A stretch of 61,685 bases of DNA from Lachnospiraceae bacterium (GTDB lineage Bacteria > Bacillota > Clostridia > Lachnospirales > Lachnospiraceae): NCBI GenBank assembly GCA_017431345.1, contig JAFRLH010000014.1, positions 1-61,685 of the forward strand, read 5' to 3'. Shown here one piece after another: positions 1 to 61,685 of the stretch. Numbering within the stretch: position 1 is the stretch's first letter; each line of letters begins with the position of its first letter. The notes below the pieces were generated by a model. It searched no databases. It was not told where the DNA came from and saw only the letters and a program-made list of their open reading frames with translations. The position numbers and the translations under genes were made by a program.

Positions 1-138
1 GCGTGAAGCCCCCCTCAAGATGAGATATCCCATTCGAAAGAAGTAAGACCCCTTGAAGACTACGAGGTAGATAGGGCAGAGGTGGAAGTGCAGCAATGCA
101 TGGAGCTGACTGTTACTAATCGGTCGAGGGTCTTGACC
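1..138 (+). rRNA. 23S ribosomal RNA, 3' end (partial)
   Basis: The window opens inside the last stretch of domain VI of a 23S rRNA. The conserved GAGATATCCCATTC segment, the GGTGGAAGTGCAGCAATGCATG segment and the terminal ACTAATCGGTCGAGGG helix strand are all present in order. The gene is cut by the left edge. The mature end near 138 is estimated from the usual stop just after the CTTGACC tail. tRNA genes follow; no 5S sequence is seen between them. Confidence 0.93.
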
Positions 139-217
139 TTATGGTGTCGATTCCGTATGTGATTTTTGGGGTTCAAGATTTTGAACACCTTGAAAAAGCA
201 AAGAATCGCCAGGTGTA

Positions 218-246
218 TTGACACGAGCGATTTTTTGGTTTATGAT
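218..246 (+). promoter_or_regulatory. Strong sigma-70/SigA promoter upstream of the tRNA pair
   Basis: A consensus -35 TTGACA (218-223) is followed by exactly 17 bases and TATGAT (241-246). Transcription would begin near 253, inside the broken tRNA half, and run through tRNA-Asn and tRNA-Cys to the terminator at 482-514. The tRNAs therefore probably have their own promoter in addition to readthrough from the rRNA operon. Confidence 0.75.
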
Positions 247-276
247 CCTCGATAGCTCAATGGTAGAGCATTCGGC
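246..276 (+). pseudogene. Partial duplicate of the 5' half of tRNA-Asn
   Basis: These 31 bases are identical to the first 31 bases of the intact tRNA-Asn at 319-390, covering the acceptor 5' strand, the D arm and the start of the anticodon stem. The copy then diverges, with no anticodon loop, T arm or 3' acceptor strand. It cannot fold as a tRNA. It looks like the residue of an unequal exchange or insertion at the tRNA, and it begins at the last base of the -10 box of the upstream promoter. Confidence 0.8.
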
Positions 277-318
277 GAGTTCCCTAGGTCACTGGAGATT
301 CGCTATTGTATAATGTTT

Positions 319-390
<72 letters not shown>

Positions 391-408
391 TTTTGAGGAG
401 ACACTTAA

Positions 409-479
409 GGCGACATAGCCAAGCGGTAAGGCAAAGGTCTGCAACACCTCTATCCCCGGTTCGATTCCGGGTGTCGCCT
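409..479 (+). tRNA. tRNA-Cys (GCA)
   Basis: This is a 71-base cloverleaf with acceptor strands GGCGACA and TGTCGCC, anticodon loop CTGCAAC (anticodon GCA) and T loop GTTCGATTC. It lies 18 bases after tRNA-Asn and is followed at once by a strong terminator, so the two tRNAs form one unit. CCA is not encoded. Confidence 0.96.
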
Positions 480-481
480 CT

Positions 482-514
482 AAAAAAACTGAAGCATTCT
501 GCTTCAGTTTTTTT
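482..514 (+). terminator. Rho-independent terminator of the rRNA/tRNA unit
   Basis: A 15-base arm (482-496) with an A-rich foot pairs with 500-514 across a TTC loop, and a T run follows. The A-run at the foot makes it usable on both strands, so it may also end the convergent AraC-family transcript that stops at 527. Confidence 0.9.
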
Positions 515-526
515 GTTTTTCTATTT

Positions 527-1477
527 TCAGTTTACGGATATGGACAGTCCGTTTTTCCGGAACTGGCGCGGTGTAACGTGCATCTGCTCCTTGAATACCC
601 TTCCGAAATAGCTGATATCCGAGAACCCGGCCTTTTCACTGATGATCTGTATGGATTCATCTGTCTCAAGAAGCCTTCTTGCAGCCATTCTGACTCTGTA
701 GTGCTGGAGAAATCTGGCGGGCGTAATGCCGATCGTATTCTGAAAACAGCGGAAGCATTCCCGTTCGCTTATCATGGCCGAACCGGCTATATCTGACAGC
801 TTGATCGGATTCTGGTAGTTTCTCTGGATAAAGGCGATCATGATCTGCATGCGCTCTTCCATAATATCTGTTGTCACATGATCCTGTTTATGCTTTGAGA
901 CCATGTTCTCAAGGACCATCAGATAGATGATATCGATCTGGTGCTTGATCTTGAACTCGCGTCCGAATCCGTCGCTGTCATATTCATGCCGGATATTGAG
1001 AAGCGAATCTGCTATTCCCATTGCAGCTGCGTTCCCTGCGGACAGGTAGAGCATATCCTGATCCCGTCGTTTCACAACGGGGGCGACATATTCCAGATCA
1101 AAGGAATTGCCTGCCTTTCCGCTGATAAATTCAGGCAGGAACTGATAGATATTGATCACTGCATCAGGATCGCTTTCATTGGCCGGAGCAATGCTGTGGA
1201 AAACGGAGGAGTTGACAAAGCAGAGATCTCCGGGTCCGAGATTTACGGTATTCCTGCTGCTTTTTATGATCAGGTTTCCCTCAGCTGCTTCAATGATCTT
1301 GAAATCCCTGTGCCAGTGCCAGGGCGTCTTGTCTTCTATAAAGGTTCGGAAATCCAGCGTATGAAAGACAAAGGGAAAGGAAGGGTATTTGCTTTTGGTA
1401 TCCCTGCCTTCGGATGTCGGGAACAGGTAGCGTTCCAGTTCCTGGTTGTCTGTCAGCCTTATTGCGATGATATGCAT
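527..1477 (-). CDS. AraC family transcriptional regulator
   Basis: The 316-residue protein has an N-terminal cupin-type ligand-binding half, with WHWHRDFKII near residue 55 and the GPGDLCFV turn. The C-terminal half (about 215-310) carries the two helix-turn-helix motifs of the AraC/XylS family, ending in the signature around AGFSDISYFGRVFKE and TPRQFRK. The reading frame is open further upstream, but the start at 1477 is chosen because AAAGAGG sits 6 bases before that ATG. It is divergent from an EamA exporter 112 bases away and probably controls it. The ligand is unknown; cupin-type AraC proteins often sense sugars. Confidence 0.9.
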   Translation of the reverse strand: MHIIAIRLTDNQELERYLFPTSEGRDTKSKYPSFPFVFHTLDFRTFIEDKTPWHWHRDFKIIEAAEGNLIIKSSRNTVNLGPGDLCFVNSSVFHSIAPANESDPDAVINIYQFLPEFISGKAGNSFDLEYVAPVVKRRDQDMLYLSAGNAAAMGIADSLLNIRHEYDSDGFGREFKIKHQIDIIYLMVLENMVSKHKQDHVTTDIMEERMQIMIAFIQRNYQNPIKLSDIAGSAMISERECFRCFQNTIGITPARFLQHYRVRMAARRLLETDESIQIISEKAGFSDISYFGRVFKEQMHVTPRQFRKNGLSISVN

Positions 1478-1490
1478 GCCGCACCTCTTT

Positions 1491-1521
1491 AATCTGCTTG
1501 ATCCTGTTTCAATCCGCTTGA
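1491..1521. promoter_or_regulatory. Direct-repeat operator, AraC-type
   Basis: AATCTGCTTGA (1491-1501) and AATCCGCTTGA (1511-1521) match at 10 of 11 positions and lie 20 bases apart, two helical turns. They sit between the divergent AraC and EamA genes. The downstream copy overlaps the likely -35 box of the exporter, the usual position for an AraC-family activator dimer. Confidence 0.5.
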
Positions 1522-1546
1522 ATTTTAACATGATATCCGTAATAAT
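1518..1546 (+). promoter_or_regulatory. Probable promoter of the EamA exporter gene
   Basis: TTGAAT (1518-1523), a 17-base spacer and AATAAT (1541-1546) lie 44 bases before the chosen ATG at 1590. The -35 box is covered by the direct-repeat operator. Confidence 0.45.
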
Positions 1547-1589
1547 AAAAGGGCGCAGAAGCAGTACGCTGATAATAACAGGAGCAGAA

Positions 1590-2432
1590 ATGATCTTTCT
1601 AATCTTTGCAATCATAAGCAGTGCAGCCATGTCTCTTGCACTGAAGTTTTTCAGGGACCAGAGGGGAAACCGGTTCGGGATCCTCTTCGGAAACTACGTA
1701 ATGTGTGTGGTGATCGCGTTCCTTACACTGCCGGAGAAAAGCCTCGTTTTTACAGGTGAAAAATTCACTTTTCTTTTCGGTATTCTTACCGGCGCGTTTT
1801 TTATGCTGGGGCTGTATATGATGCAGACATGTGCGGCGGTAAACGGGGCGATCCTTACGGCAACGTTTTCAAAACTCGGTCTTCTTGTTCCGCTGATGAT
1901 CAGCATTGTATTCTTCAGGGAACGCCCCGGCATGCTGCAGTATATCGGCATCCTCCTTGTCATCGGTTCCTTTTTCCTGATCCAGCCGCAGACTGAGCGA
2001 GGGTCCGGCGCAAAACCGCTGATCCTGCTCCTTACACTTCTCGCAGTCGGATGCAGCGATTCCGGCGCGCGGATCTTTGAACATTACGGAAGCCGGAGCG
2101 ATGACAGGCTGTACTATTTCTTTGTATTTGCCGCAGCCTGTCTGATCTGTCTTTGCCTGGCTCACATCGAAAAGAAGAGGACAGGGAAAAAGATGCTTCT
2201 GCCGGAGCTTGCTGCCGGGCTGATACTGGGCGTGGCCAATTACTACTCCTCCTATCTTCTGCTCGCCGCGCTTACAGTACTTCCGGGATATCTTGTTTAC
2301 ACTGTATTCAGTGTCGGTACGATCATTCTTGTAACGCTGATCAGCGTTCCCGCGTTCCGTGAGAAGCTGTCAGCCAGGCAGACTGCGGGTCTGGCGGTGA
2401 TCCTGACGGCGCTGGTGCTTCTGAATATCTGA
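1590..2432 (+). CDS. EamA/DMT family transporter
   Basis: The 280-residue protein is almost entirely hydrophobic, with about ten membrane segments in two homologous halves, as in drug/metabolite transporters of the EamA type. The start at 1590 is chosen because GGAG lies 5 bases upstream; in-frame starts further upstream would run into the promoter and operator. In the first half, a conserved loop at the end of one helix reads VPLMISIVFFRERP, the typical helix-end pattern of the family. Divergent pairing with an AraC regulator suggests an inducible exporter, but the substrate cannot be read from sequence. Confidence 0.85.
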   Translation: MIFLIFAIISSAAMSLALKFFRDQRGNRFGILFGNYVMCVVIAFLTLPEKSLVFTGEKFTFLFGILTGAFFMLGLYMMQTCAAVNGAILTATFSKLGLLVPLMISIVFFRERPGMLQYIGILLVIGSFFLIQPQTERGSGAKPLILLLTLLAVGCSDSGARIFEHYGSRSDDRLYYFFVFAAACLICLCLAHIEKKRTGKKMLLPELAAGLILGVANYYSSYLLLAALTVLPGYLVYTVFSVGTIILVTLISVPAFREKLSARQTAGLAVILTALVLLNI

Positions 2433-2565
2433 CCGGATCCGGACCGGACACATCGGCCATTCATGAAATATTAAGGAATTTCTGATGTATTATGGTATGG
2501 ATTCTGTCATGGAAAAACACTACAATAAGGAAAAAGAGCCGTTCCGCGCCGTGAAAGGAGAGGAC

Positions 2566-3258
2566 ATGTTCACAATTCTTGTATGCGATGATGATAAAGA
2601 GATCGTGGAAGCTGTAGATATTTATCTCAGTCAGGAAGGCTATCGGATCCTGAAAGCCTATGACGGGGAGGAAGCGATCCGGATCCTGAAGGAGAATGAA
2701 GTATATCTGATCATTCTGGATATTATGATGCCGAATCTTGACGGGATGCGGGCGACCAGAAAGATCAGGGAGTTTTCGAGTGCGCCGATCATCCTTCTTT
2801 CGGCAAGATCCGAGGATGCAGACAAGATCCTGGGGCTGAATGCCGGCGCTGATGATTATATCACCAAACCCTTCAGCCCGCTGGAGCTGATCGCGCGGGT
2901 GAAATCACAGCTCAGAAGGTATACGCAGCTTGGTGCGCTGACCGAAAACAACGAACATGTTTACCGCACCGGTGATCTGGAAGTGGATGATGAAAAGAAA
3001 GAAGTGAGGATATTCGGAGAGCCGGTGCGCCTTACACCGATCGAATACAATATCCTTCTCTTCCTTATTAAAAATGTCGGGAAAGTATTTTCGATAGAGC
3101 AGATCTACGAAAACATCTGGAACGAGCAGCCTGTGGGCGTGGACAACACCGTTGCCGTGCATATCAGGCATATCAGGGAGAAGATCGAGATCAATCCGAA
3201 GGAGCCGCAGTACCTGAAGGTAGTCTGGGGCATCGGATATAAGCTTGAGAAAAAATAA
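2566..3258 (+). CDS. OmpR/PhoB-type response regulator (VanR-like)
   Basis: The 230-residue protein has a receiver domain (residues 1-115) with the acidic pocket D8-D10, phosphoacceptor D52 in ILDIMMPN and the conserved lysine K101 in TKPF. A winged-helix output domain (about 130-228) ends in VWGIGYKL, the usual OmpR-family end. The start at 2566 follows AAAGGAGAGG with good spacing; the open frame upstream lacks such a site. The histidine kinase begins 11 bases downstream, so the two form one operon. The pair resembles VanR/VanS-type systems of Clostridia, but no resistance or transport gene lies beside it and the stimulus is unknown. Confidence 0.93.
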   Translation: MFTILVCDDDKEIVEAVDIYLSQEGYRILKAYDGEEAIRILKENEVYLIILDIMMPNLDGMRATRKIREFSSAPIILLSARSEDADKILGLNAGADDYITKPFSPLELIARVKSQLRRYTQLGALTENNEHVYRTGDLEVDDEKKEVRIFGEPVRLTPIEYNILLFLIKNVGKVFSIEQIYENIWNEQPVGVDNTVAVHIRHIREKIEINPKEPQYLKVVWGIGYKLEKK

Positions 3259-3269
3259 CGGAGAAGAAA

Positions 3270-4859
3270 TTGGACAGACTACTGACCAGAAAAATGATCT
3301 GGGTGTGGCATGCGGTCAGCTTCATCCTTTTGATGGGCGCCGGAGGGCTTGTTTACCGTTACTCCGGCAGTCCTTATTTTCAGGAAGCAGTAAGCATGGG
3401 CAGATTTGCCCCCACGGAAGGGGCAGCTGAACTGGCGAAGATCCTGCATATGCTGCAGTTCGCCGGCTTTGCGCTGCTGCTGCTTCTTGCAGGAAGTTTT
3501 GTGGGACTGGCTGCGGTCTGCAGAGAGCAGGCACCCAAAGGAATCGAATCATGGTATACGGAAACGCATATCCTGGGAGCGGCAACTTCATTCATGCTGC
3601 TCAGCCTCGGGTTTAATGAAATAAGGTACGGGTATCTTATTCGTGAGGATCTGGATATTATTGCCGGTGCCGTGCTTTTTTCATTTGCCTGGTTCATATT
3701 TGTAAGGTTCCTTCTCTGCATTATCCTGAATATACTCCGCGGGACATTTTCTTCACAGATGCTTGTCCGGCAGGGGATCCAGGCAGTCCTTGACGGGCTC
3801 AGGCACACGAATGATAAAACGAAAAGCGGCGTCCGCGTAGTAATACTGTTCTGGTATCAGCTTTCCAATATACTGCTTATCTCCGGCGCCGCGGCAGCCT
3901 TTATCTTCCATAAATATACCGTTGTGATCATCCTGGTGCTGGTCCTGCTGATCATTAATTTCAGGTTCCTGTTATGGACAGCGAAAAGAGGCCGTCAGCA
4001 TATGCAGATCCTGGAGCAGGTCAGCAGAATGGCGGAGGGAAATCTCGGAACGAAGATCGATACATCTGAAATGGGCGACGACGTCAAACGTATGGCGGAG
4101 ATGGTCAATACCCTCGATGACAGTCTGGACCTGGCTGTGCGGGAGCGCACCAGAAGTGAACGCATGCGTACGGAGATGATCGCCAATGTCTCCCATGATC
4201 TCAGGACGCCTCTTACATCGATCATCAGTTATGTGGATCTGATCCGAAGGGAAAATGTCCCGAATCCCAAAGTCAATGAATATCTGAATGTCCTGGAAGA
4301 GAAAAGCATGCGCTTAAAGAGCATGGCGGAAGCGCTGATGGAGGCGAGCCGGGCAGTATCGGGCAATCTGAAACTGGATATTGTTGAAATAGACATGGTG
4401 CAGATGATCCATCAGGTGTACGGGGAGTTCCAGGATCAGATGGAGGAACGGCAGCTTACACCGGTCCTTTCGCTGGTGGATCCGCCGGCGATGATCAGAG
4501 CCGACGGAAAGATTTTATGGAGAGTGCTGGACAACCTGTTTACGAATGTCCTTAAATATGCAAAACCCGGCACGCAGGTCCTGATCGAGCTTGCGGAGAC
4601 CGCACACAGCCTCATTTTCACAATGAAAAATGTCTCCAGGACGAACCTTTCGCTGACAGCGGATGAACTGACAGAGAGATTTGTGCGGGGAGATGATTCA
4701 AGAAGCACGGAGGGGAGCGGGCTGGGGCTCTCGATCGCCAAGAGCATGACAGAACGGCTGGGAGGACGGCTTGATATCTTTCCGGATGAAGAACTCTTCA
4801 GAGTAAGGCTCGTTTTCCCGCTCGCCGCACCGAATATTCCGGGAACCGGACGCAGCTGA
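3270..4859 (+). CDS. Sensor histidine kinase partner of the VanR-like regulator
   Basis: The 529-residue protein begins at a TTG with GGAGAAG just upstream. The first 250 residues contain about six membrane segments rather than the usual two, with almost no extracytoplasmic domain, so it probably senses within the membrane. A HAMP-like linker (about 250-300) leads to the dimerisation box NVSHDLRTP with phospho-acceptor H309. The ATPase domain shows DNLFTNVLKYA (N box) and GSGLGLSIAKS (G box). The cognate regulator is 11 bases upstream. No terminator is evident between this gene and the promoter of the next gene. Confidence 0.92.
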   Translation: MDRLLTRKMIWVWHAVSFILLMGAGGLVYRYSGSPYFQEAVSMGRFAPTEGAAELAKILHMLQFAGFALLLLLAGSFVGLAAVCREQAPKGIESWYTETHILGAATSFMLLSLGFNEIRYGYLIREDLDIIAGAVLFSFAWFIFVRFLLCIILNILRGTFSSQMLVRQGIQAVLDGLRHTNDKTKSGVRVVILFWYQLSNILLISGAAAAFIFHKYTVVIILVLVLLIINFRFLLWTAKRGRQHMQILEQVSRMAEGNLGTKIDTSEMGDDVKRMAEMVNTLDDSLDLAVRERTRSERMRTEMIANVSHDLRTPLTSIISYVDLIRRENVPNPKVNEYLNVLEEKSMRLKSMAEALMEASRAVSGNLKLDIVEIDMVQMIHQVYGEFQDQMEERQLTPVLSLVDPPAMIRADGKILWRVLDNLFTNVLKYAKPGTQVLIELAETAHSLIFTMKNVSRTNLSLTADELTERFVRGDDSRSTEGSGLGLSIAKSMTERLGGRLDIFPDEELFRVRLVFPLAAPNIPGTGRS

Positions 4860-4947
4860 CAATGACAGATGAAGGCAGGGTAAACCTAATTTTTTATAAA
4901 GTGAAGAAAAAGATGACCAAATACATATTATAAATGGTGCGATACGC

Positions 4948-4976
4948 TTGACTAACCGCCCCATTTATAAGATAAT
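4948..4976 (+). promoter_or_regulatory. Promoter of the aconitase-family gene
   Basis: TTGACT (4948-4953), a 17-base spacer and GATAAT (4971-4976) precede the gene, giving a leader of about 45 bases. The leader carries a GC-rich inverted repeat, GACCGC (4989-4994) with GCGGTC (5001-5006), and then the AAGGAGGA ribosome binding site. The repeat could be an operator or a leader hairpin. Confidence 0.65.
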
Positions 4977-5027
4977 TAATGTACTTGGGACCGCGCATAT
5001 GCGGTCAAAAATAAGGAGGATGGACCA

Positions 5028-7316
5028 ATGAAATTATGGAATAACGGCGCCTATCTCTTAAACGGTGAGACTCTGGTAGAGGATGCCGGAGATGTCAATG
5101 CTCAGGTAAAGGCTCTTACCGGAGCTGAGCCGGATAAGGCTGCCGCAAAGAAGGGAACTATGGCTTATAGTATCCTGACAGCCCACAACACTTCCGGAAA
5201 CGACGAAGATCTGATGATCAAGTTCGACGGAATGCTGTCTCATGATATCACTTATGTTGGTATTATCCAGACTGCCAGAGCATCAGGCATGACCGAGTTC
5301 CCGCTTGATTACGCTCTTACCTGCTGCCACAACTCTCTTTGCGCAGTAGGCGGAACCATCAACGAAGACGACCACATTTTCGGACTGACAGCCGCTCAGA
5401 AGTACGGCGGAATGTTCGTACCCCCTCATCAGGCTGTTATCCATCAGTATGCCCGTGAGGTCATGGCAGGCGGCGGCAAGATGCTGCTCGGATCTGACTC
5501 CCATACCCGTTACGGCGCACTGGGAACCATGGCTATGGGTGAAGGCGGCGGAGAACTTGCAAAGCAGCTCTGCGGCAGAACCTATGATATCAAGATGCCC
5601 AAGGTAGTCGCTGTATACCTGAAGAATGCTCCCCGCCGCGGCGTAGGACCTCAGGACGTAGCGATCGCTCTGGTAACAGCAGTATTTGACTGCGGTTATG
5701 TAAAGAACAAAGTTCTCGAATTCGTAGGCCCCGGCGTATCGAATCTGTCCACTGAGTTCCGTATCGGCATCGATGTCATGACGACTGAGACCACATGTCT
5801 GTCCTCCATCTGGAGAACTGATGAGAAGGTCAAAGAGTGGTATGAGATCCACAAGAGACCCGAAGATTACAAGGAGATCAACCCCGCTCCCGTTGCTTAC
5901 TATGACGGCGTAGTAGAGATCGACCTGGCTGAGATCAAACCCATGATCGCTATGCCTTTCCATCCCAGCAAGGGTTACGAGATCGATTTCGTAAACGCGA
6001 ACCTGAAAGATCTGCTGCATGACGTAGAAGAGAGAGCAAAGATCTCCTTCGGCGACAAGATCAATTTCTCACTGCAGGATAAGATCGTAGACGGCAAGCT
6101 CTACACTGAGCAGGGCCTGATCGCTGGCTGCGCCGGCGGTACCTATGAGAACATCTGCGACGCTGCCGACATCCTGAAGGGTGCCTACATCGGAACAGAC
6201 AAGTTCACTCTGAGCGTATATCCTTCTTCCACTCCGATCTACATGGAGCTGATCAAGAACGGCCGCGCTGCTGAGATCCTGAAGACCGGTGCTATCCTGA
6301 AGACCGCATTCTGCGGACCTTGCTTCGGTGCCGGCGATACACCTGCGAACAATGCGTTCTCGATCCGTCACGCAACACGTAACTTCCCGAACCGCGAAGG
6401 TTCCAAGGTACAGAACGGCCAGATCGCATCCGTCGCTCTTATGGACGCTCGTTCCATCGCTGCAACAGCAGCCAACAAGGGCTTCCTGACCTCTGCTGAG
6501 ACATTCGAAGGCGAGTACACCAAGCCTAAATACTACTTCGATGCTGATATCTATGCAAACCGTGTCTACAACGGATTTGGCAAGCCGCATCCCGAAGTAG
6601 AACTGATTGAAGGACCCAACATCAAGCCTTGGCCGAAGATGACTGCTCTTACCGATGACATCATGCTGAAGGTCGTTTCCGAGATTCATGATCCGGTCAC
6701 CACGACTGACGAGCTGATTCCTTCCGGTGAGACTTCCTCCTTCCGTTCCAACCCTCTTGGCCTGGCAGAGTTCACCCTCAGCCGTAAGGATCCTGCATAC
6801 GTAGGAAACGCCAAGGAAGTTCAGAAGGTCGAGTATGCACGTCAGGCCGGCACAAGCCCGCTTGAGGATGCCGGTTTCGCAGCTGCTTATGCAGCAGTAG
6901 AAGCTGCCGGACTGAAGGCTGATCCTGCAAACACCGCGATCGGTTCCACCATCTTCGCTGTGAAGCCCGGTGACGGTTCCGCTCGTGAGCAGGCTGCTTC
7001 CTGCCAGAAGGTGCTTGGCGCATGGGCCAACATCGCGAACGAGTATGCTACCAAGAGATATCGTTCCAACCTCATCAACTGGGGCATGATGCCTTTCCTG
7101 TATGAGGGAAGCGACAAGGAACTTCCTTTCGCTCTTGGTGATTATGTATTCATCCCCGGCGTACGCGCAGCGATCGCCAACAAGGATGAGGTCATCAAGG
7201 CTTATGCCGTAACAGCTGGCGGAGTGAAGGAATTCGACGTCAAGCTCGGCGAGCTGACCGATGCAGAGCGCGATATCATCATGGCTGGCTGCCTGATCAA
7301 CTACTATCGCGGATAA
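5028..7316 (+). CDS. Aconitase-family hydratase (YbhJ-like)
   Basis: This 762-residue enzyme belongs to the aconitase/isopropylmalate isomerase fold. Three cysteines fit the [4Fe-4S] ligands: C368 in GCAGGTYEN, and C429 and C432 in CGPC. The 61- and 3-residue gaps are close to those of mitochondrial aconitase. The substrate-side [14 protein letters not shown] motif, which matches the aconitase GTDSHT pattern, is present. The C-terminal swivel domain is fused on the same chain (about 600-762). The sequence resembles the uncharacterised hydratase group that includes E. coli YbhJ more than AcnA or AcnB, so citrate as substrate is not certain. It is a single-gene unit with its own promoter and strong terminator. 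Codon use is very regular, suggesting high expression. Confidence 0.85.
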
Positions 7317-7341
7317 TGATTGATCAACTAGTAAAGATCAG

Positions 7342-7372
7342 AGAGAGTGTCTTCGGACACTCTCTTTTTTTT
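7342..7372 (+). terminator. Terminator after the hydratase gene
   Basis: A perfect 10-bp stem, AGAGAGTGTC (7342-7351) with GACACTCTCT (7356-7365), has a TTCG tetraloop and is followed by seven T. It lies 25 bases after the stop codon. Confidence 0.93.
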
Positions 7373-7485
7373 CTGACCGCCGGATATCAGTCGAAAAAAT
7401 GTTAAAAAGTTGTAATTATTACAGATCTGGCAGGAAAATGTTATTTTTTCCTGTCAGATTTTTATGTTTTTCCATGGATGTACGC

Positions 7486-7514
7486 TTGACTTTGTTAACG
7501 GTGTTTGTTATAAT
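7486..7514 (+). promoter_or_regulatory. Promoter of the secreted CHAP protein gene
   Basis: TTGACT (7486-7491), a 17-base spacer and a perfect TATAAT (7509-7514) lie 85 bases before the ATG at 7600. The rest of the 7373-7599 gap is AT-rich and shows no reading frame worth calling. Confidence 0.75.
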
Positions 7515-7599
7515 GGGCTCAAATGTTACACAGATATTACAAGTTGGTTTCCGACTGGAAATATAATTGAAACAATCGATTCAATTACAAGGAGAACAA

Positions 7600-9237
7600 A
7601 TGAGTACCATCAGAACAAAAATTTTGCCTGTAATATTTTCAGTACTTTTCGTCTTGAGTGTAATGCCGGCGACAGCGAATGCTGCCACCTCCGGCACATC
7701 CGGAAAGACGAAATGGACCTATTCAAATAACACGATCACCTTTTCCGGCAGCGGCGCCACCGGAAGCTATTCCGGCAAAGAAGTACCGTGGATGACCGAG
7801 AAGGGATCCGGAGCCACCACTTCTCTTAGCGCGAAAAAAGTCATCAGCGTAGCAGAAGATGAACTTCGCTATATTGAGAAGGCAAGCAACAGCAATCTGT
7901 ATGATAAACGCGCAAACGCGGGAAACAGGAACTATACAAAATATGCAGCAGAGCTGTTCCCTTCGCTTCAGTCCAATCCCTGGTGCGATATGTTTGTAAG
8001 CTGGTGTGTATGGACTGCAGCGGGAAAAAATCAGAATACTGCGAACAAGGCGCTCTGCGGCGGACTGCACAGTGCCTATACGCCTAATTCTGCGAACAAA
8101 TACAAAGCAGCAGGACGCTGGACCACGACAAATCCGAAGGTCGGGGACCAGGTCTTCTTCCAGAACGGAACACGTATCTCCCATACCGGGCTGGTATACA
8201 AGGTTACTGACGAAGCAATTTATACAATAGAGGGAAATACACTCGGCGGCAAACACTCCTCTGCAAACGGAGGAGAAGTCCTGAGAAAGATGTATGCCCG
8301 CAGCTATTGGAAGATCGCCGGATATGGTCATCCGATCTACAATGGCTCTTCAGAGGCTGAGGACCTGCCGATCACCAAGGTCGAATTTAAGGAAGGCGTT
8401 ACGGAACTGGGAGGTTATCTCTTCACACACAGAAGCGATGTGAAAACAGTTGTGATCCCCAAATCAGTCAAAGAGATCGCTCCTTATGCATTCAGCTACT
8501 GCGAAGGCATAAAGGATGTCTATTATGCCGGAACCGCATCGGAATGGAAAAAAGTAAAGGTCGGCAGCATCGGCAACTATTATATTGAACACGCCGACAT
8601 GCATTATGGAAAAACAGCACCGGCAGTCTCTTCGACAAACGAAGTTTCCGCCGATGGAAAGAGCCAGACTTCAACAGGAAGCGCGCTGAAGATCCTCAGC
8701 CAGCCATCCAGTATTACGGTCGAGGGCAATAAACTGCATCTGTTCTCTGTTACAACGAATGCGCTTAATGCGACGTACAGATGGCAGGTCAAGGAAGGTT
8801 CCGGAAAGAAATGGCGTTTCTTCTCGGAAAAATGGACAGCAAGAACTGCAAATCTGCATTTTACCGTTACTCCTGAGATGAACGGCTGGAAGTTCCGCTG
8901 CAAGGTTACCAAAGACGGAGATTCTGTAAAATCGAAATCCTTTACTGTCAAAGTGGCAGGTGCGCTTTCCATTACAAAGCAGCCTTCCAATACGACCGCG
9001 TCAGCAGGCAAGAAGGCAGTCTTCAAAGTCAAGACGAACAAGGCGGCTCAGTATCAGTGGCAGTATAAGAAGACCGGAAGCAAGAAGTGGAAAAAAATAA
9101 AAAGTACCGGAACTGCCAAATCGCCGAACCTTAAGATCAAGGCAACAGTGAAGAAAAACGGTTATAAATACAGATGCAAGATTACTTCCGGCAATACTGT
9201 TGTATATTCAAAGACTGTCAGTCTGAAAGTAAAGTAA
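7600..9237 (+). CDS. Secreted CHAP-domain protein with leucine-rich and Ig-like repeats
   Basis: The 545-residue product starts at ATG 7600 after CAAGGAGAAC. It has a signal peptide (about 1-29, ending in ATANAA). A CHAP amidase/peptidase domain follows, with candidate catalytic C129 in PWCDMFVSWC, H195 in SHTGLV and E211 in IEGN. Residues about 255-335 look like a BspA-type leucine-rich repeat (VVIPKSVKEIAPYAFS). Two Ig-like domains follow, each with a QP start, a conserved W and an FRCK or YRCK strand. No sortase motif is visible, and the lysine-rich tail could bind wall polymers. The likely role is peptidoglycan hydrolysis or remodelling at the cell surface. It is transcribed from its own promoter. 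Confidence 0.85.
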   Translation: MSTIRTKILPVIFSVLFVLSVMPATANAATSGTSGKTKWTYSNNTITFSGSGATGSYSGKEVPWMTEKGSGATTSLSAKKVISVAEDELRYIEKASNSNLYDKRANAGNRNYTKYAAELFPSLQSNPWCDMFVSWCVWTAAGKNQNTANKALCGGLHSAYTPNSANKYKAAGRWTTTNPKVGDQVFFQNGTRISHTGLVYKVTDEAIYTIEGNTLGGKHSSANGGEVLRKMYARSYWKIAGYGHPIYNGSSEAEDLPITKVEFKEGVTELGGYLFTHRSDVKTVVIPKSVKEIAPYAFSYCEGIKDVYYAGTASEWKKVKVGSIGNYYIEHADMHYGKTAPAVSSTNEVSADGKSQTSTGSALKILSQPSSITVEGNKLHLFSVTTNALNATYRWQVKEGSGKKWRFFSEKWTARTANLHFTVTPEMNGWKFRCKVTKDGDSVKSKSFTVKVAGALSITKQPSNTTASAGKKAVFKVKTNKAAQYQWQYKKTGSKKWKKIKSTGTAKSPNLKIKATVKKNGYKYRCKITSGNTVVYSKTVSLKVK

Positions 9238-9309
9238 GATAACCGGAATGTACAGTTCATCTATATTTGACAGAAAGAAAGGACGCACAGCAGCGTAAGG
9301 TATAGCAAT

Positions 9310-9750
9310 ATGAAAAAACTGATCATAGCAATTCTTGTACTGACAGTATGCACGGTATGCGGATGCTCTCCGGTGAAAAAGTCTTCCGAAGCACAGCCGA
9401 CGCAGGCACAGGAAGCAGTGGACGATGAAGTGGTCGCCCAGGATGCTGAAGAGGAAGAAGAGGTTGTAGAAGAGGAAGAAGTGGAAGAGCAGGAGAAGGA
9501 GGCGCAGGACAAGAAGGGAGATCAGGCAGAGGAAGCCGCTCCCCAAAAGGGAGAAGCAGTCTCCGATGACGAAGAGGAAGCTGTGGAAGAGGATTCTGAC
9601 GACGAAGATACAGACGATGACGCTGATATCGAGGAAGAAGTCGTTGAAGAAGATGAGGACGAGGATGCCGTGGAAGAAGGCGGCGACGATGATGCCTGGA
9701 CAGACGGAACGGTAGTCTCTGAAGAGGGAGATCCGGAAGATTTTGACTGA
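9310..9750 (+). CDS. Extremely acidic lipoprotein
   Basis: The 146-residue product has a lipoprotein signal with the modified cysteine probably C19 (TVCGC). After a short linker, residues about 37-146 consist largely of Glu and Asp in long runs, with Val, Ala and Gln between them. No folded domain is recognisable. It could be a disordered polyanion at the membrane surface that binds cations or basic wall proteins; the neighbouring CHAP protein has a very lysine-rich tail. The ribosome binding site is weak (TAAGG, 12 bases away). A strong terminator follows. The function is unknown. Confidence 0.7.
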   Translation: MKKLIIAILVLTVCTVCGCSPVKKSSEAQPTQAQEAVDDEVVAQDAEEEEEVVEEEEVEEQEKEAQDKKGDQAEEAAPQKGEAVSDDEEEAVEEDSDDEDTDDDADIEEEVVEEDEDEDAVEEGGDDDAWTDGTVVSEEGDPEDFD

Positions 9751-9770
9751 TCGAAAATAATAATTGAAAG

Positions 9771-9810
9771 AGAAGTGCACGCATATCATACTTGCAGTGC
9801 ACTTCTTTTT
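9771..9810 (+). terminator. Terminator after the acidic lipoprotein
   Basis: AGAAGTGCAC (9771-9780) pairs with GTGCACTTCT (9797-9806) and is followed by a short T run. It lies about 20 bases after the stop codon and separates the lipoprotein from galactokinase. Confidence 0.8.
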
Positions 9811-9857
9811 ATTATAAAATGATTTACAATAACATTATACAGGAGTATAAACAGGAA

Positions 9858-11084
9858 ATGGAAAATGTTGCGGAAAAAGCCTGTGAACTGAAAAAGACGT
9901 TCTTTAAAGTATTCGGCCCCGGCGCTGCTCCGGAGACTGTATTTGCACCCGGACGCGTGAACCTGATCGGAGAACATACCGACTACAACGGCGGCTTTGT
10001 TCTTCCCTGCGCACTCAGCTACGGAACATTGGCGCTCGGAAGAAAGCGTTCTGACAGAAAGATAAGGATGTATTCTCATAATGTGACCCATCTTGGGATC
10101 CTGGAGAGTTCCCTGGATGATCTGAAAGCCTATGAAAGTGATCACTTCACCGGATATGTAAAAGGCGTGATCTGGGCTGCAGAGGAAGCCGGTTTTGTCT
10201 GTGATACAGGAATGGATATCCTGATCTGGGGAGATGTACCGAATGGTTCCGGGCTTTCTTCCTCTGCTGCACTGGAAGTCTCCGTCGGGCTCCTGATAAA
10301 GACGCTGTTTTCCTTTGAGGAGATGACGCAGCCGCAGATCGCCCTGCTCTCCCAGAAAGCGGAAAATGATTTTATGGGTATGCAGTGCGGGATCATGGAC
10401 CAGTTCATCAGTGCGATGGGAAAGGAAGGACATGCTCTGCTCCTGAACACCGGGACGCTCACCTATGAGCATATCCCGCTGGTACTCGAAGGTGCAGAGA
10501 TCGTGATCATAAACAGCTGTGTAAAGCACAGTCTGGTAGGATCAGCATATAATGACAGGAGAAATGAGTGCGAAACTGCGCTTGACCGGATCAGAAAAGC
10601 CATGCAGGACGGCACACTTGCATTCCCGGCATCCGGAAAGCTTCCGGAAGGGCTGTGCGAACTTACACCGGATGAATTTGAGGATGCCGCGGCTGTACTG
10701 AAGGATGAGATCCTTTATGCCAGAGCAAAGCATGCCGTATATGAAAACGACCGTGCCATCAGAGCAGCGGAAGCACTTTCACAGGGGAATAAGGAACTGT
10801 TCGGAACGCTGATGAAGGAGTCACATGCTTCCTTAAGAGACCTGTATGAAGTGTCCTGTGCGGAGATGGATGTCCTGACGGATATCGCAAATTCGAAAGA
10901 GTATGTACTGGGGGCCAGGATGACCGGCGGCGGATTCGGCGGCTGCAGCGTAAACCTGATCAAAGAAGGGTATGAAGAACAGTTCCGGAAGGAAGTCGGG
11001 GAAGAATATACCGCAAAGACCGGAAAGAAACCGCTGTTCTATGCCTGTGTGCCGGGAGACGGCGCGAGAGTGATCAAACAGTAA
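9858..11084 (+). CDS. galK: Galactokinase
   Basis: The 408-residue GHMP kinase phosphorylates galactose at C1, the first step of the Leloir pathway. The galactokinase signature GRVNLIGEHTDYNGG is near residue 30, the GHMP ATP loop GSGLSSSAALE near 130 and the C-terminal GGGFGGCSVNL motif near 350. The ATG at 9858 is preferred because AGGAG precedes it, though with a wide 12-base gap. An open frame continues upstream to 9792, inside the terminator hairpin, without a binding site. galT and galE are not adjacent. The serine acetyltransferase gene begins 19 bases downstream and may be co-transcribed. Confidence 0.95.
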   Translation: MENVAEKACELKKTFFKVFGPGAAPETVFAPGRVNLIGEHTDYNGGFVLPCALSYGTLALGRKRSDRKIRMYSHNVTHLGILESSLDDLKAYESDHFTGYVKGVIWAAEEAGFVCDTGMDILIWGDVPNGSGLSSSAALEVSVGLLIKTLFSFEEMTQPQIALLSQKAENDFMGMQCGIMDQFISAMGKEGHALLLNTGTLTYEHIPLVLEGAEIVIINSCVKHSLVGSAYNDRRNECETALDRIRKAMQDGTLAFPASGKLPEGLCELTPDEFEDAAAVLKDEILYARAKHAVYENDRAIRAAEALSQGNKELFGTLMKESHASLRDLYEVSCAEMDVLTDIANSKEYVLGARMTGGGFGGCSVNLIKEGYEEQFRKEVGEEYTAKTGKKPLFYACVPGDGARVIKQ

Positions 11085-11103
11085 ATACCTGGCGGGGGAC
11101 AGT

Positions 11104-12039
11104 ATGAAATCAAGTGTAAAAAACGCTATAGAGCATGCCGTTGACGGTGTGTATAACAATTATCACGACGAAGAACTGCTGATCAGAAAAGACGGTCTGC
11201 TGATGCCGCAGCGCGACGTTGTGATCGAGATTATAATGGATCTCCGGAATGTCCTTTTTCCCGGCTATTTCCGTGCGGATGCCCTGGACAATGAACTCGC
11301 GGTCTATTATGTCGGGAGGAACCTGGCAAAGATCTATGCGGATCTTTCCGTACAGATCGAACGTGCCATGAGATACAAGAACGAAGAAGGACTTTCAGAA
11401 GAACAGATCATAGACCGTGCGGAAGAAATCTGCATTGAGTTCTTCGGCACGATCCCGTATCTGCAGAACATGCTGTTAAAGGATATCCAGGCAGGCTTTG
11501 ACGGCGACCCGGCTGCCAAGAGCAAAGAAGAGATCATCTTTTCCTATCCCGGTTTCTTTGCGATCCTGGTATACCGCATCGCGCATGAGCTTTACATCAG
11601 AAATGTCCCGCTGATCCCCAGGATCATGACAGAATATGCCCATAATCTGACAGGTATCGATATCAATCCCGGCGCGACGATCGGAGAATATTTCTTCATC
11701 GACCACGGTACCGGCGTTGTCATCGGTGAAACGACTGTGATCGGAAAGCATGTAAAGCTTTATCAGGGCGTTACGCTCGGCGCGCTCTCTACCCGTGACG
11801 GGCAGAAACTGTCCGGTGTCCGCAGACATCCGACGATCGAAGATAATGTGACGATCTATTCCGGCGCCTCCGTGCTTGGAGGAGATACCGTGATCGGTGA
11901 GAACTCCACGATTGGCGGCAATGCTTTCATTACGAGTTCCATCCCCAAATTCGCAAAAGTATCAGTCAACAATCCGGAGCTTGCGATCAAAGCACCGGGT
12001 GAAAGAAATAAAAACAGGGCAGATTGGGAACTGGTCTGA
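11104..12039 (+). CDS. cysE: Serine O-acetyltransferase (CysE/EpsC type)
   Basis: The 311-residue protein makes O-acetylserine from serine and acetyl-CoA, the entry step of cysteine synthesis. The N-terminal helical domain (1-175) precedes a left-handed beta-helix of hexapeptide repeats (about 185-290). FFIDHGTGVVIGET contains the expected catalytic D-H pair, and GVTLGALS and GAGA-like turns follow. The length matches the longer SAT form found in anaerobes rather than the 270-residue enterobacterial CysE. The start has a GGGGGA site 5 bases upstream. It lies between galK and a DUF975 gene, all on one strand with short gaps. Confidence 0.9.
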   Translation: MKSSVKNAIEHAVDGVYNNYHDEELLIRKDGLLMPQRDVVIEIIMDLRNVLFPGYFRADALDNELAVYYVGRNLAKIYADLSVQIERAMRYKNEEGLSEEQIIDRAEEICIEFFGTIPYLQNMLLKDIQAGFDGDPAAKSKEEIIFSYPGFFAILVYRIAHELYIRNVPLIPRIMTEYAHNLTGIDINPGATIGEYFFIDHGTGVVIGETTVIGKHVKLYQGVTLGALSTRDGQKLSGVRRHPTIEDNVTIYSGASVLGGDTVIGENSTIGGNAFITSSIPKFAKVSVNNPELAIKAPGERNKNRADWELV

Positions 12040-12057
12040 TCAGAAGGAGGAAAGAGT

Positions 12058-12801
12058 ATGAACTGGACAAGGCAGCAGCTGAAGTCAAATGCGAAACTGA
12101 TGGTGAAGAAGAACTGGTTCAACTGTGGACTGGTGGCATTCATCATGTCACTGCTCGGCGGCGGAGCTGGTTCAGGCAGCAGGTTCAATATTAACTACAA
12201 CGGAGAAGGCTTCAATGCCCAGGAGCAGGGAGCGGATGCCATTGCATCCGGTCTCGGCGGACAGTGGGCGCACTATGTCATACAGTTCCTGCCGTTCATT
12301 GCCGGTGCAGCAGTGCTGGTCATTATCCTGGCGATTGCGATCGATGTTTTCTTCGGCAATCCGTTAAGAGTAGGTGGGAACAGATTCTTCCTGCACAATA
12401 TCCACAGCCAGGGCGTACTGGATGATCTTACCTTTGCATTCAAGAACCAGTACAGGAATGTTGTGAAGTCAATGTTTATTCTCGATATCATTATTGCGCT
12501 GTGGACGCTGCTGTTCATTATCCCCGGTATCTATAAGAGTTATCAGTATCGTATGGTGCCTTATCTGCTGGCGGACAATCCGGAACTGACAGCAAAAGAA
12601 GCCATGGATCTTTCAAGGGTCATGATGGACGGAGAGAAGATGAACGCCTTTGTACTGGATCTGTCCTTTATTCCCTGGCAGCTCCTTTCCGCAATTACAC
12701 TCGGCATCGTCGGCATCATCTGGGTCAACCCTTATGTGGAAGCAACGAATGCAGAGCTCTATACCGCTTTATCACAAAAGGAGCAGGCACAGTATTATTA
12801 A
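12058..12801 (+). CDS. DUF975 family membrane protein
   Basis: The 247-residue protein begins MNWTRQQLKSNAK, the typical DUF975 opening, after an AAGGAGGAAAG site. About five membrane segments are seen, with a soluble Gly/Asn-rich insertion after the first (about 35-70). The helical motif PGIYKSYQYRMVPYLLADNP near residue 160 and the following ALS/DLSRVMMDG segment are characteristic of the family. Function is unknown; such proteins occur widely in Clostridia. holA begins 3 bases after its stop, so the two are co-transcribed. Confidence 0.8.
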   Translation: MNWTRQQLKSNAKLMVKKNWFNCGLVAFIMSLLGGGAGSGSRFNINYNGEGFNAQEQGADAIASGLGGQWAHYVIQFLPFIAGAAVLVIILAIAIDVFFGNPLRVGGNRFFLHNIHSQGVLDDLTFAFKNQYRNVVKSMFILDIIIALWTLLFIIPGIYKSYQYRMVPYLLADNPELTAKEAMDLSRVMMDGEKMNAFVLDLSFIPWQLLSAITLGIVGIIWVNPYVEATNAELYTALSQKEQAQYY

Positions 12802-12804
12802 TCG

Positions 12805-13779
12805 ATGAAAAATATCAGAGCCGATATTAAAAATAAGACATTCCGCCCGGTCTACCTGATCTATGGAGAGGAAGCGTTCGTCAGGAATTCACTCCGCAAT
12901 GAGCTGAAAGCGGCCCTTGCAGGAGAGGACAGCATGAACCTCATGATGATGGAAGGCCGGGATGTTGATGTCCGCAAGATCATCGATTTCGGTCTTACCA
13001 TGCCGTTTTTTGCAGACCACAGGCTGATCATTGCCGAGAATACCGGATGGTTCAAAAAAGAGCCGGAAGGGCTTTCGGAAGCAATGGATTCATTTCCGGA
13101 TACGACCGTTCTGGTAATTGTCGAAGAGAATATCGACAAAAGAAGCCGTCTTTATAAGAAAATCGATAAGATCGGATATATTTCGGAATGCACCCGTCTG
13201 AAACAGGATGCGCTGCTGAAATGGACGGCGAGAAGGATCGGTGCAGCAGGCAGGAAGGTAAGAGAAAGTACCTGCAGGGAGTTCCTCTCCATGACCGGAG
13301 ACGACATGGAGAATATAAAGAACGAGCTGGATAAACTGATCAGTTATGTCGGAGAGCGGGAAGAGATCACGACAGACGACCTCTATGCGGTCACGACCAG
13401 GCAGATCCAGGGGAGGATCTTTGATCTGGTGGACGCTGTCGCGGTCGGGGACAGGAACAAAGCGCTCGCGCTGTATTACGATCTCCTGACGCTGCGGGAA
13501 CCGCCGATGAGGATCCTGGCGCTGATCGCGCGGCAGTTCCATTCGCTTATGCAGGTCAGAGAGCTTCGGGCGGAGGGCGTCGGCAGTGCGGAAATCGCCC
13601 GGATCCTGAAACTCAGACCGTTTGTTGCAGACAGGATGATCCGGCAGGCCGGAAGGTTTTCCGACGGTGCCCTGAACAGTTATGTAGAGCGTTACCTGGA
13701 ATATGATTCCGCGATCAAAAGAGGAGATCTGTCCGACCGGCTGGCGTGCGAACTGCTGATCGTATCTTTTTCCGAATAA
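12805..13779 (+). CDS. holA: DNA polymerase III subunit delta
   Basis: The 324-residue protein is the delta subunit of the clamp loader, which opens the beta sliding clamp. It begins with the family pattern PVYLIYGEEAF near residue 14. The AAA-like lid and helical collar follow, including ENIKNELDKLISYVG near 170 and the C-terminal collar with LALIARQFHSLMQVREL near 240. The length is normal for Bacillota HolA. It is immediately downstream of the DUF975 gene and convergent with rpsT, an arrangement common in this phylum. Confidence 0.93.
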   Translation: MKNIRADIKNKTFRPVYLIYGEEAFVRNSLRNELKAALAGEDSMNLMMMEGRDVDVRKIIDFGLTMPFFADHRLIIAENTGWFKKEPEGLSEAMDSFPDTTVLVIVEENIDKRSRLYKKIDKIGYISECTRLKQDALLKWTARRIGAAGRKVRESTCREFLSMTGDDMENIKNELDKLISYVGEREEITTDDLYAVTTRQIQGRIFDLVDAVAVGDRNKALALYYDLLTLREPPMRILALIARQFHSLMQVRELRAEGVGSAEIARILKLRPFVADRMIRQAGRFSDGALNSYVERYLEYDSAIKRGDLSDRLACELLIVSFSE

Positions 13780-13790
13780 GAAAAATGCGG

Positions 13791-13824
13791 AAAAATAAAA
13801 CCTCCGCATGACGGTTGCGGAGGT
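13791..13824 (-). terminator. Terminator of rpsT, shared with holA
   Basis: ACCTCCGCA (13800-13808) pairs with TGCGGAGGT (13816-13824). Read on the minus strand, the hairpin is followed by TTTTATTTTT, a good rho-independent signal for rpsT. On the plus strand only CTTATTAT follows, so its action on holA is weaker. Confidence 0.8.
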
Positions 13825-13851
13825 CTTATTATCATCGATGTTCGTATTTAC

Positions 13852-14115
13852 TCAGTCCATTGCGTTTACGGCTTTCGCCATACGCGATACTTTACGGGAA
13901 GAAGTGTTCTTGTGATAGATGCCCTTTGATGTAGCGGTATCGATCACGGAAGTTGCTGCGATCAGAGCAGCCTTTGCAGCTTCCTTGTCACCGCTGGCAA
14001 TAGCAGCTTCGACCTTCTTGATGTAGGTCTTGACTTTTGAACGGGCAGCTTTGTTTCTGTCCGCGCGCTTTGCTGCAACCAGAACTCTCTTCTTTGCCGA
14101 TTTGATGTTCGCCAC
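13852..14115 (-). CDS. rpsT: 30S ribosomal protein S20
   Basis: The 87-residue basic protein matches S20: ANIKSAKKR at the start, an alanine- and lysine-rich three-helix bundle, and a C-terminal SRKVSRMAKAVNA segment. It binds 16S rRNA during early small-subunit assembly. It begins with GTG, with GGGAGG 8 bases upstream. Non-ATG starts are known for S20 in other bacteria and may limit its yield. It is a single-gene unit with its own promoter on the minus strand. Confidence 0.96.
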   Translation of the reverse strand: MANIKSAKKRVLVAAKRADRNKAARSKVKTYIKKVEAAIASGDKEAAKAALIAATSVIDTATSKGIYHKNTSSRKVSRMAKAVNAMD

Positions 14116-14209
14116 TTTTCGTACCTCCCAAAAAATCTTTTATCTATAACTATAGTCATCTGTATACAGGAAAACCGGACACGGACGATCTCTGTAAACA
14201 AGCCATATT

Positions 14210-14238
14210 ATGATAATGGATTTGCGGGAGAATGTCAA
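14210..14238 (-). promoter_or_regulatory. Promoter of rpsT
   Basis: On the minus strand, TTGACA (14238-14233) is followed by 17 bases and TATCAT (14215-14210). This leaves a leader of roughly 85 bases before the GTG start. Confidence 0.7.
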
Positions 14239-14335
14239 TAACAAGATGAGGATTTTGCTGCGGAAACTGCTGAAAATTATCCGCAGACAGGAAAACAGCG
14301 TATAAGCACAGGAAGTATATAAAGGAGCAGAGAAG

Positions 14336-16903
14336 ATGGACAGGTCTTTCAGAAAATGGTTTATGACAGCGGCGGTATTGATCGCTGTTTTATGGACCCC
14401 GTCTTTCTGTGCATACGCGGTCGGAAACACAATGCGGTTTTCCGACACCGGCATCGAGGGGACCGGGACCGGGCACAGTATATCCGGCACTTTCCTGACG
14501 ATCACGGAGCCGGGCGTCTATGAGATTTCCGGCAGCTGCACAAACGGCAGTATAACAGTCAATAAAAATCTGCAGGATGTCGTTCTGAAGATGAAGGATC
14601 TGAATCTTGCATCGGCGTTGACAGCTCCGCTGCTGATCGGGAAATCCGCAGATGTTATCATAGTGACCGAAGGCAGAACTGTTCTGCAGGATAACGAACC
14701 TGCGGACAGTCCGGAAACGGAGGGCGCATGTATTAAACTGAAGAGCGGGGCGGCAGCAGAATTGCGGGGGAGCGGCACACTGGAGATCTGCGGAAATATC
14801 AAAAACGGGATCAAAGGCGGAGCCGGCGCGATCGTAACGTTCAGCAATGAGGCAGGGGGAACCGTAACCGTATCTGCAAAAAACAACGGCATTGCCTGCG
14901 ACGGAAGCATCGTTGTCAATTCCGGGAATATTTCTGTAAGCGCCGGAGGAGACGCGCTGAAAGCTGTTCCTGACGCGGAGGACGCTGTGTCTGCCGGAAC
15001 GGTCGTCATAAACGGCGGAACGATAAATATAAAAACAGATGGGGACGGGATCCAGGCTGAAACCATCACTGTAAATTCCGGTACAATTAATATAGAGACT
15101 TTAGACGGATACAGAAGCGGCGGGACAAAGCTGTATTTAAATGGATTCGGGAGAAGCATATTCGGGAGAAAATCCTTTTATCCGGAAACGATGAGCTGCA
15201 AGGGGCTGAAAGCTTCCGGGAACCGCGGAAATAACTGCCTGCTTGAAGTGAAGGGCGGGACCTTCCACTTAAACTGTGCGGATGATGCGGTCCATTCTGA
15301 CGGATGCGCAAAGATCCTGGGAGGGAAATGGTCCATTGATACCGGGGATGACGGGATCCATGGCGATGAATCCCTGATCTTTGGCCGTGAAGGAACGGGA
15401 GAGAAAGGACCGGACATTACCATCAGCAATTCGTTTGAAGGCCTTGACGGAGGAAACATAGATATTTATACCGGGAACTATGCTGTGACAGCACTTAATG
15501 ACGGAATCAATGCAGCCTGGGGAGACGGCAGCATAACCGGTGACAATCATGTGATAATATATGGCGGAGATCTGATTATAGACAGCCGGGGAGACGGCAT
15601 AGATTCCAACGGGGATATTCATCTGCTTGGCGGGAAACTGATCATATGCAGTCAGGCAAAAGGCGGCGTGGAATCACCGCTGGATGTCGGTGCAGCCCTT
15701 TTTATCTCCGGCGCAGAGGTGCTGGCAGCCGGAACGCCCGGTGTGGACGGTATTGCATCGGCAGCGTGTTTCGGGGACAGTCAGAAATATATTATATCAA
15801 CAGAAGTATGTACACCGGGCACAACCATAAAAGCCGGGCAGGACATGTCAGTATCCTGTACGGTAAAGCTCAAAAGATACGCGAATTATGTTTTATACAC
15901 GGCACCTTCGTCAAAGGAACTGTTTGTGAATGCAGTCCCGGAGGAAGCGGATCAGCCTGAGACCGGAAAAGATCAGGAGCCTGCAGGAACCGGGGATCAC
16001 GGCGGCAGTGACGGAACGGGCGATTCGGAAGAGCCGGAGCCGTCCGCAACGACTGGTTCAAAGCAGCCGTCCGCAACGGCTGGTTCAAAGCAGCCATCCG
16101 CAACGACTGGCTCAAAGCAGTCATCCGCAACGACTGGTTCAAAGCAGTCATCCGCAACGACTGGCTCAAAGCAGTCATCAGTAACGGCTGGTTCAAAACA
16201 GCCTTCAGCACCGGCACAGACGAAAACGCCGGGCACAAAAGCTGTGGATAAAAGCAAGACAGGCTCTTCTCCCGCAAAGCGCGAAGAGCCGGCAGGGGAG
16301 GAACCCGTAAAAGAAACCGCTGCTCCTTTACTGCTTGCGAAGATGACGGCAGTAAAGAAAACAAAGCTGAAACTGAAGTGGACGAAGATTCCTTCTGCGG
16401 ATGGATATGAGATCTGGTTCGGTTACTGTAAGTCCGGCAATTCAAAAAAAGGGTACAAGCTCATCAGGACGATCAGAAAAGCAGGAAAGACCGGCTGTAC
16501 GATATCCGGACTGAAGAAGAACAGTTCTTATAAGGCCGTTGTAAAAGCATTTCAGAAAGTAAAAGGAAAGAAGAAATATCTGGCTGCCAGCTGTCCGCTG
16601 CATGCGCTGACTGCTGCCGGCAATGCCCGATACTGCAATCCCGGGTCAGTGGTACTGAAAACGAAAAAGGTGACATTGAAAACAGGGAAGTCTTATAAGA
16701 TTAAAAAGGCGAAGATAAAGAAGACTGTATCCGGACGGAAGCTGCTGAAACATGCGAAGAAGTTCCGGTATGCTTCTTCGGACAGCAGGATCGCTTCCGT
16801 TTCCGGATCCGGAAAGATCAGCGCGAAGGCACCGGGAAAGTGCAGGATCTATGTGATCGCTAATAATGGAGTCTGCGCATTTGTTAAAGTGACAGTCAAA
16901 TGA
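14336..16903 (+). CDS. Secreted carbohydrate-binding beta-helix protein with repeat linker, FN3-like and Ig-like tail
   Basis: The 855-residue product has a signal peptide (about 1-28). Residues about 35-540 form a right-handed beta-helix of the Cthe_2159 type (DUF4353), with recurring GGT/GGD-x-I and DDAVHSDG or DDGIHGDE turns. Family members bind acidic polysaccharides such as pectin, with calcium. Residues 569-622 are six perfect or near-perfect 9-residue repeats of P/S-S-A-T-x-G-S-K-Q, a likely wall-spanning linker. A fibronectin type III-like module (about 670-755) and a Big2-like module (about 775-855, ASVSGSGKISAKAPGK) end the protein. No LPXTG motif is seen. It may tether cells to plant polysaccharide. 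Confidence 0.8.
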   Translation: MDRSFRKWFMTAAVLIAVLWTPSFCAYAVGNTMRFSDTGIEGTGTGHSISGTFLTITEPGVYEISGSCTNGSITVNKNLQDVVLKMKDLNLASALTAPLLIGKSADVIIVTEGRTVLQDNEPADSPETEGACIKLKSGAAAELRGSGTLEICGNIKNGIKGGAGAIVTFSNEAGGTVTVSAKNNGIACDGSIVVNSGNISVSAGGDALKAVPDAEDAVSAGTVVINGGTINIKTDGDGIQAETITVNSGTINIETLDGYRSGGTKLYLNGFGRSIFGRKSFYPETMSCKGLKASGNRGNNCLLEVKGGTFHLNCADDAVHSDGCAKILGGKWSIDTGDDGIHGDESLIFGREGTGEKGPDITISNSFEGLDGGNIDIYTGNYAVTALNDGINAAWGDGSITGDNHVIIYGGDLIIDSRGDGIDSNGDIHLLGGKLIICSQAKGGVESPLDVGAALFISGAEVLAAGTPGVDGIASAACFGDSQKYIISTEVCTPGTTIKAGQDMSVSCTVKLKRYANYVLYTAPSSKELFVNAVPEEADQPETGKDQEPAGTGDHGGSDGTGDSEEPEPSATTGSKQPSATAGSKQPSATTGSKQSSATTGSKQSSATTGSKQSSVTAGSKQPSAPAQTKTPGTKAVDKSKTGSSPAKREEPAGEEPVKETAAPLLLAKMTAVKKTKLKLKWTKIPSADGYEIWFGYCKSGNSKKGYKLIRTIRKAGKTGCTISGLKKNSSYKAVVKAFQKVKGKKKYLAASCPLHALTAAGNARYCNPGSVVLKTKKVTLKTGKSYKIKKAKIKKTVSGRKLLKHAKKFRYASSDSRIASVSGSGKISAKAPGKCRIYVIANNGVCAFVKVTVK
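16040..16201 (+). repeat. Six tandem 27-bp coding repeats
   Basis: Six in-frame units of 27 bases encode the 9-residue Ser/Thr/Lys/Gln linker of the beta-helix protein. Units differ mainly at codons 1 and 5. Identical neighbouring units suggest recent slippage or unequal exchange, so copy number may vary between strains. Confidence 0.9.
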
Positions 16904-16944
16904 CGGTAAATGCGGTTTGAAATGAAGCAATTATCGCCTTTTAC

Positions 16945-16973
16945 TTGACGTAACAAATTTGTAACATTATAAT
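16945..16973 (+). promoter_or_regulatory. Promoter of the zinc-ribbon/YARHG protein gene
   Basis: TTGACG (16945-16950), a 17-base spacer and a perfect TATAAT (16968-16973) start a leader of about 120 bases that contains several inverted repeats. Confidence 0.75.
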
Positions 16974-16979
16974 AACAGG

Positions 16980-17027
16980 GAAGAAGGTGTCCTTCTTCGC
17001 AGGATCGCGGCAGTCGCGAAGCGATCC
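16980..17027 (+). other. Structured leader with alternative hairpins
   Basis: GAAGAAGG (16980-16987) pairs with CCTTCTTC (16991-16998). Just after it, GGATCGC (17002-17008) can pair with GCGATCC (17021-17027), or alternatively TCGCG (17005-17009) with CGCGA (17015-17019); the two share bases and exclude each other if the short one extends. No U-run follows, so this is not a simple terminator. Confidence 0.5.
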
Positions 17028-17102
17028 GTGTTATTATAATGAATCAGAGCAATCCACGTTATAATAATGAACCAGCAAAGAAATAAAAAGGGAGGTAAAC
17101 AT

Positions 17103-18275
17103 ATGGCCACGAAGATAAAGATCTGTCCTGCCTGCGGAAAAGAAATTCCCGCGCTCGCTTCTTTCTGCCCGGAATGCGGTGTCAAGCAAGCAAAGCCTGA
17201 TCCCGAAAGTCTTAGAGACTGGGAAGATGAAGCGGATGAAGGAGAACAGGAAGATACCCTGAGAGAAGAAGAGGAATATGAGCGGAGCACCGCCAGGAAA
17301 GAAGAAATGGCAAGGCGCCGCGAATCTTATCAGAGGCAGCTGGAAAGACGCCGTTCGAATACGAAACGGATGATTCCCGTGATCATCCTGCTTATCCTGC
17401 TGCTGATCGCCGCGGGCATCTATGCCGGGACAAGGCTGTTCCGGAGCAGCACTCCCTCCGGCGGTGAGCAGGGCAGCATTTCCGGCAATATTTCCGGAAA
17501 CAATGAATCTGCAGATGCGGAATCAGGAAACGGCGCCACTGATACCCTGGAATCAAAGACCGAGACCGTGCCGGAGATCCAGACGACAGCAGCGGAATCT
17601 GAAAGCGAAACAGCAACGGAGACGGAGACTGAGACCAGCACAATGGAGAGCAGTACCCAGCCCACGACAACAGCTGTCGATACCAGCAATGCAAGGACAA
17701 TGTATGTCACCACCTATCTGAATGTGCGTGACGGCGCCGGAAATGATGCAAATGTGATCGGACAGATCACCGATGGTGATCCGATCCAGGTGCTTGACGA
17801 TTCCGGCAGCTGGTACAAGATCGCTTACAATGGCGGCATTGCTTACGTTTATTCCGGATATGTTGTAGGCTCTAAGGAAGAAGTCGCGAGACGTCATTCC
17901 GAAGAGGCTTCCAAGGCTGAAGAGAGCAGAAAGGCTGAAGAGAGCAAGAAAGCTGAAGAAAGCAAGAAGGCCAAAGAGACAACAAAGGATACCAGCAACT
18001 ATAAAGCCGGCAGCGATGATTCGTCGGTGATCGCCAGGAGCAGCAAGAAGTATCTGGAAGACGATGATCTTGACGGCATGAGCAGCAGTGATCTGCGTCT
18101 TGCCAGAAATGAGATCTATGCCCGCCATGGATGCATCTTTAAAGATAAGAAGCTGCAGAAGTATTTCGAGAGCAAGAGCTGGTATACACCGAAGGTAAAT
18201 GTAGATGATTTCGATACCAGCAATCTCAACAAATACGAGATCGCAAATATCAAGAAGATCAAATCAAAAGAGTAA
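17103..18275 (+). CDS. Membrane-anchored zinc-ribbon, SH3b and YARHG domain protein
   Basis: The 390-residue protein starts at ATG 17103 after AGGGAGG. A cytoplasmic zinc ribbon comes first (CPACGKEI and CPECG, near residues 8-26), then an acidic and basic linker. One membrane helix (about 88-108) and a Ser/Thr/Glu-rich spacer follow. An SH3b domain (about 200-258, with the YLNVRDGAG pattern) leads to a short Lys/Glu repeat (EESKKAEESKKA). The C-terminal YARHG domain (about 315-385) contains LRLARNEIYARHG. The outer half probably contacts peptidoglycan; the zinc ribbon suggests a cytoplasmic partner. The role is not known. Confidence 0.85.
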   Translation: MATKIKICPACGKEIPALASFCPECGVKQAKPDPESLRDWEDEADEGEQEDTLREEEEYERSTARKEEMARRRESYQRQLERRRSNTKRMIPVIILLILLLIAAGIYAGTRLFRSSTPSGGEQGSISGNISGNNESADAESGNGATDTLESKTETVPEIQTTAAESESETATETETETSTMESSTQPTTTAVDTSNARTMYVTTYLNVRDGAGNDANVIGQITDGDPIQVLDDSGSWYKIAYNGGIAYVYSGYVVGSKEEVARRHSEEASKAEESRKAEESKKAEESKKAKETTKDTSNYKAGSDDSSVIARSSKKYLEDDDLDGMSSSDLRLARNEIYARHGCIFKDKKLQKYFESKSWYTPKVNVDDFDTSNLNKYEIANIKKIKSKE

Positions 18276-18281
18276 TAACAG

Positions 18282-18302
18282 GACCCCCGAAAGGGGGTCT
18301 TG
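18282..18302 (+). terminator. Weak terminator hairpin
   Basis: GACCCCC (18282-18288) pairs with GGGGGTC (18293-18299) across GAAA. Only a short T-poor stretch follows, so some readthrough into trmB is likely. Confidence 0.6.
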
Positions 18303-18326
18303 CTGATAAAGGAATAATTTGCCAGC

Positions 18327-18977
18327 ATGAGATTAAAGAATGTGCCCGGAGCGGCAGAATATATCGCGAACAGTCCTTATGCAACGCCGGATCCGCAGCA
18401 GCATAAAGGAAATTGGAAAGCATTGTTCGGGAACGATCATCCCGTCAGGCTGGAGATCGGCATGGGCAAGGGACAGTTCATGATCGGTATGAGCGAAGCG
18501 GAACCGGACGTGAATTACATCGGGATGGAAAAATATTCCAGTGTGATCAAGCGTGCGGTCCAGAAACAGGAAGAGCATCAGCTTCCGAATCTGAAGCTGA
18601 TCTGCGCGGATGCGGCGGATCTCGAAGACCTGTTTGCAGAAAGCGAGATCGACCGGATCTATCTCAATTTTTCCGATCCGTGGCCGAAGGACAGGCACTG
18701 GAAGCGCAGACTTTCTTCGGAGGTGTTTCTGAAGAAGTATGAAATAATCCTCCGGGACAAAGGCACTGTGGAAATGAAGACGGATAATGTGCCGCTGTTT
18801 GATTTCTCCCTGGAATCTTTTGCAGACCGGGGCTGGGAGCTGCTCTATGTGACCCGGGATCTGCACAGTGAACCGGATCTTAAAGACAATATCATGACGG
18901 AATACGAAGCAAAATTCAGTGCGCAGGGAAAACCCGTGATGAAACTGGTCGCCATGAAGCCGGGAATAATAAAATAG
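18327..18977 (+). CDS. trmB: tRNA (guanine-N7-)-methyltransferase
   Basis: The 216-residue SAM-dependent enzyme forms m7G46 in tRNA variable loops. The SAM-binding motif LEIGMGKGQF is near residue 42. The signature LNFSDPWPKDRHWKRR, with catalytic Asp and RNA-binding basic residues, is near 113. The MKTDNVPLFDFSL segment near 150 is also typical. AAGGA lies 13 bases before the start, a weak spacing. It sits between a weak hairpin and trxA and may be read through from upstream. Confidence 0.95.
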   Translation: MRLKNVPGAAEYIANSPYATPDPQQHKGNWKALFGNDHPVRLEIGMGKGQFMIGMSEAEPDVNYIGMEKYSSVIKRAVQKQEEHQLPNLKLICADAADLEDLFAESEIDRIYLNFSDPWPKDRHWKRRLSSEVFLKKYEIILRDKGTVEMKTDNVPLFDFSLESFADRGWELLYVTRDLHSEPDLKDNIMTEYEAKFSAQGKPVMKLVAMKPGIIK

Positions 18978-19041
18978 CCCGACAGTCTATATACATTCGG
19001 TAAAAATGTTGTATAATACAAAAAAACAGGAGGACAGTAAT

Positions 19042-19359
19042 ATGGTCGAAATCTTTACAGATGCCAATTTTGAGGAAAAAGTCTTAAAGTCAGAAAAGCC
19101 CGTTCTGGTGGATTTCTATGCTGACTGGTGCGGTCCCTGCAAGATGATGGCGCCCGTTGTTGATAAGATGGCGGAGAAGTACGCAGATCAGATCGTTGTC
19201 GGAAAGCTCAATGTCGACGACAACATGGATACAGCAAGGGCATACCGTGTGCGTTCCATTCCTTATATGGCTGTATTTAAGAACGGGGAAGTCGCGAATT
19301 CGCTTCTTGGAGCAGGCGGAGAGGCTGCGCTGGAGGATGTCCTCAAGTCTGTTCTGTAA
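19042..19359 (+). CDS. trxA: Thioredoxin
   Basis: The 105-residue protein has the active site WCGPC with C30 and C33, and the cis-proline loop SIPYMAVF near residue 76. It is a normal-length cytoplasmic thioredoxin. The ATG at 19042 follows CAGGAGG; an in-frame upstream start at 19006 lies in the likely promoter, where TATAAT sits at 19012-19017 with a poor -35. trmB is 64 bases upstream. Confidence 0.95.
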   Translation: MVEIFTDANFEEKVLKSEKPVLVDFYADWCGPCKMMAPVVDKMAEKYADQIVVGKLNVDDNMDTARAYRVRSIPYMAVFKNGEVANSLLGAGGEAALEDVLKSVL

Positions 19360-19437
19360 TGCAGATGCAGCGATGGCAGCAGGTGTCGGAAGCGTGACTG
19401 CGTGATAAAATTCGCTTATATTTGACGAAAAAAACGC

Positions 19438-19466
19438 TTGCATTTTATATACAGATGGAGTATACT
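19438..19466 (+). promoter_or_regulatory. Promoter of tRNA-Lys
   Basis: TTGCAT (19438-19443), a 17-base spacer and TATACT (19461-19466) lie just before the tRNA. A perfect 9-bp hairpin (19472-19480 with 19484-19492) fills the short leader between promoter and tRNA. Confidence 0.7.
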
Positions 19467-19497
19467 ATCATTCGCCCGGTAAAACCGGGCGATTCAT

Positions 19498-19570
19498 GCG
19501 CCCTTAGCTCAGTTGGTAGAGCACCTGACTCTTAATCAGGGTGTCCAGGGTTCGAGCCCCTGAGGGCGCA
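19498..19570 (+). tRNA. tRNA-Lys (CTT)
   Basis: A 73-base cloverleaf has acceptor strands GCGCCCT and AGGGCGC, anticodon loop CTCTTAA with anticodon CTT, and T loop GTTCGAGCC. The discriminator base is A and CCA is not encoded. Confidence 0.96.
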
Positions 19571-19581
19571 TTTTTCTATGG

Positions 19582-19613
19582 CCGGAACGGTGAAAACCAG
19601 TTCCGGTTTTTTA
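19582..19613 (+). terminator. Terminator of tRNA-Lys
   Basis: CCGGAAC (19582-19588) pairs with GTTCCGG (19600-19606), and six T follow. The hairpin lies 11 bases after the tRNA 3' end. The remaining bases up to 19727 show no gene. Confidence 0.85.
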
Positions 19614-19727
19614 TGTCTTTAAGCCGGTGGAGGACGCCGGGGAAAGCCATGACAATTAACCCGAGACGGCGGAACAGGAGACGGAGAACCGTTTCTGATC
19701 ATGCCCTGTGGGTAATATGTCTGATCT

Positions 19728-20663
19728 TCAATACAAATCCTTCTTCATTTTCTGCATCATTCTGCAATCCTCCTTCTGTGCATAATACTTGCGCGTTATG
19801 CGGAGGAATTCCGATATGCGTTTTGACTGGACATCTTTGTGTACCATGATTCCGAAAGGAACTTCTGCTTTTGGTTCCAAAGGGACGGGAATCAGTTTTC
19901 TCGTAGTCCGCTGATGCGGTGTCAGAAGAAAATTAGGCATAAGGATGATTCCGAGGCCTGATTCCACCATAGGGATACTGTAATGCGCGGACGTACTGAA
20001 ATGGACCTTAACGGAAGGGACCCGCAGATGAAGCTGCCGCTGCAGCGCCGCCATTTCCGGGGCACAGCTTTTCTTCTCAGCAAAGATCATGGTACGGTTC
20101 TCGAGATCCTCGAACCGCACCGTTCTTTTTTTTGCCAGCGGATCATCTGCCTGCACGATACAGCAGAAATGGCCTGTAAACAGCGGATAGAACTTCTCCT
20201 CGGGGACATTGATCGTCTTACATGTCGTGAACAGGACATCCAGCTTGTTCGAATTGAACATCTTGATTGCCTCTCCCAGATTGACCCCGTGGAAATGGAT
20301 CCTGATATTCGGAACGTTTTTCACATATTCCTCCAGGATCCCCGGCAGCTTATAGATCTCAATGGTGTTCTCAAAACCGATGTTGATGACCTCGGGAAGG
20401 AGCGCGTTGCTTCGAAGCAGCGCCGTCGCCCGGTCCAGCTGGTCTATTACATCGACCACCTCCAGATAGAAACGGTTCCCTGCCGGCGTCAGTTCGACAT
20501 GCTGTCTGTCTCTTTCAAACAGTTTGCATTCCAGCTCCGCTTCCAGCGCCCTGATATGATGCGTAACAGCCGGCTGGGATATGAACAGATTCTCGGCCGC
20601 CCTGGCAAAGCTCAGGTTTCTGGCGACTTCCACAAAACAGTTCAGCTGCTGTATCGTGACCAT
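19728..20663 (-). CDS. LysR family regulator divergent from the Mo-hydroxylase operon
   Basis: The 311-residue protein has the N-terminal LysR helix-turn-helix (IQQLNCFVEVARNLSFARAAENLFISQP, residues 4-31, with SQPAVTHHIRALE following). An effector-binding domain of two alpha/beta lobes (about 90-295) follows. AGGAGGATAT precedes the ATG. It is transcribed away from the molybdenum hydroxylase genes across a 127-base AT-rich gap, so it is the obvious candidate regulator of that operon. The effector would then be the hydroxylase substrate or product, which is not known. Confidence 0.9.
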   Translation of the reverse strand: MVTIQQLNCFVEVARNLSFARAAENLFISQPAVTHHIRALEAELECKLFERDRQHVELTPAGNRFYLEVVDVIDQLDRATALLRSNALLPEVINIGFENTIEIYKLPGILEEYVKNVPNIRIHFHGVNLGEAIKMFNSNKLDVLFTTCKTINVPEEKFYPLFTGHFCCIVQADDPLAKKRTVRFEDLENRTMIFAEKKSCAPEMAALQRQLHLRVPSVKVHFSTSAHYSIPMVESGLGIILMPNFLLTPHQRTTRKLIPVPLEPKAEVPFGIMVHKDVQSKRISEFLRITRKYYAQKEDCRMMQKMKKDLY

Positions 20664-20671
20664 ATATCCTC

Positions 20672-20710
20672 CTATATATATTGATAAATTATAACTATCA
20701 GCTATATATA
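20672..20710. promoter_or_regulatory. LysR-type operator region
   Basis: The inverted repeat TGATA (20682-20686) and TATCA (20696-20700) has a 9-base AT spacer and is flanked by two direct copies of CTATATATA (20672-20680 and 20702-20710). It lies between the divergent LysR and hydroxylase genes. TTGATA (20681-20686) with TATATA near 20703-20710 could also serve as the operon promoter. Confidence 0.45.
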
Positions 20711-20790
20711 AACATTAATTCAATATTTTGCATAAATCAAGTATGTTTATCATGTAACAAACTGATTTGCACATAGAAAAGGAGGATACT

Positions 20791-21318
20791 ATGGCAGCAG
20801 ATACGGTAAAGATCACCATAAACGGGCTGACGTATTCTTTTTCCATGGGTGACAATTTCGGACAGATACCATGGAATGAAACGCTGCTCGACACGCTGAG
20901 AAACAGACTGAATCTGACAGCTGCAAAAAAGGCATGTGATGAAGGTGCCTGCGGCTGCTGCACAGTCATAAAGGACGGAGACGCTGTTCCTTCCTGCATG
21001 CAGCTGACAGCAGACTGCGATGGCAGCAGCATCACGACATTGGAAGGTCTTGCTGATCCTGTTACGGGAGAACTCAGCGAGCTTCAGAAAAAATTCATCG
21101 AGTACAATGCATTCCAGTGCGGATTCTGTACTCCCGGCATCATCATGACTACCAAGGCACTGCTTGACAAGAACCCGAATCCTACCGAAGAGGATATCCG
21201 GGAAGCCCTGAGCGGGAACTACTGCCGATGCATCAGCCACTATCATGTACTGGAAGCTGTAAACGCGTTGGCAGGCCGTCCCGTGGATCTGGACAAAAAA
21301 TGGGAGGGTAGACGATGA
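20791..21318 (+). CDS. Molybdenum hydroxylase, [2Fe-2S] subunit
   Basis: The 175-residue protein is the small iron-sulfur subunit of the xanthine dehydrogenase/aldehyde oxidase family. The plant-type ferredoxin cluster motif CDEGACGCC is near residue 50. The second cluster motif, CGFCTPG near 110 with CRC near 145, lies beside the molybdopterin. It passes electrons from the Mo site to the FAD subunit. AAGGAGG precedes the ATG. Its stop overlaps the start of the large subunit (ATGA), so translation is coupled. Confidence 0.93.
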   Translation: MAADTVKITINGLTYSFSMGDNFGQIPWNETLLDTLRNRLNLTAAKKACDEGACGCCTVIKDGDAVPSCMQLTADCDGSSITTLEGLADPVTGELSELQKKFIEYNAFQCGFCTPGIIMTTKALLDKNPNPTEEDIREALSGNYCRCISHYHVLEAVNALAGRPVDLDKKWEGRR

Positions 21319-23636
21319 AGAACTTTGGAGATCAAAATTACAATCCGGAACAGTATAAGTACGTCGGAAAAGTAAACGTTCCCAGAAAAGATGCCGCAGA
21401 ACTTGTTACGGGCAAGGCTGTTTTCCTGGATGACTTCAAAGTACCGCGTATGCTGATCGGAAAGATGCTCAGGAGCCCCTATGCGCATGCAAGGATCAAG
21501 AGCATCGATGTGGAAGAAGCAAAAAAGCTTAACGGCGTAGTTACTGTTATCACCTATAAGGATGTGGATCAGAACTGGAAGATGGGATGGCCTCCCACGA
21601 AGCCTATCCTCGGCGAAGAGGTCATGTATGTAGGCGATGCCGTTGCGATGGTCGCTGCCGAGACCGAAAGCATTGCCGAAGAAGCCCTTGAACTGATCAA
21701 AGTCGAATATGAAGTCCTTCCGGCAGTCGTGAATGCGCTGGAAGCCGTAAAGGACGGCGCTCCCCAGCTTTATGATATGTTCAAGAACAATATCATCACG
21801 CCCGGCTATCCGCCTTTCCAGAAGGACGGTCCTTTCTGGCATCTGGTAAAGGGCGACGTGGAAAAAGGCTTTGAAGAGTGCGCCTATATCGCTGAAGATA
21901 CTGTAGAATTTGCCAAGATGCCCGCACCGAACGCGCCCGAAGCACCCGGCGCTATCGTACGCTGGGAAGGCGGAAAGAACTTTACCGTATGGTGCGACAC
22001 CCAGTCCGGCCATATCTGCAAGACCCTGAATAATATCGTTATGCCCGACGCGAGCTTTGATGTCCGTACATTCAATGTCGGCGGTTCCTACGGAAACAAG
22101 CAGTCCCAGGTCGTGCAGGTCATGAGCGCCGCGATCCTCTCCATGAAGACCAACAGGCCTGTAAAAGTATTCCAGAGCAAAGTCGAGCAGATGTGCTGTT
22201 TCGAGACGCGTCTCGGAAGCCAGGTCCACGCCAGGATCGGCATGGATAAGGACGGTGTTGTCAAAGCGGTCAAGGCCGAATGGACAGTCGACGCGGGATG
22301 CCTCAGCAACGCTACCCAGGGCCAGATCGGCGTCGGCATCGGAGAAACACAGATCGTTATGGCGAAATGTCCCAACTGGGATCTTGATACTGCGCTGGTC
22401 GCTACCAACAAGCAGCCCGCAGGTATCGTCCGCGGTTACGGCGGACAGGAACTCAACTCCTGCCTGTCCCTTCTTATGGGCCGTACGATGCGTGAAGGCA
22501 ACTTTGATCCCGTTGAAGTCTATAAGAAGAATTATGTCTGCGAAGGCGATATGATCACATGGCGTGACGGCAGGCAGTGGAAGATCCACTCCGTCAACTA
22601 TGTCAACGCGATCGACGCCGCTGCAAAGAAGTTCGGCTGGAAGGATAAATGGAAAGGCTGGGGCGTTCCCACCTGGGAATCCGAAGACGGAAAATTCGTC
22701 CGCGGCGTAGGCTGCGGCATCATCGGCAACTGTGACGTCGGTGAAGATAATACGGAAGCTTATGTCCGTATCGTACCCGACCTGTTCACCGATGTATCCC
22801 GTGTCGTGATCCAGACAAATATTACCGAGTCCGGTATGGGTCAGCGCTCGAACGTTGTAAAGATGGTCGCTGACGTACTTAACGTCGACTACGATATGAT
22901 CGAGGTCACTCCTCCGGATGTTAAGATCAATCCTACCGGCTTCGGTCTTTGCGGAAGCCGCGGTACCATTACATACGGCCATGCGATCGTAAGTGCGGCA
23001 GAAGATCTCAGAGATCAGCTGTTCAAGCTTGCTGTTCCTTATCTTGAGGTAGCAGCTGATTCCATGTATCTGACCAATTACGGCGTTGCGACTGACGCCC
23101 GTCCCGGCAGATTCGTATCATGGAAGAAGCTTATCCCGCCGGATCTTACACTGACCGGTTACGGACAGCATCTGGAGAACTTCTCCACACCGAATATGTT
23201 CATCATCTTCCTGGAAGTCGAAGTAAACAAAGAGACCGGGCAGGTCAAGGTCCTGGATATCCTTGGCGGTTCTGATGCCGGACAGATCATTGATCCTTCC
23301 ATGCTGGAGATGCAGGCTCAGGCAGGTATCGGTTCTGCTTCCCTTGATACGGCTCTTTACGAAGAGCATGTTATCGACCCGGCCACCCTGCGTACGCTGA
23401 CTTATGACATGCTGGAAGCCAAAACACGTCCTTTCAACGACTTCCCGACCTATGAAACCTGTTTCCTGGAGTCTCAGTTCGATACGTTTCAGTTCAAAGC
23501 TGTAGGCGTTGGCGAGATCGCCGGTGCGGCAGCCGCTTCCGCTACCATGCAGGCCATTTCCAATGCGATCGGTACACAGGTCAGCACTTATCCTGCAACA
23601 CCGGCTGTCATTCTGAAGGCCCTTAATAAGATCTGA
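21315..23636 (+). CDS. Molybdenum hydroxylase, molybdopterin-binding catalytic subunit
   Basis: The 773-residue protein contains the aldehyde oxidase/xanthine dehydrogenase a/b hammerhead domain (about 25-135, RSPYAHARIKSID) and the molybdopterin-binding domains (about 150-773). The GVGE motif near the C terminus gives E734 as the expected general base. The substrate pocket differs from true xanthine dehydrogenases, and residues for purine binding are not obvious, so the substrate could be a purine, another N-heterocycle, an aldehyde or a hydroxylated aromatic. It lies in an operon with [2Fe-2S] and FAD subunits (4-base overlap upstream, 14-base gap downstream). Codon use is strongly biased, suggesting high expression. 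Confidence 0.9.
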   Translation: MKNFGDQNYNPEQYKYVGKVNVPRKDAAELVTGKAVFLDDFKVPRMLIGKMLRSPYAHARIKSIDVEEAKKLNGVVTVITYKDVDQNWKMGWPPTKPILGEEVMYVGDAVAMVAAETESIAEEALELIKVEYEVLPAVVNALEAVKDGAPQLYDMFKNNIITPGYPPFQKDGPFWHLVKGDVEKGFEECAYIAEDTVEFAKMPAPNAPEAPGAIVRWEGGKNFTVWCDTQSGHICKTLNNIVMPDASFDVRTFNVGGSYGNKQSQVVQVMSAAILSMKTNRPVKVFQSKVEQMCCFETRLGSQVHARIGMDKDGVVKAVKAEWTVDAGCLSNATQGQIGVGIGETQIVMAKCPNWDLDTALVATNKQPAGIVRGYGGQELNSCLSLLMGRTMREGNFDPVEVYKKNYVCEGDMITWRDGRQWKIHSVNYVNAIDAAAKKFGWKDKWKGWGVPTWESEDGKFVRGVGCGIIGNCDVGEDNTEAYVRIVPDLFTDVSRVVIQTNITESGMGQRSNVVKMVADVLNVDYDMIEVTPPDVKINPTGFGLCGSRGTITYGHAIVSAAEDLRDQLFKLAVPYLEVAADSMYLTNYGVATDARPGRFVSWKKLIPPDLTLTGYGQHLENFSTPNMFIIFLEVEVNKETGQVKVLDILGGSDAGQIIDPSMLEMQAQAGIGSASLDTALYEEHVIDPATLRTLTYDMLEAKTRPFNDFPTYETCFLESQFDTFQFKAVGVGEIAGAAAASATMQAISNAIGTQVSTYPATPAVILKALNKI

Positions 23637-23650
23637 GAGAGGTGTGCGAA

Positions 23651-26005
23651 ATGAGAAAATTTGATTATAAACGGGCCGGCAGTTATGAAGAGGCTGCCGA
23701 ACTTATAAAGACCGGCGGTGCCGTACTGGCCGGCGGCAGTGATATCCTGGGCGGAATCAAGCATAATATCTTAAAGAACGTCCCGGAGACGCTCGTCAGC
23801 TTAAAGGGCATTCCGGACAGCGAAGGGATCATTGACAACGGCGATACTGTTACCATCAAGGCCATGACCACTCTTGCACAGATCGCTGAGAACGAAGTCA
23901 TCCTTGAGAAGCTTCCGATCGTGGCAGAAGCGGCAAAAAGCGTTGCCACTCCCCTGATCCGCAATATTGGCACCATCGGCGGAAATCTTTGCCAGGATGT
24001 CCGCTGCTGGTTCTATCGTTATCCCCATGAAGTCGGCGGCCGTCTTGAATGCGCAAGAAAAGGCGGTGACCAGTGCTACGGTATTCTCGGCGACAATCGT
24101 TACCACTCCATTTTCGGCGGCATGAAGACCGGCGCGACGCCCTGCCAGGCTGAGTGCCCTGCGGGAACAGACATTCCCGGTTATATGCAGAAGCTGCGTG
24201 AGAATGACTGGGACGGCGCGGCAGAGATCATCCTGAAAGTCAACCCGATGCCGATGCTTACCGCAAGAGTCTGCCCTCATAACTGTCAGGCAAAATGCAA
24301 CCAGTGCAATCACGGCGATTCCGTAAGCATCCACTCCGTAGAGCGTGCGCTCGGTGATTATATTCTTGCACACCCGGAGAAATTCTATAAAGCGCCTGAA
24401 GCGGAGACCGGCAGGAAGACAAGTATCGTCGGCGGCGGTCCTGCGGGACTTACGGCAGCCTATCTGCTCCGCAAAGAAGGCCACAGCGTTACCATCTATG
24501 AAAAGATGGAAGAAGCCGGCGGCGTTCTTATGTATGGTATTCCCGAGTACAGGCTTCCCAAGCACTATGTACGCGATCTGATCGCCGCGATCAAGGGCAT
24601 GGGCGTAGAGTTCGTATTGAACACCGAAGTCGGCAAGAATATCACGATCGAAGAGATCGAAGCGGCAAGCGATACCGTATTCATCGATACCGGTGCCTGG
24701 AAACAGCCCATCCTCGGCCTTGACGGAGAGGAACTCACACAGTTCGGCCTGAACTTCCTGGTCGAAGTAAAGGGCTTCATACAGCGTCAGATCGATAAGA
24801 ACGTTCTTGTCTGCGGCGGCGGAAATGTTGCTATGGACGTGGCTCTTACCGCAAAGAGACTTGGCGCAGAAAAGGTCACGCTCGTATGCCTTGAGCAGCG
24901 TTATGAGATGCCTGCCTCCGAAGAAGAGATCGCAAGAGCCGAGGAAGAAGGCGTTGTGATCTTTAATGGCCGCGGTCTTCACAAAGTGGTGTATGAAGGC
25001 AGCCGCATCGTAGGGATGGAGACGAACAAATGTACTTCCGTATTCAATGAAAAAGGACGTTTCGATCCCCAGTATGACAACAGCGATCTGCAGCTTTTCG
25101 AAGCGGATTCCATCATCCTGGCAACGGGCCAGCGTGTCGACATTGACTTCCTTGGCGAGAAGTTCCGCGATGAGATCAAGTCCGCAAGAGGGCTGATCGA
25201 AGTCGGCGAGCACAACGAGACCAGGAAGCCCGGCGTATATGCCGGCGGCGATGTGGCCACAGGTCCCTCTCTTGCAATCGATGCCATCCGTTCCGGCCGC
25301 AACGCAGCAAGGAACATGAGCGAATACATGGGCTATCCTGTAGAGCATTATCGTTATCAGAACGGTCCGCTCTTCATGGATGAAGCCGGCGCACATAAGA
25401 CAGAAGCATTGGTCGAAAAAGATACTCCGGTCGGAGAGCGTACACTGGATGTTGAAGACTCCGCCACGCTTTCCGCACAGGAAGCCATTGAAGAAGCCGG
25501 CAGATGCATGAACTGCGGATGCTATTCCGTGAACGCTTCCGATCTTTCCCCTGTAATGGTAGCGCTTGGCGCGGTGCTGGTCACTACCACAAGGAAGATC
25601 TGCGCAAAAGACTTCTTTACCACCAACCTGAAAGCCTACGATATGCTGGAGCCCGGCGAGATCATTACCGCAGTTGAGATCCCCGTGCCTGACTGCTGTG
25701 AGATGCATTATGACAAATTCCGTTTGCGCGGAGCTGTTGACTTTGCAATGGTATCACTTGCAAGCACAATGAAGGCAAAAGACGGCGTGATCGAGGATGC
25801 GCATCTTGTGCTTGGCGGCGTTGCTCCTGTTCCGCTGGAGCGTGAAGCGGCAGAAGAATTCCTGAAGGGAAGTCCTGTCAATGCAGAGACTGCCGCGAAG
25901 GCAGCCGAGCTTGCCCTTGAAGGCGCTCATCCTTTCGAGAAGAACGAATACAAGGTCCAGATAGCCAAAGAATTCGTCAAAGAAGCAATTATGAGGCTTG
26001 CCTGA
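23651..26005 (+). CDS. FAD subunit of Mo hydroxylase with a GltD-like oxidoreductase nested inside
   Basis: The 784-residue protein is a domain-in-domain fusion. Residues 1-157 are the first part of a CoxM/XdhB-type FAD domain (LAGGSDILGGIK, TIGGNLCQDVRCW). C114, C119, C134 and C142 resemble the [4Fe-4S] site of 4-hydroxybenzoyl-CoA reductase beta. Residues about 158-625 form a whole GltD/NfnB-like NAD(P)H oxidoreductase: an N-terminal Cys-rich Fe-S part (CQAECP, CPHNCQAKC), a dinucleotide fold IVGGGPAGLTAA near 260, a second near 395 and a CMNCGC end. Residues 626-784 resume the FAD domain (NASDLSPVMVALGA). The ATG at 23651 is chosen over a GTG at 23642 because GAGAGGTG is properly spaced. 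It probably joins the Mo centre to NAD(P)H or ferredoxin. Confidence 0.9.
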   Translation: MRKFDYKRAGSYEEAAELIKTGGAVLAGGSDILGGIKHNILKNVPETLVSLKGIPDSEGIIDNGDTVTIKAMTTLAQIAENEVILEKLPIVAEAAKSVATPLIRNIGTIGGNLCQDVRCWFYRYPHEVGGRLECARKGGDQCYGILGDNRYHSIFGGMKTGATPCQAECPAGTDIPGYMQKLRENDWDGAAEIILKVNPMPMLTARVCPHNCQAKCNQCNHGDSVSIHSVERALGDYILAHPEKFYKAPEAETGRKTSIVGGGPAGLTAAYLLRKEGHSVTIYEKMEEAGGVLMYGIPEYRLPKHYVRDLIAAIKGMGVEFVLNTEVGKNITIEEIEAASDTVFIDTGAWKQPILGLDGEELTQFGLNFLVEVKGFIQRQIDKNVLVCGGGNVAMDVALTAKRLGAEKVTLVCLEQRYEMPASEEEIARAEEEGVVIFNGRGLHKVVYEGSRIVGMETNKCTSVFNEKGRFDPQYDNSDLQLFEADSIILATGQRVDIDFLGEKFRDEIKSARGLIEVGEHNETRKPGVYAGGDVATGPSLAIDAIRSGRNAARNMSEYMGYPVEHYRYQNGPLFMDEAGAHKTEALVEKDTPVGERTLDVEDSATLSAQEAIEEAGRCMNCGCYSVNASDLSPVMVALGAVLVTTTRKICAKDFFTTNLKAYDMLEPGEIITAVEIPVPDCCEMHYDKFRLRGAVDFAMVSLASTMKAKDGVIEDAHLVLGGVAPVPLEREAAEEFLKGSPVNAETAAKAAELALEGAHPFEKNEYKVQIAKEFVKEAIMRLA

Positions 26006-26006
26006 T

Positions 26007-26732
26007 ATGAACGGACTGCGGCTGCTGATCACTGAAGAGTGTCAATACAACTGTTTTTACTGTCACAGAAAAGAAGGTATCTGCAGTCTTGAAGAACTCA
26101 CGGAGGAGAGGCTTCTTGCTCTTTGCAGCGCCCTGGCCGGGACCGGCTTTTCGCGTGCAGAGATCACAGGGGGGGAGCCTCTCCTCTACCCCGGAACTGC
26201 CGGCCTGGTCCGCGCCCTGAAAGAGCAATGCGGATTCAGGGAAGTCTATCTGACGACAAACGGAGTTCTGCTGTCGCAATATGCCAAAGCCCTGAAAGAT
26301 GCCGGAACTGACGGTGTCAATATCCATGTGGACACCATGGCTGCGGAAGATTTCTCCAAAAGCACCGGCAGGGAGCAGATGCTGAATGACGTACTGAACG
26401 GTATATGGGGTGCAGTTGCCGCTGATCTTTCGGTTACTGTCACCTCCGCAATACACCAGTACTCCTTAGGCAACTGCGCCGTTATGGCCGGTCTCGCCAA
26501 ACAGATGCCTGTGACAGTGCGTTTTGCATCGATCGGAGCAGAGAATGATGCTGCCATGAAAGAATTGATCATGCAGAAAATACAGATCCTGTGCGGCGGG
26601 AACCGGAAGATTGAAAACGGGATCATCCGTCCCAACGGATGGAAAGGCTGTATTACATTCGGGAACGGTATCACGGGGGCGTTTGGCATGGAAAAAGCTG
26701 TATTATTGGGAGGAAATGTATATGCTGTTTAG
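26007..26732 (+). CDS. Short radical SAM protein, MoaA-like N-terminal half
   Basis: The 241-residue protein has the radical SAM cluster motif CQYNCFYC near residue 13 and the SAM-binding GGEP motif near 55. It resembles MoaA in its barrel, but it is about 90 residues short and lacks the C-terminal second [4Fe-4S] motif that binds GTP, so it should not be called MoaA. Translation starts 1 base after the FAD subunit stops, placing it firmly in the hydroxylase operon. It may modify the cofactor, the enzyme or the substrate. Which of these is inference; no partner peptide is visible. Confidence 0.75.
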   Translation: MNGLRLLITEECQYNCFYCHRKEGICSLEELTEERLLALCSALAGTGFSRAEITGGEPLLYPGTAGLVRALKEQCGFREVYLTTNGVLLSQYAKALKDAGTDGVNIHVDTMAAEDFSKSTGREQMLNDVLNGIWGAVAADLSVTVTSAIHQYSLGNCAVMAGLAKQMPVTVRFASIGAENDAAMKELIMQKIQILCGGNRKIENGIIRPNGWKGCITFGNGITGAFGMEKAVLLGGNVYAV

Positions 26733-27171
26733 AAATCACGTGGGATGTATCGTAACCAGTATTGTCATGCTGGTGCTGGGTCTCAGCATGGCGATCGTAG
26801 GAACACTTGCGTCCGGACAGCCGATGACATTCGCGGGGATCGTAACCACCTGGGGCACTGCATTTACCATTAACTACCTTGCAGCGCTTATTTTCCCTGT
26901 CGATGTCTGGGGCGGTTTTGCCGCTTCAAAGCTCGGGTGCAAGCCCGGAAGCCTCGGCTTCGGCCTGATCAATACGCTGATCAGTACATTTGTTTTCGTA
27001 ACGGTAGTATCTCTCGGCATGGTCTTTGTGCAGGTGGGTCCCGGACCCATGTACTGGCCTGCATGGCGCGGACTGTATCCGATCCTCTTCGGCGTTGGTT
27101 TCGTGATCGCTTTTATCGTATCCCAGTTCGCCATGAAAATCGCGCTGAAGATTGTCCGGCCCGGACAATAG
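26722..27171 (+). CDS. Four-helix membrane protein, DUF2798-like
   Basis: The 149-residue protein has four predicted membrane helices and little else. The first begins just after MLFRNHVGC, and a conserved-looking PGPMYWPAWRG loop lies near residue 113. The ATG at 26722 follows GGGAGG with 8-base spacing and overlaps the radical SAM gene by 11 bases, so it is co-translated. It resembles DUF2798-type proteins. Placement at the end of the hydroxylase operon suggests a membrane role in substrate uptake or electron transfer, but this is only context. A strong terminator follows. Confidence 0.7.
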   Translation: MLFRNHVGCIVTSIVMLVLGLSMAIVGTLASGQPMTFAGIVTTWGTAFTINYLAALIFPVDVWGGFAASKLGCKPGSLGFGLINTLISTFVFVTVVSLGMVFVQVGPGPMYWPAWRGLYPILFGVGFVIAFIVSQFAMKIALKIVRPGQ

Positions 27172-27189
27172 AAACAGACATGTAATCGA

Positions 27190-27226
27190 AACCCCGCAGG
27201 AACGTCATGATCCTGCGGGGTTTTTT
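27190..27226 (+). terminator. Terminator of the Mo-hydroxylase operon
   Basis: A 12-bp stem, AACCCCGCAGGA (27190-27201) with TCCTGCGGGGTT (27211-27222), is followed by six T. It ends the transcript about 20 bases after the membrane protein gene. Confidence 0.93.
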
Positions 27227-27323
27227 CCGAATGATAGTTCTCCAAACAGCTTGCTATTTGCTCTTTGTTTTGCATATAATAGCTTCAAATGCTGGACACC
27301 TCAGACCGCACTAAGCCCGGGTG

Positions 27324-28661
27324 ATGAAGATGATCGAAAACGACCTGACCCAGGGGAGCGTATTTCGGAAACTCTGGGTCTTTACACTTCCGTTTATAGG
27401 CGCGAATCTGCTGCAGACGCTGTATAACATGGTCGACATCTACATTGTCGGCCGCTATGCTGCTACTGCGGACATATCCGCTGTTTCCGTGGCGGGAACA
27501 ATTACTTCGACGTTCCTGATGCTTTTGGTCGGCCTTTCTGTCGGTGCAACGGTCATTGTGGGGCAGCGGTACGGCGCGGGAGACCGGGATTCACTGCGTT
27601 CGGTCGTGTCTACCGCTTTCACGATCACCTGGGTCACAGGTGCCGTGCTGATGATCCTGCTGGCGCTCCTTGCCGTCCCTGCATTGGGATGGATCAATAC
27701 TCCGCAGGAAGCCATGCCCGGAGCTGTCCGCTATCTTTTGATCTGCAGTATCGGCTTCGTTTTTCAGGCCGTCTACAATATGCTCTCAGGCATCCTGCGC
27801 GGCATGGGAGATTCGAGATCCCCGCTGTTGTTTGTCGGCGTTTCGACAGTATTTAATATCTTCGGGGATATTCTTCTTGTCGGCGTCTTTCATATGGGTG
27901 CGGCCGGTGCAGCGATCGCGACGGTCTGTGCGCAGTTTCTCTGCATGGTCTATGGTATCCGGCACGTCAGGCAGAGGGATTTTCCTTTCGACTTTAAGCA
28001 CATAAGCCTGGACCGGACAGAGGCTGTCCGGCTTCTCAGAGTGGGGATTCCGGTCGCCCTGCAGGAGTTCATGGTGTTGTTCTCGTTTATTGTTCTGGAG
28101 GGGATCATCAACCGCTTCGGTGTCCATGTTTCCGCAGCTGTCGGGATCCTGGACCGGATATTCTTTTTCGCAACGATCCCTACATATGCATTCAACGCCT
28201 CCATTTCCGCGATGGCAGCGCAGAATATCGGGGCGGGAGAGCGGAAACGCGCCGTCAGCTGTCTGTGGTACGGCGTGCTCTTAAGCGGAATATTTGCGAT
28301 CGTATTCTTCACGCTTGGCTGGCTGATCCCGGAAAAGATCGTCGGGATCTTCTCCGAAGACCCGGCTGTCGTCACGAACGGAGTCCTGTACTATACCGGA
28401 TATAAATTTGAGTATCCGCTCTGTTCCCTTGCTTTCTGCGTCAACGGCTTTATCAACGGGACCGGGCATACCCGGTTGACACTGATCAATAATGTTGTTT
28501 CCGCCTACCTCGTCCGCATCCCCGCCTGCCTGATTGCCGGCAACTCCTTTCATTCCGGGCTTCTGGCAGTCGGGTTCGCGCTTCCGATGGCTTCCCTGAT
28601 GCAGGTGATCGTCGGCTTTGCCTTCTTTTTTTCCGGCAGATGGAAAAAGAAGCTGTTGTAA
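27324..28661 (+). CDS. MATE family efflux transporter
   Basis: The 445-residue protein has twelve membrane segments in two MATE halves. It starts MKMIENDLTQGSVFRKLWVF, and the family helix 1 motif NLLQTLYNMVDIYIVGRY is present. Such proteins expel cationic drugs or metabolites using Na+ or H+ gradients. The start is uncertain: ATG at 27324 or 27330 (GTG at 27321 is also in frame), with only a weak site upstream. The terminator at 27190 separates it from the hydroxylase operon, so a shared role is possible but not shown. An imperfect hairpin (28664-28670 with 28678-28684) lies after the stop without a T run. Confidence 0.9.
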   Translation: MKMIENDLTQGSVFRKLWVFTLPFIGANLLQTLYNMVDIYIVGRYAATADISAVSVAGTITSTFLMLLVGLSVGATVIVGQRYGAGDRDSLRSVVSTAFTITWVTGAVLMILLALLAVPALGWINTPQEAMPGAVRYLLICSIGFVFQAVYNMLSGILRGMGDSRSPLLFVGVSTVFNIFGDILLVGVFHMGAAGAAIATVCAQFLCMVYGIRHVRQRDFPFDFKHISLDRTEAVRLLRVGIPVALQEFMVLFSFIVLEGIINRFGVHVSAAVGILDRIFFFATIPTYAFNASISAMAAQNIGAGERKRAVSCLWYGVLLSGIFAIVFFTLGWLIPEKIVGIFSEDPAVVTNGVLYYTGYKFEYPLCSLAFCVNGFINGTGHTRLTLINNVVSAYLVRIPACLIAGNSFHSGLLAVGFALPMASLMQVIVGFAFFFSGRWKKKLL

Positions 28662-28783
28662 AAGCCTGCCGTTTAGGGGCAGGCCTGATCGGCAATGATC
28701 CTGTCTGCTTACATTATCTCTTTGAAACAGAAAATTCACGATCATTTTCTTCTCTTTCTCTGTCAGGAAATGTGCATTCCCTC

Positions 28784-28812
28784 TTGACAAATATACTTTA
28801 TTAGATTACCAT
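28784..28812 (+). promoter_or_regulatory. Promoter of the alcohol dehydrogenase gene
   Basis: TTGACA (28784-28789), a 17-base spacer and TACCAT (28807-28812). The -10 box lies between the arms of an inverted repeat, ACTTTATT (28795-28802) and AATAAAGT (28821-28828), which looks like a repressor operator. Confidence 0.65.
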
Positions 28813-28857
28813 GCTAAAGCAATAAAGTATTTTGACGATCAAGGGGGACAGGCAGCC

Positions 28858-29931
28858 ATGACAAATTATTCTATTATTATACCTTCGTACACCGTCGGAC
28901 CCGAAGCATATAAGGAGATTCCGCGCCGCTGTGCACACTGCGGAACAAATGCTGTTGTGATCGGGGGACAGAAGGCCATGGCTGCGGCAAAAGAGAAGCT
29001 GCTGGCGGCTGTAGCGGATTCACCGCTTACCATTACGGACTTCCTGCTTTACGGAACGGAAGCCGCTTATGAATGCGCTGCAGTGCTGGAAGAGAATCCC
29101 GTTGTTCAGGCGGCGGATATGATCTTTGCGGTAGGGGGAGGAAAGGCGACGGATACGGCAAAGCTCGTTGCGCTGCATCTTGAAAAGCCTTACTTTACTT
29201 TCCCGACGATCGCTTCCAACTGCGCGGCTTCTTCGTCGGTAGCCATTATTTATAATCCGGACGGCACCTTCCGTGAATTTGTCCATTTCCTGGATTCCGC
29301 CGGACATGTTTTTGTGGACACGGATATTATCGCGCATGCTCCCTGCGAATATCTGTGGGCCGGCATCGGAGATACTTATGCGAAGTATTATGAAGTCAGC
29401 ATATCCGCAAGAAATGAGACACTGGAACATTTCCTCGCGATGGGCGTCATGATGAGCCGCATGTGCCTGGAGCCGTTAGTGAATTTCGGGGAAAAGGCGA
29501 TCGCAGACAACCGCGCCGGTATTGCCTCTTATGAACTGGAGCAATGTGCGCTGACTATTATTATCACGACCGGGTGGGTATCCATGCTGGTGACCCGCCG
29601 CCACAACATGCTCTACAATGGCGGCGTCGCGCATGCGCTGTTTTATGCGCTGTGCAATCTCCCGGGCTTTGACGAAACGCATATCCACGGCGTAGTAGTC
29701 GGATTCGGCTGTCTGCTGCAGCTGGTGATCGACGGCGATGAAGAGGAATATAACAGGCTTCGTGACTTTAACAAGCGGATCTGCCTTCCGGTCACTTTCA
29801 CTGAGATCGGAATCACACTCGATCAGCTGGAATCTGTGTTAGACAGCCTGCTGGCAGATGAGGACGTGGAGCATTACCCTTATCAGCTGACAAAAGAAAT
29901 GATCATGAAAGCAGCAGCCCGGCTCGTATGA
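28858..29931 (+). CDS. Iron-containing alcohol dehydrogenase family protein (GldA/HcxA-like)
   Basis: The 357-residue protein has the group III dehydrogenase layout. The NAD-binding GGGKATDTAK motif is near residue 96. FPTIASNCAASSSVAIIY follows, and metal-binding residues are expected in the helical half (GDTYAKYYE near 170, HALFYAL and HIHGVVVGFG near 260-285). It is closest in pattern to glycerol dehydrogenase and the E. coli hydroxycarboxylate dehydrogenase HcxA, reducing 2-oxo acids or oxidising polyols. AGGGGGACAGG precedes the ATG. It is a single-gene unit with a possible operator at its promoter and a terminator overlapping its stop codon. Confidence 0.85.
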   Translation: MTNYSIIIPSYTVGPEAYKEIPRRCAHCGTNAVVIGGQKAMAAAKEKLLAAVADSPLTITDFLLYGTEAAYECAAVLEENPVVQAADMIFAVGGGKATDTAKLVALHLEKPYFTFPTIASNCAASSSVAIIYNPDGTFREFVHFLDSAGHVFVDTDIIAHAPCEYLWAGIGDTYAKYYEVSISARNETLEHFLAMGVMMSRMCLEPLVNFGEKAIADNRAGIASYELEQCALTIIITTGWVSMLVTRRHNMLYNGGVAHALFYALCNLPGFDETHIHGVVVGFGCLLQLVIDGDEEEYNRLRDFNKRICLPVTFTEIGITLDQLESVLDSLLADEDVEHYPYQLTKEMIMKAAARLV

Positions 29932-29944
29932 GCCGGGTCTTTTC
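29918..29944 (+). terminator. Terminator overlapping the dehydrogenase stop codon
   Basis: CCCGGCTC (29918-29925) pairs with GAGCCGGG (29930-29937) across GTAT, then TCTTTTCTT. The TGA stop at 29929-29931 lies at the turn of the hairpin, so ribosomes ending translation would cover it. The next 155 bases show no supported gene. Confidence 0.85.
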
Positions 29945-30100
29945 TTCCGTCAAAATAAATCATGCATCACAGCTGCTCAATGATCAGTTCATTTCCTTGG
30001 GGCTCTCCTTGCAATACATGCTCTGGGAATATGTTATACGGTCGATCCCGGAAGAGAACACTATTTCAAAAATGCTGCAATATTGTCTCATTTTGAGAGA

Positions 30101-30211
30101 TTATGAGATCATTCTCTCCAGGGTGAAGCCGGTCAGTCCGCTGCCGATCTGCGAGATCAGGCTGCCAGCCCACAGAAGCAGGAGGCGGCCGTAATGGGAG
30201 CTGCTTTTCAT
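30101..30211 (-). pseudogene. N-terminal remnant of an MFS (DHA3-type) exporter
   Basis: Only 36 codons remain. The residues LLLLWAGSLISQIGSGLTGF match the first membrane helix of macrolide-efflux-like MFS proteins. After GFTL the match stops and a TAA follows, so about 370 residues are missing. Its ATG overlaps the stop of the CPBP gene (ATGA), showing that an intact exporter was once translationally coupled to that gene and controlled by the same TetR protein. Confidence 0.65.
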
Positions 30212-31068
30212 CTGTATTCTCCTTCCGTGCTTACGTACTCCAGAAGTCTGCCCACATGGCGGGTCTCAAAGAACATATCTTTATACCGCAGGACGATGAT
30301 GGCGGCAGCAGCAATGACTACGACGGTCTCCACGCATTTGGTCTCCGGGGTCATGGCGATCTTCTCCTGCATGAAATTGACGAAAAGGTGGAAGATCATG
30401 CAGGCCAGGATGGAGCGGTCGCTGGCCAGGTAGACCCAGGTAATGATAAAGCCGAGGGGAATACCGGATACGAAGAAATTGATGACATACAGCGGATTTA
30501 CCATGAGGCCTGCCTGGTAGGTGCCCTGAATGAAGAGCAGGGGGAAATGCCAGAAGGACCAGATCACGCCGAAGAGCATGGATTCCCAGAACCAGTTCAT
30601 ATAATTCCCGATGGAATCCTCGCAGTAGCCTTTCCAGCCGACTTCTTCAATGATGGAGGCCAGCAGGATCGTGATCAGCGCGCTGCCGATGCCTACCCCG
30701 GTGAAGGAAAAATCCTTTGTGAAGGCAAACTGATCCGTTTTCTGACCGAAGAGGAGAGACAGAAGAATGGAACAGACTATGACCAGAGCGAAAACGCCCA
30801 CTGCCAGGAAGACGTTTGCCCATCTGACTTTATAAAAACCAACGAGCTTGCTTTTCAGATCCTGTTTCAGCTTTACTGAGCCGGAGAAGAGTACGAAGAG
30901 GGTGGAGATCACTGCCGGGGCGATGAGGCCGATGACCATCAGCAGCGCACCGGTATTTCCCGGTATGAAGATGGCCGGGATCCAGAAGATCCAGGTGAAG
31001 AGGTAAGTCAGGATGAAGAAGAGGACCGGGCGATATCTGTAAGGAGCGGGATTCACTTGGTTTGTCAT
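30208..31068 (-). CDS. CPBP family intramembrane glutamic endopeptidase
   Basis: The 286-residue protein has eight or so membrane helices and the CPBP (Abi/CAAX-type) motifs: EEVGWKGY near residue 142 (the paired glutamates), FWHFPL near 172 and HLFVNFMQ near 233. These supply the catalytic Glu and His residues. Bacterial members have roles in signalling, bacteriocin immunity or resistance. GGAGGA precedes the ATG. It lies 114 bases downstream of a tetR gene on the same strand, and a matching operator is found in front of both genes, so it is probably derepressed by the TetR ligand. Confidence 0.85.
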   Translation of the reverse strand: MTNQVNPAPYRYRPVLFFILTYLFTWIFWIPAIFIPGNTGALLMVIGLIAPAVISTLFVLFSGSVKLKQDLKSKLVGFYKVRWANVFLAVGVFALVIVCSILLSLLFGQKTDQFAFTKDFSFTGVGIGSALITILLASIIEEVGWKGYCEDSIGNYMNWFWESMLFGVIWSFWHFPLLFIQGTYQAGLMVNPLYVINFFVSGIPLGFIITWVYLASDRSILACMIFHLFVNFMQEKIAMTPETKCVETVVVIAAAAIIVLRYKDMFFETRHVGRLLEYVSTEGEYR

Positions 31069-31114
31069 GATTAGGATTCCTCCGTTTCTTAGATTCGATA
31101 ATATTCGGTTGGTT

Positions 31115-31137
31115 ATCGACAGACTGCCTGTCGGTTG
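31115..31137. promoter_or_regulatory. TetR operator copy before the CPBP gene
   Basis: ATCGACAGACTG-CC-TGTCGGTTG is a near-palindrome (CGACAG with CTGTCGG). It resembles the site at 31842-31862 in front of tetR, with two extra central bases. Confidence 0.65.
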
Positions 31138-31182
31138 TGCTTGAAAAATAAAAAGGGGAGGATCCCTCTTTATTTTGCCGGC

Positions 31183-31824
31183 TTAAAAACCCTGTTCAAA
31201 GAGCCTTGCCATGGGGGCAGCCATACTGCCTTCTCCGGCGCCAAGCAGTTTTTCGGTATTATGGATAAATGCCTGCACACGGTTCGCCAGCTGCTCCGGC
31301 GTCTGCGGAAAGCACTCATCAAAGACTGTGACAGGATACAGGACCAGCATTTCTGTGGTCTCCCGAGGGTATTTGACATGGAAGACGCCCCCGGCATTCC
31401 CCTCTTCCACAAGGCCGGTGAGTACCGGGACTACGCCGTCCAGCAGGCTCTGCTGCATCTTCTGGTGCATGAGGGCATTCTGGGGTTTGTGGACCTGCTC
31501 AAGCACTTCATGGCTGAAGGTGGTTTCCGCTGAGTCCACATTCAGGCACATGACAGTGCTGATCAGTCTTTCGACCACAGGAAGGCTTTGATCCGCCGCT
31601 GCTTCCTTAGCCCTGGAGATCAGCATCCCGTTGACGCGGTCAATGAGCGCATCCAGGATATCCTCCTTGGACTTAAAGTGATAATACAGTGTGCCCCGTG
31701 CAATGCCGACACGGTCCAGAATATCGCCGGTACTGGTCTCTTCATATCCCTTTGCGGCAAACAGCTCTGCAGCTGCATCCAGGATCTCGTTTTTTCGCTC
31801 CGCGGCTTCCTTGACAATACGCAT
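31183..31824 (-). CDS. TetR family repressor
   Basis: The 213-residue protein has the TetR helix-turn-helix at residues about 10-56 (ILDAAAELFAAKGYEETSTGD with GTLYYHFKSKEDIL). A helical ligand-binding domain follows. It controls itself and probably the downstream CPBP gene and the lost exporter, since related operators stand before both genes. The start is placed at 31824; a weak AAGGAAGG lies upstream. No ligand can be deduced. The missing MFS gene suggests a toxic compound or antibiotic. Confidence 0.9.
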   Translation of the reverse strand: MRIVKEAAERKNEILDAAAELFAAKGYEETSTGDILDRVGIARGTLYYHFKSKEDILDALIDRVNGMLISRAKEAAADQSLPVVERLISTVMCLNVDSAETTFSHEVLEQVHKPQNALMHQKMQQSLLDGVVPVLTGLVEEGNAGGVFHVKYPRETTEMLVLYPVTVFDECFPQTPEQLANRVQAFIHNTEKLLGAGEGSMAAPMARLFEQGF

Positions 31825-31841
31825 AAATCTTTCCTTCCTTA

Positions 31842-31862
31842 ATCGACAGACTGTCGGTCGAT
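31842..31862. promoter_or_regulatory. TetR operator copy before tetR
   Basis: ATCGACAGACTGTCGGTCGAT is almost palindromic around its centre and shares CGACAGACTG and TGTCGGT with the site at 31115-31137. It lies 18 bases upstream of the repressor start, where binding would block its own transcription. Confidence 0.7.
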
Positions 31863-32004
31863 AATAATTATAAGACCATTGCTATCCTTTGTCAACCACA
31901 TTTCCATTCGTTTTTCGGCGAAATCCGATCCGGGCCTGATTCCAGTCAAATTCAAAAGGGGGATGATGATTCATCCCCCTGGTCAGTCATTATCTAAATC
32001 GATA

Positions 32005-32919
32005 TCAATCCTCAAATACGCCCTCGTAGTATTCCATCAGATGCGTTTCCGCGAACATCGCGGCGCCCTGTTCGGGCGTGAACTGCAGGAAATCTTCAAA
32101 TCCGGTGCGGAGCTCGGTCAGATACCGGTGCCACTCGGTGGGATCGATGAAGGGATTGCCCGCGCAGCCTTTCTTGCGGCGCTCGTTCTTCTGGTACTCA
32201 TCGCTGTGGAAAGGATGGTTGCCAAGCATGATATCGACCTTCTCATCCCAAACCTTCTCGATGGACTCTACGAATACCCGCTGCATGGACAGGGGCTGTC
32301 CGAACTTCTTCAGACCTTCGGTAGAGAGGGAGCCGTAGCCGCTTCCGCCGTAAATGCCGACACGCAGGGTCTCGCCGTCTACATCCATCTCCCAGAAATG
32401 GGACATTACGCCGATGGTGTGACCGGGGGTCAGCACGCATTTCATGGTGACATTTCCGAAGGTCAGCACATCGCCGTCTTCCAGCTGTACATCCGGAACG
32501 AAGGGCTCATTGTACGGGCCAAGGCCGGCGTCCAGTCTCTTTGTACGCTCGGGATTTGCCATCATGTCTTCCGTATCCACACGGCCCATGTAGGTCTTGG
32601 CGCCGGTACGGGCTACCAGTGCCTGGATGCAGCCGTAGTGATCGGTGTGCGCATGGGAGCAGACGATCCATTTCAGGTCACAAATGTTGAAGCCAAGCTT
32701 CTGGATATTGATCAGGAGGCCCGGATAACCGGAGGCTGCGGGTACATCCAGCAGCAGAAGGCCTTCGCCGGTGTCGATCAGGTGAGATGCGCACCACAGA
32801 TTTCCGACATAGTACAGATTCCCCGCGATCTGGAAGGGATCCTTGTCGATCAGATAGGGGCGTGCTTTCTGCTCCTCGGTGGGCATCATGTTGCCGAAGC
32901 GGATGTATTTTGTTGCCAT
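32005..32919 (-). CDS. MBL-fold metallo-hydrolase
   Basis: The 304-residue protein has the metallo-beta-lactamase fold motif HAHTDHYG near residue 94, the second His in LTPGHTIGV near 167, and a late His (GNHPFH) near 245. The full set fits a dinuclear zinc enzyme resembling class B3 and related hydrolases. GAAAGGAG precedes the chosen ATG at 32919; a longer open frame upstream to 32994 lacks a site. No signal peptide is present, so it is cytoplasmic and unlikely to be a true beta-lactamase. It is divergent from a LysR regulator, which likely controls it. Confidence 0.85.
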   Translation of the reverse strand: MATKYIRFGNMMPTEEQKARPYLIDKDPFQIAGNLYYVGNLWCASHLIDTGEGLLLLDVPAASGYPGLLINIQKLGFNICDLKWIVCSHAHTDHYGCIQALVARTGAKTYMGRVDTEDMMANPERTKRLDAGLGPYNEPFVPDVQLEDGDVLTFGNVTMKCVLTPGHTIGVMSHFWEMDVDGETLRVGIYGGSGYGSLSTEGLKKFGQPLSMQRVFVESIEKVWDEKVDIMLGNHPFHSDEYQKNERRKKGCAGNPFIDPTEWHRYLTELRTGFEDFLQFTPEQGAAMFAETHLMEYYEGVFED

Positions 32920-33035
32920 GTTTTCTGCTCCTTTCTTCTCTTGACCGGCCGACGCCGGTGCATGTGCTGTCATTTTCCGATGGGAGAGAGACAATTCACT
33001 TCATCGGTATTTTGTTCCTCTTATTCTGTAGTCTT

Positions 33036-33064
33036 ATTATAACTATTATCGTTGTTGTATTCAA
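33036..33064 (-). promoter_or_regulatory. Promoter of the MBL-fold gene
   Basis: On the minus strand, TTGAAT (33064-33059), 17 bases and a perfect TATAAT (33041-33036) lie about 115 bases before the ATG. Confidence 0.6.
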
Positions 33065-33254
33065 CAGCGGATTGGGCAGTCCTTATATCCTTAAAGATAT
33101 GCCATTATAGCCTTGAATCTATAATTAGTATCATTCAGCCATTTTGCTGTTAGCAGGTACAATGCCGGTATCAGGAATAAACCTACATTTAAATAAGCTG
33201 ACAGGAAGGGGCACAGGAGCTTTTCCCGGCATCGATCACAAAAAAATCGTCCGG

Positions 33255-33312
33255 TGATAGCTGAAAAGCTATCATACAGGAATTGACAGTGCCCCTCAGT
33301 CTCCATTACTAT
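33255..33312 (+). promoter_or_regulatory. LysR promoter with upstream inverted repeat
   Basis: TGATAGCT (33255-33262) and AGCTATCA (33267-33274) form a perfect 8-bp inverted repeat. Nine bases later lies TTGACA (33283-33288) with TACTAT (33307-33312) after 18 bases. The remaining part of the 432-base divergent gap (33065-33254) shows no gene. Confidence 0.5.
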
Positions 33313-33351
33313 ATGAAAAGGGAGACAGACAGGTGTCCCGGGGAGGTCGTT

Positions 33352-34287
33352 ATGGAGTTCAAGCAGATCGAATATTTTCTTCAGCTCGCCCGTTTTGAGC
33401 ATGTCTCCCAGGCTGCTGATTTCCTGGGCGTCACGCAGCCCACGCTGAGCAAAAGCCTCCGGCTTCTGGAGCAGGATCTGGGCGTCCCGCTCTTTGACCG
33501 GGTGGGGAACCGGATCCGGCTGAATGCAGCAGGCAGGGCGTTCTATGACTACGCCCAGAAAGCGCTGCAGAATCTCCAGGCCGGATCGCTTACTGCCAGA
33601 CGGACTCTCTACGAAACGGCGGGGACGATCAGTATTGCCTGCCTGACTTTCGCGCCGATCCTGATGCCCTGCATAGCGGATTATTCTCTGCTGAATCCTC
33701 TGACCAATCTGGAACTTCTGCAGTACAATCACAATCTCTCCCATATCAGTGCCACGGACAACTACGATTTTATCCTGGCTTCTGCCCAGGACAAGATCAC
33801 CGAGGAGCAGAACCGGCAGTTCTGGGTCTCCCAGCCGCTGTTTTCCGAGAGCTTCTATCTGGTGATCGGACCAAAGCATGCCCGGTTCCGGGATCTGCCG
33901 GAAACAGACGGAGAGGAGATCGATCTGGCTCCCTTTTCGGAGGAACGTTTCGTCACGATGAATCTCGAGAACAATTTCATTGATCTGACCTATCATGTCT
34001 GTCAGCGCGCAGGCTTCTTCCCTCATTCCCGCTTTCAGACGGATGATTTTCTGATCAAGATGCATGCGGTCCGGGACGGCATGGCCATCGCCTTTCTCCC
34101 TGACGCCTGTCTGGAGGACGCCCGGCTGCTCTGTCCGGGACTCCGGCACTTCCGTGTGTCCGATTACGCTTCCCGCAGGACCGTCACGCTGCTGAGAAAG
34201 AAAAAGAGGCTCCTCTCGGAGACCGCTTTGGATTTCTATGAATTTGTCCTGGAATTTTTCAATCTGCCGGCGGATACCCGGGAGTAA
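33352..34287 (+). CDS. LysR family regulator
   Basis: The 311-residue protein has the LysR helix-turn-helix at residues 3-60 (FKQIEYFLQLARFEHVSQAA, then TQPTLSKSLRLLEQDLGVPLF). The effector domain extends from about 90 to 300. The ATG at 33352 follows GGGGAGG; an in-frame upstream start at 33283 would fall inside the -35 box. It is divergent from the MBL-fold hydrolase gene and is likely its regulator, with the 33255-33274 inverted repeat a candidate binding site. Confidence 0.9.
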   Translation: MEFKQIEYFLQLARFEHVSQAADFLGVTQPTLSKSLRLLEQDLGVPLFDRVGNRIRLNAAGRAFYDYAQKALQNLQAGSLTARRTLYETAGTISIACLTFAPILMPCIADYSLLNPLTNLELLQYNHNLSHISATDNYDFILASAQDKITEEQNRQFWVSQPLFSESFYLVIGPKHARFRDLPETDGEEIDLAPFSEERFVTMNLENNFIDLTYHVCQRAGFFPHSRFQTDDFLIKMHAVRDGMAIAFLPDACLEDARLLCPGLRHFRVSDYASRRTVTLLRKKKRLLSETALDFYEFVLEFFNLPADTRE

Positions 34288-34389
34288 TTGTCATAGAATA
34301 ACAGTGCCTGCGGAGGTATCATTATAAAAAATGATTCCAAGAGGATTTCGAAAGAAGGGATATTCCCAAAGAGGTGAAAAGGAGGAGAA

Positions 34390-34947
34390 ATGACAGCACG
34401 GATTCTTTGTCTTATCATACTGATTCTGGAAATACGGGGACTGTCAATCAGTTTCCCCGCGGGGAAGTGGAAGACGCTGATTTTTTACACACAGCTGTCC
34501 AATCTGGTCACTGCGGTTTCCGCTGCGCTTCTGATCGTTCTCGGGCAGCCATACTGGATAACGATTCTGCGCTATCTCAGCACATGCATGCTTGTCATGA
34601 CTTTTTTAGTGACCATCTGTGTACTGATCCCGATGGGCGGAAATCCCAGGATGCTTCTCTGGTCCGGAAACGGTCTGTATCATCATATACTGTGCCCGGT
34701 GCTCTCCACAGCAAGCTATATTCTGGCGGAGAATCACGCAGGCAGGAACCTGATCTGGCTGCCGGCGGTGATCACCCTGGTTTACGGATTGATCCTGCTC
34801 TTTCTGAACGGAAAGAGAAGAGTAGATGGGCCGTATCCGTTTTTCCGGATCCATAACCAGTCTGTCATGGCAACAGTCCTGTGGATGGTGGTATTATTTG
34901 CAGCTGTTATAGTGATCAGCGCAGTGGTATGGGCCTTATCGAAATAA
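34390..34947 (+). CDS. Pr6Pr-like integral membrane protein
   Basis: The 185-residue protein has six predicted membrane helices with short loops. The YTQLSNLVT segment near residue 33 and the HHILCP segment near residue 98 recall the Pr6Pr (FAR-17a/AIG1-like) family, whose function in bacteria is unknown. AAAAGGAGGAG precedes the start. It stands alone between a LysR gene and a convergent lipoprotein gene. Confidence 0.7.
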   Translation: MTARILCLIILILEIRGLSISFPAGKWKTLIFYTQLSNLVTAVSAALLIVLGQPYWITILRYLSTCMLVMTFLVTICVLIPMGGNPRMLLWSGNGLYHHILCPVLSTASYILAENHAGRNLIWLPAVITLVYGLILLFLNGKRRVDGPYPFFRIHNQSVMATVLWMVVLFAAVIVISAVVWALSK

Positions 34948-34980
34948 AAAAGGCGGCAGAGATCCATCATCTCTGCCGCC
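34945..34980 (-). terminator. Terminator of the lipoprotein operon
   Basis: GGCGGCAGAGAT (34952-34963) pairs with ATCTCTGCCGCC (34969-34980). On the minus strand the hairpin is followed by a run of six T. On the plus strand no T run follows, so it acts mainly on the minus-strand lipoprotein transcript. Confidence 0.85.
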
Positions 34981-35012
34981 CTGTGAAACGGGAATGGACA
35001 GGGTGAACGGAT

Positions 35013-35212
35013 CATCTGTCTACGGGTCTGAGTGCCCGTGGTGGATCGCTACACCCCCTGCTTCCGGATCTTCCAGATAATCCCGGATCACGCCGTAATT
35101 ATTGTCTGCGCTGATCCGCAGTCCTTTTGAGGGAATTCCTTTAAATTCCTGCTGATCCGGGATATGATCATATGTCTTTATCGCATCCATGTCAGCCTGT
35201 TCTCTCATACAG
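35013..35212. repeat. Direct repeat copy A (lipoprotein 3' end)
   Basis: About 200 bases covering the 3' end of the lipoprotein gene reappear at 37555-37754 with roughly 85% identity judged by eye. The two copies are in the same orientation, 2.5 kb apart. Confidence 0.8.
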
Positions 35213-35772
35213 TAAATCGCCAGGCCATAGCTGTTAATGCCGGCGTCCAACAGCGTGACGGCCATCTGGTGATAGGCCTCCATGATCTCTTCATCATCAT
35301 AGATCTTCAAAAGGACGATGTTTACCCGCAGCTGATTATCGAGCAGGTAATCCTCCAGGGAGGTATTCCCGTTATACCGATCATCAGAGAAATGATTGTA
35401 ATTACTGTCCTCAGCCACTACAAGCGCATCCGGGTATATCGTATATACTGTCTGGCATATTCTGTCATAGGCTTCGTCACCGTACTTCTGATAAATGTAA
35501 TCACTCTGTACCGGCGTACTTTTATCAAACCGGAATATCCGGATCTTCCGCCCCGGAAGCTCTTTGCATTTTGCCGTAACGTCACAGAAAACGCCTCTCG
35601 GGAACAGCGCTTTTCCTTTGACGGTCAGGGTGATACCATAACGGTCTTCCACGGTCTTTACTGCCTCTTTTATATCCGAGGGAGCGTTCCCTTTCGTCAG
35701 ACCGCATCCGCCAAGGAGTACGCTCACCAGAGAAAATACCAGGATCCCTCCCAACAGCCTCCGGATTTTCAT
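35020..35772 (-). CDS. Lipoprotein of unknown function, last gene of the hydrolase operon
   Basis: The 250-residue product has a lipoprotein signal with lipid cysteine C23 (VLLGGC). The mature part is a soluble alpha/beta protein without a recognised domain; it contains a repeated Tyr-Asp rich pattern and ends in HHGHSDP. The ATG at 35772 is chosen over 35835 because the signal peptide begins there and GGCGGTGG precedes it. It lies 28 bases after an alpha/beta hydrolase gene. The last 64 residues are duplicated at 37562-37756, showing this unit was once present twice. Confidence 0.75.
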   Translation of the reverse strand: MKIRRLLGGILVFSLVSVLLGGCGLTKGNAPSDIKEAVKTVEDRYGITLTVKGKALFPRGVFCDVTAKCKELPGRKIRIFRFDKSTPVQSDYIYQKYGDEAYDRICQTVYTIYPDALVVAEDSNYNHFSDDRYNGNTSLEDYLLDNQLRVNIVLLKIYDDEEIMEAYHQMAVTLLDAGINSYGLAIYCMREQADMDAIKTYDHIPDQQEFKGIPSKGLRISADNNYGVIRDYLEDPEAGGVAIHHGHSDP

Positions 35773-35800
35773 GTAAAACCACCGCCTTGTATTGATTTTG

Positions 35801-36625
35801 TCACGCCGGATTTTTCCTGCAGATCTGTCTGACATATTTTTTTATCATTTGGCTGATCCGCTCGCTTTCATAATGATGAATATAGTGGCCGCAGTTCAGA
35901 AATACGGTTTCTGCATTCATCCGTTCCGCAAATCGTTTTTCATTCTCGATCCAATGGGGGGATACCTGTTTGCCGTCAGAAACAAACATCAGGATCGGAC
36001 AGTCAATTTTGCCGGCGGCCTCAACCGTCTCAGCATTTCTGATTACTGCAGCTGCTTCATTTACATAACAATGATTCATGGCATTCCGCCGCTTCAGAAG
36101 CTTGTGCCGCCGGATCTGATGTTTGTTCAGACCGCGATTATTGATCGGGAGCCAGAAAAGCAGACCATAAGCATTCAGCTTCCGCATTGTCTTCATGAAG
36201 CGTATACGCCGGGCGACCTGCTCCGGACTCCACTCTTTATAAGTCTGCGGCGTTGCCATATCCAGTCCTATAATTGCTTCAACATCCTCCGGATACTTCT
36301 GTCTCCATCTGATCGCTTCCAATCCGGACATGGAATGCGGCAATAATATGAACGGTCCTTTTTCCCCGGCCTTTTCAAGCGCCTGCTTTTGAAAGGAGAC
36401 CAGTGAATCAATATCGCAGGGCCCTTCATACAGATCCGAGTATCCATAACCGAATTTCTCGATCACGATGATCCTGTATTCGTGCTGCAATTTCTCATAC
36501 AGAATCCTGAAATCATAAACAGGGGCAATCGTCCCGGAAGCGGACATAAATACCAGCTTTGGCTTATTTTTATCCCCTGTTCTGAAAATGTGCATTTTAT
36601 GATCGTCTACCAAAACAAAGCTCAT
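35801..36625 (-). CDS. Alpha/beta hydrolase
   Basis: The 274-residue protein has an alpha/beta hydrolase fold. The nucleophile elbow HSMSG is near residue 98, the likely acid is in FVSDGKQ near 218, and the catalytic His is in NCGHYIHH near 247. The early oxyanion loop reads MSASGTIAP instead of the usual HG. TAGGAG precedes the start. It lies between a second hydrolase (36668-37522) and a lipoprotein on the same strand with gaps of 42 and 28 bases. No signal peptide; substrate unknown. Confidence 0.85.
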   Translation of the reverse strand: MSFVLVDDHKMHIFRTGDKNKPKLVFMSASGTIAPVYDFRILYEKLQHEYRIIVIEKFGYGYSDLYEGPCDIDSLVSFQKQALEKAGEKGPFILLPHSMSGLEAIRWRQKYPEDVEAIIGLDMATPQTYKEWSPEQVARRIRFMKTMRKLNAYGLLFWLPINNRGLNKHQIRRHKLLKRRNAMNHCYVNEAAAVIRNAETVEAAGKIDCPILMFVSDGKQVSPHWIENEKRFAERMNAETVFLNCGHYIHHYESERISQMIKKYVRQICRKNPA

Positions 36626-36667
36626 GCCGTCACTCCTATAGCTTTGTGATCCAATTCCTTAGCATCA

Positions 36668-37522
36668 CTAACTGGTAAAAACAGAATCAACGATTTTGCA
36701 GAATTTTCCTGGCTGTTCTTTAACAGACCAATGTTTACAGCCCTTGAATACCTCCACCCGGCTGTCAGGATTTTCCTGTGCTGCTTTATAAACATCATTT
36801 AACGGAACAAGCGGATCCTTTTCTCCGATTATGTAGACAATCGGCATTTTCAGATCTTTTAAACGTTCCAGATAGTATGGTTCTGCCTGATCCTTACCCG
36901 CTGCACTTCGCTGAAAGTTGAGCATTGACATGCCGGCCATATCTCCGATACAGGCCTTCATTACATCATTGACCAAAGCGTGTGTGATCCGTTTCTTATT
37001 TCCGATCAACGCATAGGATATGGACCATCGTGCCAGCCATCTGTATTTTGCACACCATCTGTATTGTGTCAGTGTCAGATCAGTATGGTGCACATACCAA
37101 TAGCTGAGACGATGAAACGGCATTTTTTCTGATATGCCCCAGGTATCGACAGGTATGAGCGCCTTTATGTTCTCCGGATAGCGCAAGGCATAGCCAATGG
37201 CAATCGCTCCGCCCATAGATAATCCGGCCAGGACAAAATCGGAAAGATTATAATGCGCAACAACACTTTTTACACATTCGATATGCGTACCAAAGAATGT
37301 ATCCCCCACAAGGTCATTCGCCTGATCACTGCGGCCGTAGCCCAGAAAATCAAAGGCATACACCGAGAAGTCATCCGGAAAAGCATGAAATACTTCTTTC
37401 CAGGACAGCTTTGTGCTGTCACAGCCTGCGCCGTGCAGCAGCAAGACTGTTTTTGCCCCGGCTCCTTTCTTATAAGCAGCAAGGTTCCCATAAGACGTTT
37501 TAATGATTTCTTTCTCGATCAT
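36668..37522 (-). CDS. Alpha/beta hydrolase
   Basis: The 284-residue protein has the oxyanion motif LLLHGAGCDS near residue 32 and the nucleophile elbow GLSMGG near 101. The acid is in GEKDPLVP near 235, and the catalytic His is in GCKHWSVKE near 265. The start at MIEKEII (37522) is preferred over 37537 because GGAGAG lies 8 bases before it. It is the first intact gene of a three-gene minus-strand operon. A remnant of a duplicated lipoprotein gene lies 39 bases upstream. Confidence 0.85.
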   Translation of the reverse strand: MIEKEIIKTSYGNLAAYKKGAGAKTVLLLHGAGCDSTKLSWKEVFHAFPDDFSVYAFDFLGYGRSDQANDLVGDTFFGTHIECVKSVVAHYNLSDFVLAGLSMGGAIAIGYALRYPENIKALIPVDTWGISEKMPFHRLSYWYVHHTDLTLTQYRWCAKYRWLARWSISYALIGNKKRITHALVNDVMKACIGDMAGMSMLNFQRSAAGKDQAEPYYLERLKDLKMPIVYIIGEKDPLVPLNDVYKAAQENPDSRVEVFKGCKHWSVKEQPGKFCKIVDSVFTS

Positions 37523-37561
37523 TCTGATTCTCTCCATCCGGATATGATGTCTTTAACAGAT

Positions 37562-37756
37562 CTACGGATCTGAATGCCCGTGGCTGATCGCCACGCCCCC
37601 TGCCTGCGGATCCTCCGGATAATCCCTGATCACGCCGTAATTATTGTCTGCGCTGATCCGCAGCCCTTTTAAGGAGATTCCTTTAAATTCCTGAGGATCC
37701 GGTATATGATCATAGGTCTTTATTGCATCGATGGCAGCCTGTTCTCTCATATACAT
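37562..37756 (-). pseudogene. Duplicated C-terminal fragment of the neighbouring lipoprotein
   Basis: The 64 codons match the last 64 residues of the lipoprotein at 35020-35772 (MREQAAIDAIKTYDHIP here, MREQADMDAIKTYDHIP there; both end in GHSDP). The signal peptide and the first 185 residues are missing. The match breaks off cleanly at 37754. No ribosome binding site is visible, so it is very likely not translated. It records a tandem duplication of a hydrolase-lipoprotein unit followed by deletion. Confidence 0.8.
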
Positions 37757-38086
37757 AACAATGATACATGTTTTGCGGCAAAAGGTCTACGGCTTCTCTT
37801 CTTTTATCATGACCGTTTCCTCACTGTTTATCCCATGCAATTAATCAGAATTTTTTTGACTTATGACAGGATTATTCTGTTTGAACATATATATTGGGTA
37901 TAATAAAATTTTATTGAGCCAATCCGGAATGGTTATCTTGCTTCTTTAATAAAACTATGCTTTTGTCAGCATACAACATTCGTCCGAAGCATTACTTCAG
38001 AGGAAAACTTGATTCTGCTTGTTAAGTCTGTTTAATTTTTGTCATAGATGAATTTGTCTATATTTTTAGGAGAAGGAGGATTGTGT
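37757..38086. other. 330-base AT-rich intergenic region
   Basis: No gene is supported here. It contains a TATAAT at 37899-37904 without a properly spaced -35, directly followed by the palindrome AATAAAATTTTATT, and ends in the AGGAGAAGGAGG site of the YkvI-like gene. It probably carries that gene's promoter. Confidence 0.5.
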
Positions 38087-39220
38087 ATGGAGAACAGCAA
38101 GCTTGATTTGAAACAGATAATTATCTATACCGGTGCCATCATGGCATTTACTATGGGCAGTGGATTTGCAACCGGTCAGGAGCTTCTTCAGTATTATTGT
38201 GCGCATCTGTATGGCATGTTCGGAGTCGGATTATTCTTTGCGTTGATTATGATCTGGACGAATCACCTCTATGCAAAGGCCGGCAGAAGGAACCATTTCG
38301 CAACCGGATCGGATGTCTACTCCTATTATTGCGGACCGGTTATTGGAAATATTTTCAAGTTTTATTCCGCAGTCATGTGTTATATGTCCATGGTCGTCAT
38401 GGTCGCCGGCGCAGCCTCTGCCTTTAATCAGCACTTCGGTATCCCGCTGATGGGCGGCGCCATCATTATGACGGTACTCATTATCATTACCGCAGTGTTC
38501 GGGTTAATGAATATCGTCAATGTCATTGGCCGTATCGGTCCATTTATGATTATTCTTACCTTTTTTGTCGGTCTTGTCTGCCTGATCAACAACGGAAGTC
38601 ATATAGGAGAAGGCATGGCGCTTGTACGCAGCGGAGAGGTACAGCTGCTCAAAGCCGGTCATCACTGGCTTGAAGCAGCCGTCACTTACGGCGGATACTG
38701 TGTCCCCTGGTTCGCCGCTTTTATGACGGATCTCGCCGGACAGGGCAAGTACCGCGAAGTCAGAATCGCCCATCCCATCGCTTTCATAATTAATACGGCT
38801 GTGAGTCTTGTTGTAGGTGTAGCGATGTTTGGTGTTATCCGTCAGGTGGCAGACGTACAGATTCCCAATCTTGTACTTGCTTCCATGATCTGGGCTCCGC
38901 TCGGACTTGTGTTCGCCATCGTCATCATTGCCGCGATCTATACCAGTGCAACACCGCTGTTATGGAACTCCGCCAAGATCTTTGTACAGGACGATTCTTC
39001 TTCCAAATATAAGATCATCGTTGTTATTCTGGCTGTGATCGGAATGATCATTGCCATGTTCTTCCCGTACAACATTCTTATGAATTACATTTATATCTTT
39101 AATGGCTGGATCGGATTTGCCTTCCTGCTCATTATGGGTGCAAGAGATATATACTTCAGCAGAACGGGCAAATATCCGCCTGTCGTCGACATGCGGAGTC
39201 CTGAGTCAAAATCCGAATAA
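38087..39220 (+). CDS. YkvI-like membrane transporter (APC superfamily)
   Basis: The 377-residue protein has ten or eleven membrane helices. The first helix contains FTMGSGFATGQELLQYY, close to the signature of the YkvI group (COG3949), which has a LeuT/BCCT-type fold and likely imports amino acids or related solutes. The ATG at 38087 follows AGGAGG; the open frame upstream to 38048 has no site. An acetoacetate decarboxylase-fold gene begins 62 bases downstream on the same strand and may be co-expressed, which would suggest an organic acid substrate. Confidence 0.8.
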   Translation: MENSKLDLKQIIIYTGAIMAFTMGSGFATGQELLQYYCAHLYGMFGVGLFFALIMIWTNHLYAKAGRRNHFATGSDVYSYYCGPVIGNIFKFYSAVMCYMSMVVMVAGAASAFNQHFGIPLMGGAIIMTVLIIITAVFGLMNIVNVIGRIGPFMIILTFFVGLVCLINNGSHIGEGMALVRSGEVQLLKAGHHWLEAAVTYGGYCVPWFAAFMTDLAGQGKYREVRIAHPIAFIINTAVSLVVGVAMFGVIRQVADVQIPNLVLASMIWAPLGLVFAIVIIAAIYTSATPLLWNSAKIFVQDDSSSKYKIIVVILAVIGMIIAMFFPYNILMNYIYIFNGWIGFAFLLIMGARDIYFSRTGKYPPVVDMRSPESKSE

Positions 39221-39282
39221 ACAATCCATGTCTGTCGTAAAAAATCTAATCATACATTCATTTCAGCAAGGAGGACTGTAAA

Positions 39283-40077
39283 ATGAGCAATCCCTTCGTA
39301 ATGGACAAAAAGAACCTTGAGATACTCAAGGACCACATGAGCAACGTCAAATGGATGGTCGCCCAGGCCGGGATCGAATTCGAGACGACGCCCGAATTCC
39401 TTCGTGAAATCCTGCCTCCGTGCTTCGACATGCCCGACAAGCCTATGGGCAGCGTAGCGATCGGAAAATGGCGCGGCAACATCTGCGGTGATTTCGACTG
39501 TGCCATTATCGATTTCCAGTGCAAATACAAGGGACAGGCCGGAAGCATGATGCTCGCTCTTTATCTTGAGACCGATATGCCGATCGCACTTGGCCGTGAG
39601 TGCTGGGGCGAAGCGAAAAAGCTCGGCAAGTGCGAGCTCTATCCCTGCGGAAAGGATATGTTCGCATGCGTTTCCAGAGGCGGAAAGAGAATAATCGAGA
39701 TCAACGCTGTATGGGATAAGGAATATGAGCCTTTCGAGGAATCGGTCTATGGATTTGAAATCAATGCGGAGATGGACGAATATGGTGCATCGCTGGTATA
39801 TGATCCGAGGATCCTGACCAAGAAATTCAATTTCAAGCGCCTTGTAAAGAAGGAAGGAAACGGCACGCTCAAATTCAGCGGAACCGAGCGTGATCCGCTG
39901 GATGCCATCCCGATCGTAAGCGTTGGCCGTGCCTTCTATACAGAGCACTGGAACAACAGTGAGATGGTAACTATAGATATCGATCCCGACAGAGAGAAAT
40001 ATGTGCCGTTCATCTTCGGACAGAAATATGACAACATGAACCTCTATCCGATTCCCGAGAGAGTAAAAGATTTCTGA
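39283..40077 (+). CDS. Acetoacetate decarboxylase-superfamily protein
   Basis: The 264-residue protein fits the acetoacetate decarboxylase fold. GRECWGEAKKLG holds the paired lysines K112 and K113, corresponding to the Schiff-base lysine and its neighbour in Clostridium ADC. The usual E-x-Y-G-Y/F-P context is changed to ECWGEAKK, and the charged active-site partners differ. It may therefore act on another beta-keto acid or catalyse aldol chemistry, as known for divergent family members. AAGGAGG precedes the ATG. It sits between a YkvI-like transporter and a LysR/MFS pair. Confidence 0.8.
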   Translation: MSNPFVMDKKNLEILKDHMSNVKWMVAQAGIEFETTPEFLREILPPCFDMPDKPMGSVAIGKWRGNICGDFDCAIIDFQCKYKGQAGSMMLALYLETDMPIALGRECWGEAKKLGKCELYPCGKDMFACVSRGGKRIIEINAVWDKEYEPFEESVYGFEINAEMDEYGASLVYDPRILTKKFNFKRLVKKEGNGTLKFSGTERDPLDAIPIVSVGRAFYTEHWNNSEMVTIDIDPDREKYVPFIFGQKYDNMNLYPIPERVKDF

Positions 40078-40112
40078 TAAGGATCATTCTGTTACAGGCA
40101 GACAGCAAACAA

Positions 40113-40144
40113 AAAGGCATCCTCTTTAACAGAGTGATGCCTTT
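40113..40144. terminator. Bidirectional terminator
   Basis: AAAGGCATC (40113-40121) pairs with GATGCCTTT (40136-40144), with an inner CTCT/AGAG extension. T-rich sequence lies on both outer sides when read on either strand, so it can end both the decarboxylase-like gene and the convergent LysR gene. Confidence 0.8.
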
Positions 40145-40178
40145 ATCCTTTCTTATTGTCCGCTGCATACTTCAGCTT

Positions 40179-41063
40179 TTATAACTGCTCCTGTATGTAC
40201 GTTATCAGTTCCAGCAGATTGCGGGGAATCTCTGTTTCATGCCTGTACAGCAGACACGAATGATAGGTCTCCAGATCTTCCCTGATCGGAACGGCGCAGA
40301 AATCATGCTCTTTTAAGAATGCTCTCGCTATGTATGTCGCACACAGCATAACGCCGATATCTTTTTCGAGAAACGATACAACACTCTTGTCTCCTGTCGC
40401 AAAAGCCAGCATGATCTCAAGATTGATATTTCTTCTGCGGCACAGATTCGTAATGTAGTCAAAGTCCTTATAATTATGATTGGCAATAGCTATTTTGTGT
40501 CCGCAAAGATCCTCAAAATTCACTTCGGTCTTTGCGGCAAGAGGGTTGCTTTTATTGCAGAGCAGGCACCATCCCTCCTCTGTAAGCAGGACTTTGCTGA
40601 GGTTGTCACTTGGATAGCAGTCGAAAGAAAAACCGATGTCCATCCGTCCCTCTTTTATCGCTTTATTGAGCTGTGGAGACGAGAACTCTTCGATGAACAG
40701 ATGTACATCCAGATCATTGTTGTTATAATACTCAAAAATGATGGGCGCATAGATAATATTGAGACTGTTGACGATGCCGATCCGCAGATTATGTGTCTGC
40801 AGCTGCAGCATGTAATTGATCTTTCTCCGGATCTCATCATCCGTTTCAATGAGATTTTTTACATCTTCCAGAATGGCTTCCCCGAATTTCGTCAGTTTTA
40901 CGCCTTTTCTATGCCTTTCAAAAAGTGCTGCTCCCAGTTCATTTTCCAGTGTGGTAATGATATAATTAAGGCCCTGCGATGATTGAAATGATAATTCCGC
41001 GGCTTTTGCAATGCTGCCGACTTCATTGATCAGAAGAAATGACCGCCAAGTTTCGATATTCAT
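40179..41063 (-). CDS. LysR family regulator
   Basis: The 294-residue protein has the LysR helix-turn-helix at residues 1-58 (NIETWRSFLLINEVGSIAKAA, with SSQGLNYIITTLENELGAALF). The SQ-P motif usual in the recognition helix is altered to SSQGLN. The effector domain spans about 85-290. The ATG at 41063 follows GGGGG with a close spacing; a longer open frame upstream reads into the divergent promoter region. It is divergent from an OFA-type MFS gene, which it likely controls. Confidence 0.9.
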   Translation of the reverse strand: MNIETWRSFLLINEVGSIAKAAELSFQSSQGLNYIITTLENELGAALFERHRKGVKLTKFGEAILEDVKNLIETDDEIRRKINYMLQLQTHNLRIGIVNSLNIIYAPIIFEYYNNNDLDVHLFIEEFSSPQLNKAIKEGRMDIGFSFDCYPSDNLSKVLLTEEGWCLLCNKSNPLAAKTEVNFEDLCGHKIAIANHNYKDFDYITNLCRRRNINLEIMLAFATGDKSVVSFLEKDIGVMLCATYIARAFLKEHDFCAVPIREDLETYHSCLLYRHETEIPRNLLELITYIQEQL

Positions 41064-41177
41064 ATGATTACCCCCACATTTTGTATGATAATCCTGACCT
41101 CCTGCTGTCATTATAATTCAGATTCAGCCATTAAACAAACTGTTTTTAGACCGGCATCCGCGTGTATGGAGATGAAT

Positions 41178-42371
41178 ATGAATCGAAAGCTTTTTTACCG
41201 TACTTTTATCGCTGCCGTCTGTATCAATCTTGTGATCGGCATCAACAATGCCTGGAGCGTGTTTGAGTCGGCGCTTGTTTCAGAAAGAGCCTGGACGCAT
41301 GTGGAGGCATCCCTGCCCAGTACAGTATACAGTTTCTTTTACGCCGTCGGTATCCTGTCCGGTGGAATCATACAGGACCACCTTGGTCCAAAGAAGACGT
41401 GCCGGATCGCGGCTGTACTGGCCGCAACAGGCTTTACGGGCAGTGCTCTTTCCCGTTCTGCACCGGTATTTACGCTGTTCTACGGGGTATTCACGGGCCT
41501 TATGGTCTCGTTCGCTTATTCCTCCGCGCTTCCTGCCCTCTTAAGATGGCTGCCGGAAAAGGAACAGGGAAGATATTCCGGATTCACGATCTGTGCTTTC
41601 GCGCTGACCGCATCCTACATTGCTCCCGTCTGCAGTTTTATGCTTCCTGCACTTGGGATCAGAAAGACCTTTCTGATCATCGGACTGTTTATTTTTCTTA
41701 TTCTTTTCTCAGCGTCCTTCTTTTTGTATACGCCGCCCGCCAGGGAGCCGGGGAAAGCAGCCTCCCTCCCGGAACAGCCGGTAAGCAAGGTCGTTTTTAC
41801 GCCCGAATTCGCCGCGTTGTTCTGCATATCGTTTTCGGTCACCTTTGCCTTCACACTTCTTGTTACGCATATCATCAATATTGCGGATGTACAGGCCGGG
41901 GCAGCAAATGCATTTTATCTGATCACGGTTTTTTCGGTCATGAATTGTATCAGCAGGATCGCAGGCGGGGCGGCTTCCGACGTGATCTATCCGCCTGTCA
42001 TCCTGTTCGTTATCTGCCTGCTGGATCTGGCCTTCATGCTGCTGTTCAACCGCTTCGGATCCATTCCCCTATTGATCCTGGGTTCTCTGATAGTGGGCAT
42101 GTCATTCGGCACGAACATGTCCATCATACCCAAAATGGTCTCTTCGTTCTTCGGGATGGATCATTTCGGCAGGAATTTTGGCCTTGTAAGCATTTCCAGC
42201 GGTATTGCCGGAGTTCCGGCGGCATTCGCCGCCGGTGCGTCGATCGACCGGACCGGCACCTATCTGATCGCTTACATGATCACGGCTGTGATACTGATAA
42301 TATCACTGCTCCTGCTGGTGAATCTTATTATCCGATCAAAAAGAAAGGGACAGAAGATGTCCCGTCTGTAA
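41178..42371 (+). CDS. MFS transporter, oxalate/formate antiporter (OFA) type
   Basis: The 397-residue protein has twelve membrane helices. NLVIGINNAWSVFESAL in helix 1 matches the NLxxGxxYAWSVF pattern of OFA-family carriers, and the loop 2-3 motif GGIIQDHLGPKK is the usual MFS signature. Family members exchange small mono- or dicarboxylates. The start at 41178 is chosen because GGAG lies 6 bases upstream. It is divergent from a LysR gene, 114 bases away. The nearby acetoacetate decarboxylase-like gene makes a keto or carboxylic acid substrate plausible. Confidence 0.85.
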   Translation: MNRKLFYRTFIAAVCINLVIGINNAWSVFESALVSERAWTHVEASLPSTVYSFFYAVGILSGGIIQDHLGPKKTCRIAAVLAATGFTGSALSRSAPVFTLFYGVFTGLMVSFAYSSALPALLRWLPEKEQGRYSGFTICAFALTASYIAPVCSFMLPALGIRKTFLIIGLFIFLILFSASFFLYTPPAREPGKAASLPEQPVSKVVFTPEFAALFCISFSVTFAFTLLVTHIINIADVQAGAANAFYLITVFSVMNCISRIAGGAASDVIYPPVILFVICLLDLAFMLLFNRFGSIPLLILGSLIVGMSFGTNMSIIPKMVSSFFGMDHFGRNFGLVSISSGIAGVPAAFAAGASIDRTGTYLIAYMITAVILIISLLLLVNLIIRSKRKGQKMSRL

Positions 42372-42453
42372 ATCCCTGGCTGCCATACAAACTGTATGAT
42401 CGAACCGGCTGTGTTACAGACCTTTAAACCGGAAGCTGTCCGTGCTCTGCTGA

Positions 42454-43344
42454 TCATGGCTTGCTTTTCCTGCTGAACAGAAGGATGGAAAGCAGGACAA
42501 GAAGGATCCCAATCATTTTAATGACAGTCATGTTCTCCGAAAAGGCAAATACACCGATGATCGTCGCGACGACCGGCTCGATCGATGCGACGACCGGTAC
42601 TTTGCTTGTCTCGGTGATTTTGGAAAGCCCGCTGAAATAGATACTGTACGCAAGAGCCGTGGCTATCAAGCCGAACAGAAATCCATACAGAAGGAGCTTC
42701 GCATTGAATGGATTCTCCACCGTCCTCCACGGCCAGCGTACGAGTGCAATGAAAAGGCAGCCGAAGAACAGATTATAGGTGGCCACGGCGAATGGAGATG
42801 CATCTTCCTGCAGGGCGATCTTTCCGATCACGGCGGTCATGGCGTATGTGAAGCCGGAACCGACGCCGAATAAAAGTCCCAGGGGAGCAAGTGATGCAGC
42901 ACTGAAATCTCCGCCGGTCGCTGTGAGGGTACATCCGGCCACATTGATCAGCAAAGCGATCCATTTCAGGAGATCCAGCTTCTCTTTGAAGAGCAGCATC
43001 GATGTAATGCTTGTAAAGATCGGCGCAGTATATAAAAGGACAGAACCGACGGACATCCCGTTCATGCTGATGGACATACTGTACAGGATATTGAACAGGC
43101 CCTGGCAGAATGTCCCCAGCAGGATGCAGGAGAGCAGTGTCTTTCGCCCGATCCGGAACGCTTTCGGACCGTCAAAGATAAGGGTCATGACCGCAAGCAG
43201 AATGGAGGCGGATAATAATCTGAGAAAGCTCGTATACGAAGAAGAGGAGCCTTGCGCCTCCATCAGTTTCACAAAAAGACCGATGGTCCCCCAGAGGCAT
43301 CCGGTAATGAATATTTTGATATAACTCTTATATTCCGAATCCAT
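42454..43344 (-). CDS. EamA/DMT family transporter
   Basis: The 296-residue protein has ten membrane helices in two EamA repeats. The family feature GCLWGTIGLFVKLM is in helix 1, LLYTAPIFTSITSMLLFKEK ends the first half, and VVASIEPVVATIIGVF lies in the second. The substrate is unknown. It is convergent with the OFA-type carrier, 82 bases away, with no clear terminator between them. The YgjV-like gene lies 45 bases upstream on the same strand. Confidence 0.88.
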   Translation of the reverse strand: MDSEYKSYIKIFITGCLWGTIGLFVKLMEAQGSSSSYTSFLRLLSASILLAVMTLIFDGPKAFRIGRKTLLSCILLGTFCQGLFNILYSMSISMNGMSVGSVLLYTAPIFTSITSMLLFKEKLDLLKWIALLINVAGCTLTATGGDFSAASLAPLGLLFGVGSGFTYAMTAVIGKIALQEDASPFAVATYNLFFGCLFIALVRWPWRTVENPFNAKLLLYGFLFGLIATALAYSIYFSGLSKITETSKVPVVASIEPVVATIIGVFAFSENMTVIKMIGILLVLLSILLFSRKSKP

Positions 43345-43389
43345 GCTTGATTGTTTTCTCTCCGCGGATGAATTTCAAGCCGGCTGTTT

Positions 43390-44019
43390 TCAATCACCGG
43401 CTCTGCTTGAAAGGTTCAGGACATATCCCCGATCGTTTTCTTTCGTGTAGCCGACCTTTTCCATATACGGAACATGTTCCGGTGCATCCTGCCGGAAGAG
43501 GAGAGTCCTGTATCCTTCCTGCGCCAGACATCCGTAGAGAAAACGTCCGACAGTTGTATCCCTGTAGACCGGCAGAGAGTAATCCAGAATGATCTCGATC
43601 TCGCCGGGCGCTGTCTGCCGTCCCAGGAAAAGGCAGGCCGGATTTTTGTCACAGCTCACCATATAGGCCAGATCTACTGCCTGATTCCCGGAAGAGAACT
43701 GCGGGAACCAGCGGCGGATATCCTCCGCGCATTGCCCGAGCAGATAAGAAATGTATCCGTCCGCCGGGTCCGTTTTTATGAGATCGTACTGCTTTTGTTC
43801 TGCCAGCAGCCGCCTCAGATGATAGATGTTGACGCATGCCAGGCAGATATTCATGATCGCGGTAGGAAAGGAATGGATCATCAGCGCATAGCCGGCAAAG
43901 ATAATGCTTCCGATCAGATTGATCACACGCAGTTTGACGACTGAGGTCATCAGCATTGACACCAGGACTAACGCAGAGCCTATATAGCCTATGAGTTCTA
44001 TTACGATCTTTGCGTTCAT
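43390..44019 (-). CDS. YgjV-like membrane protein with a GNAT-like C-terminal half
   Basis: The 209-residue protein has three membrane helices in its first 80 residues (ELIGYIGSALVLVSMLMTSVVKLR, then a second and third helix), matching the YgjV group. Residues about 90-205 are soluble and look like an acetyltransferase-type domain that ends in VPYMEKVGYTKE. The function is unknown. It lies between a beta-xylosidase and an EamA transporter gene on the same strand; the three may be one operon. Confidence 0.7.
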   Translation of the reverse strand: MNAKIVIELIGYIGSALVLVSMLMTSVVKLRVINLIGSIIFAGYALMIHSFPTAIMNICLACVNIYHLRRLLAEQKQYDLIKTDPADGYISYLLGQCAEDIRRWFPQFSSGNQAVDLAYMVSCDKNPACLFLGRQTAPGEIEIILDYSLPVYRDTTVGRFLYGCLAQEGYRTLLFRQDAPEHVPYMEKVGYTKENDRGYVLNLSSRAGD

Positions 44020-44049
44020 TTTTCCTCCATGCCTGTAAGGCGGGCAAGA

Positions 44050-46038
44050 TCACCAGACGTCAATTTCAGAGTTCCCTTCCGCGAACGGGCCGGGCAGGGT
44101 GCTGAGGCCGCGATGGCTGCCGTGATAGTCCCTGTCAAAGACAATCGCTGAGCCATCCGGATTCTCAAAACGTTCTTCGGGCTCAAAGGCCATTCCCAGA
44201 GTCTCCGTGGTTATCATGCTGTCCCGGAAATCCCCCAGGAAATCATAAAGATTGGTCTTCAGTGTAAATTTTCCTTCCGTCTGAACCAGCTCGACATGGA
44301 CGTTTTCCGCATCCCCGGCAAAACCGTTCTTTTCATGTTTGCTGACGGTCGCGCCGTTGAAATAGGCATTGCCGCCGATCCAGGCAGGCAGGTGACCGAA
44401 GTGATAGGGCGCCAGTGCATCCATGTCCGGCTCCCGGTCCATCATGAAGTTTGCGATCCACTCCTCATAGGAGGGGAAAATATCGAACGGCGCTGTGCCG
44501 GCGATCTCATGATCGGCGGAGTCCGGTCCGATGGACGCGTCAGTGACGGGATGTTTCTGCACGATGATGTTGTTGTACACTCTGTCGTCGCCGTGCAGGA
44601 TCGTCATGAAACCGGCCACCTCGGTGCGGTGACGAATGTGATAAGGCGTATAGCGGGGTTCCCGCTGACCGTTGACAATGGAGTCTACCCCGGCATTGAT
44701 CAGGCCAAACGCGCCGCACATCAGATTGTGGACGACAGCCAGACCTTCACTGGGCATGATCAGAGAAGCCCTGGAAAGCATGACATTGTTGTCGATCAGC
44801 GTAGGGCCGTGTCCTACCTCCACGAAAACGTCATTCGAGAACATCGCTCCTTTTGCGGGTTCCAGTCCCTCCGGACGCTGATTGTCATGGAGAAGGTTCC
44901 CGGTGACTCTTGCGCCCTGCGCTTCCCAATCCAGCCAGACTCCCATGATGCAGTGATGGATATGGTTGCGGCGGATGATCACATCGATGGCAGCGTGCAG
45001 CTTGATGCCTGCCGTCTCGGCGCCGCCCAGCTGCTGGGAGTTGCAGATATGGTGAATGTGGCAGTCTTCGATGACCGAGAACACACCGCCCATACGGCCT
45101 ACGATGCCTGTCTGCTCACAATGATGAACATGGCAGCGGCGGATGATGTGCCCGCCGATGGTTTCCTTTGTCCAGCCGTGATACTGTCCTCGGCATACGG
45201 CGTCCCGTTCCATCTGGGTAGGAGATTTTACGTGCCTGGTGTAAAAGTACATATCGTTTTCGGGATCACGATTTTTGCCCAGACTGATCCCGCAGCACTT
45301 GCTGCCCCATACGGCACAATCTTCGATGATCCATCCCCTGGACCAGTGAGGGCCGATCAAGCCATCCTGATAAGCTGCAGGGGGTGCCCAGGTGGTCGCA
45401 CCCTTATTGATGTCGAAGCCGGATACTGTGATGTAATTGATGCCGTTTTCTTCGGGCATGAAGCAGTTGCGCCGGACGAGGATCTCCACCTTCTGCGTGT
45501 TCGGATCCAGGTCGTGGAAATTGGCGTACAGCACAGTCTCCCCGCCGTCCTGCTCTGTGTACCATTTCCATGTGGATTCTTCCGTGTTCCAGGCACAGGG
45601 ATCGGCGGCACCGGAAATGCATTCCTCCAGGGTCACTGTTTCAAACATCATTTTGTCGTTCAAAAAGACCGCGCCGGTATGGCGGACAGTCGGCGCAAAG
45701 TACCAGTCGCCGCAGACCATAGTGGTGTAGGGATTATAGTCACCGAATGCGCTGTTATTCACCCGGTTCACCCAAGTGTCTCCCTTGTAATGTTCCCAGC
45801 CGGTCAACAGTTCTGCGCCTGTGATGACAGCGCCCAGAGGTTCCCGGGAGCGATAGACGATCCGGGCATCTTCCCGGCCTGTATGGCGGGGCGTTACCTT
45901 TTCCCGGTAAATGCCGGGCGCAACAATGATCTCATCACCGGCGGCTGCCACTTTTGCTGCATCGTTGATGTGCCTGAACGGCATGGCTTCAGAGCCGTTC
46001 CCATCCCGCTTTGCATTGACATTCACGTAATAGAACAT
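44050..46038 (-). CDS. GH120 family beta-xylosidase
   Basis: The 662-residue cytoplasmic protein is a right-handed parallel beta-helix enzyme closely resembling the GH120 xylosidases of Thermoanaerobacterium and Bifidobacterium. Shared blocks include WAPPAAYQDGLIGPHWSRGW, AGIKLHAAIDV, WLDWEAQG and DVFVEVGHGP. By analogy, D370 is the nucleophile and E407 the acid/base. Fourteen extra residues (PEGLEPAKGAMFSN region) lie between them compared with the Thermoanaerobacterium enzyme as I recall it. It lacks a signal peptide, so it should act on xylo-oligosaccharides after import. AGGATCC precedes the start, with an AGGAGGATCC site. No xylan transporter is next to it. Confidence 0.85.
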   Translation of the reverse strand: MFYYVNVNAKRDGNGSEAMPFRHINDAAKVAAAGDEIIVAPGIYREKVTPRHTGREDARIVYRSREPLGAVITGAELLTGWEHYKGDTWVNRVNNSAFGDYNPYTTMVCGDWYFAPTVRHTGAVFLNDKMMFETVTLEECISGAADPCAWNTEESTWKWYTEQDGGETVLYANFHDLDPNTQKVEILVRRNCFMPEENGINYITVSGFDINKGATTWAPPAAYQDGLIGPHWSRGWIIEDCAVWGSKCCGISLGKNRDPENDMYFYTRHVKSPTQMERDAVCRGQYHGWTKETIGGHIIRRCHVHHCEQTGIVGRMGGVFSVIEDCHIHHICNSQQLGGAETAGIKLHAAIDVIIRRNHIHHCIMGVWLDWEAQGARVTGNLLHDNQRPEGLEPAKGAMFSNDVFVEVGHGPTLIDNNVMLSRASLIMPSEGLAVVHNLMCGAFGLINAGVDSIVNGQREPRYTPYHIRHRTEVAGFMTILHGDDRVYNNIIVQKHPVTDASIGPDSADHEIAGTAPFDIFPSYEEWIANFMMDREPDMDALAPYHFGHLPAWIGGNAYFNGATVSKHEKNGFAGDAENVHVELVQTEGKFTLKTNLYDFLGDFRDSMITTETLGMAFEPEERFENPDGSAIVFDRDYHGSHRGLSTLPGPFAEGNSEIDVW

Positions 46039-46330
46039 GGAAGGATCCTCCTGGATATTCTTTTATTTTATAATCAGTGTCCTGTGCCATGGAACGATTG
46101 TAAAAGAATCATACCATATAATGTTGAATAAACGATGACAATTTTTGATATTGACAAGGATCTTTTTTTGCAGAGAAAAACGAAACATTCTCTGTAAAGG
46201 GAGAGGATGTTCGTGCTGCACGCAACCGGAACGAACATTTTGCAGGAGAATATGTTCGGTTTGGTTGGTGGACGCAGTCCGTCTTTGCAATTACAATAAT
46301 GTTAAAAGTAGTTGCAAAGGTGGGATATGT

Positions 46331-47431
46331 ATGAGAAAATACTACTTGGACAACATTCGGTGGATCACCGTGGCGATCGTGGTGTTTTACCATGTATTTT
46401 ATATGTTCAATGCGGAAGGCATCCTGGGAGGCCTTGGCAGGATCACGAGCCTGGATGTGCAGGTCTATGATGTGTTTATGTATCTGGTGTATCCGTGGAT
46501 GATGCCGGTCCTGTTTCTTGTTGCCGGGATCAGTGCCCGGTGCAATCTGGAATGCCATTCGGATATGGAGTTCGTGAAGAGCAGGACACGCAGACTGCTG
46601 GTGCCGTCAACGATCGGTGTCTTCGTCTTTCATTTCCTTCAGGGATATGTGAGCCTGTCCCTCGGCAATGCTTTTGCGGAGCTTGCAGCTGCCGGTGTTC
46701 CGGGACCGGTCATCTTTCTGATCATGATCGCTTCGGGAAGCGGCGTCCTGTGGTTCGTGCATCTTCTCTGGATCTACAGTATGCTTTTGGTCCTGGTCCG
46801 GAAGATCGAAAAGGGGCGTTTGCTGAAGCTCGGATCCCGGACGACAGCCTGGATGATCCTGTTGTTTTTCTTCCCGGTCTGGGGCGCGGGACAGATCCTG
46901 AATACGCCCATCGTATCGGTCTATCGATGTGCTTTTTACTGCGTGTTCTTTTTCCTGGGATATTATGTTTTTTCAAATGATGAAGTGATGCTGATACTTA
47001 AGAAATATGCTGTCTTGCTGATCGTGTGCGGTACGGTGCTCAGTATCGTTTTTTCCGGCATATATTTCTTCGCGCAGCATGGGATGAATTATGCTGACAA
47101 GCCGGTGAACCGCGGAGCACTGTATATGGCGTCTGCGTATTTCGGGTCGCTGGCTGTGCTCGCCGGGATGGCGCGGTTCGGAGACTTCCGGAATTCCTTT
47201 ACAGCGTGGATGAGCAGGCACAGTTTCGGGTTGTATGTGTTTCACTATCTGGGGATCTCGTCGACGGCGTTGTTCATCGCGAAGCCGAAGCTGCTTCCGG
47301 CGCCGGCGGTTTATGCGGTAAGCCTGGCAGCCGGATTCGTATTTGGATATGGGCTGTATGCGATCATTTCCAGGATTCCTTTCTTCCGGTGGGCGGTCCT
47401 TGGCATTAAGGCGGAGAAAAGAGTGACCTGA
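46331..47431 (+). CDS. Acyltransferase family 3 membrane protein
   Basis: The 366-residue protein has about ten membrane helices. It begins MRKYYLDNIRWITVAIVVFYHVFYMF, the start typical of acyltransferase 3 proteins, with the conserved His in FYH near residue 21 and Arg in DNIRW. Such enzymes acylate exported sugars, glycans or peptidoglycan. The start at 46331 follows AAAGGTGGG; the open frame upstream has no site. Its TGA stop is inside the first hairpin of the repeat pair at 47423-47532. Confidence 0.85.
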   Translation: MRKYYLDNIRWITVAIVVFYHVFYMFNAEGILGGLGRITSLDVQVYDVFMYLVYPWMMPVLFLVAGISARCNLECHSDMEFVKSRTRRLLVPSTIGVFVFHFLQGYVSLSLGNAFAELAAAGVPGPVIFLIMIASGSGVLWFVHLLWIYSMLLVLVRKIEKGRLLKLGSRTTAWMILLFFFPVWGAGQILNTPIVSVYRCAFYCVFFFLGYYVFSNDEVMLILKKYAVLLIVCGTVLSIVFSGIYFFAQHGMNYADKPVNRGALYMASAYFGSLAVLAGMARFGDFRNSFTAWMSRHSFGLYVFHYLGISSTALFIAKPKLLPAPAVYAVSLAAGFVFGYGLYAIISRIPFFRWAVLGIKAEKRVT

Positions 47432-47532
47432 AGGGAAGAAAACAAGCTATCAGGTCACAGAAAGCAAGAGAAAACCGGGCGAGAAGCCGGGAAAGAGTGA
47501 CCTGAAGAGAGGGAAGCAAGCTATCAGGTCAC
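47423..47532. repeat. Two direct copies of a hairpin-forming element
   Basis: GTGACCTGA with TCAGGTCAC occurs at 47423-47431/47450-47458 and again at 47497-47505/47524-47532, each a perfect 9-bp stem with an 18-base purine-rich loop ending in CAAGCTA. A small CCGGG/CCCGG-type hairpin lies between. No T runs follow, so they are not standard terminators. They fill most of the gap before the XRE gene, and no reading frame is supported in 47533-47648. Confidence 0.75.
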
Positions 47533-47648
47533 AGGAACTCACTGGAAGCGAGTGGAAACGCAGACCAGGACACTCGCAATAGCGCAAGGAAGCGTGGAAA
47601 GGTAAGAAAAAGGAAAAGAATCCGGGATAACCAGGCAGGGGAGGAATT

Positions 47649-48092
47649 ATGTTTAAAGATAATCTAATACAGCTGCGGAAGATGAGACATTTGACGCAGG
47701 AGGATATTGCGGAGGCGCTTGGCGTGACAAGACAGGCTGTCGCAAAATGGGAGGCGGGAGATACGATCCCGGATCTGGATAAATGCAGGGTGCTGGCGGA
47801 ATTACTCGAGGTTTCCCTGGACGATCTCGCGAACTACGAACCGGATAAGAATCTGGGGCTGGGACTGCCCCCTAAGGGAAAGCATTTGTTCGGCCTGGTG
47901 ACCGTCGGCGATAAGGGGCAGATCGTGATTCCCGCAAAAGCGAGAAAGCTGTTTGATATCTCCCCCGGAGATCAGGTGGTCGTGCTTGGCGATGAAGCGC
48001 AGGGGCTGGCCGTCTTAAAAGCAGATTATTTTCTGGCATTGGCCGGTGTGCTTGGTGATGCCGGGACGGGAATGAGAGAACCGCAGAAATGA
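47649..48092 (+). CDS. XRE-AbrB fusion transcriptional regulator
   Basis: The 147-residue protein joins an XRE helix-turn-helix (residues 5-62, LTQEDIAEALGVTRQAVAKWEAG) to a SpoVT/AbrB swapped-hairpin domain (about 80-130, VTVGDKGQIVIPAKARKLFDISPGDQVVVL). Both halves bind DNA in their families, so it may contact two site types. GGGGAGG precedes the ATG. The carbonic anhydrase gene begins 17 bases after its stop, so they are very likely co-transcribed. Confidence 0.88.
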   Translation: MFKDNLIQLRKMRHLTQEDIAEALGVTRQAVAKWEAGDTIPDLDKCRVLAELLEVSLDDLANYEPDKNLGLGLPPKGKHLFGLVTVGDKGQIVIPAKARKLFDISPGDQVVVLGDEAQGLAVLKADYFLALAGVLGDAGTGMREPQK

Positions 48093-48109
48093 ATAAGGAG
48101 GGAGCGGGG

Positions 48110-48658
48110 ATGAAAATGGATAACAAAGGAACGGATGGTATCCTCACCAGGATGCGCACGGGGAATCAGCGATTCATGGAGACAGCAGATAAGGCGCTGC
48201 TGGCGGATTTGACGGAGAATGGCCAGCATCCGTTTGCGATCGTGGTCTGCTGCTCGGATTCACGGGTCATGCCGGAAGCAATCTTTGATGCTTCACTCGG
48301 GGAACTTTTTGTGATCCGTGTGGCCGGAAATGTGCTGGATCATCATCAGCTCGGGAGCATCGAGTATGCTGTGGAACATCTGCATTGCAGCCATATCATC
48401 GTTCTGGGGCATACGGGCTGCGGCGCTGTAAGCGCAGCGCTCAACGGCTGCGATGAGCGCTATATCAGGTACATCACGGAAGATATTCAGAAAGCGATCG
48501 GAGAGGAAAAGGATCCGTACAAAGCCTGCTGCCTGAATGTCGAACATGCGGTAACGAGGCTGAAAGGAGACTTCAGGCTGCATCCGGAGATCGGCGGCGT
48601 GATCATCAAAGGCGCGGTTTATGACATCCGGAGCGGTGAGGTGAAGTGGCTCTGCTGA
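48110..48658 (+). CDS. Beta-class carbonic anhydrase
   Basis: The 182-residue protein interconverts CO2 and bicarbonate. The expected zinc ligands are C48, H101 and C104 (CCSDSRV and GHTGCGAV), with the D50-R52 pair. The ATG at 48110 follows AAGGAGG by 8 bases and is preferred over an ATG at 48089 that overlaps the stop of the XRE-AbrB gene and would bury that site inside the gene. It is cytoplasmic and of normal length for the short clostridial form. Confidence 0.93.
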   Translation: MKMDNKGTDGILTRMRTGNQRFMETADKALLADLTENGQHPFAIVVCCSDSRVMPEAIFDASLGELFVIRVAGNVLDHHQLGSIEYAVEHLHCSHIIVLGHTGCGAVSAALNGCDERYIRYITEDIQKAIGEEKDPYKACCLNVEHAVTRLKGDFRLHPEIGGVIIKGAVYDIRSGEVKWLC

Positions 48659-48741
48659 GAAGCAGTCTGTCTGATCCGAAATCGCGGCATGCAGCATTGG
48701 TGCGCCGGCGCCCGTAATCGAAATATGGTTTTACTGATGAT

Positions 48742-48784
48742 AAAGTACAAATGACTGCACGCAGCAGTAATTTGTACTTTTTTG
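48742..48784 (+). terminator. Terminator after the carbonic anhydrase gene
   Basis: AAAGTACAAAT (48742-48752) pairs with ATTTGTACTTT (48770-48780), and T continues to 48783. An inner ACTGC/GCAGT pairing strengthens the hairpin. Confidence 0.85.
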
Positions 48785-48822
48785 CTTTCTGCAGCGTCCC
48801 GGAAATGGAAGACGGAGAAATG

Positions 48823-48851
48823 TTGACACGATGTCAGAACAGAGGTATAAT
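48823..48851 (+). promoter_or_regulatory. Promoter of the TetR-flavodoxin-reductase operon
   Basis: A perfect TTGACA (48823-48828), a 17-base spacer and a perfect TATAAT (48846-48851) lie before the TetR gene. This fully consensus promoter is covered by a palindromic operator. Confidence 0.85.
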
Positions 48852-48872
48852 GAAAATGGTGACATGATGTCA
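48824..48872. promoter_or_regulatory. Paired TetR operators
   Basis: TGACA-CGA-TGTCA (48824-48836) and TGACA-TGA-TGTCA (48860-48872) are 13-bp palindromes, each followed by GAAC. The first overlaps the -35 box and spacer; the second lies just downstream of the start of transcription. Confidence 0.75.
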
Positions 48873-48973
48873 GAACTTGAACCGGGCAGCCGCCGAAGGC
48901 GGCTGAGGTTCATGAGCAAGCGGCGAAGCGGAATGTGAATGTCCGTTTTCCGGCAGGTATGGAGGGGATCGCA

Positions 48974-49597
48974 ATGAGAAAAGGAACACCGGAACAGATC
49001 GCGCAGAGACGGGAAGAGATCATCAATGCCTGTGAACAGCTGTACCAGACAATGAACTTCCGGGATATCACCCTGAAAGAGATCAGCAGTATTACATCCT
49101 TCTCACGCCCGACGATCTATAACTACTTTGAAACAAAGGAAGAGATCTTCCTGGCGCTTTTTACGAGAGAATATGACCGCTGGAATGAGCAGCTGACCGG
49201 GATCCTTGATCAAAACGAACAGCTTACAAAAACACAGCTTGCAGATAAAATCGCCGGGTCTCTGGCAGAAAGGCAGCAGCTCTTGAAGCTTCTCGCCATG
49301 AATAATTATGATATGGAAGCCAACAGCCGGCAGGAACTGCTGACCATATTCAAGCGATCTTACGGCGGTTCTTTACACAGGATGTGCATGCTTCTTACGA
49401 AGTTTTGCCCGAAAATGAGCGTGAAGGACATTCAGAACTTCATTTATACCTTCTTTCCCTTTATGTTCGGTATATACCCCTATACGTCTGTAACGGAGAA
49501 ACAGAGGACTGCCATGAAGGAGGCTGGTATTAATTATGTCTATCAAACTGTTTACGAACTCACATACAGCTGCCTGGTCCGGCTGCTGGGTGAGTAA
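48974..49597 (+). CDS. TetR family repressor
   Basis: The 207-residue protein has a TetR helix-turn-helix at residues about 10-60 (IINACEQLYQTMNFRDITLKE and SRPTIYNYFETKEEIF). The ligand domain that follows ends with a long helix. The start at 48974 follows GGAGGGG by 6 bases; in-frame starts further upstream are less well placed. It heads an operon with a flavodoxin and an aldo/keto reductase, and its own promoter carries two palindromic sites. An electrophile or quinone signal is plausible from the partners, but this is inference. Confidence 0.9.
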   Translation: MRKGTPEQIAQRREEIINACEQLYQTMNFRDITLKEISSITSFSRPTIYNYFETKEEIFLALFTREYDRWNEQLTGILDQNEQLTKTQLADKIAGSLAERQQLLKLLAMNNYDMEANSRQELLTIFKRSYGGSLHRMCMLLTKFCPKMSVKDIQNFIYTFFPFMFGIYPYTSVTEKQRTAMKEAGINYVYQTVYELTYSCLVRLLGE

Positions 49598-49636
49598 AAA
49601 CTTATCACTGCATCAGCCTGAAAGGAGATAAACAGA

Positions 49637-50116
49637 ATGGCAGAGAAAGTATTGGTGGCAGTGTTTTCCGCCAGCGGCGTAACGAAAAAAGTCGGCGAAG
49701 AGATCGCCCGTATCGCAGGAGCGGATTGTTATGAGATCGTGCCTGAAGAGCTTTATACCGGTGCTGACCTGAACTGGATGAACAAGAAGAGCCGCAGCAG
49801 TGTGGAAATGAATGATCCGTCAGCGAGACCCAAAATCGCAGGCAATGCGCTGGATATGGCAGAATATGATACGGTGATCATTGGTTTCCCGATCTGGTGG
49901 GGCATTGCGCCCAGGATCATAGAGACTTTCCTGGAGAGCTATGATTTCAGCGGAAAAACAATCGTTCCTTTCTGCACATCAGGCGGCAGCGGCGTTGGCC
50001 GCAGTGATACCGCACTGCATAAAAATGTAAGCGGCGATGTGAAGTGGGCAAAAGGCCATCAGATTAACCGCCCGAAGGAATCGGAGATCCGCCGTTTTCT
50101 GGATGAAGTACTGTAA
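49637..50116 (+). CDS. Flavodoxin
   Basis: The 159-residue protein has the FMN phosphate loop FSASGVTKKVGEEIA near residue 10, IGFPIWWGIAPRIIETFLE near 78 and a third flavin loop FCTSGGSGVG near 112. It matches the Flavodoxin_4 family, often paired with aldo/keto reductases in Clostridia. AAAGGAG precedes the ATG. It lies between the TetR gene and an aldo/keto reductase gene and may supply electrons for detoxifying reductions. Confidence 0.9.
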   Translation: MAEKVLVAVFSASGVTKKVGEEIARIAGADCYEIVPEELYTGADLNWMNKKSRSSVEMNDPSARPKIAGNALDMAEYDTVIIGFPIWWGIAPRIIETFLESYDFSGKTIVPFCTSGGSGVGRSDTALHKNVSGDVKWAKGHQINRPKESEIRRFLDEVL

Positions 50117-50144
50117 GGAACCGTGAAAGGGAGATGATTGTCTT

Positions 50145-51191
50145 ATGAAATACACAAAACTTGGCAATTCAGACCTGAACGTATCCCGGATCTGCATGGG
50201 CTGTATGGGATTCGGGGATCCCGGGCGCGGCCAGCACAGCTGGACCATCGATGAGGAACACACAAGAGAGATCATAAAGCGCGGGCTGGATCTGGGTGTC
50301 AATTTTTATGATACAGCGATCGCGTATCAGAGCGGTACCAGCGAGCAGTTTGTCGGCCGCGCACTCCGTGATTTTACAAAACGTGAGGATGTGGTCGTCG
50401 CTACAAAGTTCCTTCCCCGTACGCAGGATGAGATCGCACAGGGCGTCAGCGGACAGCAGCACATCGAGAACATGATCAACACCAGCCTTCAGAATCTCGG
50501 CATGGACTATGTGGATCTTTATATTTATCACATGTGGGACTGGCAGACGCCGATCGAAGACATCATGGATGGATTGAACCGCATCGTGAAGGCAGGCAAA
50601 GCCAGATATATCGGCATCTCCAACTGCTTCGCCTGGCAGATCGCCAAAGCAAATGCGCTGGCGGAGAGAGAAGGCTTTGCGAAATTCGTTTCCATCCAGG
50701 GACATTACAACCTGATCTTCCGTGAAGAGGAGCGGGAAATGGTCCCCTACTGCAATGAAGAGAATATCGCGCTTACGCCTTACAGTGCGCTGGCTTCAGG
50801 CCGGCTTTCCAGGCTTCCCGGCGAAGGCGGGACGAAGCGCGCAGAGGAAGATGCCTACGCGAAATTCAAATATAATGCAACGGCTGCCCAGGACAATGTG
50901 ATCATTGCCCGCGTGTCGGAGCTGGCGGAAAAGTATGGCGTGACTATGACAGAGGTCTCTCTGGCCTGGCTTCTTACCAAAGTGACTTCCCCCGTGGTCG
51001 GAGCAACGAAGCTTCACCATATCGAAGGCGCAGCAAAGGCTGTCGATCTGGAACTTACACCGGAAGAAATCCTGTATCTCGAAGAGCCGTATGTACCGCA
51101 TCCGCTTGCGGGCGTGATGGCACAGAATAAACCCGTAGCAGCAAAAGAAAAACATGTCTGGTCCACCGGCGACCAGAAGATCGGAAAGTAA
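50145..51191 (+). CDS. Aldo/keto reductase
   Basis: The 348-residue protein has the aldo/keto reductase barrel. The catalytic tetrad is expected at D56, Y61, K88 and H129 (NFYDTAIAYQSG, ATKFL, YHMWDW). Cofactor residues lie toward the end (SPVVGATKLHHIEGAA). The sequence resembles the large YajO/AKR13-like group that reduces aldehydes and ketones with NADPH. GGGAG precedes the ATG. It is the last intact gene of the TetR operon. Confidence 0.92.
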   Translation: MKYTKLGNSDLNVSRICMGCMGFGDPGRGQHSWTIDEEHTREIIKRGLDLGVNFYDTAIAYQSGTSEQFVGRALRDFTKREDVVVATKFLPRTQDEIAQGVSGQQHIENMINTSLQNLGMDYVDLYIYHMWDWQTPIEDIMDGLNRIVKAGKARYIGISNCFAWQIAKANALAEREGFAKFVSIQGHYNLIFREEEREMVPYCNEENIALTPYSALASGRLSRLPGEGGTKRAEEDAYAKFKYNATAAQDNVIIARVSELAEKYGVTMTEVSLAWLLTKVTSPVVGATKLHHIEGAAKAVDLELTPEEILYLEEPYVPHPLAGVMAQNKPVAAKEKHVWSTGDQKIGK

Positions 51192-51204
51192 AAGGAGGAG
51201 ATCC

Positions 51205-51252
51205 AAATGGCTGGAAGCTGTAAACGCGGACGATTACGGCAAACTGAAATAA
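51205..51252 (+). pseudogene. Possible C-terminal remnant of a fourth operon gene
   Basis: A strong AAGGAGGAG site lies 13 bases after the reductase stop, but the first ATG behind it (51207) opens only a short arginine-rich frame. In the overlapping frame, the codons for KWLEAVNADDYGKLK end in TAA at 51250-51252 and read like the end of a small cupin-type protein. This would fit a fourth gene reduced by deletion to its ribosome binding site and last codons. Confidence 0.25.
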
Positions 51253-51315
51253 CAGTTAGCCAAAGGGAACAAGGGGGACAGTTCCTGTATAACCGGCCCT
51301 CGTGTCCACAGGGAT

Positions 51316-51354
51316 AAAAAGAAAGCGGATGATCCGGTCATCCGCTTTCTTTTT
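51316..51354. terminator. Bidirectional terminator
   Basis: A 17-bp stem (51316-51332 with 51338-51354) has A and T runs at its feet, and serves the reductase operon on the plus strand and the solute-binding gene on the minus strand. A second hairpin, GAACCGTC/GACGGTTC (51361-51379), lies between it and the minus-strand stop codon. Confidence 0.9.
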
Positions 51355-51393
51355 GATTGAGAACCGTCTGAGACGGTTCCTTTCAGCATCTGT

Positions 51394-52701
51394 TTATTCA
51401 AAGCTTCCGTACATCGCGGCAGCTTCATCCACAGTGATCTCCCCTTTTCCGACCTGGAACGCCGCCTGCCGGATCTGGACCGTGAGCGGATCTGTAATGC
51501 CGATTGCTTCCGGAGACAGAATACGGTCTGAAGGCACCTGGGCGAAAGGTGCGTAAACCGAATCCAGGGACAGCTCCGTGGTAGGTGACACCAGGCGCTT
51601 TATCGAAGCCATATCATTCAGTTCATCCTTTGTGATCAGGAACCGCATGAATTCATTCGTCATCTCCAGATCATCGCAGTCCTTATTAACAGAGAATTCC
51701 ACGGAAGGGCTGTCGATAAAATAGCCGCCGTCGTCTGTCAGGGGGATCGGAGAGAAGGTGTAATCAAAAGGCGCCTTGGTGAATGCTTCAGACTGGCTTT
51801 CCCGTTTTTTGGTGCCGGACACAGTATCTGCCATGCAGATCATCATTGGCACATCCCCTTCAAAGAAGCGCAGGATCACTTCGTTATAGTTGTCTGCGAT
51901 CTTGTCACATTCTTCCAGATCGATACATCCATTTCCGATCAGCTGCTCTACCGTTTCCAGAGCCGGACGCATATATTCTCCCGCAGCGGGATCCAGTTCA
52001 TTGGCCAGCGTCAGTGCTTCCGAATTTTCAGCAAGCGCGGCTGTGAACAGCGGATAAGCGACCGTATTCATGAAACAGGCGGACGAGTCGAGGCTGTAGC
52101 CCATCATGGGGCTGGCATACCCTTTGCCGCGGAACGCTTCACATACAGTCATCAGCTCTGTCCATGTAGTCGGGACGCTGAGCTCTTCCTTTTCAAACAG
52201 ATCGTTATTCACCAGCATGCCGTAAGTCCTGGAGAAAACAGGCGCCAGCAGCACATGGCCTTCTGCATCATGGCTGACCAGGCCGGGACGGATGCAGTCC
52301 AGATCCAATCCGAGAGCGGCGTCTGAGAGATCCTCCATATGAGCGAATACCGGATCGTATTGTTCGTTCCCGAACATCCAGGAATAGGAGAAGAAAATGT
52401 TGGGTTTATCATTGCTGTCCAGCACGGTTCCCAGAATGTTGTTATAGTCATCCAGCTTCACATAACTCAGCTGCACATTCGGATAGATTTCGTTGAACCG
52501 GTCAAATTCCGCTTCCAGCGCCTCAAAGTTATCATAGCTTCCGGCTACGGTAATACTGCAGCTTGTCTCTGTATCGAGCGCCGGTTTGAAACCGGTGTCT
52601 TCCGTTGCGGCAGCGTTCGTCTCTTCCTGCGGTTTGCTGCCGCAGGCCGCCAGCGATGCAAGCATGCAGATGGCCAGAACAATACAAAGCATTTTTTTCA
52701 T
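51394..52701 (-). CDS. Sugar-type extracellular solute-binding lipoprotein
   Basis: The 435-residue product has a lipoprotein signal with lipid cysteine C20 (SLAAC). The rest matches family 1 solute-binding proteins: the opening ITVAGSYDNFEALEAEFDRFNEIYP, a central ligand cleft, and the C-terminal FAQVPSDRI region. No ABC permease or ATPase is nearby. Its start codon overlaps the stop of a hybrid histidine kinase (ATGA), so translation is coupled. This points to a sensory role, with the binding protein presenting a ligand to the kinase, rather than transport. Confidence 0.88.
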   Translation of the reverse strand: MKKMLCIVLAICMLASLAACGSKPQEETNAAATEDTGFKPALDTETSCSITVAGSYDNFEALEAEFDRFNEIYPNVQLSYVKLDDYNNILGTVLDSNDKPNIFFSYSWMFGNEQYDPVFAHMEDLSDAALGLDLDCIRPGLVSHDAEGHVLLAPVFSRTYGMLVNNDLFEKEELSVPTTWTELMTVCEAFRGKGYASPMMGYSLDSSACFMNTVAYPLFTAALAENSEALTLANELDPAAGEYMRPALETVEQLIGNGCIDLEECDKIADNYNEVILRFFEGDVPMMICMADTVSGTKKRESQSEAFTKAPFDYTFSPIPLTDDGGYFIDSPSVEFSVNKDCDDLEMTNEFMRFLITKDELNDMASIKRLVSPTTELSLDSVYAPFAQVPSDRILSPEAIGITDPLTVQIRQAAFQVGKGEITVDEAAAMYGSFE

Positions 52702-55232
52702 GATCTTTCCTCCTTGATTCTGCGAATCTCTTTTATGACAAGTTTAATGTCTATCGGTTTTGCAATATGGCCGTTCATGCCGGCGTTCAGACACTCGGTG
52801 ACATTTTCCGAAAATGCGTCCGCCGTCATGGCGATGATCGGGATGGAAGAGGCCCACGAATCATCCAGTTTACGAATATTTCTTGTGGCTTCCAGGCCGT
52901 TCATCTCCGGCATCTGTATATCCATAAAGATAAGGTCATAGCTTCCTTCTGCCGCCTGCGTCATTATATCCACGCAGACACGTCCGTTTTCGGCGCGCTC
53001 CGTCGTGATCCCGAACATACCGAGCATGGCAGAAACGATCTCCCAGTTGATATCATTGTCCTCCGCAATGAGAATGTTCATTCCCTGGATGTCGGAATAG
53101 TCATTCTCCGGCTCAACAGATTTCACCTCGGTTCCAAGGAGCGCGTTGATCTTTTCGTACAGCTTGGAGCGGAACAGCGGTTTGCCGACAAAGCCGTCCG
53201 CGCCGGCTTCCTTCGCCATATCTTCAATATCCGACCAGTCATAGGCGGATACCAGCAGAATAGGCGTGCTCACTCCTGCTTCCGTACGGATCCGGTGGAT
53301 CGTTTCAATGCCGTCGAGATCCGGCATCTTCCAGTCAAGGATCACAACATTATAGTCCCGTCCTTCCTGATGCCGGCGCGTGATCATGCCGAGTGCTTCC
53401 ATACCGCTTCCGGCATGGTCGGCTTTTACGCCGAGAGACGCCAGGGTGTCAACCGCTGTTTCCAGAAGGATCTCATCGTCATCGACGACCAGGACATCCA
53501 TCGGATCAAGCACCATATCCTCCCGCTGCCGGTCCGCAATGGGAAGATCCAGCGTTACGGTAAAGGTCGTTCCTTTTCCCTGCTCACTCTCACAGTCTAT
53601 GGTACCTTCCATCAGGTCGACCATCTGTTTTGTGATGGCAAGACCAAGCCCGGTTCCCTGAATGCTGTTCACCCGGCTGTCTGTCTGGCGCGAGAACGGC
53701 TGATACATGTTTGCCATGAACTCCGGACTCATACCGATGCCGGTATCAGCGACCCGGTAGATCAGGCGTGCACAGCCGGGCTTCTGGCTTTCCTCCTCGC
53801 GCATGTCCACGCTGACGCGTCCGCCGGGCTCTGTGTACTTGATGGCGTTGGAAAGGATGTTGATATAGACCTGGTTCAGCCGGAGCTGGTCAGCATAGAA
53901 ATATTCTTTCTCCATCTGGCCGGTGCGGAAATTGAACTCGATATTCTTTTCCTTGATCATCGGCTGTGATATGTTCACGAGATTTTCCACTGTCTCCACA
54001 ATGGAGAAGGTCAGCGGGCTGAGATTCAGCTGTCCGCTCTCGACCTTGGAGATGTCCAGGATATCATTGATCAGCGTGAGCAGATGATTGCTGGCCATCG
54101 AGATCTTGCGCAGGTGTTCTCCTACCGATACAGGATCGCCGAGGTTCTTTTCCGCGATGGCCGTAAGGCCGATGATCGCGTTCATCGGCGTACGGATATC
54201 ATGGGACATCGTAGAGAGGAAATCGGTCTTCGCTTTGTTTGCCGCCGCCGCTTCTCTGGCTGCCGCCTGAAGTCTCTTGTTAAGATGAAGCATCACTGCC
54301 AGATCAAATACAAACAGAATCAGAAGGCCGGCAGCAACAAAACCGATCAGCATCCAGTTTTCGGTATTTACGTGCAGATCCTTCATTGGCATGAAGTTGA
54401 GGAACGTCCAGCCTCTTGCCGCGGCAACCGGGGTATAGGCGAGAATACATTCCTCGCCGCGGGAGTTGAACATGGTAAAAGAACCGGTCCCCGAAGTGAT
54501 TTTCTTAAAGAGATCCTGTGTAAAGGAAGGATCTGCAGCGTTGTAAGACTTGTAAAATTCAAAGAAACTGGAATTTTTGAAGGAATGACCCTTGATGATA
54601 TAATTCCCTTCCGCATCGATCATGGAGAGTTCGGCATTTTCAAGCTCTTCCTGCGGAACGATCCATCTCTGTTCCAGTTCTGATAGCGGCAGCACACGCA
54701 GCAATATGGCGTTTCTGGCTTCATCGGTCTGCGGATCATGAAGCGCAACAAAGTCGCAGAAGGCAATGGACTGTTCCCCGTTGACCGGGTTCGTAAAGGC
54801 ACGGGAAATGTTGGTGGATTCTCCTATATCATGGATCCAGCTCACATCTTTCAGCAGATCCATCCGTGCATAAGAAACAGCGTAATCGTCGGGGGTATCG
54901 CGGTTCGCTCTCGTGGACAGACCGGACAAAGTATCCTCATACACAATATGCGCGGAAGTGTTCGTCTGCACATGAGAGATCCGAATGAAGGAAGCTGCTT
55001 CTTCGAGGGTCATGTCCTGACTGTTGATATAGCGCGCCCACACATCGCAGATGTGCTGCTCGCCCGCCAGATAATTCTCAGTGACATGTTCCATGGTGAT
55101 CGTGGTATTTTCAAAATTTTCTATCTGCCTTCTGGTCGTTTCCCTGTTCGTATGGTGGGAATAAAGAACCACGAAGGTCAGCAGTGCAGCCGTTATGAGT
55201 ACATTGGCAATAATGATCCAGATTCTTTTCAT
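52698..55232 (-). CDS. Hybrid histidine kinase with two receiver domains
   Basis: The 844-residue protein begins at ATG 55232 after TAGGAGCGG. A membrane helix (about 5-25) is followed by an extracytoplasmic sensor of about 250 residues that resembles a Cache domain, then a second helix (about 295-315). A HisKA domain (FLSTMSHDIRTPMNAIIG) and an ATPase domain (NILSNAIKYTEP, GTGLGLAITKQ) follow. Two receiver domains come last, with phospho-acceptor Asp in VILDWKMPDLDG and IFMDIQMPEMNG. No HPt or DNA-binding output is attached and no response regulator is adjacent. The 3' end overlaps the solute-binding gene by 4 bases. Confidence 0.92.
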   Translation of the reverse strand: MKRIWIIIANVLITAALLTFVVLYSHHTNRETTRRQIENFENTTITMEHVTENYLAGEQHICDVWARYINSQDMTLEEAASFIRISHVQTNTSAHIVYEDTLSGLSTRANRDTPDDYAVSYARMDLLKDVSWIHDIGESTNISRAFTNPVNGEQSIAFCDFVALHDPQTDEARNAILLRVLPLSELEQRWIVPQEELENAELSMIDAEGNYIIKGHSFKNSSFFEFYKSYNAADPSFTQDLFKKITSGTGSFTMFNSRGEECILAYTPVAAARGWTFLNFMPMKDLHVNTENWMLIGFVAAGLLILFVFDLAVMLHLNKRLQAAAREAAAANKAKTDFLSTMSHDIRTPMNAIIGLTAIAEKNLGDPVSVGEHLRKISMASNHLLTLINDILDISKVESGQLNLSPLTFSIVETVENLVNISQPMIKEKNIEFNFRTGQMEKEYFYADQLRLNQVYINILSNAIKYTEPGGRVSVDMREEESQKPGCARLIYRVADTGIGMSPEFMANMYQPFSRQTDSRVNSIQGTGLGLAITKQMVDLMEGTIDCESEQGKGTTFTVTLDLPIADRQREDMVLDPMDVLVVDDDEILLETAVDTLASLGVKADHAGSGMEALGMITRRHQEGRDYNVVILDWKMPDLDGIETIHRIRTEAGVSTPILLVSAYDWSDIEDMAKEAGADGFVGKPLFRSKLYEKINALLGTEVKSVEPENDYSDIQGMNILIAEDNDINWEIVSAMLGMFGITTERAENGRVCVDIMTQAAEGSYDLIFMDIQMPEMNGLEATRNIRKLDDSWASSIPIIAMTADAFSENVTECLNAGMNGHIAKPIDIKLVIKEIRRIKEERS

Positions 55233-55416
55233 AGCATTTTCCGCTCCTACGGGGATCCTTTTCCGCACGCATCTGGCAATTATCAAAAGCAAGAGTATCG
55301 GGAATTGTATAGTACGTATTGTATCATAAGAAGCGGTGTTTTCATAGACGTTAAAATGGCATTCCTAATAATAGCCAGGACACCTGATCAGGCGCCTGGC
55401 TGCGTATAATGAAGTT

Positions 55417-55806
55417 TCAAATCTGACTGCACCGTGCCCTTTTGATTCGGCTGCTATAACAAATAATACCATCAGCCGCCGCCCGGAGCATCCTCAGTTC
55501 CTCATCAGACTTTGCATTGATGTCATCCGCGCGGGCGTACATACTGATCTCCGTGATCTTCGGCAGATAATGCTTCACCAGCTCACAGAAAAACCCGAGA
55601 ATCTCCGCACTGAGAAAAAACGGATTGCATCCCAGAAAGTGCATCCGGTTCCGCTCATCCTCAATCACCCGGAGAAGCCCGAGCTGCCGTTCAATATCCG
55701 GCAGTCCATAGATCTCCGTTTTATCGCGCCGGAAATCGCAGAACAGACATTTACCGTATCTTCCCATCAGCTCCCATATCAGGCCTGCTCCCCGGATAAT
55801 CTGCAC
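55417..55806 (-). pseudogene. Truncated radical SAM protein gene
   Basis: The 129-residue frame keeps only an inner part of a COG1032-like radical SAM protein. Present are the last two cysteines of the cluster motif (KCLFCDFRR; the first expected cysteine is missing), the FLGCNPFFLSAEIL segment and the ISMYARADDINAKSDEELRMLRAA segment. The following GIESG-type part is absent and the frame ends in a basic, unrelated tail. Its first codons overlap the end of the DUF523-GNAT gene and have no ribosome binding site. It is probably a decayed gene. Confidence 0.6.
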
Positions 55807-56693
55807 ACCATAATATATTCCTGGTCATTTTCATCGGTTATCTCAAAACCGACATTCTTATACATCCCGACTGCATAATTCGCTTTCTGCACAGCCAGTG
55901 ACGCCTTCCCATAACCCTGTTCTTTCAGCAGGGAAAGCATATCCCGCATCAGCCGGGTGCCAATTCCCTGTCCCCTGTATTCCGGAAGCAGAGAGATGGC
56001 AAATGACGGCGTTTCGTCATCCACATGACCATAATCATTCATGATCCTTGTCCATACAGCCCCTATGACCCGGCCGTCTGCTTCAGCCGCAAGGCAATGA
56101 TCTGCCGTGCCGCTGCCAAAACCATCATAATAGAGCCGCAGTTCCGGACGTTCCACGATATCCCTTGCGGGCGGCGCTGTTCCTTCCGGAATGAAGATCG
56201 CTTCGTAAAGAAATACTTTCAGTAAATCCGTTTCTTCAGGCTGCAGTTCCCGGATCACTATGCCTTCATAGATTTCGGCCAGATCCTGCACATCCAAACA
56301 CCGGAATCCGTTCTCCATCAGGAGCTGCGCTGTCACGCCGGCTCCAGCCGTCAGCGTTCCGGTAAACGTGCCGTCATATCGCTGCTTTACGCCGCAGCTG
56401 GGGCTCCGTGACTGCAGTATGATCAGATCCGGTTTCTCGCGTATAGCTGTTTCGAGGCATTTCGCGGCACCGGCACGGAATTCATTATCTGCGATCCGGC
56501 CGTCTCTGGCTGTGACCACACCGTCCCTGATCTCGGAAGGAACACGCGGTGTAGGAAGGCCGCCCATCTGCTCAGGGCAGACAGTGATCACGTCATTTTC
56601 CGCCATCAGCCGCAGGATTTTTTCGTTCCGGTTGTTTCCGCCGTTATACTTACAATTCTCACCTGTCAGGCAGGCACTTACCATGATCTTCAT
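55779..56693 (-). CDS. DUF523-GNAT fusion protein
   Basis: The 304-residue protein combines an N-terminal DUF523 domain (residues 1-140; MVSACLTGENCKYNGGNN, VCPEQMGGLPTPR, SPSCG) with a C-terminal GNAT acetyltransferase (about 155-300; LLPEYRGQGIGTRLMRDML as acetyl-CoA loop). DUF523 is a conserved Cys-containing domain of unknown function, also called YbbK-like. The ATG at 56693 overlaps the stop of the peptide deformylase gene (ATGA), so the two are translationally coupled. The target of acetylation is unknown. Confidence 0.85.
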   Translation of the reverse strand: MKIMVSACLTGENCKYNGGNNRNEKILRLMAENDVITVCPEQMGGLPTPRVPSEIRDGVVTARDGRIADNEFRAGAAKCLETAIREKPDLIILQSRSPSCGVKQRYDGTFTGTLTAGAGVTAQLLMENGFRCLDVQDLAEIYEGIVIRELQPEETDLLKVFLYEAIFIPEGTAPPARDIVERPELRLYYDGFGSGTADHCLAAEADGRVIGAVWTRIMNDYGHVDDETPSFAISLLPEYRGQGIGTRLMRDMLSLLKEQGYGKASLAVQKANYAVGMYKNVGFEITDENDQEYIMVCRLSGEQA

Positions 56694-57100
56694 ATGATGA
56701 TCCCCGCAAGGTGGTCGCATTCATGCTGGATGATCTGCGCCGTCCACCCGGAAAAAGCCTGCCGGTGTTTTTTCCAGCTGCTGTCATAGTATTCGACTTC
56801 GATATTCTGATACCGTGTCGTCTTCCGGACGCCGGTCAGGGACAGGCAGCCTTCCTCCGTCTCATAGGGCGTATCCTTCTTCACTATGACAGGGTTATAC
56901 ATCACGACATTCATGATGCCCATGTTCACAATGATGATCCTTTTCTTTACCCCGATCATGTTGGCAGCCATGCCGACGCAGTGATCCTGATTAGCCCGCA
57001 GGGTATCCATGAGATCCTGCCCGACGGACAGATCCTGCCTTGTGGCTGCCCCGGATTTCTGACCGAGGAAGAATACGTCTTTTACTATCGGTCTGATCAT
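56690..57100 (-). CDS. def: Peptide deformylase, short variant form
   Basis: The 136-residue protein keeps metal ligands C85 (EEGCLSL), H126 and H130 and the catalytic E127 (QHECDH). Motif 1, normally G-x-G-x-A-A-x-Q, reads VGMAANMIG, so N47 stands where the oxyanion-stabilising Gln is expected. It is shorter than the 150-170 residues of typical enzymes. It may be a second, divergent deformylase; the housekeeping one would lie elsewhere. It is the first gene of a two-gene operon with the DUF523-GNAT fusion. AGGTGACT lies before the start. Confidence 0.8.
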   Translation of the reverse strand: MIRPIVKDVFFLGQKSGAATRQDLSVGQDLMDTLRANQDHCVGMAANMIGVKKRIIIVNMGIMNVVMYNPVIVKKDTPYETEEGCLSLTGVRKTTRYQNIEVEYYDSSWKKHRQAFSGWTAQIIQHECDHLAGIII

Positions 57101-57173
57101 CTGCAGTCACCTCCGGGATACGATGAAACTCATGACACTGTCTTTGTCTGAACAATGATATAAATGATCTGCT

Positions 57174-57281
57174 TTACAATGTTTTTTCCCGGCAGCTGAC
57201 GCCAAAGGCTTCCATAGATTTGATGATCAGCCGGACTGTTGTCGCGGCAGGGCATTCGGGCAGTTCAGCTTTTGTTTTCAT
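57174..57281 (-). pseudogene. Internally deleted HxlR-type regulator gene
   Basis: A 35-codon frame with a good GGAAGGAG site begins MKTKAELPECPAATTVRLI, the start of HxlR winged-helix regulators. It then jumps to KSMEAFGVSCREKTL, which resembles their last helix. About 70 residues holding the winged helix are missing, so it cannot bind DNA in the usual way. It looks like an in-frame internal deletion. Confidence 0.5.
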
Positions 57282-57445
57282 GAGATACTCCTTCCATTGC
57301 CGTACTAAACAGTATCGTTATCTGAAAACGTCGTATTTTTGCATTGGTTTAAAATCAGATGCTGCATTCTTTTAGAATGTAACATACATGGATGCATTTG
57401 TCGACGGGTTACAAAAAGGTGCCTATGTTATAAAAAAGTGCGTTC
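57282..57445. other. Intergenic region with no gene seen
   Basis: The stretch between the HxlR remnant and the macrodomain promoter is AT-rich. I see no reading frame, tRNA or clear hairpin in it. Confidence 0.5.
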
Positions 57446-57474
57446 TTGTGAGTCGTCTGCTGTCCGTTTATAAT
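57446..57474 (+). promoter_or_regulatory. Promoter of the macrodomain region
   Basis: TTGTGA (57446-57451), a 17-base spacer and a perfect TATAAT (57469-57474) lie 80 bases before the truncated macrodomain ATG. Since no terminator is seen before the HTH, macrodomain and SirTM genes, this promoter may now drive the whole acquired block. Confidence 0.65.
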
Positions 57475-57553
57475 GAAGGAATGGGGGGTGCTTTTTGAGT
57501 GCCTCCGCCTGACTGCGGACGATATACTTGTCATTCCTGAAGGAGAAACACTC

Positions 57554-57994
57554 ATGAACCAGAATGAACGCCTGGATTATTTATTGGAACAGTTTAAAGA
57601 GGATTCCGGAGAATACCGGAACCTGGAGACCCCGGCGGATCCGGTGGGCAAGAAATGTATTCTGCGGTCTCTGATGAATATTCGTATGCCCCGCATGATA
57701 GCTCCCTCCGTCCTGGCTGTTCAGGACGAGTACCTGAAGGAGCGTAACCGGGAAAACGGGATCGTGGAGATCAAAGATATTCCGACGATCGCCGATCAGG
57801 GAAGCCGGCATGCCCATGCAGGGATTATCTCCATCTGGCAGGGAGACATTACAAGACTTGCGGCTGATGCCATTGTGAACGCGGCGAATTCTCAGATGCT
57901 GGGCTGCTTTGTGCCGATGCATACCTGTATCGACAAAGCGGCACCTACCTCAATCACACAGGTATACAACAAAAGAATGGCAAGGTGCTCGTAA
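57554..57994 (+). pseudogene. Truncated zinc-macrodomain (ADP-ribose hydrolase) gene
   Basis: The first 127 codons match the N-terminal extension and first third of SAV0325/SpyMacroD-type zinc macrodomains, with WQGDITRLAADAIVNAAN near residue 95 and the zinc loop C118, H123 and C125. Homology stops right after HTCID, and an unrelated tail of 19 codons follows. The catalytic second half is gone. AAGGAG precedes the ATG at 57554. Base composition is like the rest of the chromosome, unlike the following genes. An intact, diverged homologue lies at 59426-60208. Confidence 0.8.
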
Positions 57995-59439
57995 ACCTTG
58001 CATTACCTATGCTTATGCCGGATGAAGACGCTAGGCCAGGAATTAAACTGGAATTTATAAGAAGACAAAAAGGGATTAGTAGAAAAGAACTTGCTGATAA
58101 ATTAGAAATTGCTCCAGGGGCTTTGTTTAATCTTGAAAATGGATTTAATCCAATCCATTTTGATGATGCATTGAAACTTGGAAATGCACTTGACGTTGAA
58201 CCAGATATCTTTATTGATGAAAGTGCAAGGTTTTGTGCTTCAGGTTATGGAGAGAAGATAAGAATTATTCGACGAGCTTGTGACGCAACTCAGGAAGAGT
58301 TTTCTAAAATGATTGGTGTTACCCGATCGACTTTATCCTGCTGGGAAGCAGAAATTGGTGAGTACCATCCAAGTTCAGTATTCTATTACAAACTGAAAGA
58401 AATTGCTGAAGAAAAAAATATAGATATTAACCGTCTTAATAGTGATCCAGACAGCTTCAACGATGATTATGAACTGTTCTTAACAGGAGACTATGGTAAA
58501 AAAATAAAATATATCCGTTCTGCTTATGGTGTAACACAGACAGAGTTTTGTAATATGATTGGATATACAAGTGGGACATCATCATGTAATTGGGAATCCA
58601 TGACTGAGAAACCGCTTCGAAAGGCCTATAATAGGATAAAGTTTGTGGCAGAAGCAAAGGGTATAGACATTAACAAGCTAAATGCTAATCCGGATTATTA
58701 TAAGGACGAGTATTCAAGATTTGTAGAGAAGAATAGTGGCGCTAAGATTAGATATATCAGATTGCAGTACAGAGCTTTTACTGATGACTTTGGTAAAATG
58801 CTAGGTTGTTCAGGAAATGCTGTTTGTACATGGGAACGAGGTCAATGTATCATGGGGCGCCAGTATTTCGATGAGTTAAAGAAACTTGCAGAAGCAAAAG
58901 AAATCAATCTTGAGAGTTTAGATTACAATCCTGATGTATTCAAAGATGATTACGATAGGTTCTGTGTAACAGGTTGTGGAAAGAAATTAAGATATATCAG
59001 AAATATCTGTGGAATGTCGGCAGAAAAGTATGCAGAAGTTATTGGAGTAAGCAGGCAAACTATTTTTATCTGGGAGTCTGAATTAGTTCAAAGAGGAACA
59101 ATCAGAAGACCTGGAAGAGAAAATTTTGAAAAAATCAAACAAGTAGCTATAGAACATGGGATTGATTTAGACACAATAGATGAGGAACTGGCCAAGGTTG
59201 ATGATTATGAAGTTTTTTGCCAAAACGGATTTGGAGCTAAGATAAAGTCTCTTAGAAATGTATATGGAATGTCACAGCGTGCATTTTCAGAGCTCGTTGG
59301 AGTTTCTGTTGAGACGATTAGTAGATGGGAACGTGAGGGCAAAGTTAGAGGAAAAATAGCGTTTCCATCTAAGGAAAGGTTCCGAGAATTTAAGAGATTG
59401 GCAGAAGAGAAAGGAGTTGATTTTCTTGAATCATGCTGA
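57985..59439 (+). CDS. Protein of six tandem XRE helix-turn-helix units
   Basis: The 484-residue protein is built from six XRE-like units beginning near residues 19, 89, 171, 252, 332 and 417. Each opens with a G-x-K-I/L-x-x-I/L-R pattern, has a helix-turn-helix such as TQEEFSKMIGVTRSTLSCWE or SQRAFSELVGVSVETISRWE, and units 2-5 end with a D-D-Y-x-x-F spacer. No other domain is present. The start is uncertain: GTG 57985 overlaps the broken macrodomain frame, ATG 58009 and 58015 are alternatives, none has a good ribosome site, and the frame stays open upstream. The gene is AT-rich. Its 3' end overlaps the macrodomain gene by 14 bases. I do not recognise a named family. Confidence 0.8.
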   Translation: MLVNLALPMLMPDEDARPGIKLEFIRRQKGISRKELADKLEIAPGALFNLENGFNPIHFDDALKLGNALDVEPDIFIDESARFCASGYGEKIRIIRRACDATQEEFSKMIGVTRSTLSCWEAEIGEYHPSSVFYYKLKEIAEEKNIDINRLNSDPDSFNDDYELFLTGDYGKKIKYIRSAYGVTQTEFCNMIGYTSGTSSCNWESMTEKPLRKAYNRIKFVAEAKGIDINKLNANPDYYKDEYSRFVEKNSGAKIRYIRLQYRAFTDDFGKMLGCSGNAVCTWERGQCIMGRQYFDELKKLAEAKEINLESLDYNPDVFKDDYDRFCVTGCGKKLRYIRNICGMSAEKYAEVIGVSRQTIFIWESELVQRGTIRRPGRENFEKIKQVAIEHGIDLDTIDEELAKVDDYEVFCQNGFGAKIKSLRNVYGMSQRAFSELVGVSVETISRWEREGKVRGKIAFPSKERFREFKRLAEEKGVDFLESC

Positions 59440-60208
59440 GCAAAGAGTATGGATGATTCAGCAACTGCTGGATGAAGATTTAAATTATAAAGGCTATACA
59501 ATTCCTAATGATACTAATGAGCAGAAAGATATGCTCAGAGCACTTATGAATGTTAGAGAACCTAAGCCTATTAGTCAGGAATTTCTTGATATTCAGGATG
59601 AATATCTTAAAGAAGAGAATAATTCTGTAAAAATTACAGATGTGAATGATTTAACTCCTACCAAAAACGATGACAGATTATATCTTTGGCAGGGAGATAT
59701 AACTGCATTAAGGATTTCAGCAATCACGAATCCTGCCAATGACCGTATGTGTGGATGTTTTCAGCCGCTTCATTCCTGCGCGGATAACATTATTCACTCA
59801 AAATCTGGAGTTCAGCTTCGCGGCGAATGTTTTAGAATAATGAAAAAGCAGGGACATCCGGAACCTACAGGACAAGCCAAAATAACTCCAGCATACAACC
59901 TACCATGTGATTATATTCTTCATACAGTTGGACCAATTGTTCAGGGACCATTAACAAAGAAGCATGAAGATTTGCTTGCTTCTTGCTATAAGTCGTGCCT
60001 TGATCTTGCGGATAAGAATGGAGTTACTGAGATAGCTTTTTGCTGTATCTCTACTGGAGTATTTATGTTCCCAAATCAGAGAGCTGCTGAGATTGCTGTA
60101 GAGACAGTTAAAAATTGGCTTGATGAGACAGGCAGTGAGATGAAGATTGTTTTCAATGTATTTAAGGATCTTGATTTTGAAATATATGAAAAACTGTTAA
60201 ATGGTTAA
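59426..60208 (+). CDS. Zinc-containing macrodomain protein (protein-ADP-ribose hydrolase type)
   Basis: The 260-residue protein has the N-terminal helical extension of SirTM-linked macrodomains (NHAEQRVWMIQQLLDED). The macrodomain then shows GDITALRISAITNPAN near residue 90, zinc-loop residues C111, H116 and C118 (GCFQPLHSC), and CCISTGVFMFP near 207. Family members remove ADP-ribose from proteins modified by SirTM. Translation most likely begins at TTG 59426, because AAGGAG lies 9 bases before it inside the preceding gene and the protein then aligns with its relatives. The SirTM gene follows after 20 bases. Composition is AT-rich. Confidence 0.88.
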   Translation: MNHAEQRVWMIQQLLDEDLNYKGYTIPNDTNEQKDMLRALMNVREPKPISQEFLDIQDEYLKEENNSVKITDVNDLTPTKNDDRLYLWQGDITALRISAITNPANDRMCGCFQPLHSCADNIIHSKSGVQLRGECFRIMKKQGHPEPTGQAKITPAYNLPCDYILHTVGPIVQGPLTKKHEDLLASCYKSCLDLADKNGVTEIAFCCISTGVFMFPNQRAAEIAVETVKNWLDETGSEMKIVFNVFKDLDFEIYEKLLNG

Positions 60209-60228
60209 GCTATAAGGAGTGTTTTATA

Positions 60229-61224
60229 ATGACAACGGCTAAGATCAGATCGTTTCAGCCAAATGGATATCAGGAAACAATAAAAAAAGGTTTAAGTGCC
60301 ATACATAGCTTTAACAGCGGTATGTCCCTTGGGAAAGATGATGATACAGAGCAGCTTGACAGATTAAAAGAAGAAATAAAGACTGCTGATGCTATTGTTA
60401 TTGGAGCCGGGGCAGGACTTTCTACTTCCGCAGGGTTTACGTACAGTGGAGACCGGTTTAAAAAGTGGTTTTCTGATTTTGAAGAAAAATATGGTTTTCA
60501 AGACATGTATTCAGGCGGGTTTTACCCATACAAAACCAAGGAAGAGTTCTGGGCATATTGGTCAAGATATATCTACATCAACAGATACCTTGATGCACCT
60601 AAAGATACTTATACAAAGCTTTATAACCTTGTTAAGGATAAAGATTACTTTGTGATTACTACAAACGTGGATCATTGCTTTCAGAAAGCAGGCTTTGATA
60701 AGAAAAGATTATTTTACACTCAGGGAGATTATGGTCTGTTTCAAAGTTTGAATCCTGCAATTAGGGAAAACTTTAATAATGAAGACTGGGTGATGAATGC
60801 CATGGAATCTCAGGGATTTGTTAAGGATGGGAATGGAATTTTTGCAATACCATCTGGTGGTGGAGTCAGAATTGAAATTGACAGCAGTTTGATTCCAAAG
60901 TGCCCGATTGATGGTAGTGATGTTACCATTAATCTTAGAAGTGATGATACATTCCTTGAAGATGAAGGCTGGCATAGAGCATCAGCGGCTTATTCTGATT
61001 TCCTTAGAAGACATGAAACCCTGCATGTGCTTTTCCTGGAGCTTGGGGTAGGCAGCAATACACCAGTAATAATCAAGTATCCATTCTGGCAAATGACAAT
61101 GGAAAATGAAAAAGCTACATATGCATGCTTGAATTACAAAGAGGCATACTGTCCCAAAGAGATAGAAGATAGGAGCGTATGCATTAACAGTGATATAGAT
61201 GAGCTTTTGGATAAACTGGCATAA
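60229..61224 (+). CDS. Class M sirtuin (SirTM), putative protein ADP-ribosyltransferase
   Basis: The 331-residue protein has the NAD-binding sirtuin loop GAGAGLSTSAGF (59-70), TTNVDHCFQKAGF (144-156) and TQGDYGLFQ (164-172). The catalytic His of deacetylase sirtuins is replaced, as in SirTMs, which transfer ADP-ribose instead. Of the zinc-knuckle cysteines only one of the usual pair remains here (KCPIDGS). SirTMs of Staphylococcus and Streptococcus act with a macrodomain, a GcvH-like carrier and an LplA2 ligase; here only the macrodomain is in view. TAAGGAG precedes the ATG. A terminator follows. Confidence 0.9.
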   Translation: MTTAKIRSFQPNGYQETIKKGLSAIHSFNSGMSLGKDDDTEQLDRLKEEIKTADAIVIGAGAGLSTSAGFTYSGDRFKKWFSDFEEKYGFQDMYSGGFYPYKTKEEFWAYWSRYIYINRYLDAPKDTYTKLYNLVKDKDYFVITTNVDHCFQKAGFDKKRLFYTQGDYGLFQSLNPAIRENFNNEDWVMNAMESQGFVKDGNGIFAIPSGGGVRIEIDSSLIPKCPIDGSDVTINLRSDDTFLEDEGWHRASAAYSDFLRRHETLHVLFLELGVGSNTPVIIKYPFWQMTMENEKATYACLNYKEAYCPKEIEDRSVCINSDIDELLDKLA

Positions 61225-61254
61225 TTTCATAAAAAGAAAGAAATTATCGGTATT

Positions 61255-61280
61255 AAAGGGAGATACATTTCTCCCTTTTT
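61255..61280 (+). terminator. Terminator of the SirTM block
   Basis: AAAGGGAGA (61255-61263) pairs with TCTCCCTTT (61270-61278) and T continues. It lies about 30 bases after the SirTM stop. The gap 61281-61504 beyond it shows no gene I can support. Confidence 0.88.
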
Positions 61281-61504
61281 ACATTTGTGTTGCTCATGAT
61301 AGAATAATTAAGAATCGCAGTTTTTAGAGGCAAATTATATTCCAGTTTTATAGACGATGACAAATCGCAATTTATGGAAATGTGAGTCGGCTTTCAGGCC
61401 AAAGGTATCGGTTTTCAGGAACCGGCGCGCTTTTAGGAAAAGAAGGCTCATTCGAGTGTCTTCGTGTGAAGTCGGGTATGAAGCTGGTTTTTTGCAAAAA
61501 GGTA

Positions 61505-61533
61505 TTGACGGTAAATATTTTACACTATATACT
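61505..61533 (+). promoter_or_regulatory. Promoter of the gene at the right edge
   Basis: TTGACG (61505-61510), a 17-base spacer and TATACT (61528-61533) lie 36 bases before the ATG at 61569. Confidence 0.65.
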
Positions 61534-61568
61534 ATTTACAATAACAGCAATGGATAGGAGAAAGGCAA

Positions 61569-61685
61569 ATGGCAATAATAAAATTACCGATAGACGAATC
61601 TCTTCCGGCCTATGTCAATGAGTCCATAGTGGCGCTTGAAGAACTTGTACGAAGTGACCATTTCAGTGCATTTGAGAAACTGGCA
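61569..61685 (+). CDS. Unrecognised gene, 5' end only
   Basis: An ATG with ATAGGAGAAAGG upstream opens a frame that runs off the right edge after 39 codons (MAIIKLPIDESLPAYVNE and on). The start signals and promoter are good, so it is very likely a real gene. The residues show no motif that names a family. Confidence 0.6.
   Translation, partial: MAIIKLPIDESLPAYVNESIVALEELVRSDHFSAFEKLA

Follow-up and report, generated by a model that had tools for sequence, protein, structure and literature searches.

We suggest that a three-gene block near the right edge of the window (the whole 61,685-nucleotide stretch of Lachnospiraceae DNA analysed here) is very likely the attL end of an integrative element of the large serine recombinase (LSR) type. 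The first gene, encoding an array of six XRE-like HTH units, would be the tail of the element's own LSR, and the Zn-macrodomain (macro) and class M sirtuin (SirTM) genes behind it would be replacements; we infer, in addition, a switch between integration and excision.

The HTH gene (GTG start, 484 aa) overlaps the Zn-macrodomain gene (TTG start, 260 aa) by 14 bases, and a gap of 20 bases precedes the SirTM gene (331 aa; Table 1). G+C content is 0.36–0.38 over positions 58,001–61,000, against 0.43–0.56 in the remaining 1-kb windows, and the same-strand, AT-rich arrangement described in an earlier sequence-only reading of this DNA agrees with these values. That reading had overlooked the truncated resident Zn-macro gene just upstream, the final 58 bases of whose ORF are element DNA. 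The 39 residues of the ORF that reaches the window's right edge did not match Pfam, and Rfam at gathering scores gave no matches over five loci.

Table 1. Features at the left end of the element (positions in the window)
Feature	Position	Strand	Basis or remarks
Resident Zn-macrodomain gene, 5' part	57473..57936	+	Cut after zinc-loop codons C-I-D; ORF continues to 57994 inside the element
attL recombination core AA	57935..57936	+	Comparison of attL, attR and empty sites
Predicted attP right arm (element left end)	57937..57960	+	Common to MC2013, L004, G207, G080 and G553
Six-unit XRE array	57985..59439	+	Most likely the detached C-terminal domain of the element LSR; GTG start overlaps the stop of the truncated macro gene by 10 bases
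Element-borne Zn-macrodomain	59426..60208	+	Putative replacement for the broken gene; NF003163, Cx4HxC, clade
Element-borne class M sirtuin SirTM	60229..61224	+	QG, TTNVD, GVGSNTP, PDB match
3' flank	61225..61345	+	Contains an inverted repeat resembling a terminator (by eye); sequence in common with MC2013 ends here, and beyond it the two diverge

The block begins at the zinc-loop codons within the resident Zn-macrodomain gene. The truncated product matches NF003163 over profile positions 2–123 of 265 and compares at 69% with an intact resident gene on another contig (C42) of the same genome. The other macro half, together with a resident SirTM, lies on a separate contig of the window genome (G000), while G207 and G292 each carry both halves on a single contig, separated by 31 and 52 kb, and have the LSR at the right end. 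At the level of the assembled sequences, this shows a resident macro gene that has been split, with its halves flanking the element in two relatives. Uninterrupted macro genes are present at the insertion site in G476, in G553 and on C42, and in G080 the left end again sits in a macro gene. The features expected of an LSR element were found: a dyad-symmetric attP, a short common core and a split target gene. The ends were initially read as IS-like terminal inverted repeats, an interpretation that the discovery of an LSR and of a split target gene overturned.

Spread of the block by homologous recombination between macro genes, rather than by site-specific integration, would be in keeping with the homology of the macro parts and with a missing distal half, as MC2013 and G553 yielded no macro C-half. 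We consider this highly improbable, as the left junction is identical in three diverged macro genes and falls on the same base although these genes differ just upstream, attL and attR have a common core with the LSR at the opposite end, and the same ends recur in family elements that sit in unrelated target genes.

An LSR with Resolvase, Recombinase and zinc ribbon domains is encoded in G292, G207 and G201, and an LSR and a left-end HTH gene share one contig in all four family genomes with a close LSR (394 searched), as well as in G568. When the ends were joined in silico, the HTH gene ran in frame with the LSR in 4/4 elements with both ends resolved, giving joined proteins of 761 aa (G292), 1006 aa (G207) and 765 aa (G201). 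The fourth is G568, whose LSR has one internal stop. The joint is in frame in the window genome as well, where the LSR survives as a tail only (residues 552–604 matched), at the right end on another contig. The join point is fixed by the frame of the target gene, not by that of the LSR. The joined ends form a 50-bp dyad-symmetric attP, with 18 of 23 arm positions symmetric between left and right ends and the arms equally spaced in 4/4. As reconstructed, these joints show attP to lie inside the LSR reading frame.

Among the 13 LSRs of the order scan, three are uncut LSR-2xHTH proteins (G622, G636, G653) and seven end at 552–614 residues without HTH, counting LSR ORFs alone. The six-XRE protein is therefore most likely the detached C-terminal domain of an LSR, given the in-frame joint and the existence of such uncut proteins. 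For this att type, neither an intact attP nor an uncut ORF turned up in 391 genomes of the class (≤2 mismatches) or in viral contigs, so that the LSR-XRE fusion rests on joining the ends. LSR relatives were found in five plasmid and one phage records, at about 28–31% identity. Among viral contigs neither LSR relatives nor macro matches were found and HTH gave a single weak match, and the seven viral stretches that matched the left-end pattern looked unrelated by eye. A tblastn search of plasmids and phages with an L010 HTH protein gave no match.

The six XRE units reported earlier can indeed be separated by eye and aligned with each other; Pfam HTH_3 passes unaided in three stretches, generic HTH models of PADLOC match the array, and the protein is homologous to other left-end HTH proteins. 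The HTH comparisons leave out one G169 row and one query labelled as the G201 HTH, both of which were out of frame. A multi-HTH gene followed by the Zn-macro/SirTM pair recurs in MC2013, G553 and G207 (in G292 with macro only), as the sequence-only reading required. Its further proposal, that the array works in an ADP-ribosylation module as a SirTM target or by regulating the macro-SirTM operon, is favoured by the adjacency and overlap of these same-strand genes, which occur together in all four genomes. A second point in its favour is that the HTH proteins differ (42% between the window and G207), whereas the DNA flanking the HTH gene on either side is 84–92% alike in MC2013 and G207. However, homologous HTH genes at this same left end are found next to TnpV-like genes, with neither macro nor SirTM, and the HTH frame joins that of the LSR across the predicted joint. 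The recurrent pair behind a multi-HTH gene holds up; the array as a part built for that pair, or as a carrier of the modification, is not supported, and we judge a role in such a module distinctly unlikely, though regulation of the pair by the HTH protein is conceivable.

The identities assigned earlier to the other two genes are borne out. The element Zn-macro matches NF003163 at 1.9e-110 and has the Cx4HxC zinc loop followed by Asp (CFQPLHSCADN), its NAAN motif reading NPAN. SirTM carries QG in place of HG, the catalytic Asn in TTNVD, and GVGSNTP for GVGx[NT]TP, lies beside a Zn-macro gene as is typical of class M (motif definitions from the accessible text of PMC4518038), and has 5a3a as its best PDB match. 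GcvH-L and LplA2, which had been described as absent from view, were not noticed by eye in the ORF lists of the window and its relatives, the window stopping with the contig 461 bases beyond SirTM.

Judged by sequence relationships, the element macro and SirTM look like replacements for genes broken by integration, because the element macros form one clade (100/99), five of the six left ends located in macro genes are followed by a complete macro but none of four element stretches elsewhere contains one, and in three of five hosts (G207, G292, MC2013) no other complete close homologue was found. Since the window genome and G553 retain another complete Zn-macro, sequence does not establish a host need for it. 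A recoded, integration-immune target within the element macro is not supported: the zinc-loop region is no more diverged from the residents than the rest.

It is also conceivable, at a rather low probability, that macro and SirTM are hitchhiking cargo and the HTH gene a dead leftover, which contests only the proposed replacement and switch. G292 lacks the element SirTM and G207 keeps only residues 1–187 of it, the HTH gene of G553 is open only over a 133-aa end, and in G080 nothing remains behind the left end, with no element macro in the 9 kb covered. The placement of complete macro genes just described speaks against such decay, as does the 10-base stop/start overlap between the truncated macro gene and the HTH gene, kept in the window, G207 and G292 despite a different start codon in G292.

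In our main reading, the element recombined with the zinc-loop codons of the resident gene. Because attP lies inside the LSR reading frame, the excised circle would encode one LSR-XRE protein. Integration would then detach the XRE domains, so that attR keeps a short LSR while attL gains an XRE gene of its own. We infer that, where a macro gene is the target, translation of the freed array is coupled to the message of the truncated host macro gene. Joined to the LSR or not, the array could bias the reaction between integration and excision, while the element-borne macro (and SirTM) would replace the broken ADP-ribosylation eraser (and writer). Going further, we tentatively propose, at somewhat less than an even chance, a self-remodelling serine recombinase: an LSR fused to an array of 2–6 units in the circle, and a short LSR plus a free array expressed from the disrupted host operon in the chromosome, each state making the enzyme for the reverse step. 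On this view the eraser (and writer) on board would also keep the host healthy.

Intact relatives with relaxases are probably mobilizable or conjugative: a relaxase is present in G292 and G201, and a TraG match in G292 falls just under the cut-off. For the window's copy, relaxase and transfer genes are out of view. This is similar to Tn4451/TnpX-type elements, which, in the accessible text of PMC5704250 and PMC3158075, likewise have an LSR, a short core (2 bp), within-gene insertion and a relaxase; in G201 TnpV (PF14198) adjoins the left end, and G169 has a similar ORF, recognised by eye. Unlike in those elements, attP here falls within the LSR frame, and the macro-targeting branch, in which no TnpV was noticed, has macro and SirTM in its place. 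Residues 598–707 of TnpX are described as a DNA-binding region (available portion of PMC2810336), and by analogy may correspond to the XRE tail. The serine-recombinase element IME_Rho_tet has 21-bp inverted end repeats, and the accessible part of PMC12904643 does not mention a split recombinase.

The G207 element also gives PADLOC matches to BrxL, PglZ, SpbK, AbiJ and PDC-S02, which could suggest an anti-phage role for the block. These genes sit towards the LSR end of that single element, however, and no PADLOC model matches macro or SirTM, making an anti-phage module very doubtful.

In archaeal suicidal SSV-type integrases, attP likewise lies inside the integrase gene, so that integration divides the gene, an arrangement seen here at the in silico joint only. 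Those enzymes are archaeal tyrosine recombinases that lose their catalytic domain, whereas the bacterial serine recombinase here keeps its catalytic part whole and sheds the C-terminal HTH part alone. Self-disrupting recombinases are termed exclusively archaeal in the portion of PMC8371274 available, and our model, if true, would add a bacterial serine version. In mycobacteriophage integration-dependent immunity (PMC9262239, in part), attP is likewise in a coding gene and integration alters the protein, but with a tyrosine integrase, attP in a repressor gene and a tRNA target. Literature searches, largely without subscription papers, turned up neither an LSR that its own attP divides nor an LSR element with a homologue of its target on board.

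If correct, the switch would be a natural protein-level answer to direction choice by LSRs, parallel to engineered integrase-RDF fusions (accessible text of PMC5737554), and the target-gene homologue on board would explain how a conserved catalytic motif can serve as attB without harm to the host. The element resembles known SirTM/Zn-Macro pairs of the lone-pair type in placing a class M sirtuin beside a Zn-macro (PMC4518038 and PMC11490716, in part), but its pair rides a mobile element that split a resident Zn-macro gene. The role of lone pairs would then become testable: if it is the eraser that needs replacing, a writer on its own should be harmful. Finally, the LSR-2xHTH proteins of G622 and G636, which we read as skin-like, lie beside a partial sigK and likewise carry two C-terminal XRE domains; unlike in the window element, LSR and HTH there stay one ORF.

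Re-reading of the sequence bore out the three-gene block described in the sequence-only reading, with a six-unit XRE protein (HTH array), a Zn-macrodomain protein and a SirTM encoded on one strand in AT-rich DNA (G+C 0.36-0.38). That reading had not included the ORF directly upstream of the HTH gene (57473-57994), which has the G+C of the host and corresponds to the 5' half of a Zn-macrodomain gene (macro'). The window makes up the whole of contig C15, in an assembly of 3.27 Mb and 94 contigs (G000).

Genes of the AT-rich block (window coordinates)
Feature	Position	Strand
HTH gene	57985-59439	+
Zn-macro gene	59426-60208	+
SirTM gene	60229-61224	+

Window positions 57830-61345 are 97.8% identical to Butyrivibrio sp. 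MC2013 (L003; Lachnospiraceae), the match ending on the right at 61345, and 243 bases spanning the block start also occur at one end of a contig from a Fibrobacter succinogenes bin (L004). The junction lies at the identical base in all three, although their truncated upstream macro genes differ, and it lies within the stretch encoding the zinc loop and the following Asp (C-x4-H-x-C-I-D-N; motif as defined in PMC11490716). The uncut site is present in complete macro genes of G476 and G553. The missing second half of the macro gene, together with SirTM, was found at the end of contig C59 of the window's own genome, which also has a complete macro-SirTM pair on contig C42; the element in this genome is defective, and its parts lie on two or more contigs. 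In relatives G207 and G292 both macro halves lie on one contig and the same strand, 52 kb and 31 kb apart, respectively.

Several minor features were seen around these junctions. The L004 contig end with the element's left end (CACXXH010000055.1) may reflect true transfer or mis-binning. Upstream of macro' in MC2013 (L003 1774-1950) is a 59-residue SirTM fragment, which hints at an earlier rearrangement, and in G553 a further SirTM-like gene, less closely related (41-43%), lies immediately before the broken macro' gene (contig C1, L148 11409-12362). Window 61346-61685, past the shared block, is single-copy in its genome and opens an ORF, without a Pfam match, at the contig end.

Both intact elements (G292 and G207) finish on the right with the 3' end of a large serine recombinase (LSR) gene; the proteins, of 608 and 610 aa respectively, contain Resolvase, Recombinase and zinc ribbon domains. 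Joining the two ends in silico gave a 50-bp attP, with arms that are dyad-symmetric at 17-19 of 23 positions and spaced alike in 4/4 cases. The core in macro elements is the AA common to attL, attR and empty sites; in G201 it was placed by demanding an in-frame split target gene, and in G568 shared bases made the join unambiguous. Across the joint, the LSR frame stays open and continues into the HTH gene, growing from 608 to 761 aa in G292, from 610 to 1006 aa in G207 and from 612 to 765 aa in G201. The joint is also in frame in G568, whose LSR has one internal stop, and in G000, where only the tail of the LSR is left. A circle or intact attP was found in none of 391 class genomes and in no viral contigs.

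Among 13 order-scan LSR loci with printed tails, three (G622, G636 and G653) are uncut frames, 733-782 residues long, in which the zinc ribbon is followed by HTH domains. Another seven stop at 552-614 residues without HTH (LSR tails alone read), which counts against a detached domain but left our assessment unaltered; the remaining three are G568, G559 and G688. The peptide past the core keeps NHT...GK-x-L in 10 sources and in G568, several of them found, and all printed, by patterns requiring part of the motif. Beyond the core, in host DNA, the HTH frame runs into a stop in 5/7 macro-gene left ends (G292, G207, MC2013, G080 and G553), the window and L004 having none; a codon test across the joint covered 12 codons, too short to weigh. 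On this evidence as a whole, the most fitting reading of the six-XRE protein is as the LSR's C-terminal domain, severed when the element integrated. The arrays are collinear homologues (window vs G292, 48% over 149 residues; window vs G201, 28% over 123 residues, 1.6e-17; G292 vs G201, 31% over 133 residues); unit 1 is orthologous among the four compared (support 100/99), and the other units are of unit-2 type with no resolved order.

The LSR-HTH genes of G622 and G636 adjoin partial sigK, and these are probably skin-like elements with a recombinase carrying XRE domains. At both loci (L113/L114) the gene has two HTH domains, and att-arm-like motifs were seen by eye after the stop codon.

In the window, G207 and G292, the end of the macro' frame overlaps the HTH start (GTG or ATG) by 10 bases, which suggests that the array is translationally coupled to the host message. 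An XRE tail could also control the direction of LSR action, in either sense, given that the Tn4451 recombinase is said to work without an RDF (PMC5704250), TnpX residues 598-707 bind DNA (PMC2810336), and a serine integrase changes direction when an RDF is fused to it (PMC5737554).

The six element macros group in a single clade (100/99) apart from four resident macros chosen from search matches; the G234 copy is interrupted by a stop codon close to its start, and the 14 kb searched has no macro' in front of it. Compared with residents, the three second halves examined show 71-98% identity to three and 55-57% to the fourth (G456); to element macros the figure is 49-52%. First halves share 69-74% with C42 in the window, MC2013, G207 and G292, and less in G553 (45%), G080 (50%) and L004 (47%), which represent other resident types. 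An element macro follows 5/6 left ends in a macro gene (window, MC2013, G207, G292 and G553), L004 being excluded as its contig ends too soon. None was present in the 9 kb fetched behind the G080 left end, which counts against replacement but did not change its odds. Fetched stretches of G201, G169, G051 and G568 contain no macro or SirTM (G201 and G568 being resolved at both ends, G169 and G051 not). Besides the element's copy, a complete gene closely homologous to the resident macro was not found in G207, G292 or MC2013, the latter two giving only weaker macrodomain matches (32-35%, no class given); G000 and G553 each have one. The element SirTM is complete in the window, MC2013 and G553, limited to residues 1-187 in G207 and absent from G292; resident SirTM is present behind attR in G207 and G292, with a shortened start in the latter. 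This pattern fits an eraser that has to be provided and a writer of which one copy suffices, although the five genomes are few and the window's own genome has all of these genes.

The G292 element also encodes a relaxase, an ArdC-like and an NlpC/P60 protein, with a TraG match just under its cut-off. PADLOC matches in the G207 element are BrxL, PglZ, SpbK, AbiJ and PDC-S02; on contig C18 (L085 10241-19322) a defence-like cluster reads PDC-S02, AbiJ, an unmatched protein, BrxL, SpbK and PglZ. Gene names given without a profile match were read from translated ORFs. Close LSRs (E up to 1e-100) were found in 4/394 family genomes (G292, G207, G201 and G169), and an LSR of this kind in 15/392 genomes at order level, the family, order and class sets being sampled draws. 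In G201 and G169 the LSR shares a contig with a left-end 2-unit HTH gene, followed by TnpV (PF14198) or a TnpV-like ORF, respectively; the ~17-kb G201 element splits an isochorismatase-like gene, so named from its translated flanks. Of the stretches fetched around three of the order-level LSRs (G568, G559 and G688), a left end was found only in G568, where an HTH gene of this kind and the LSR are ~9 kb apart; the G559 and G688 loci are near contig ends. Element-type ends were seen by eye, from the flanks, inside IS200 TnpA-like sequence in G051 (L040/L054) and G568 (L124/L125). On contig C59 of G688 (L123/L130), a single open frame fuses the N-terminal ~311 residues of an LSR of this type to a macrodomain C-half starting CADNAIHSAAG.
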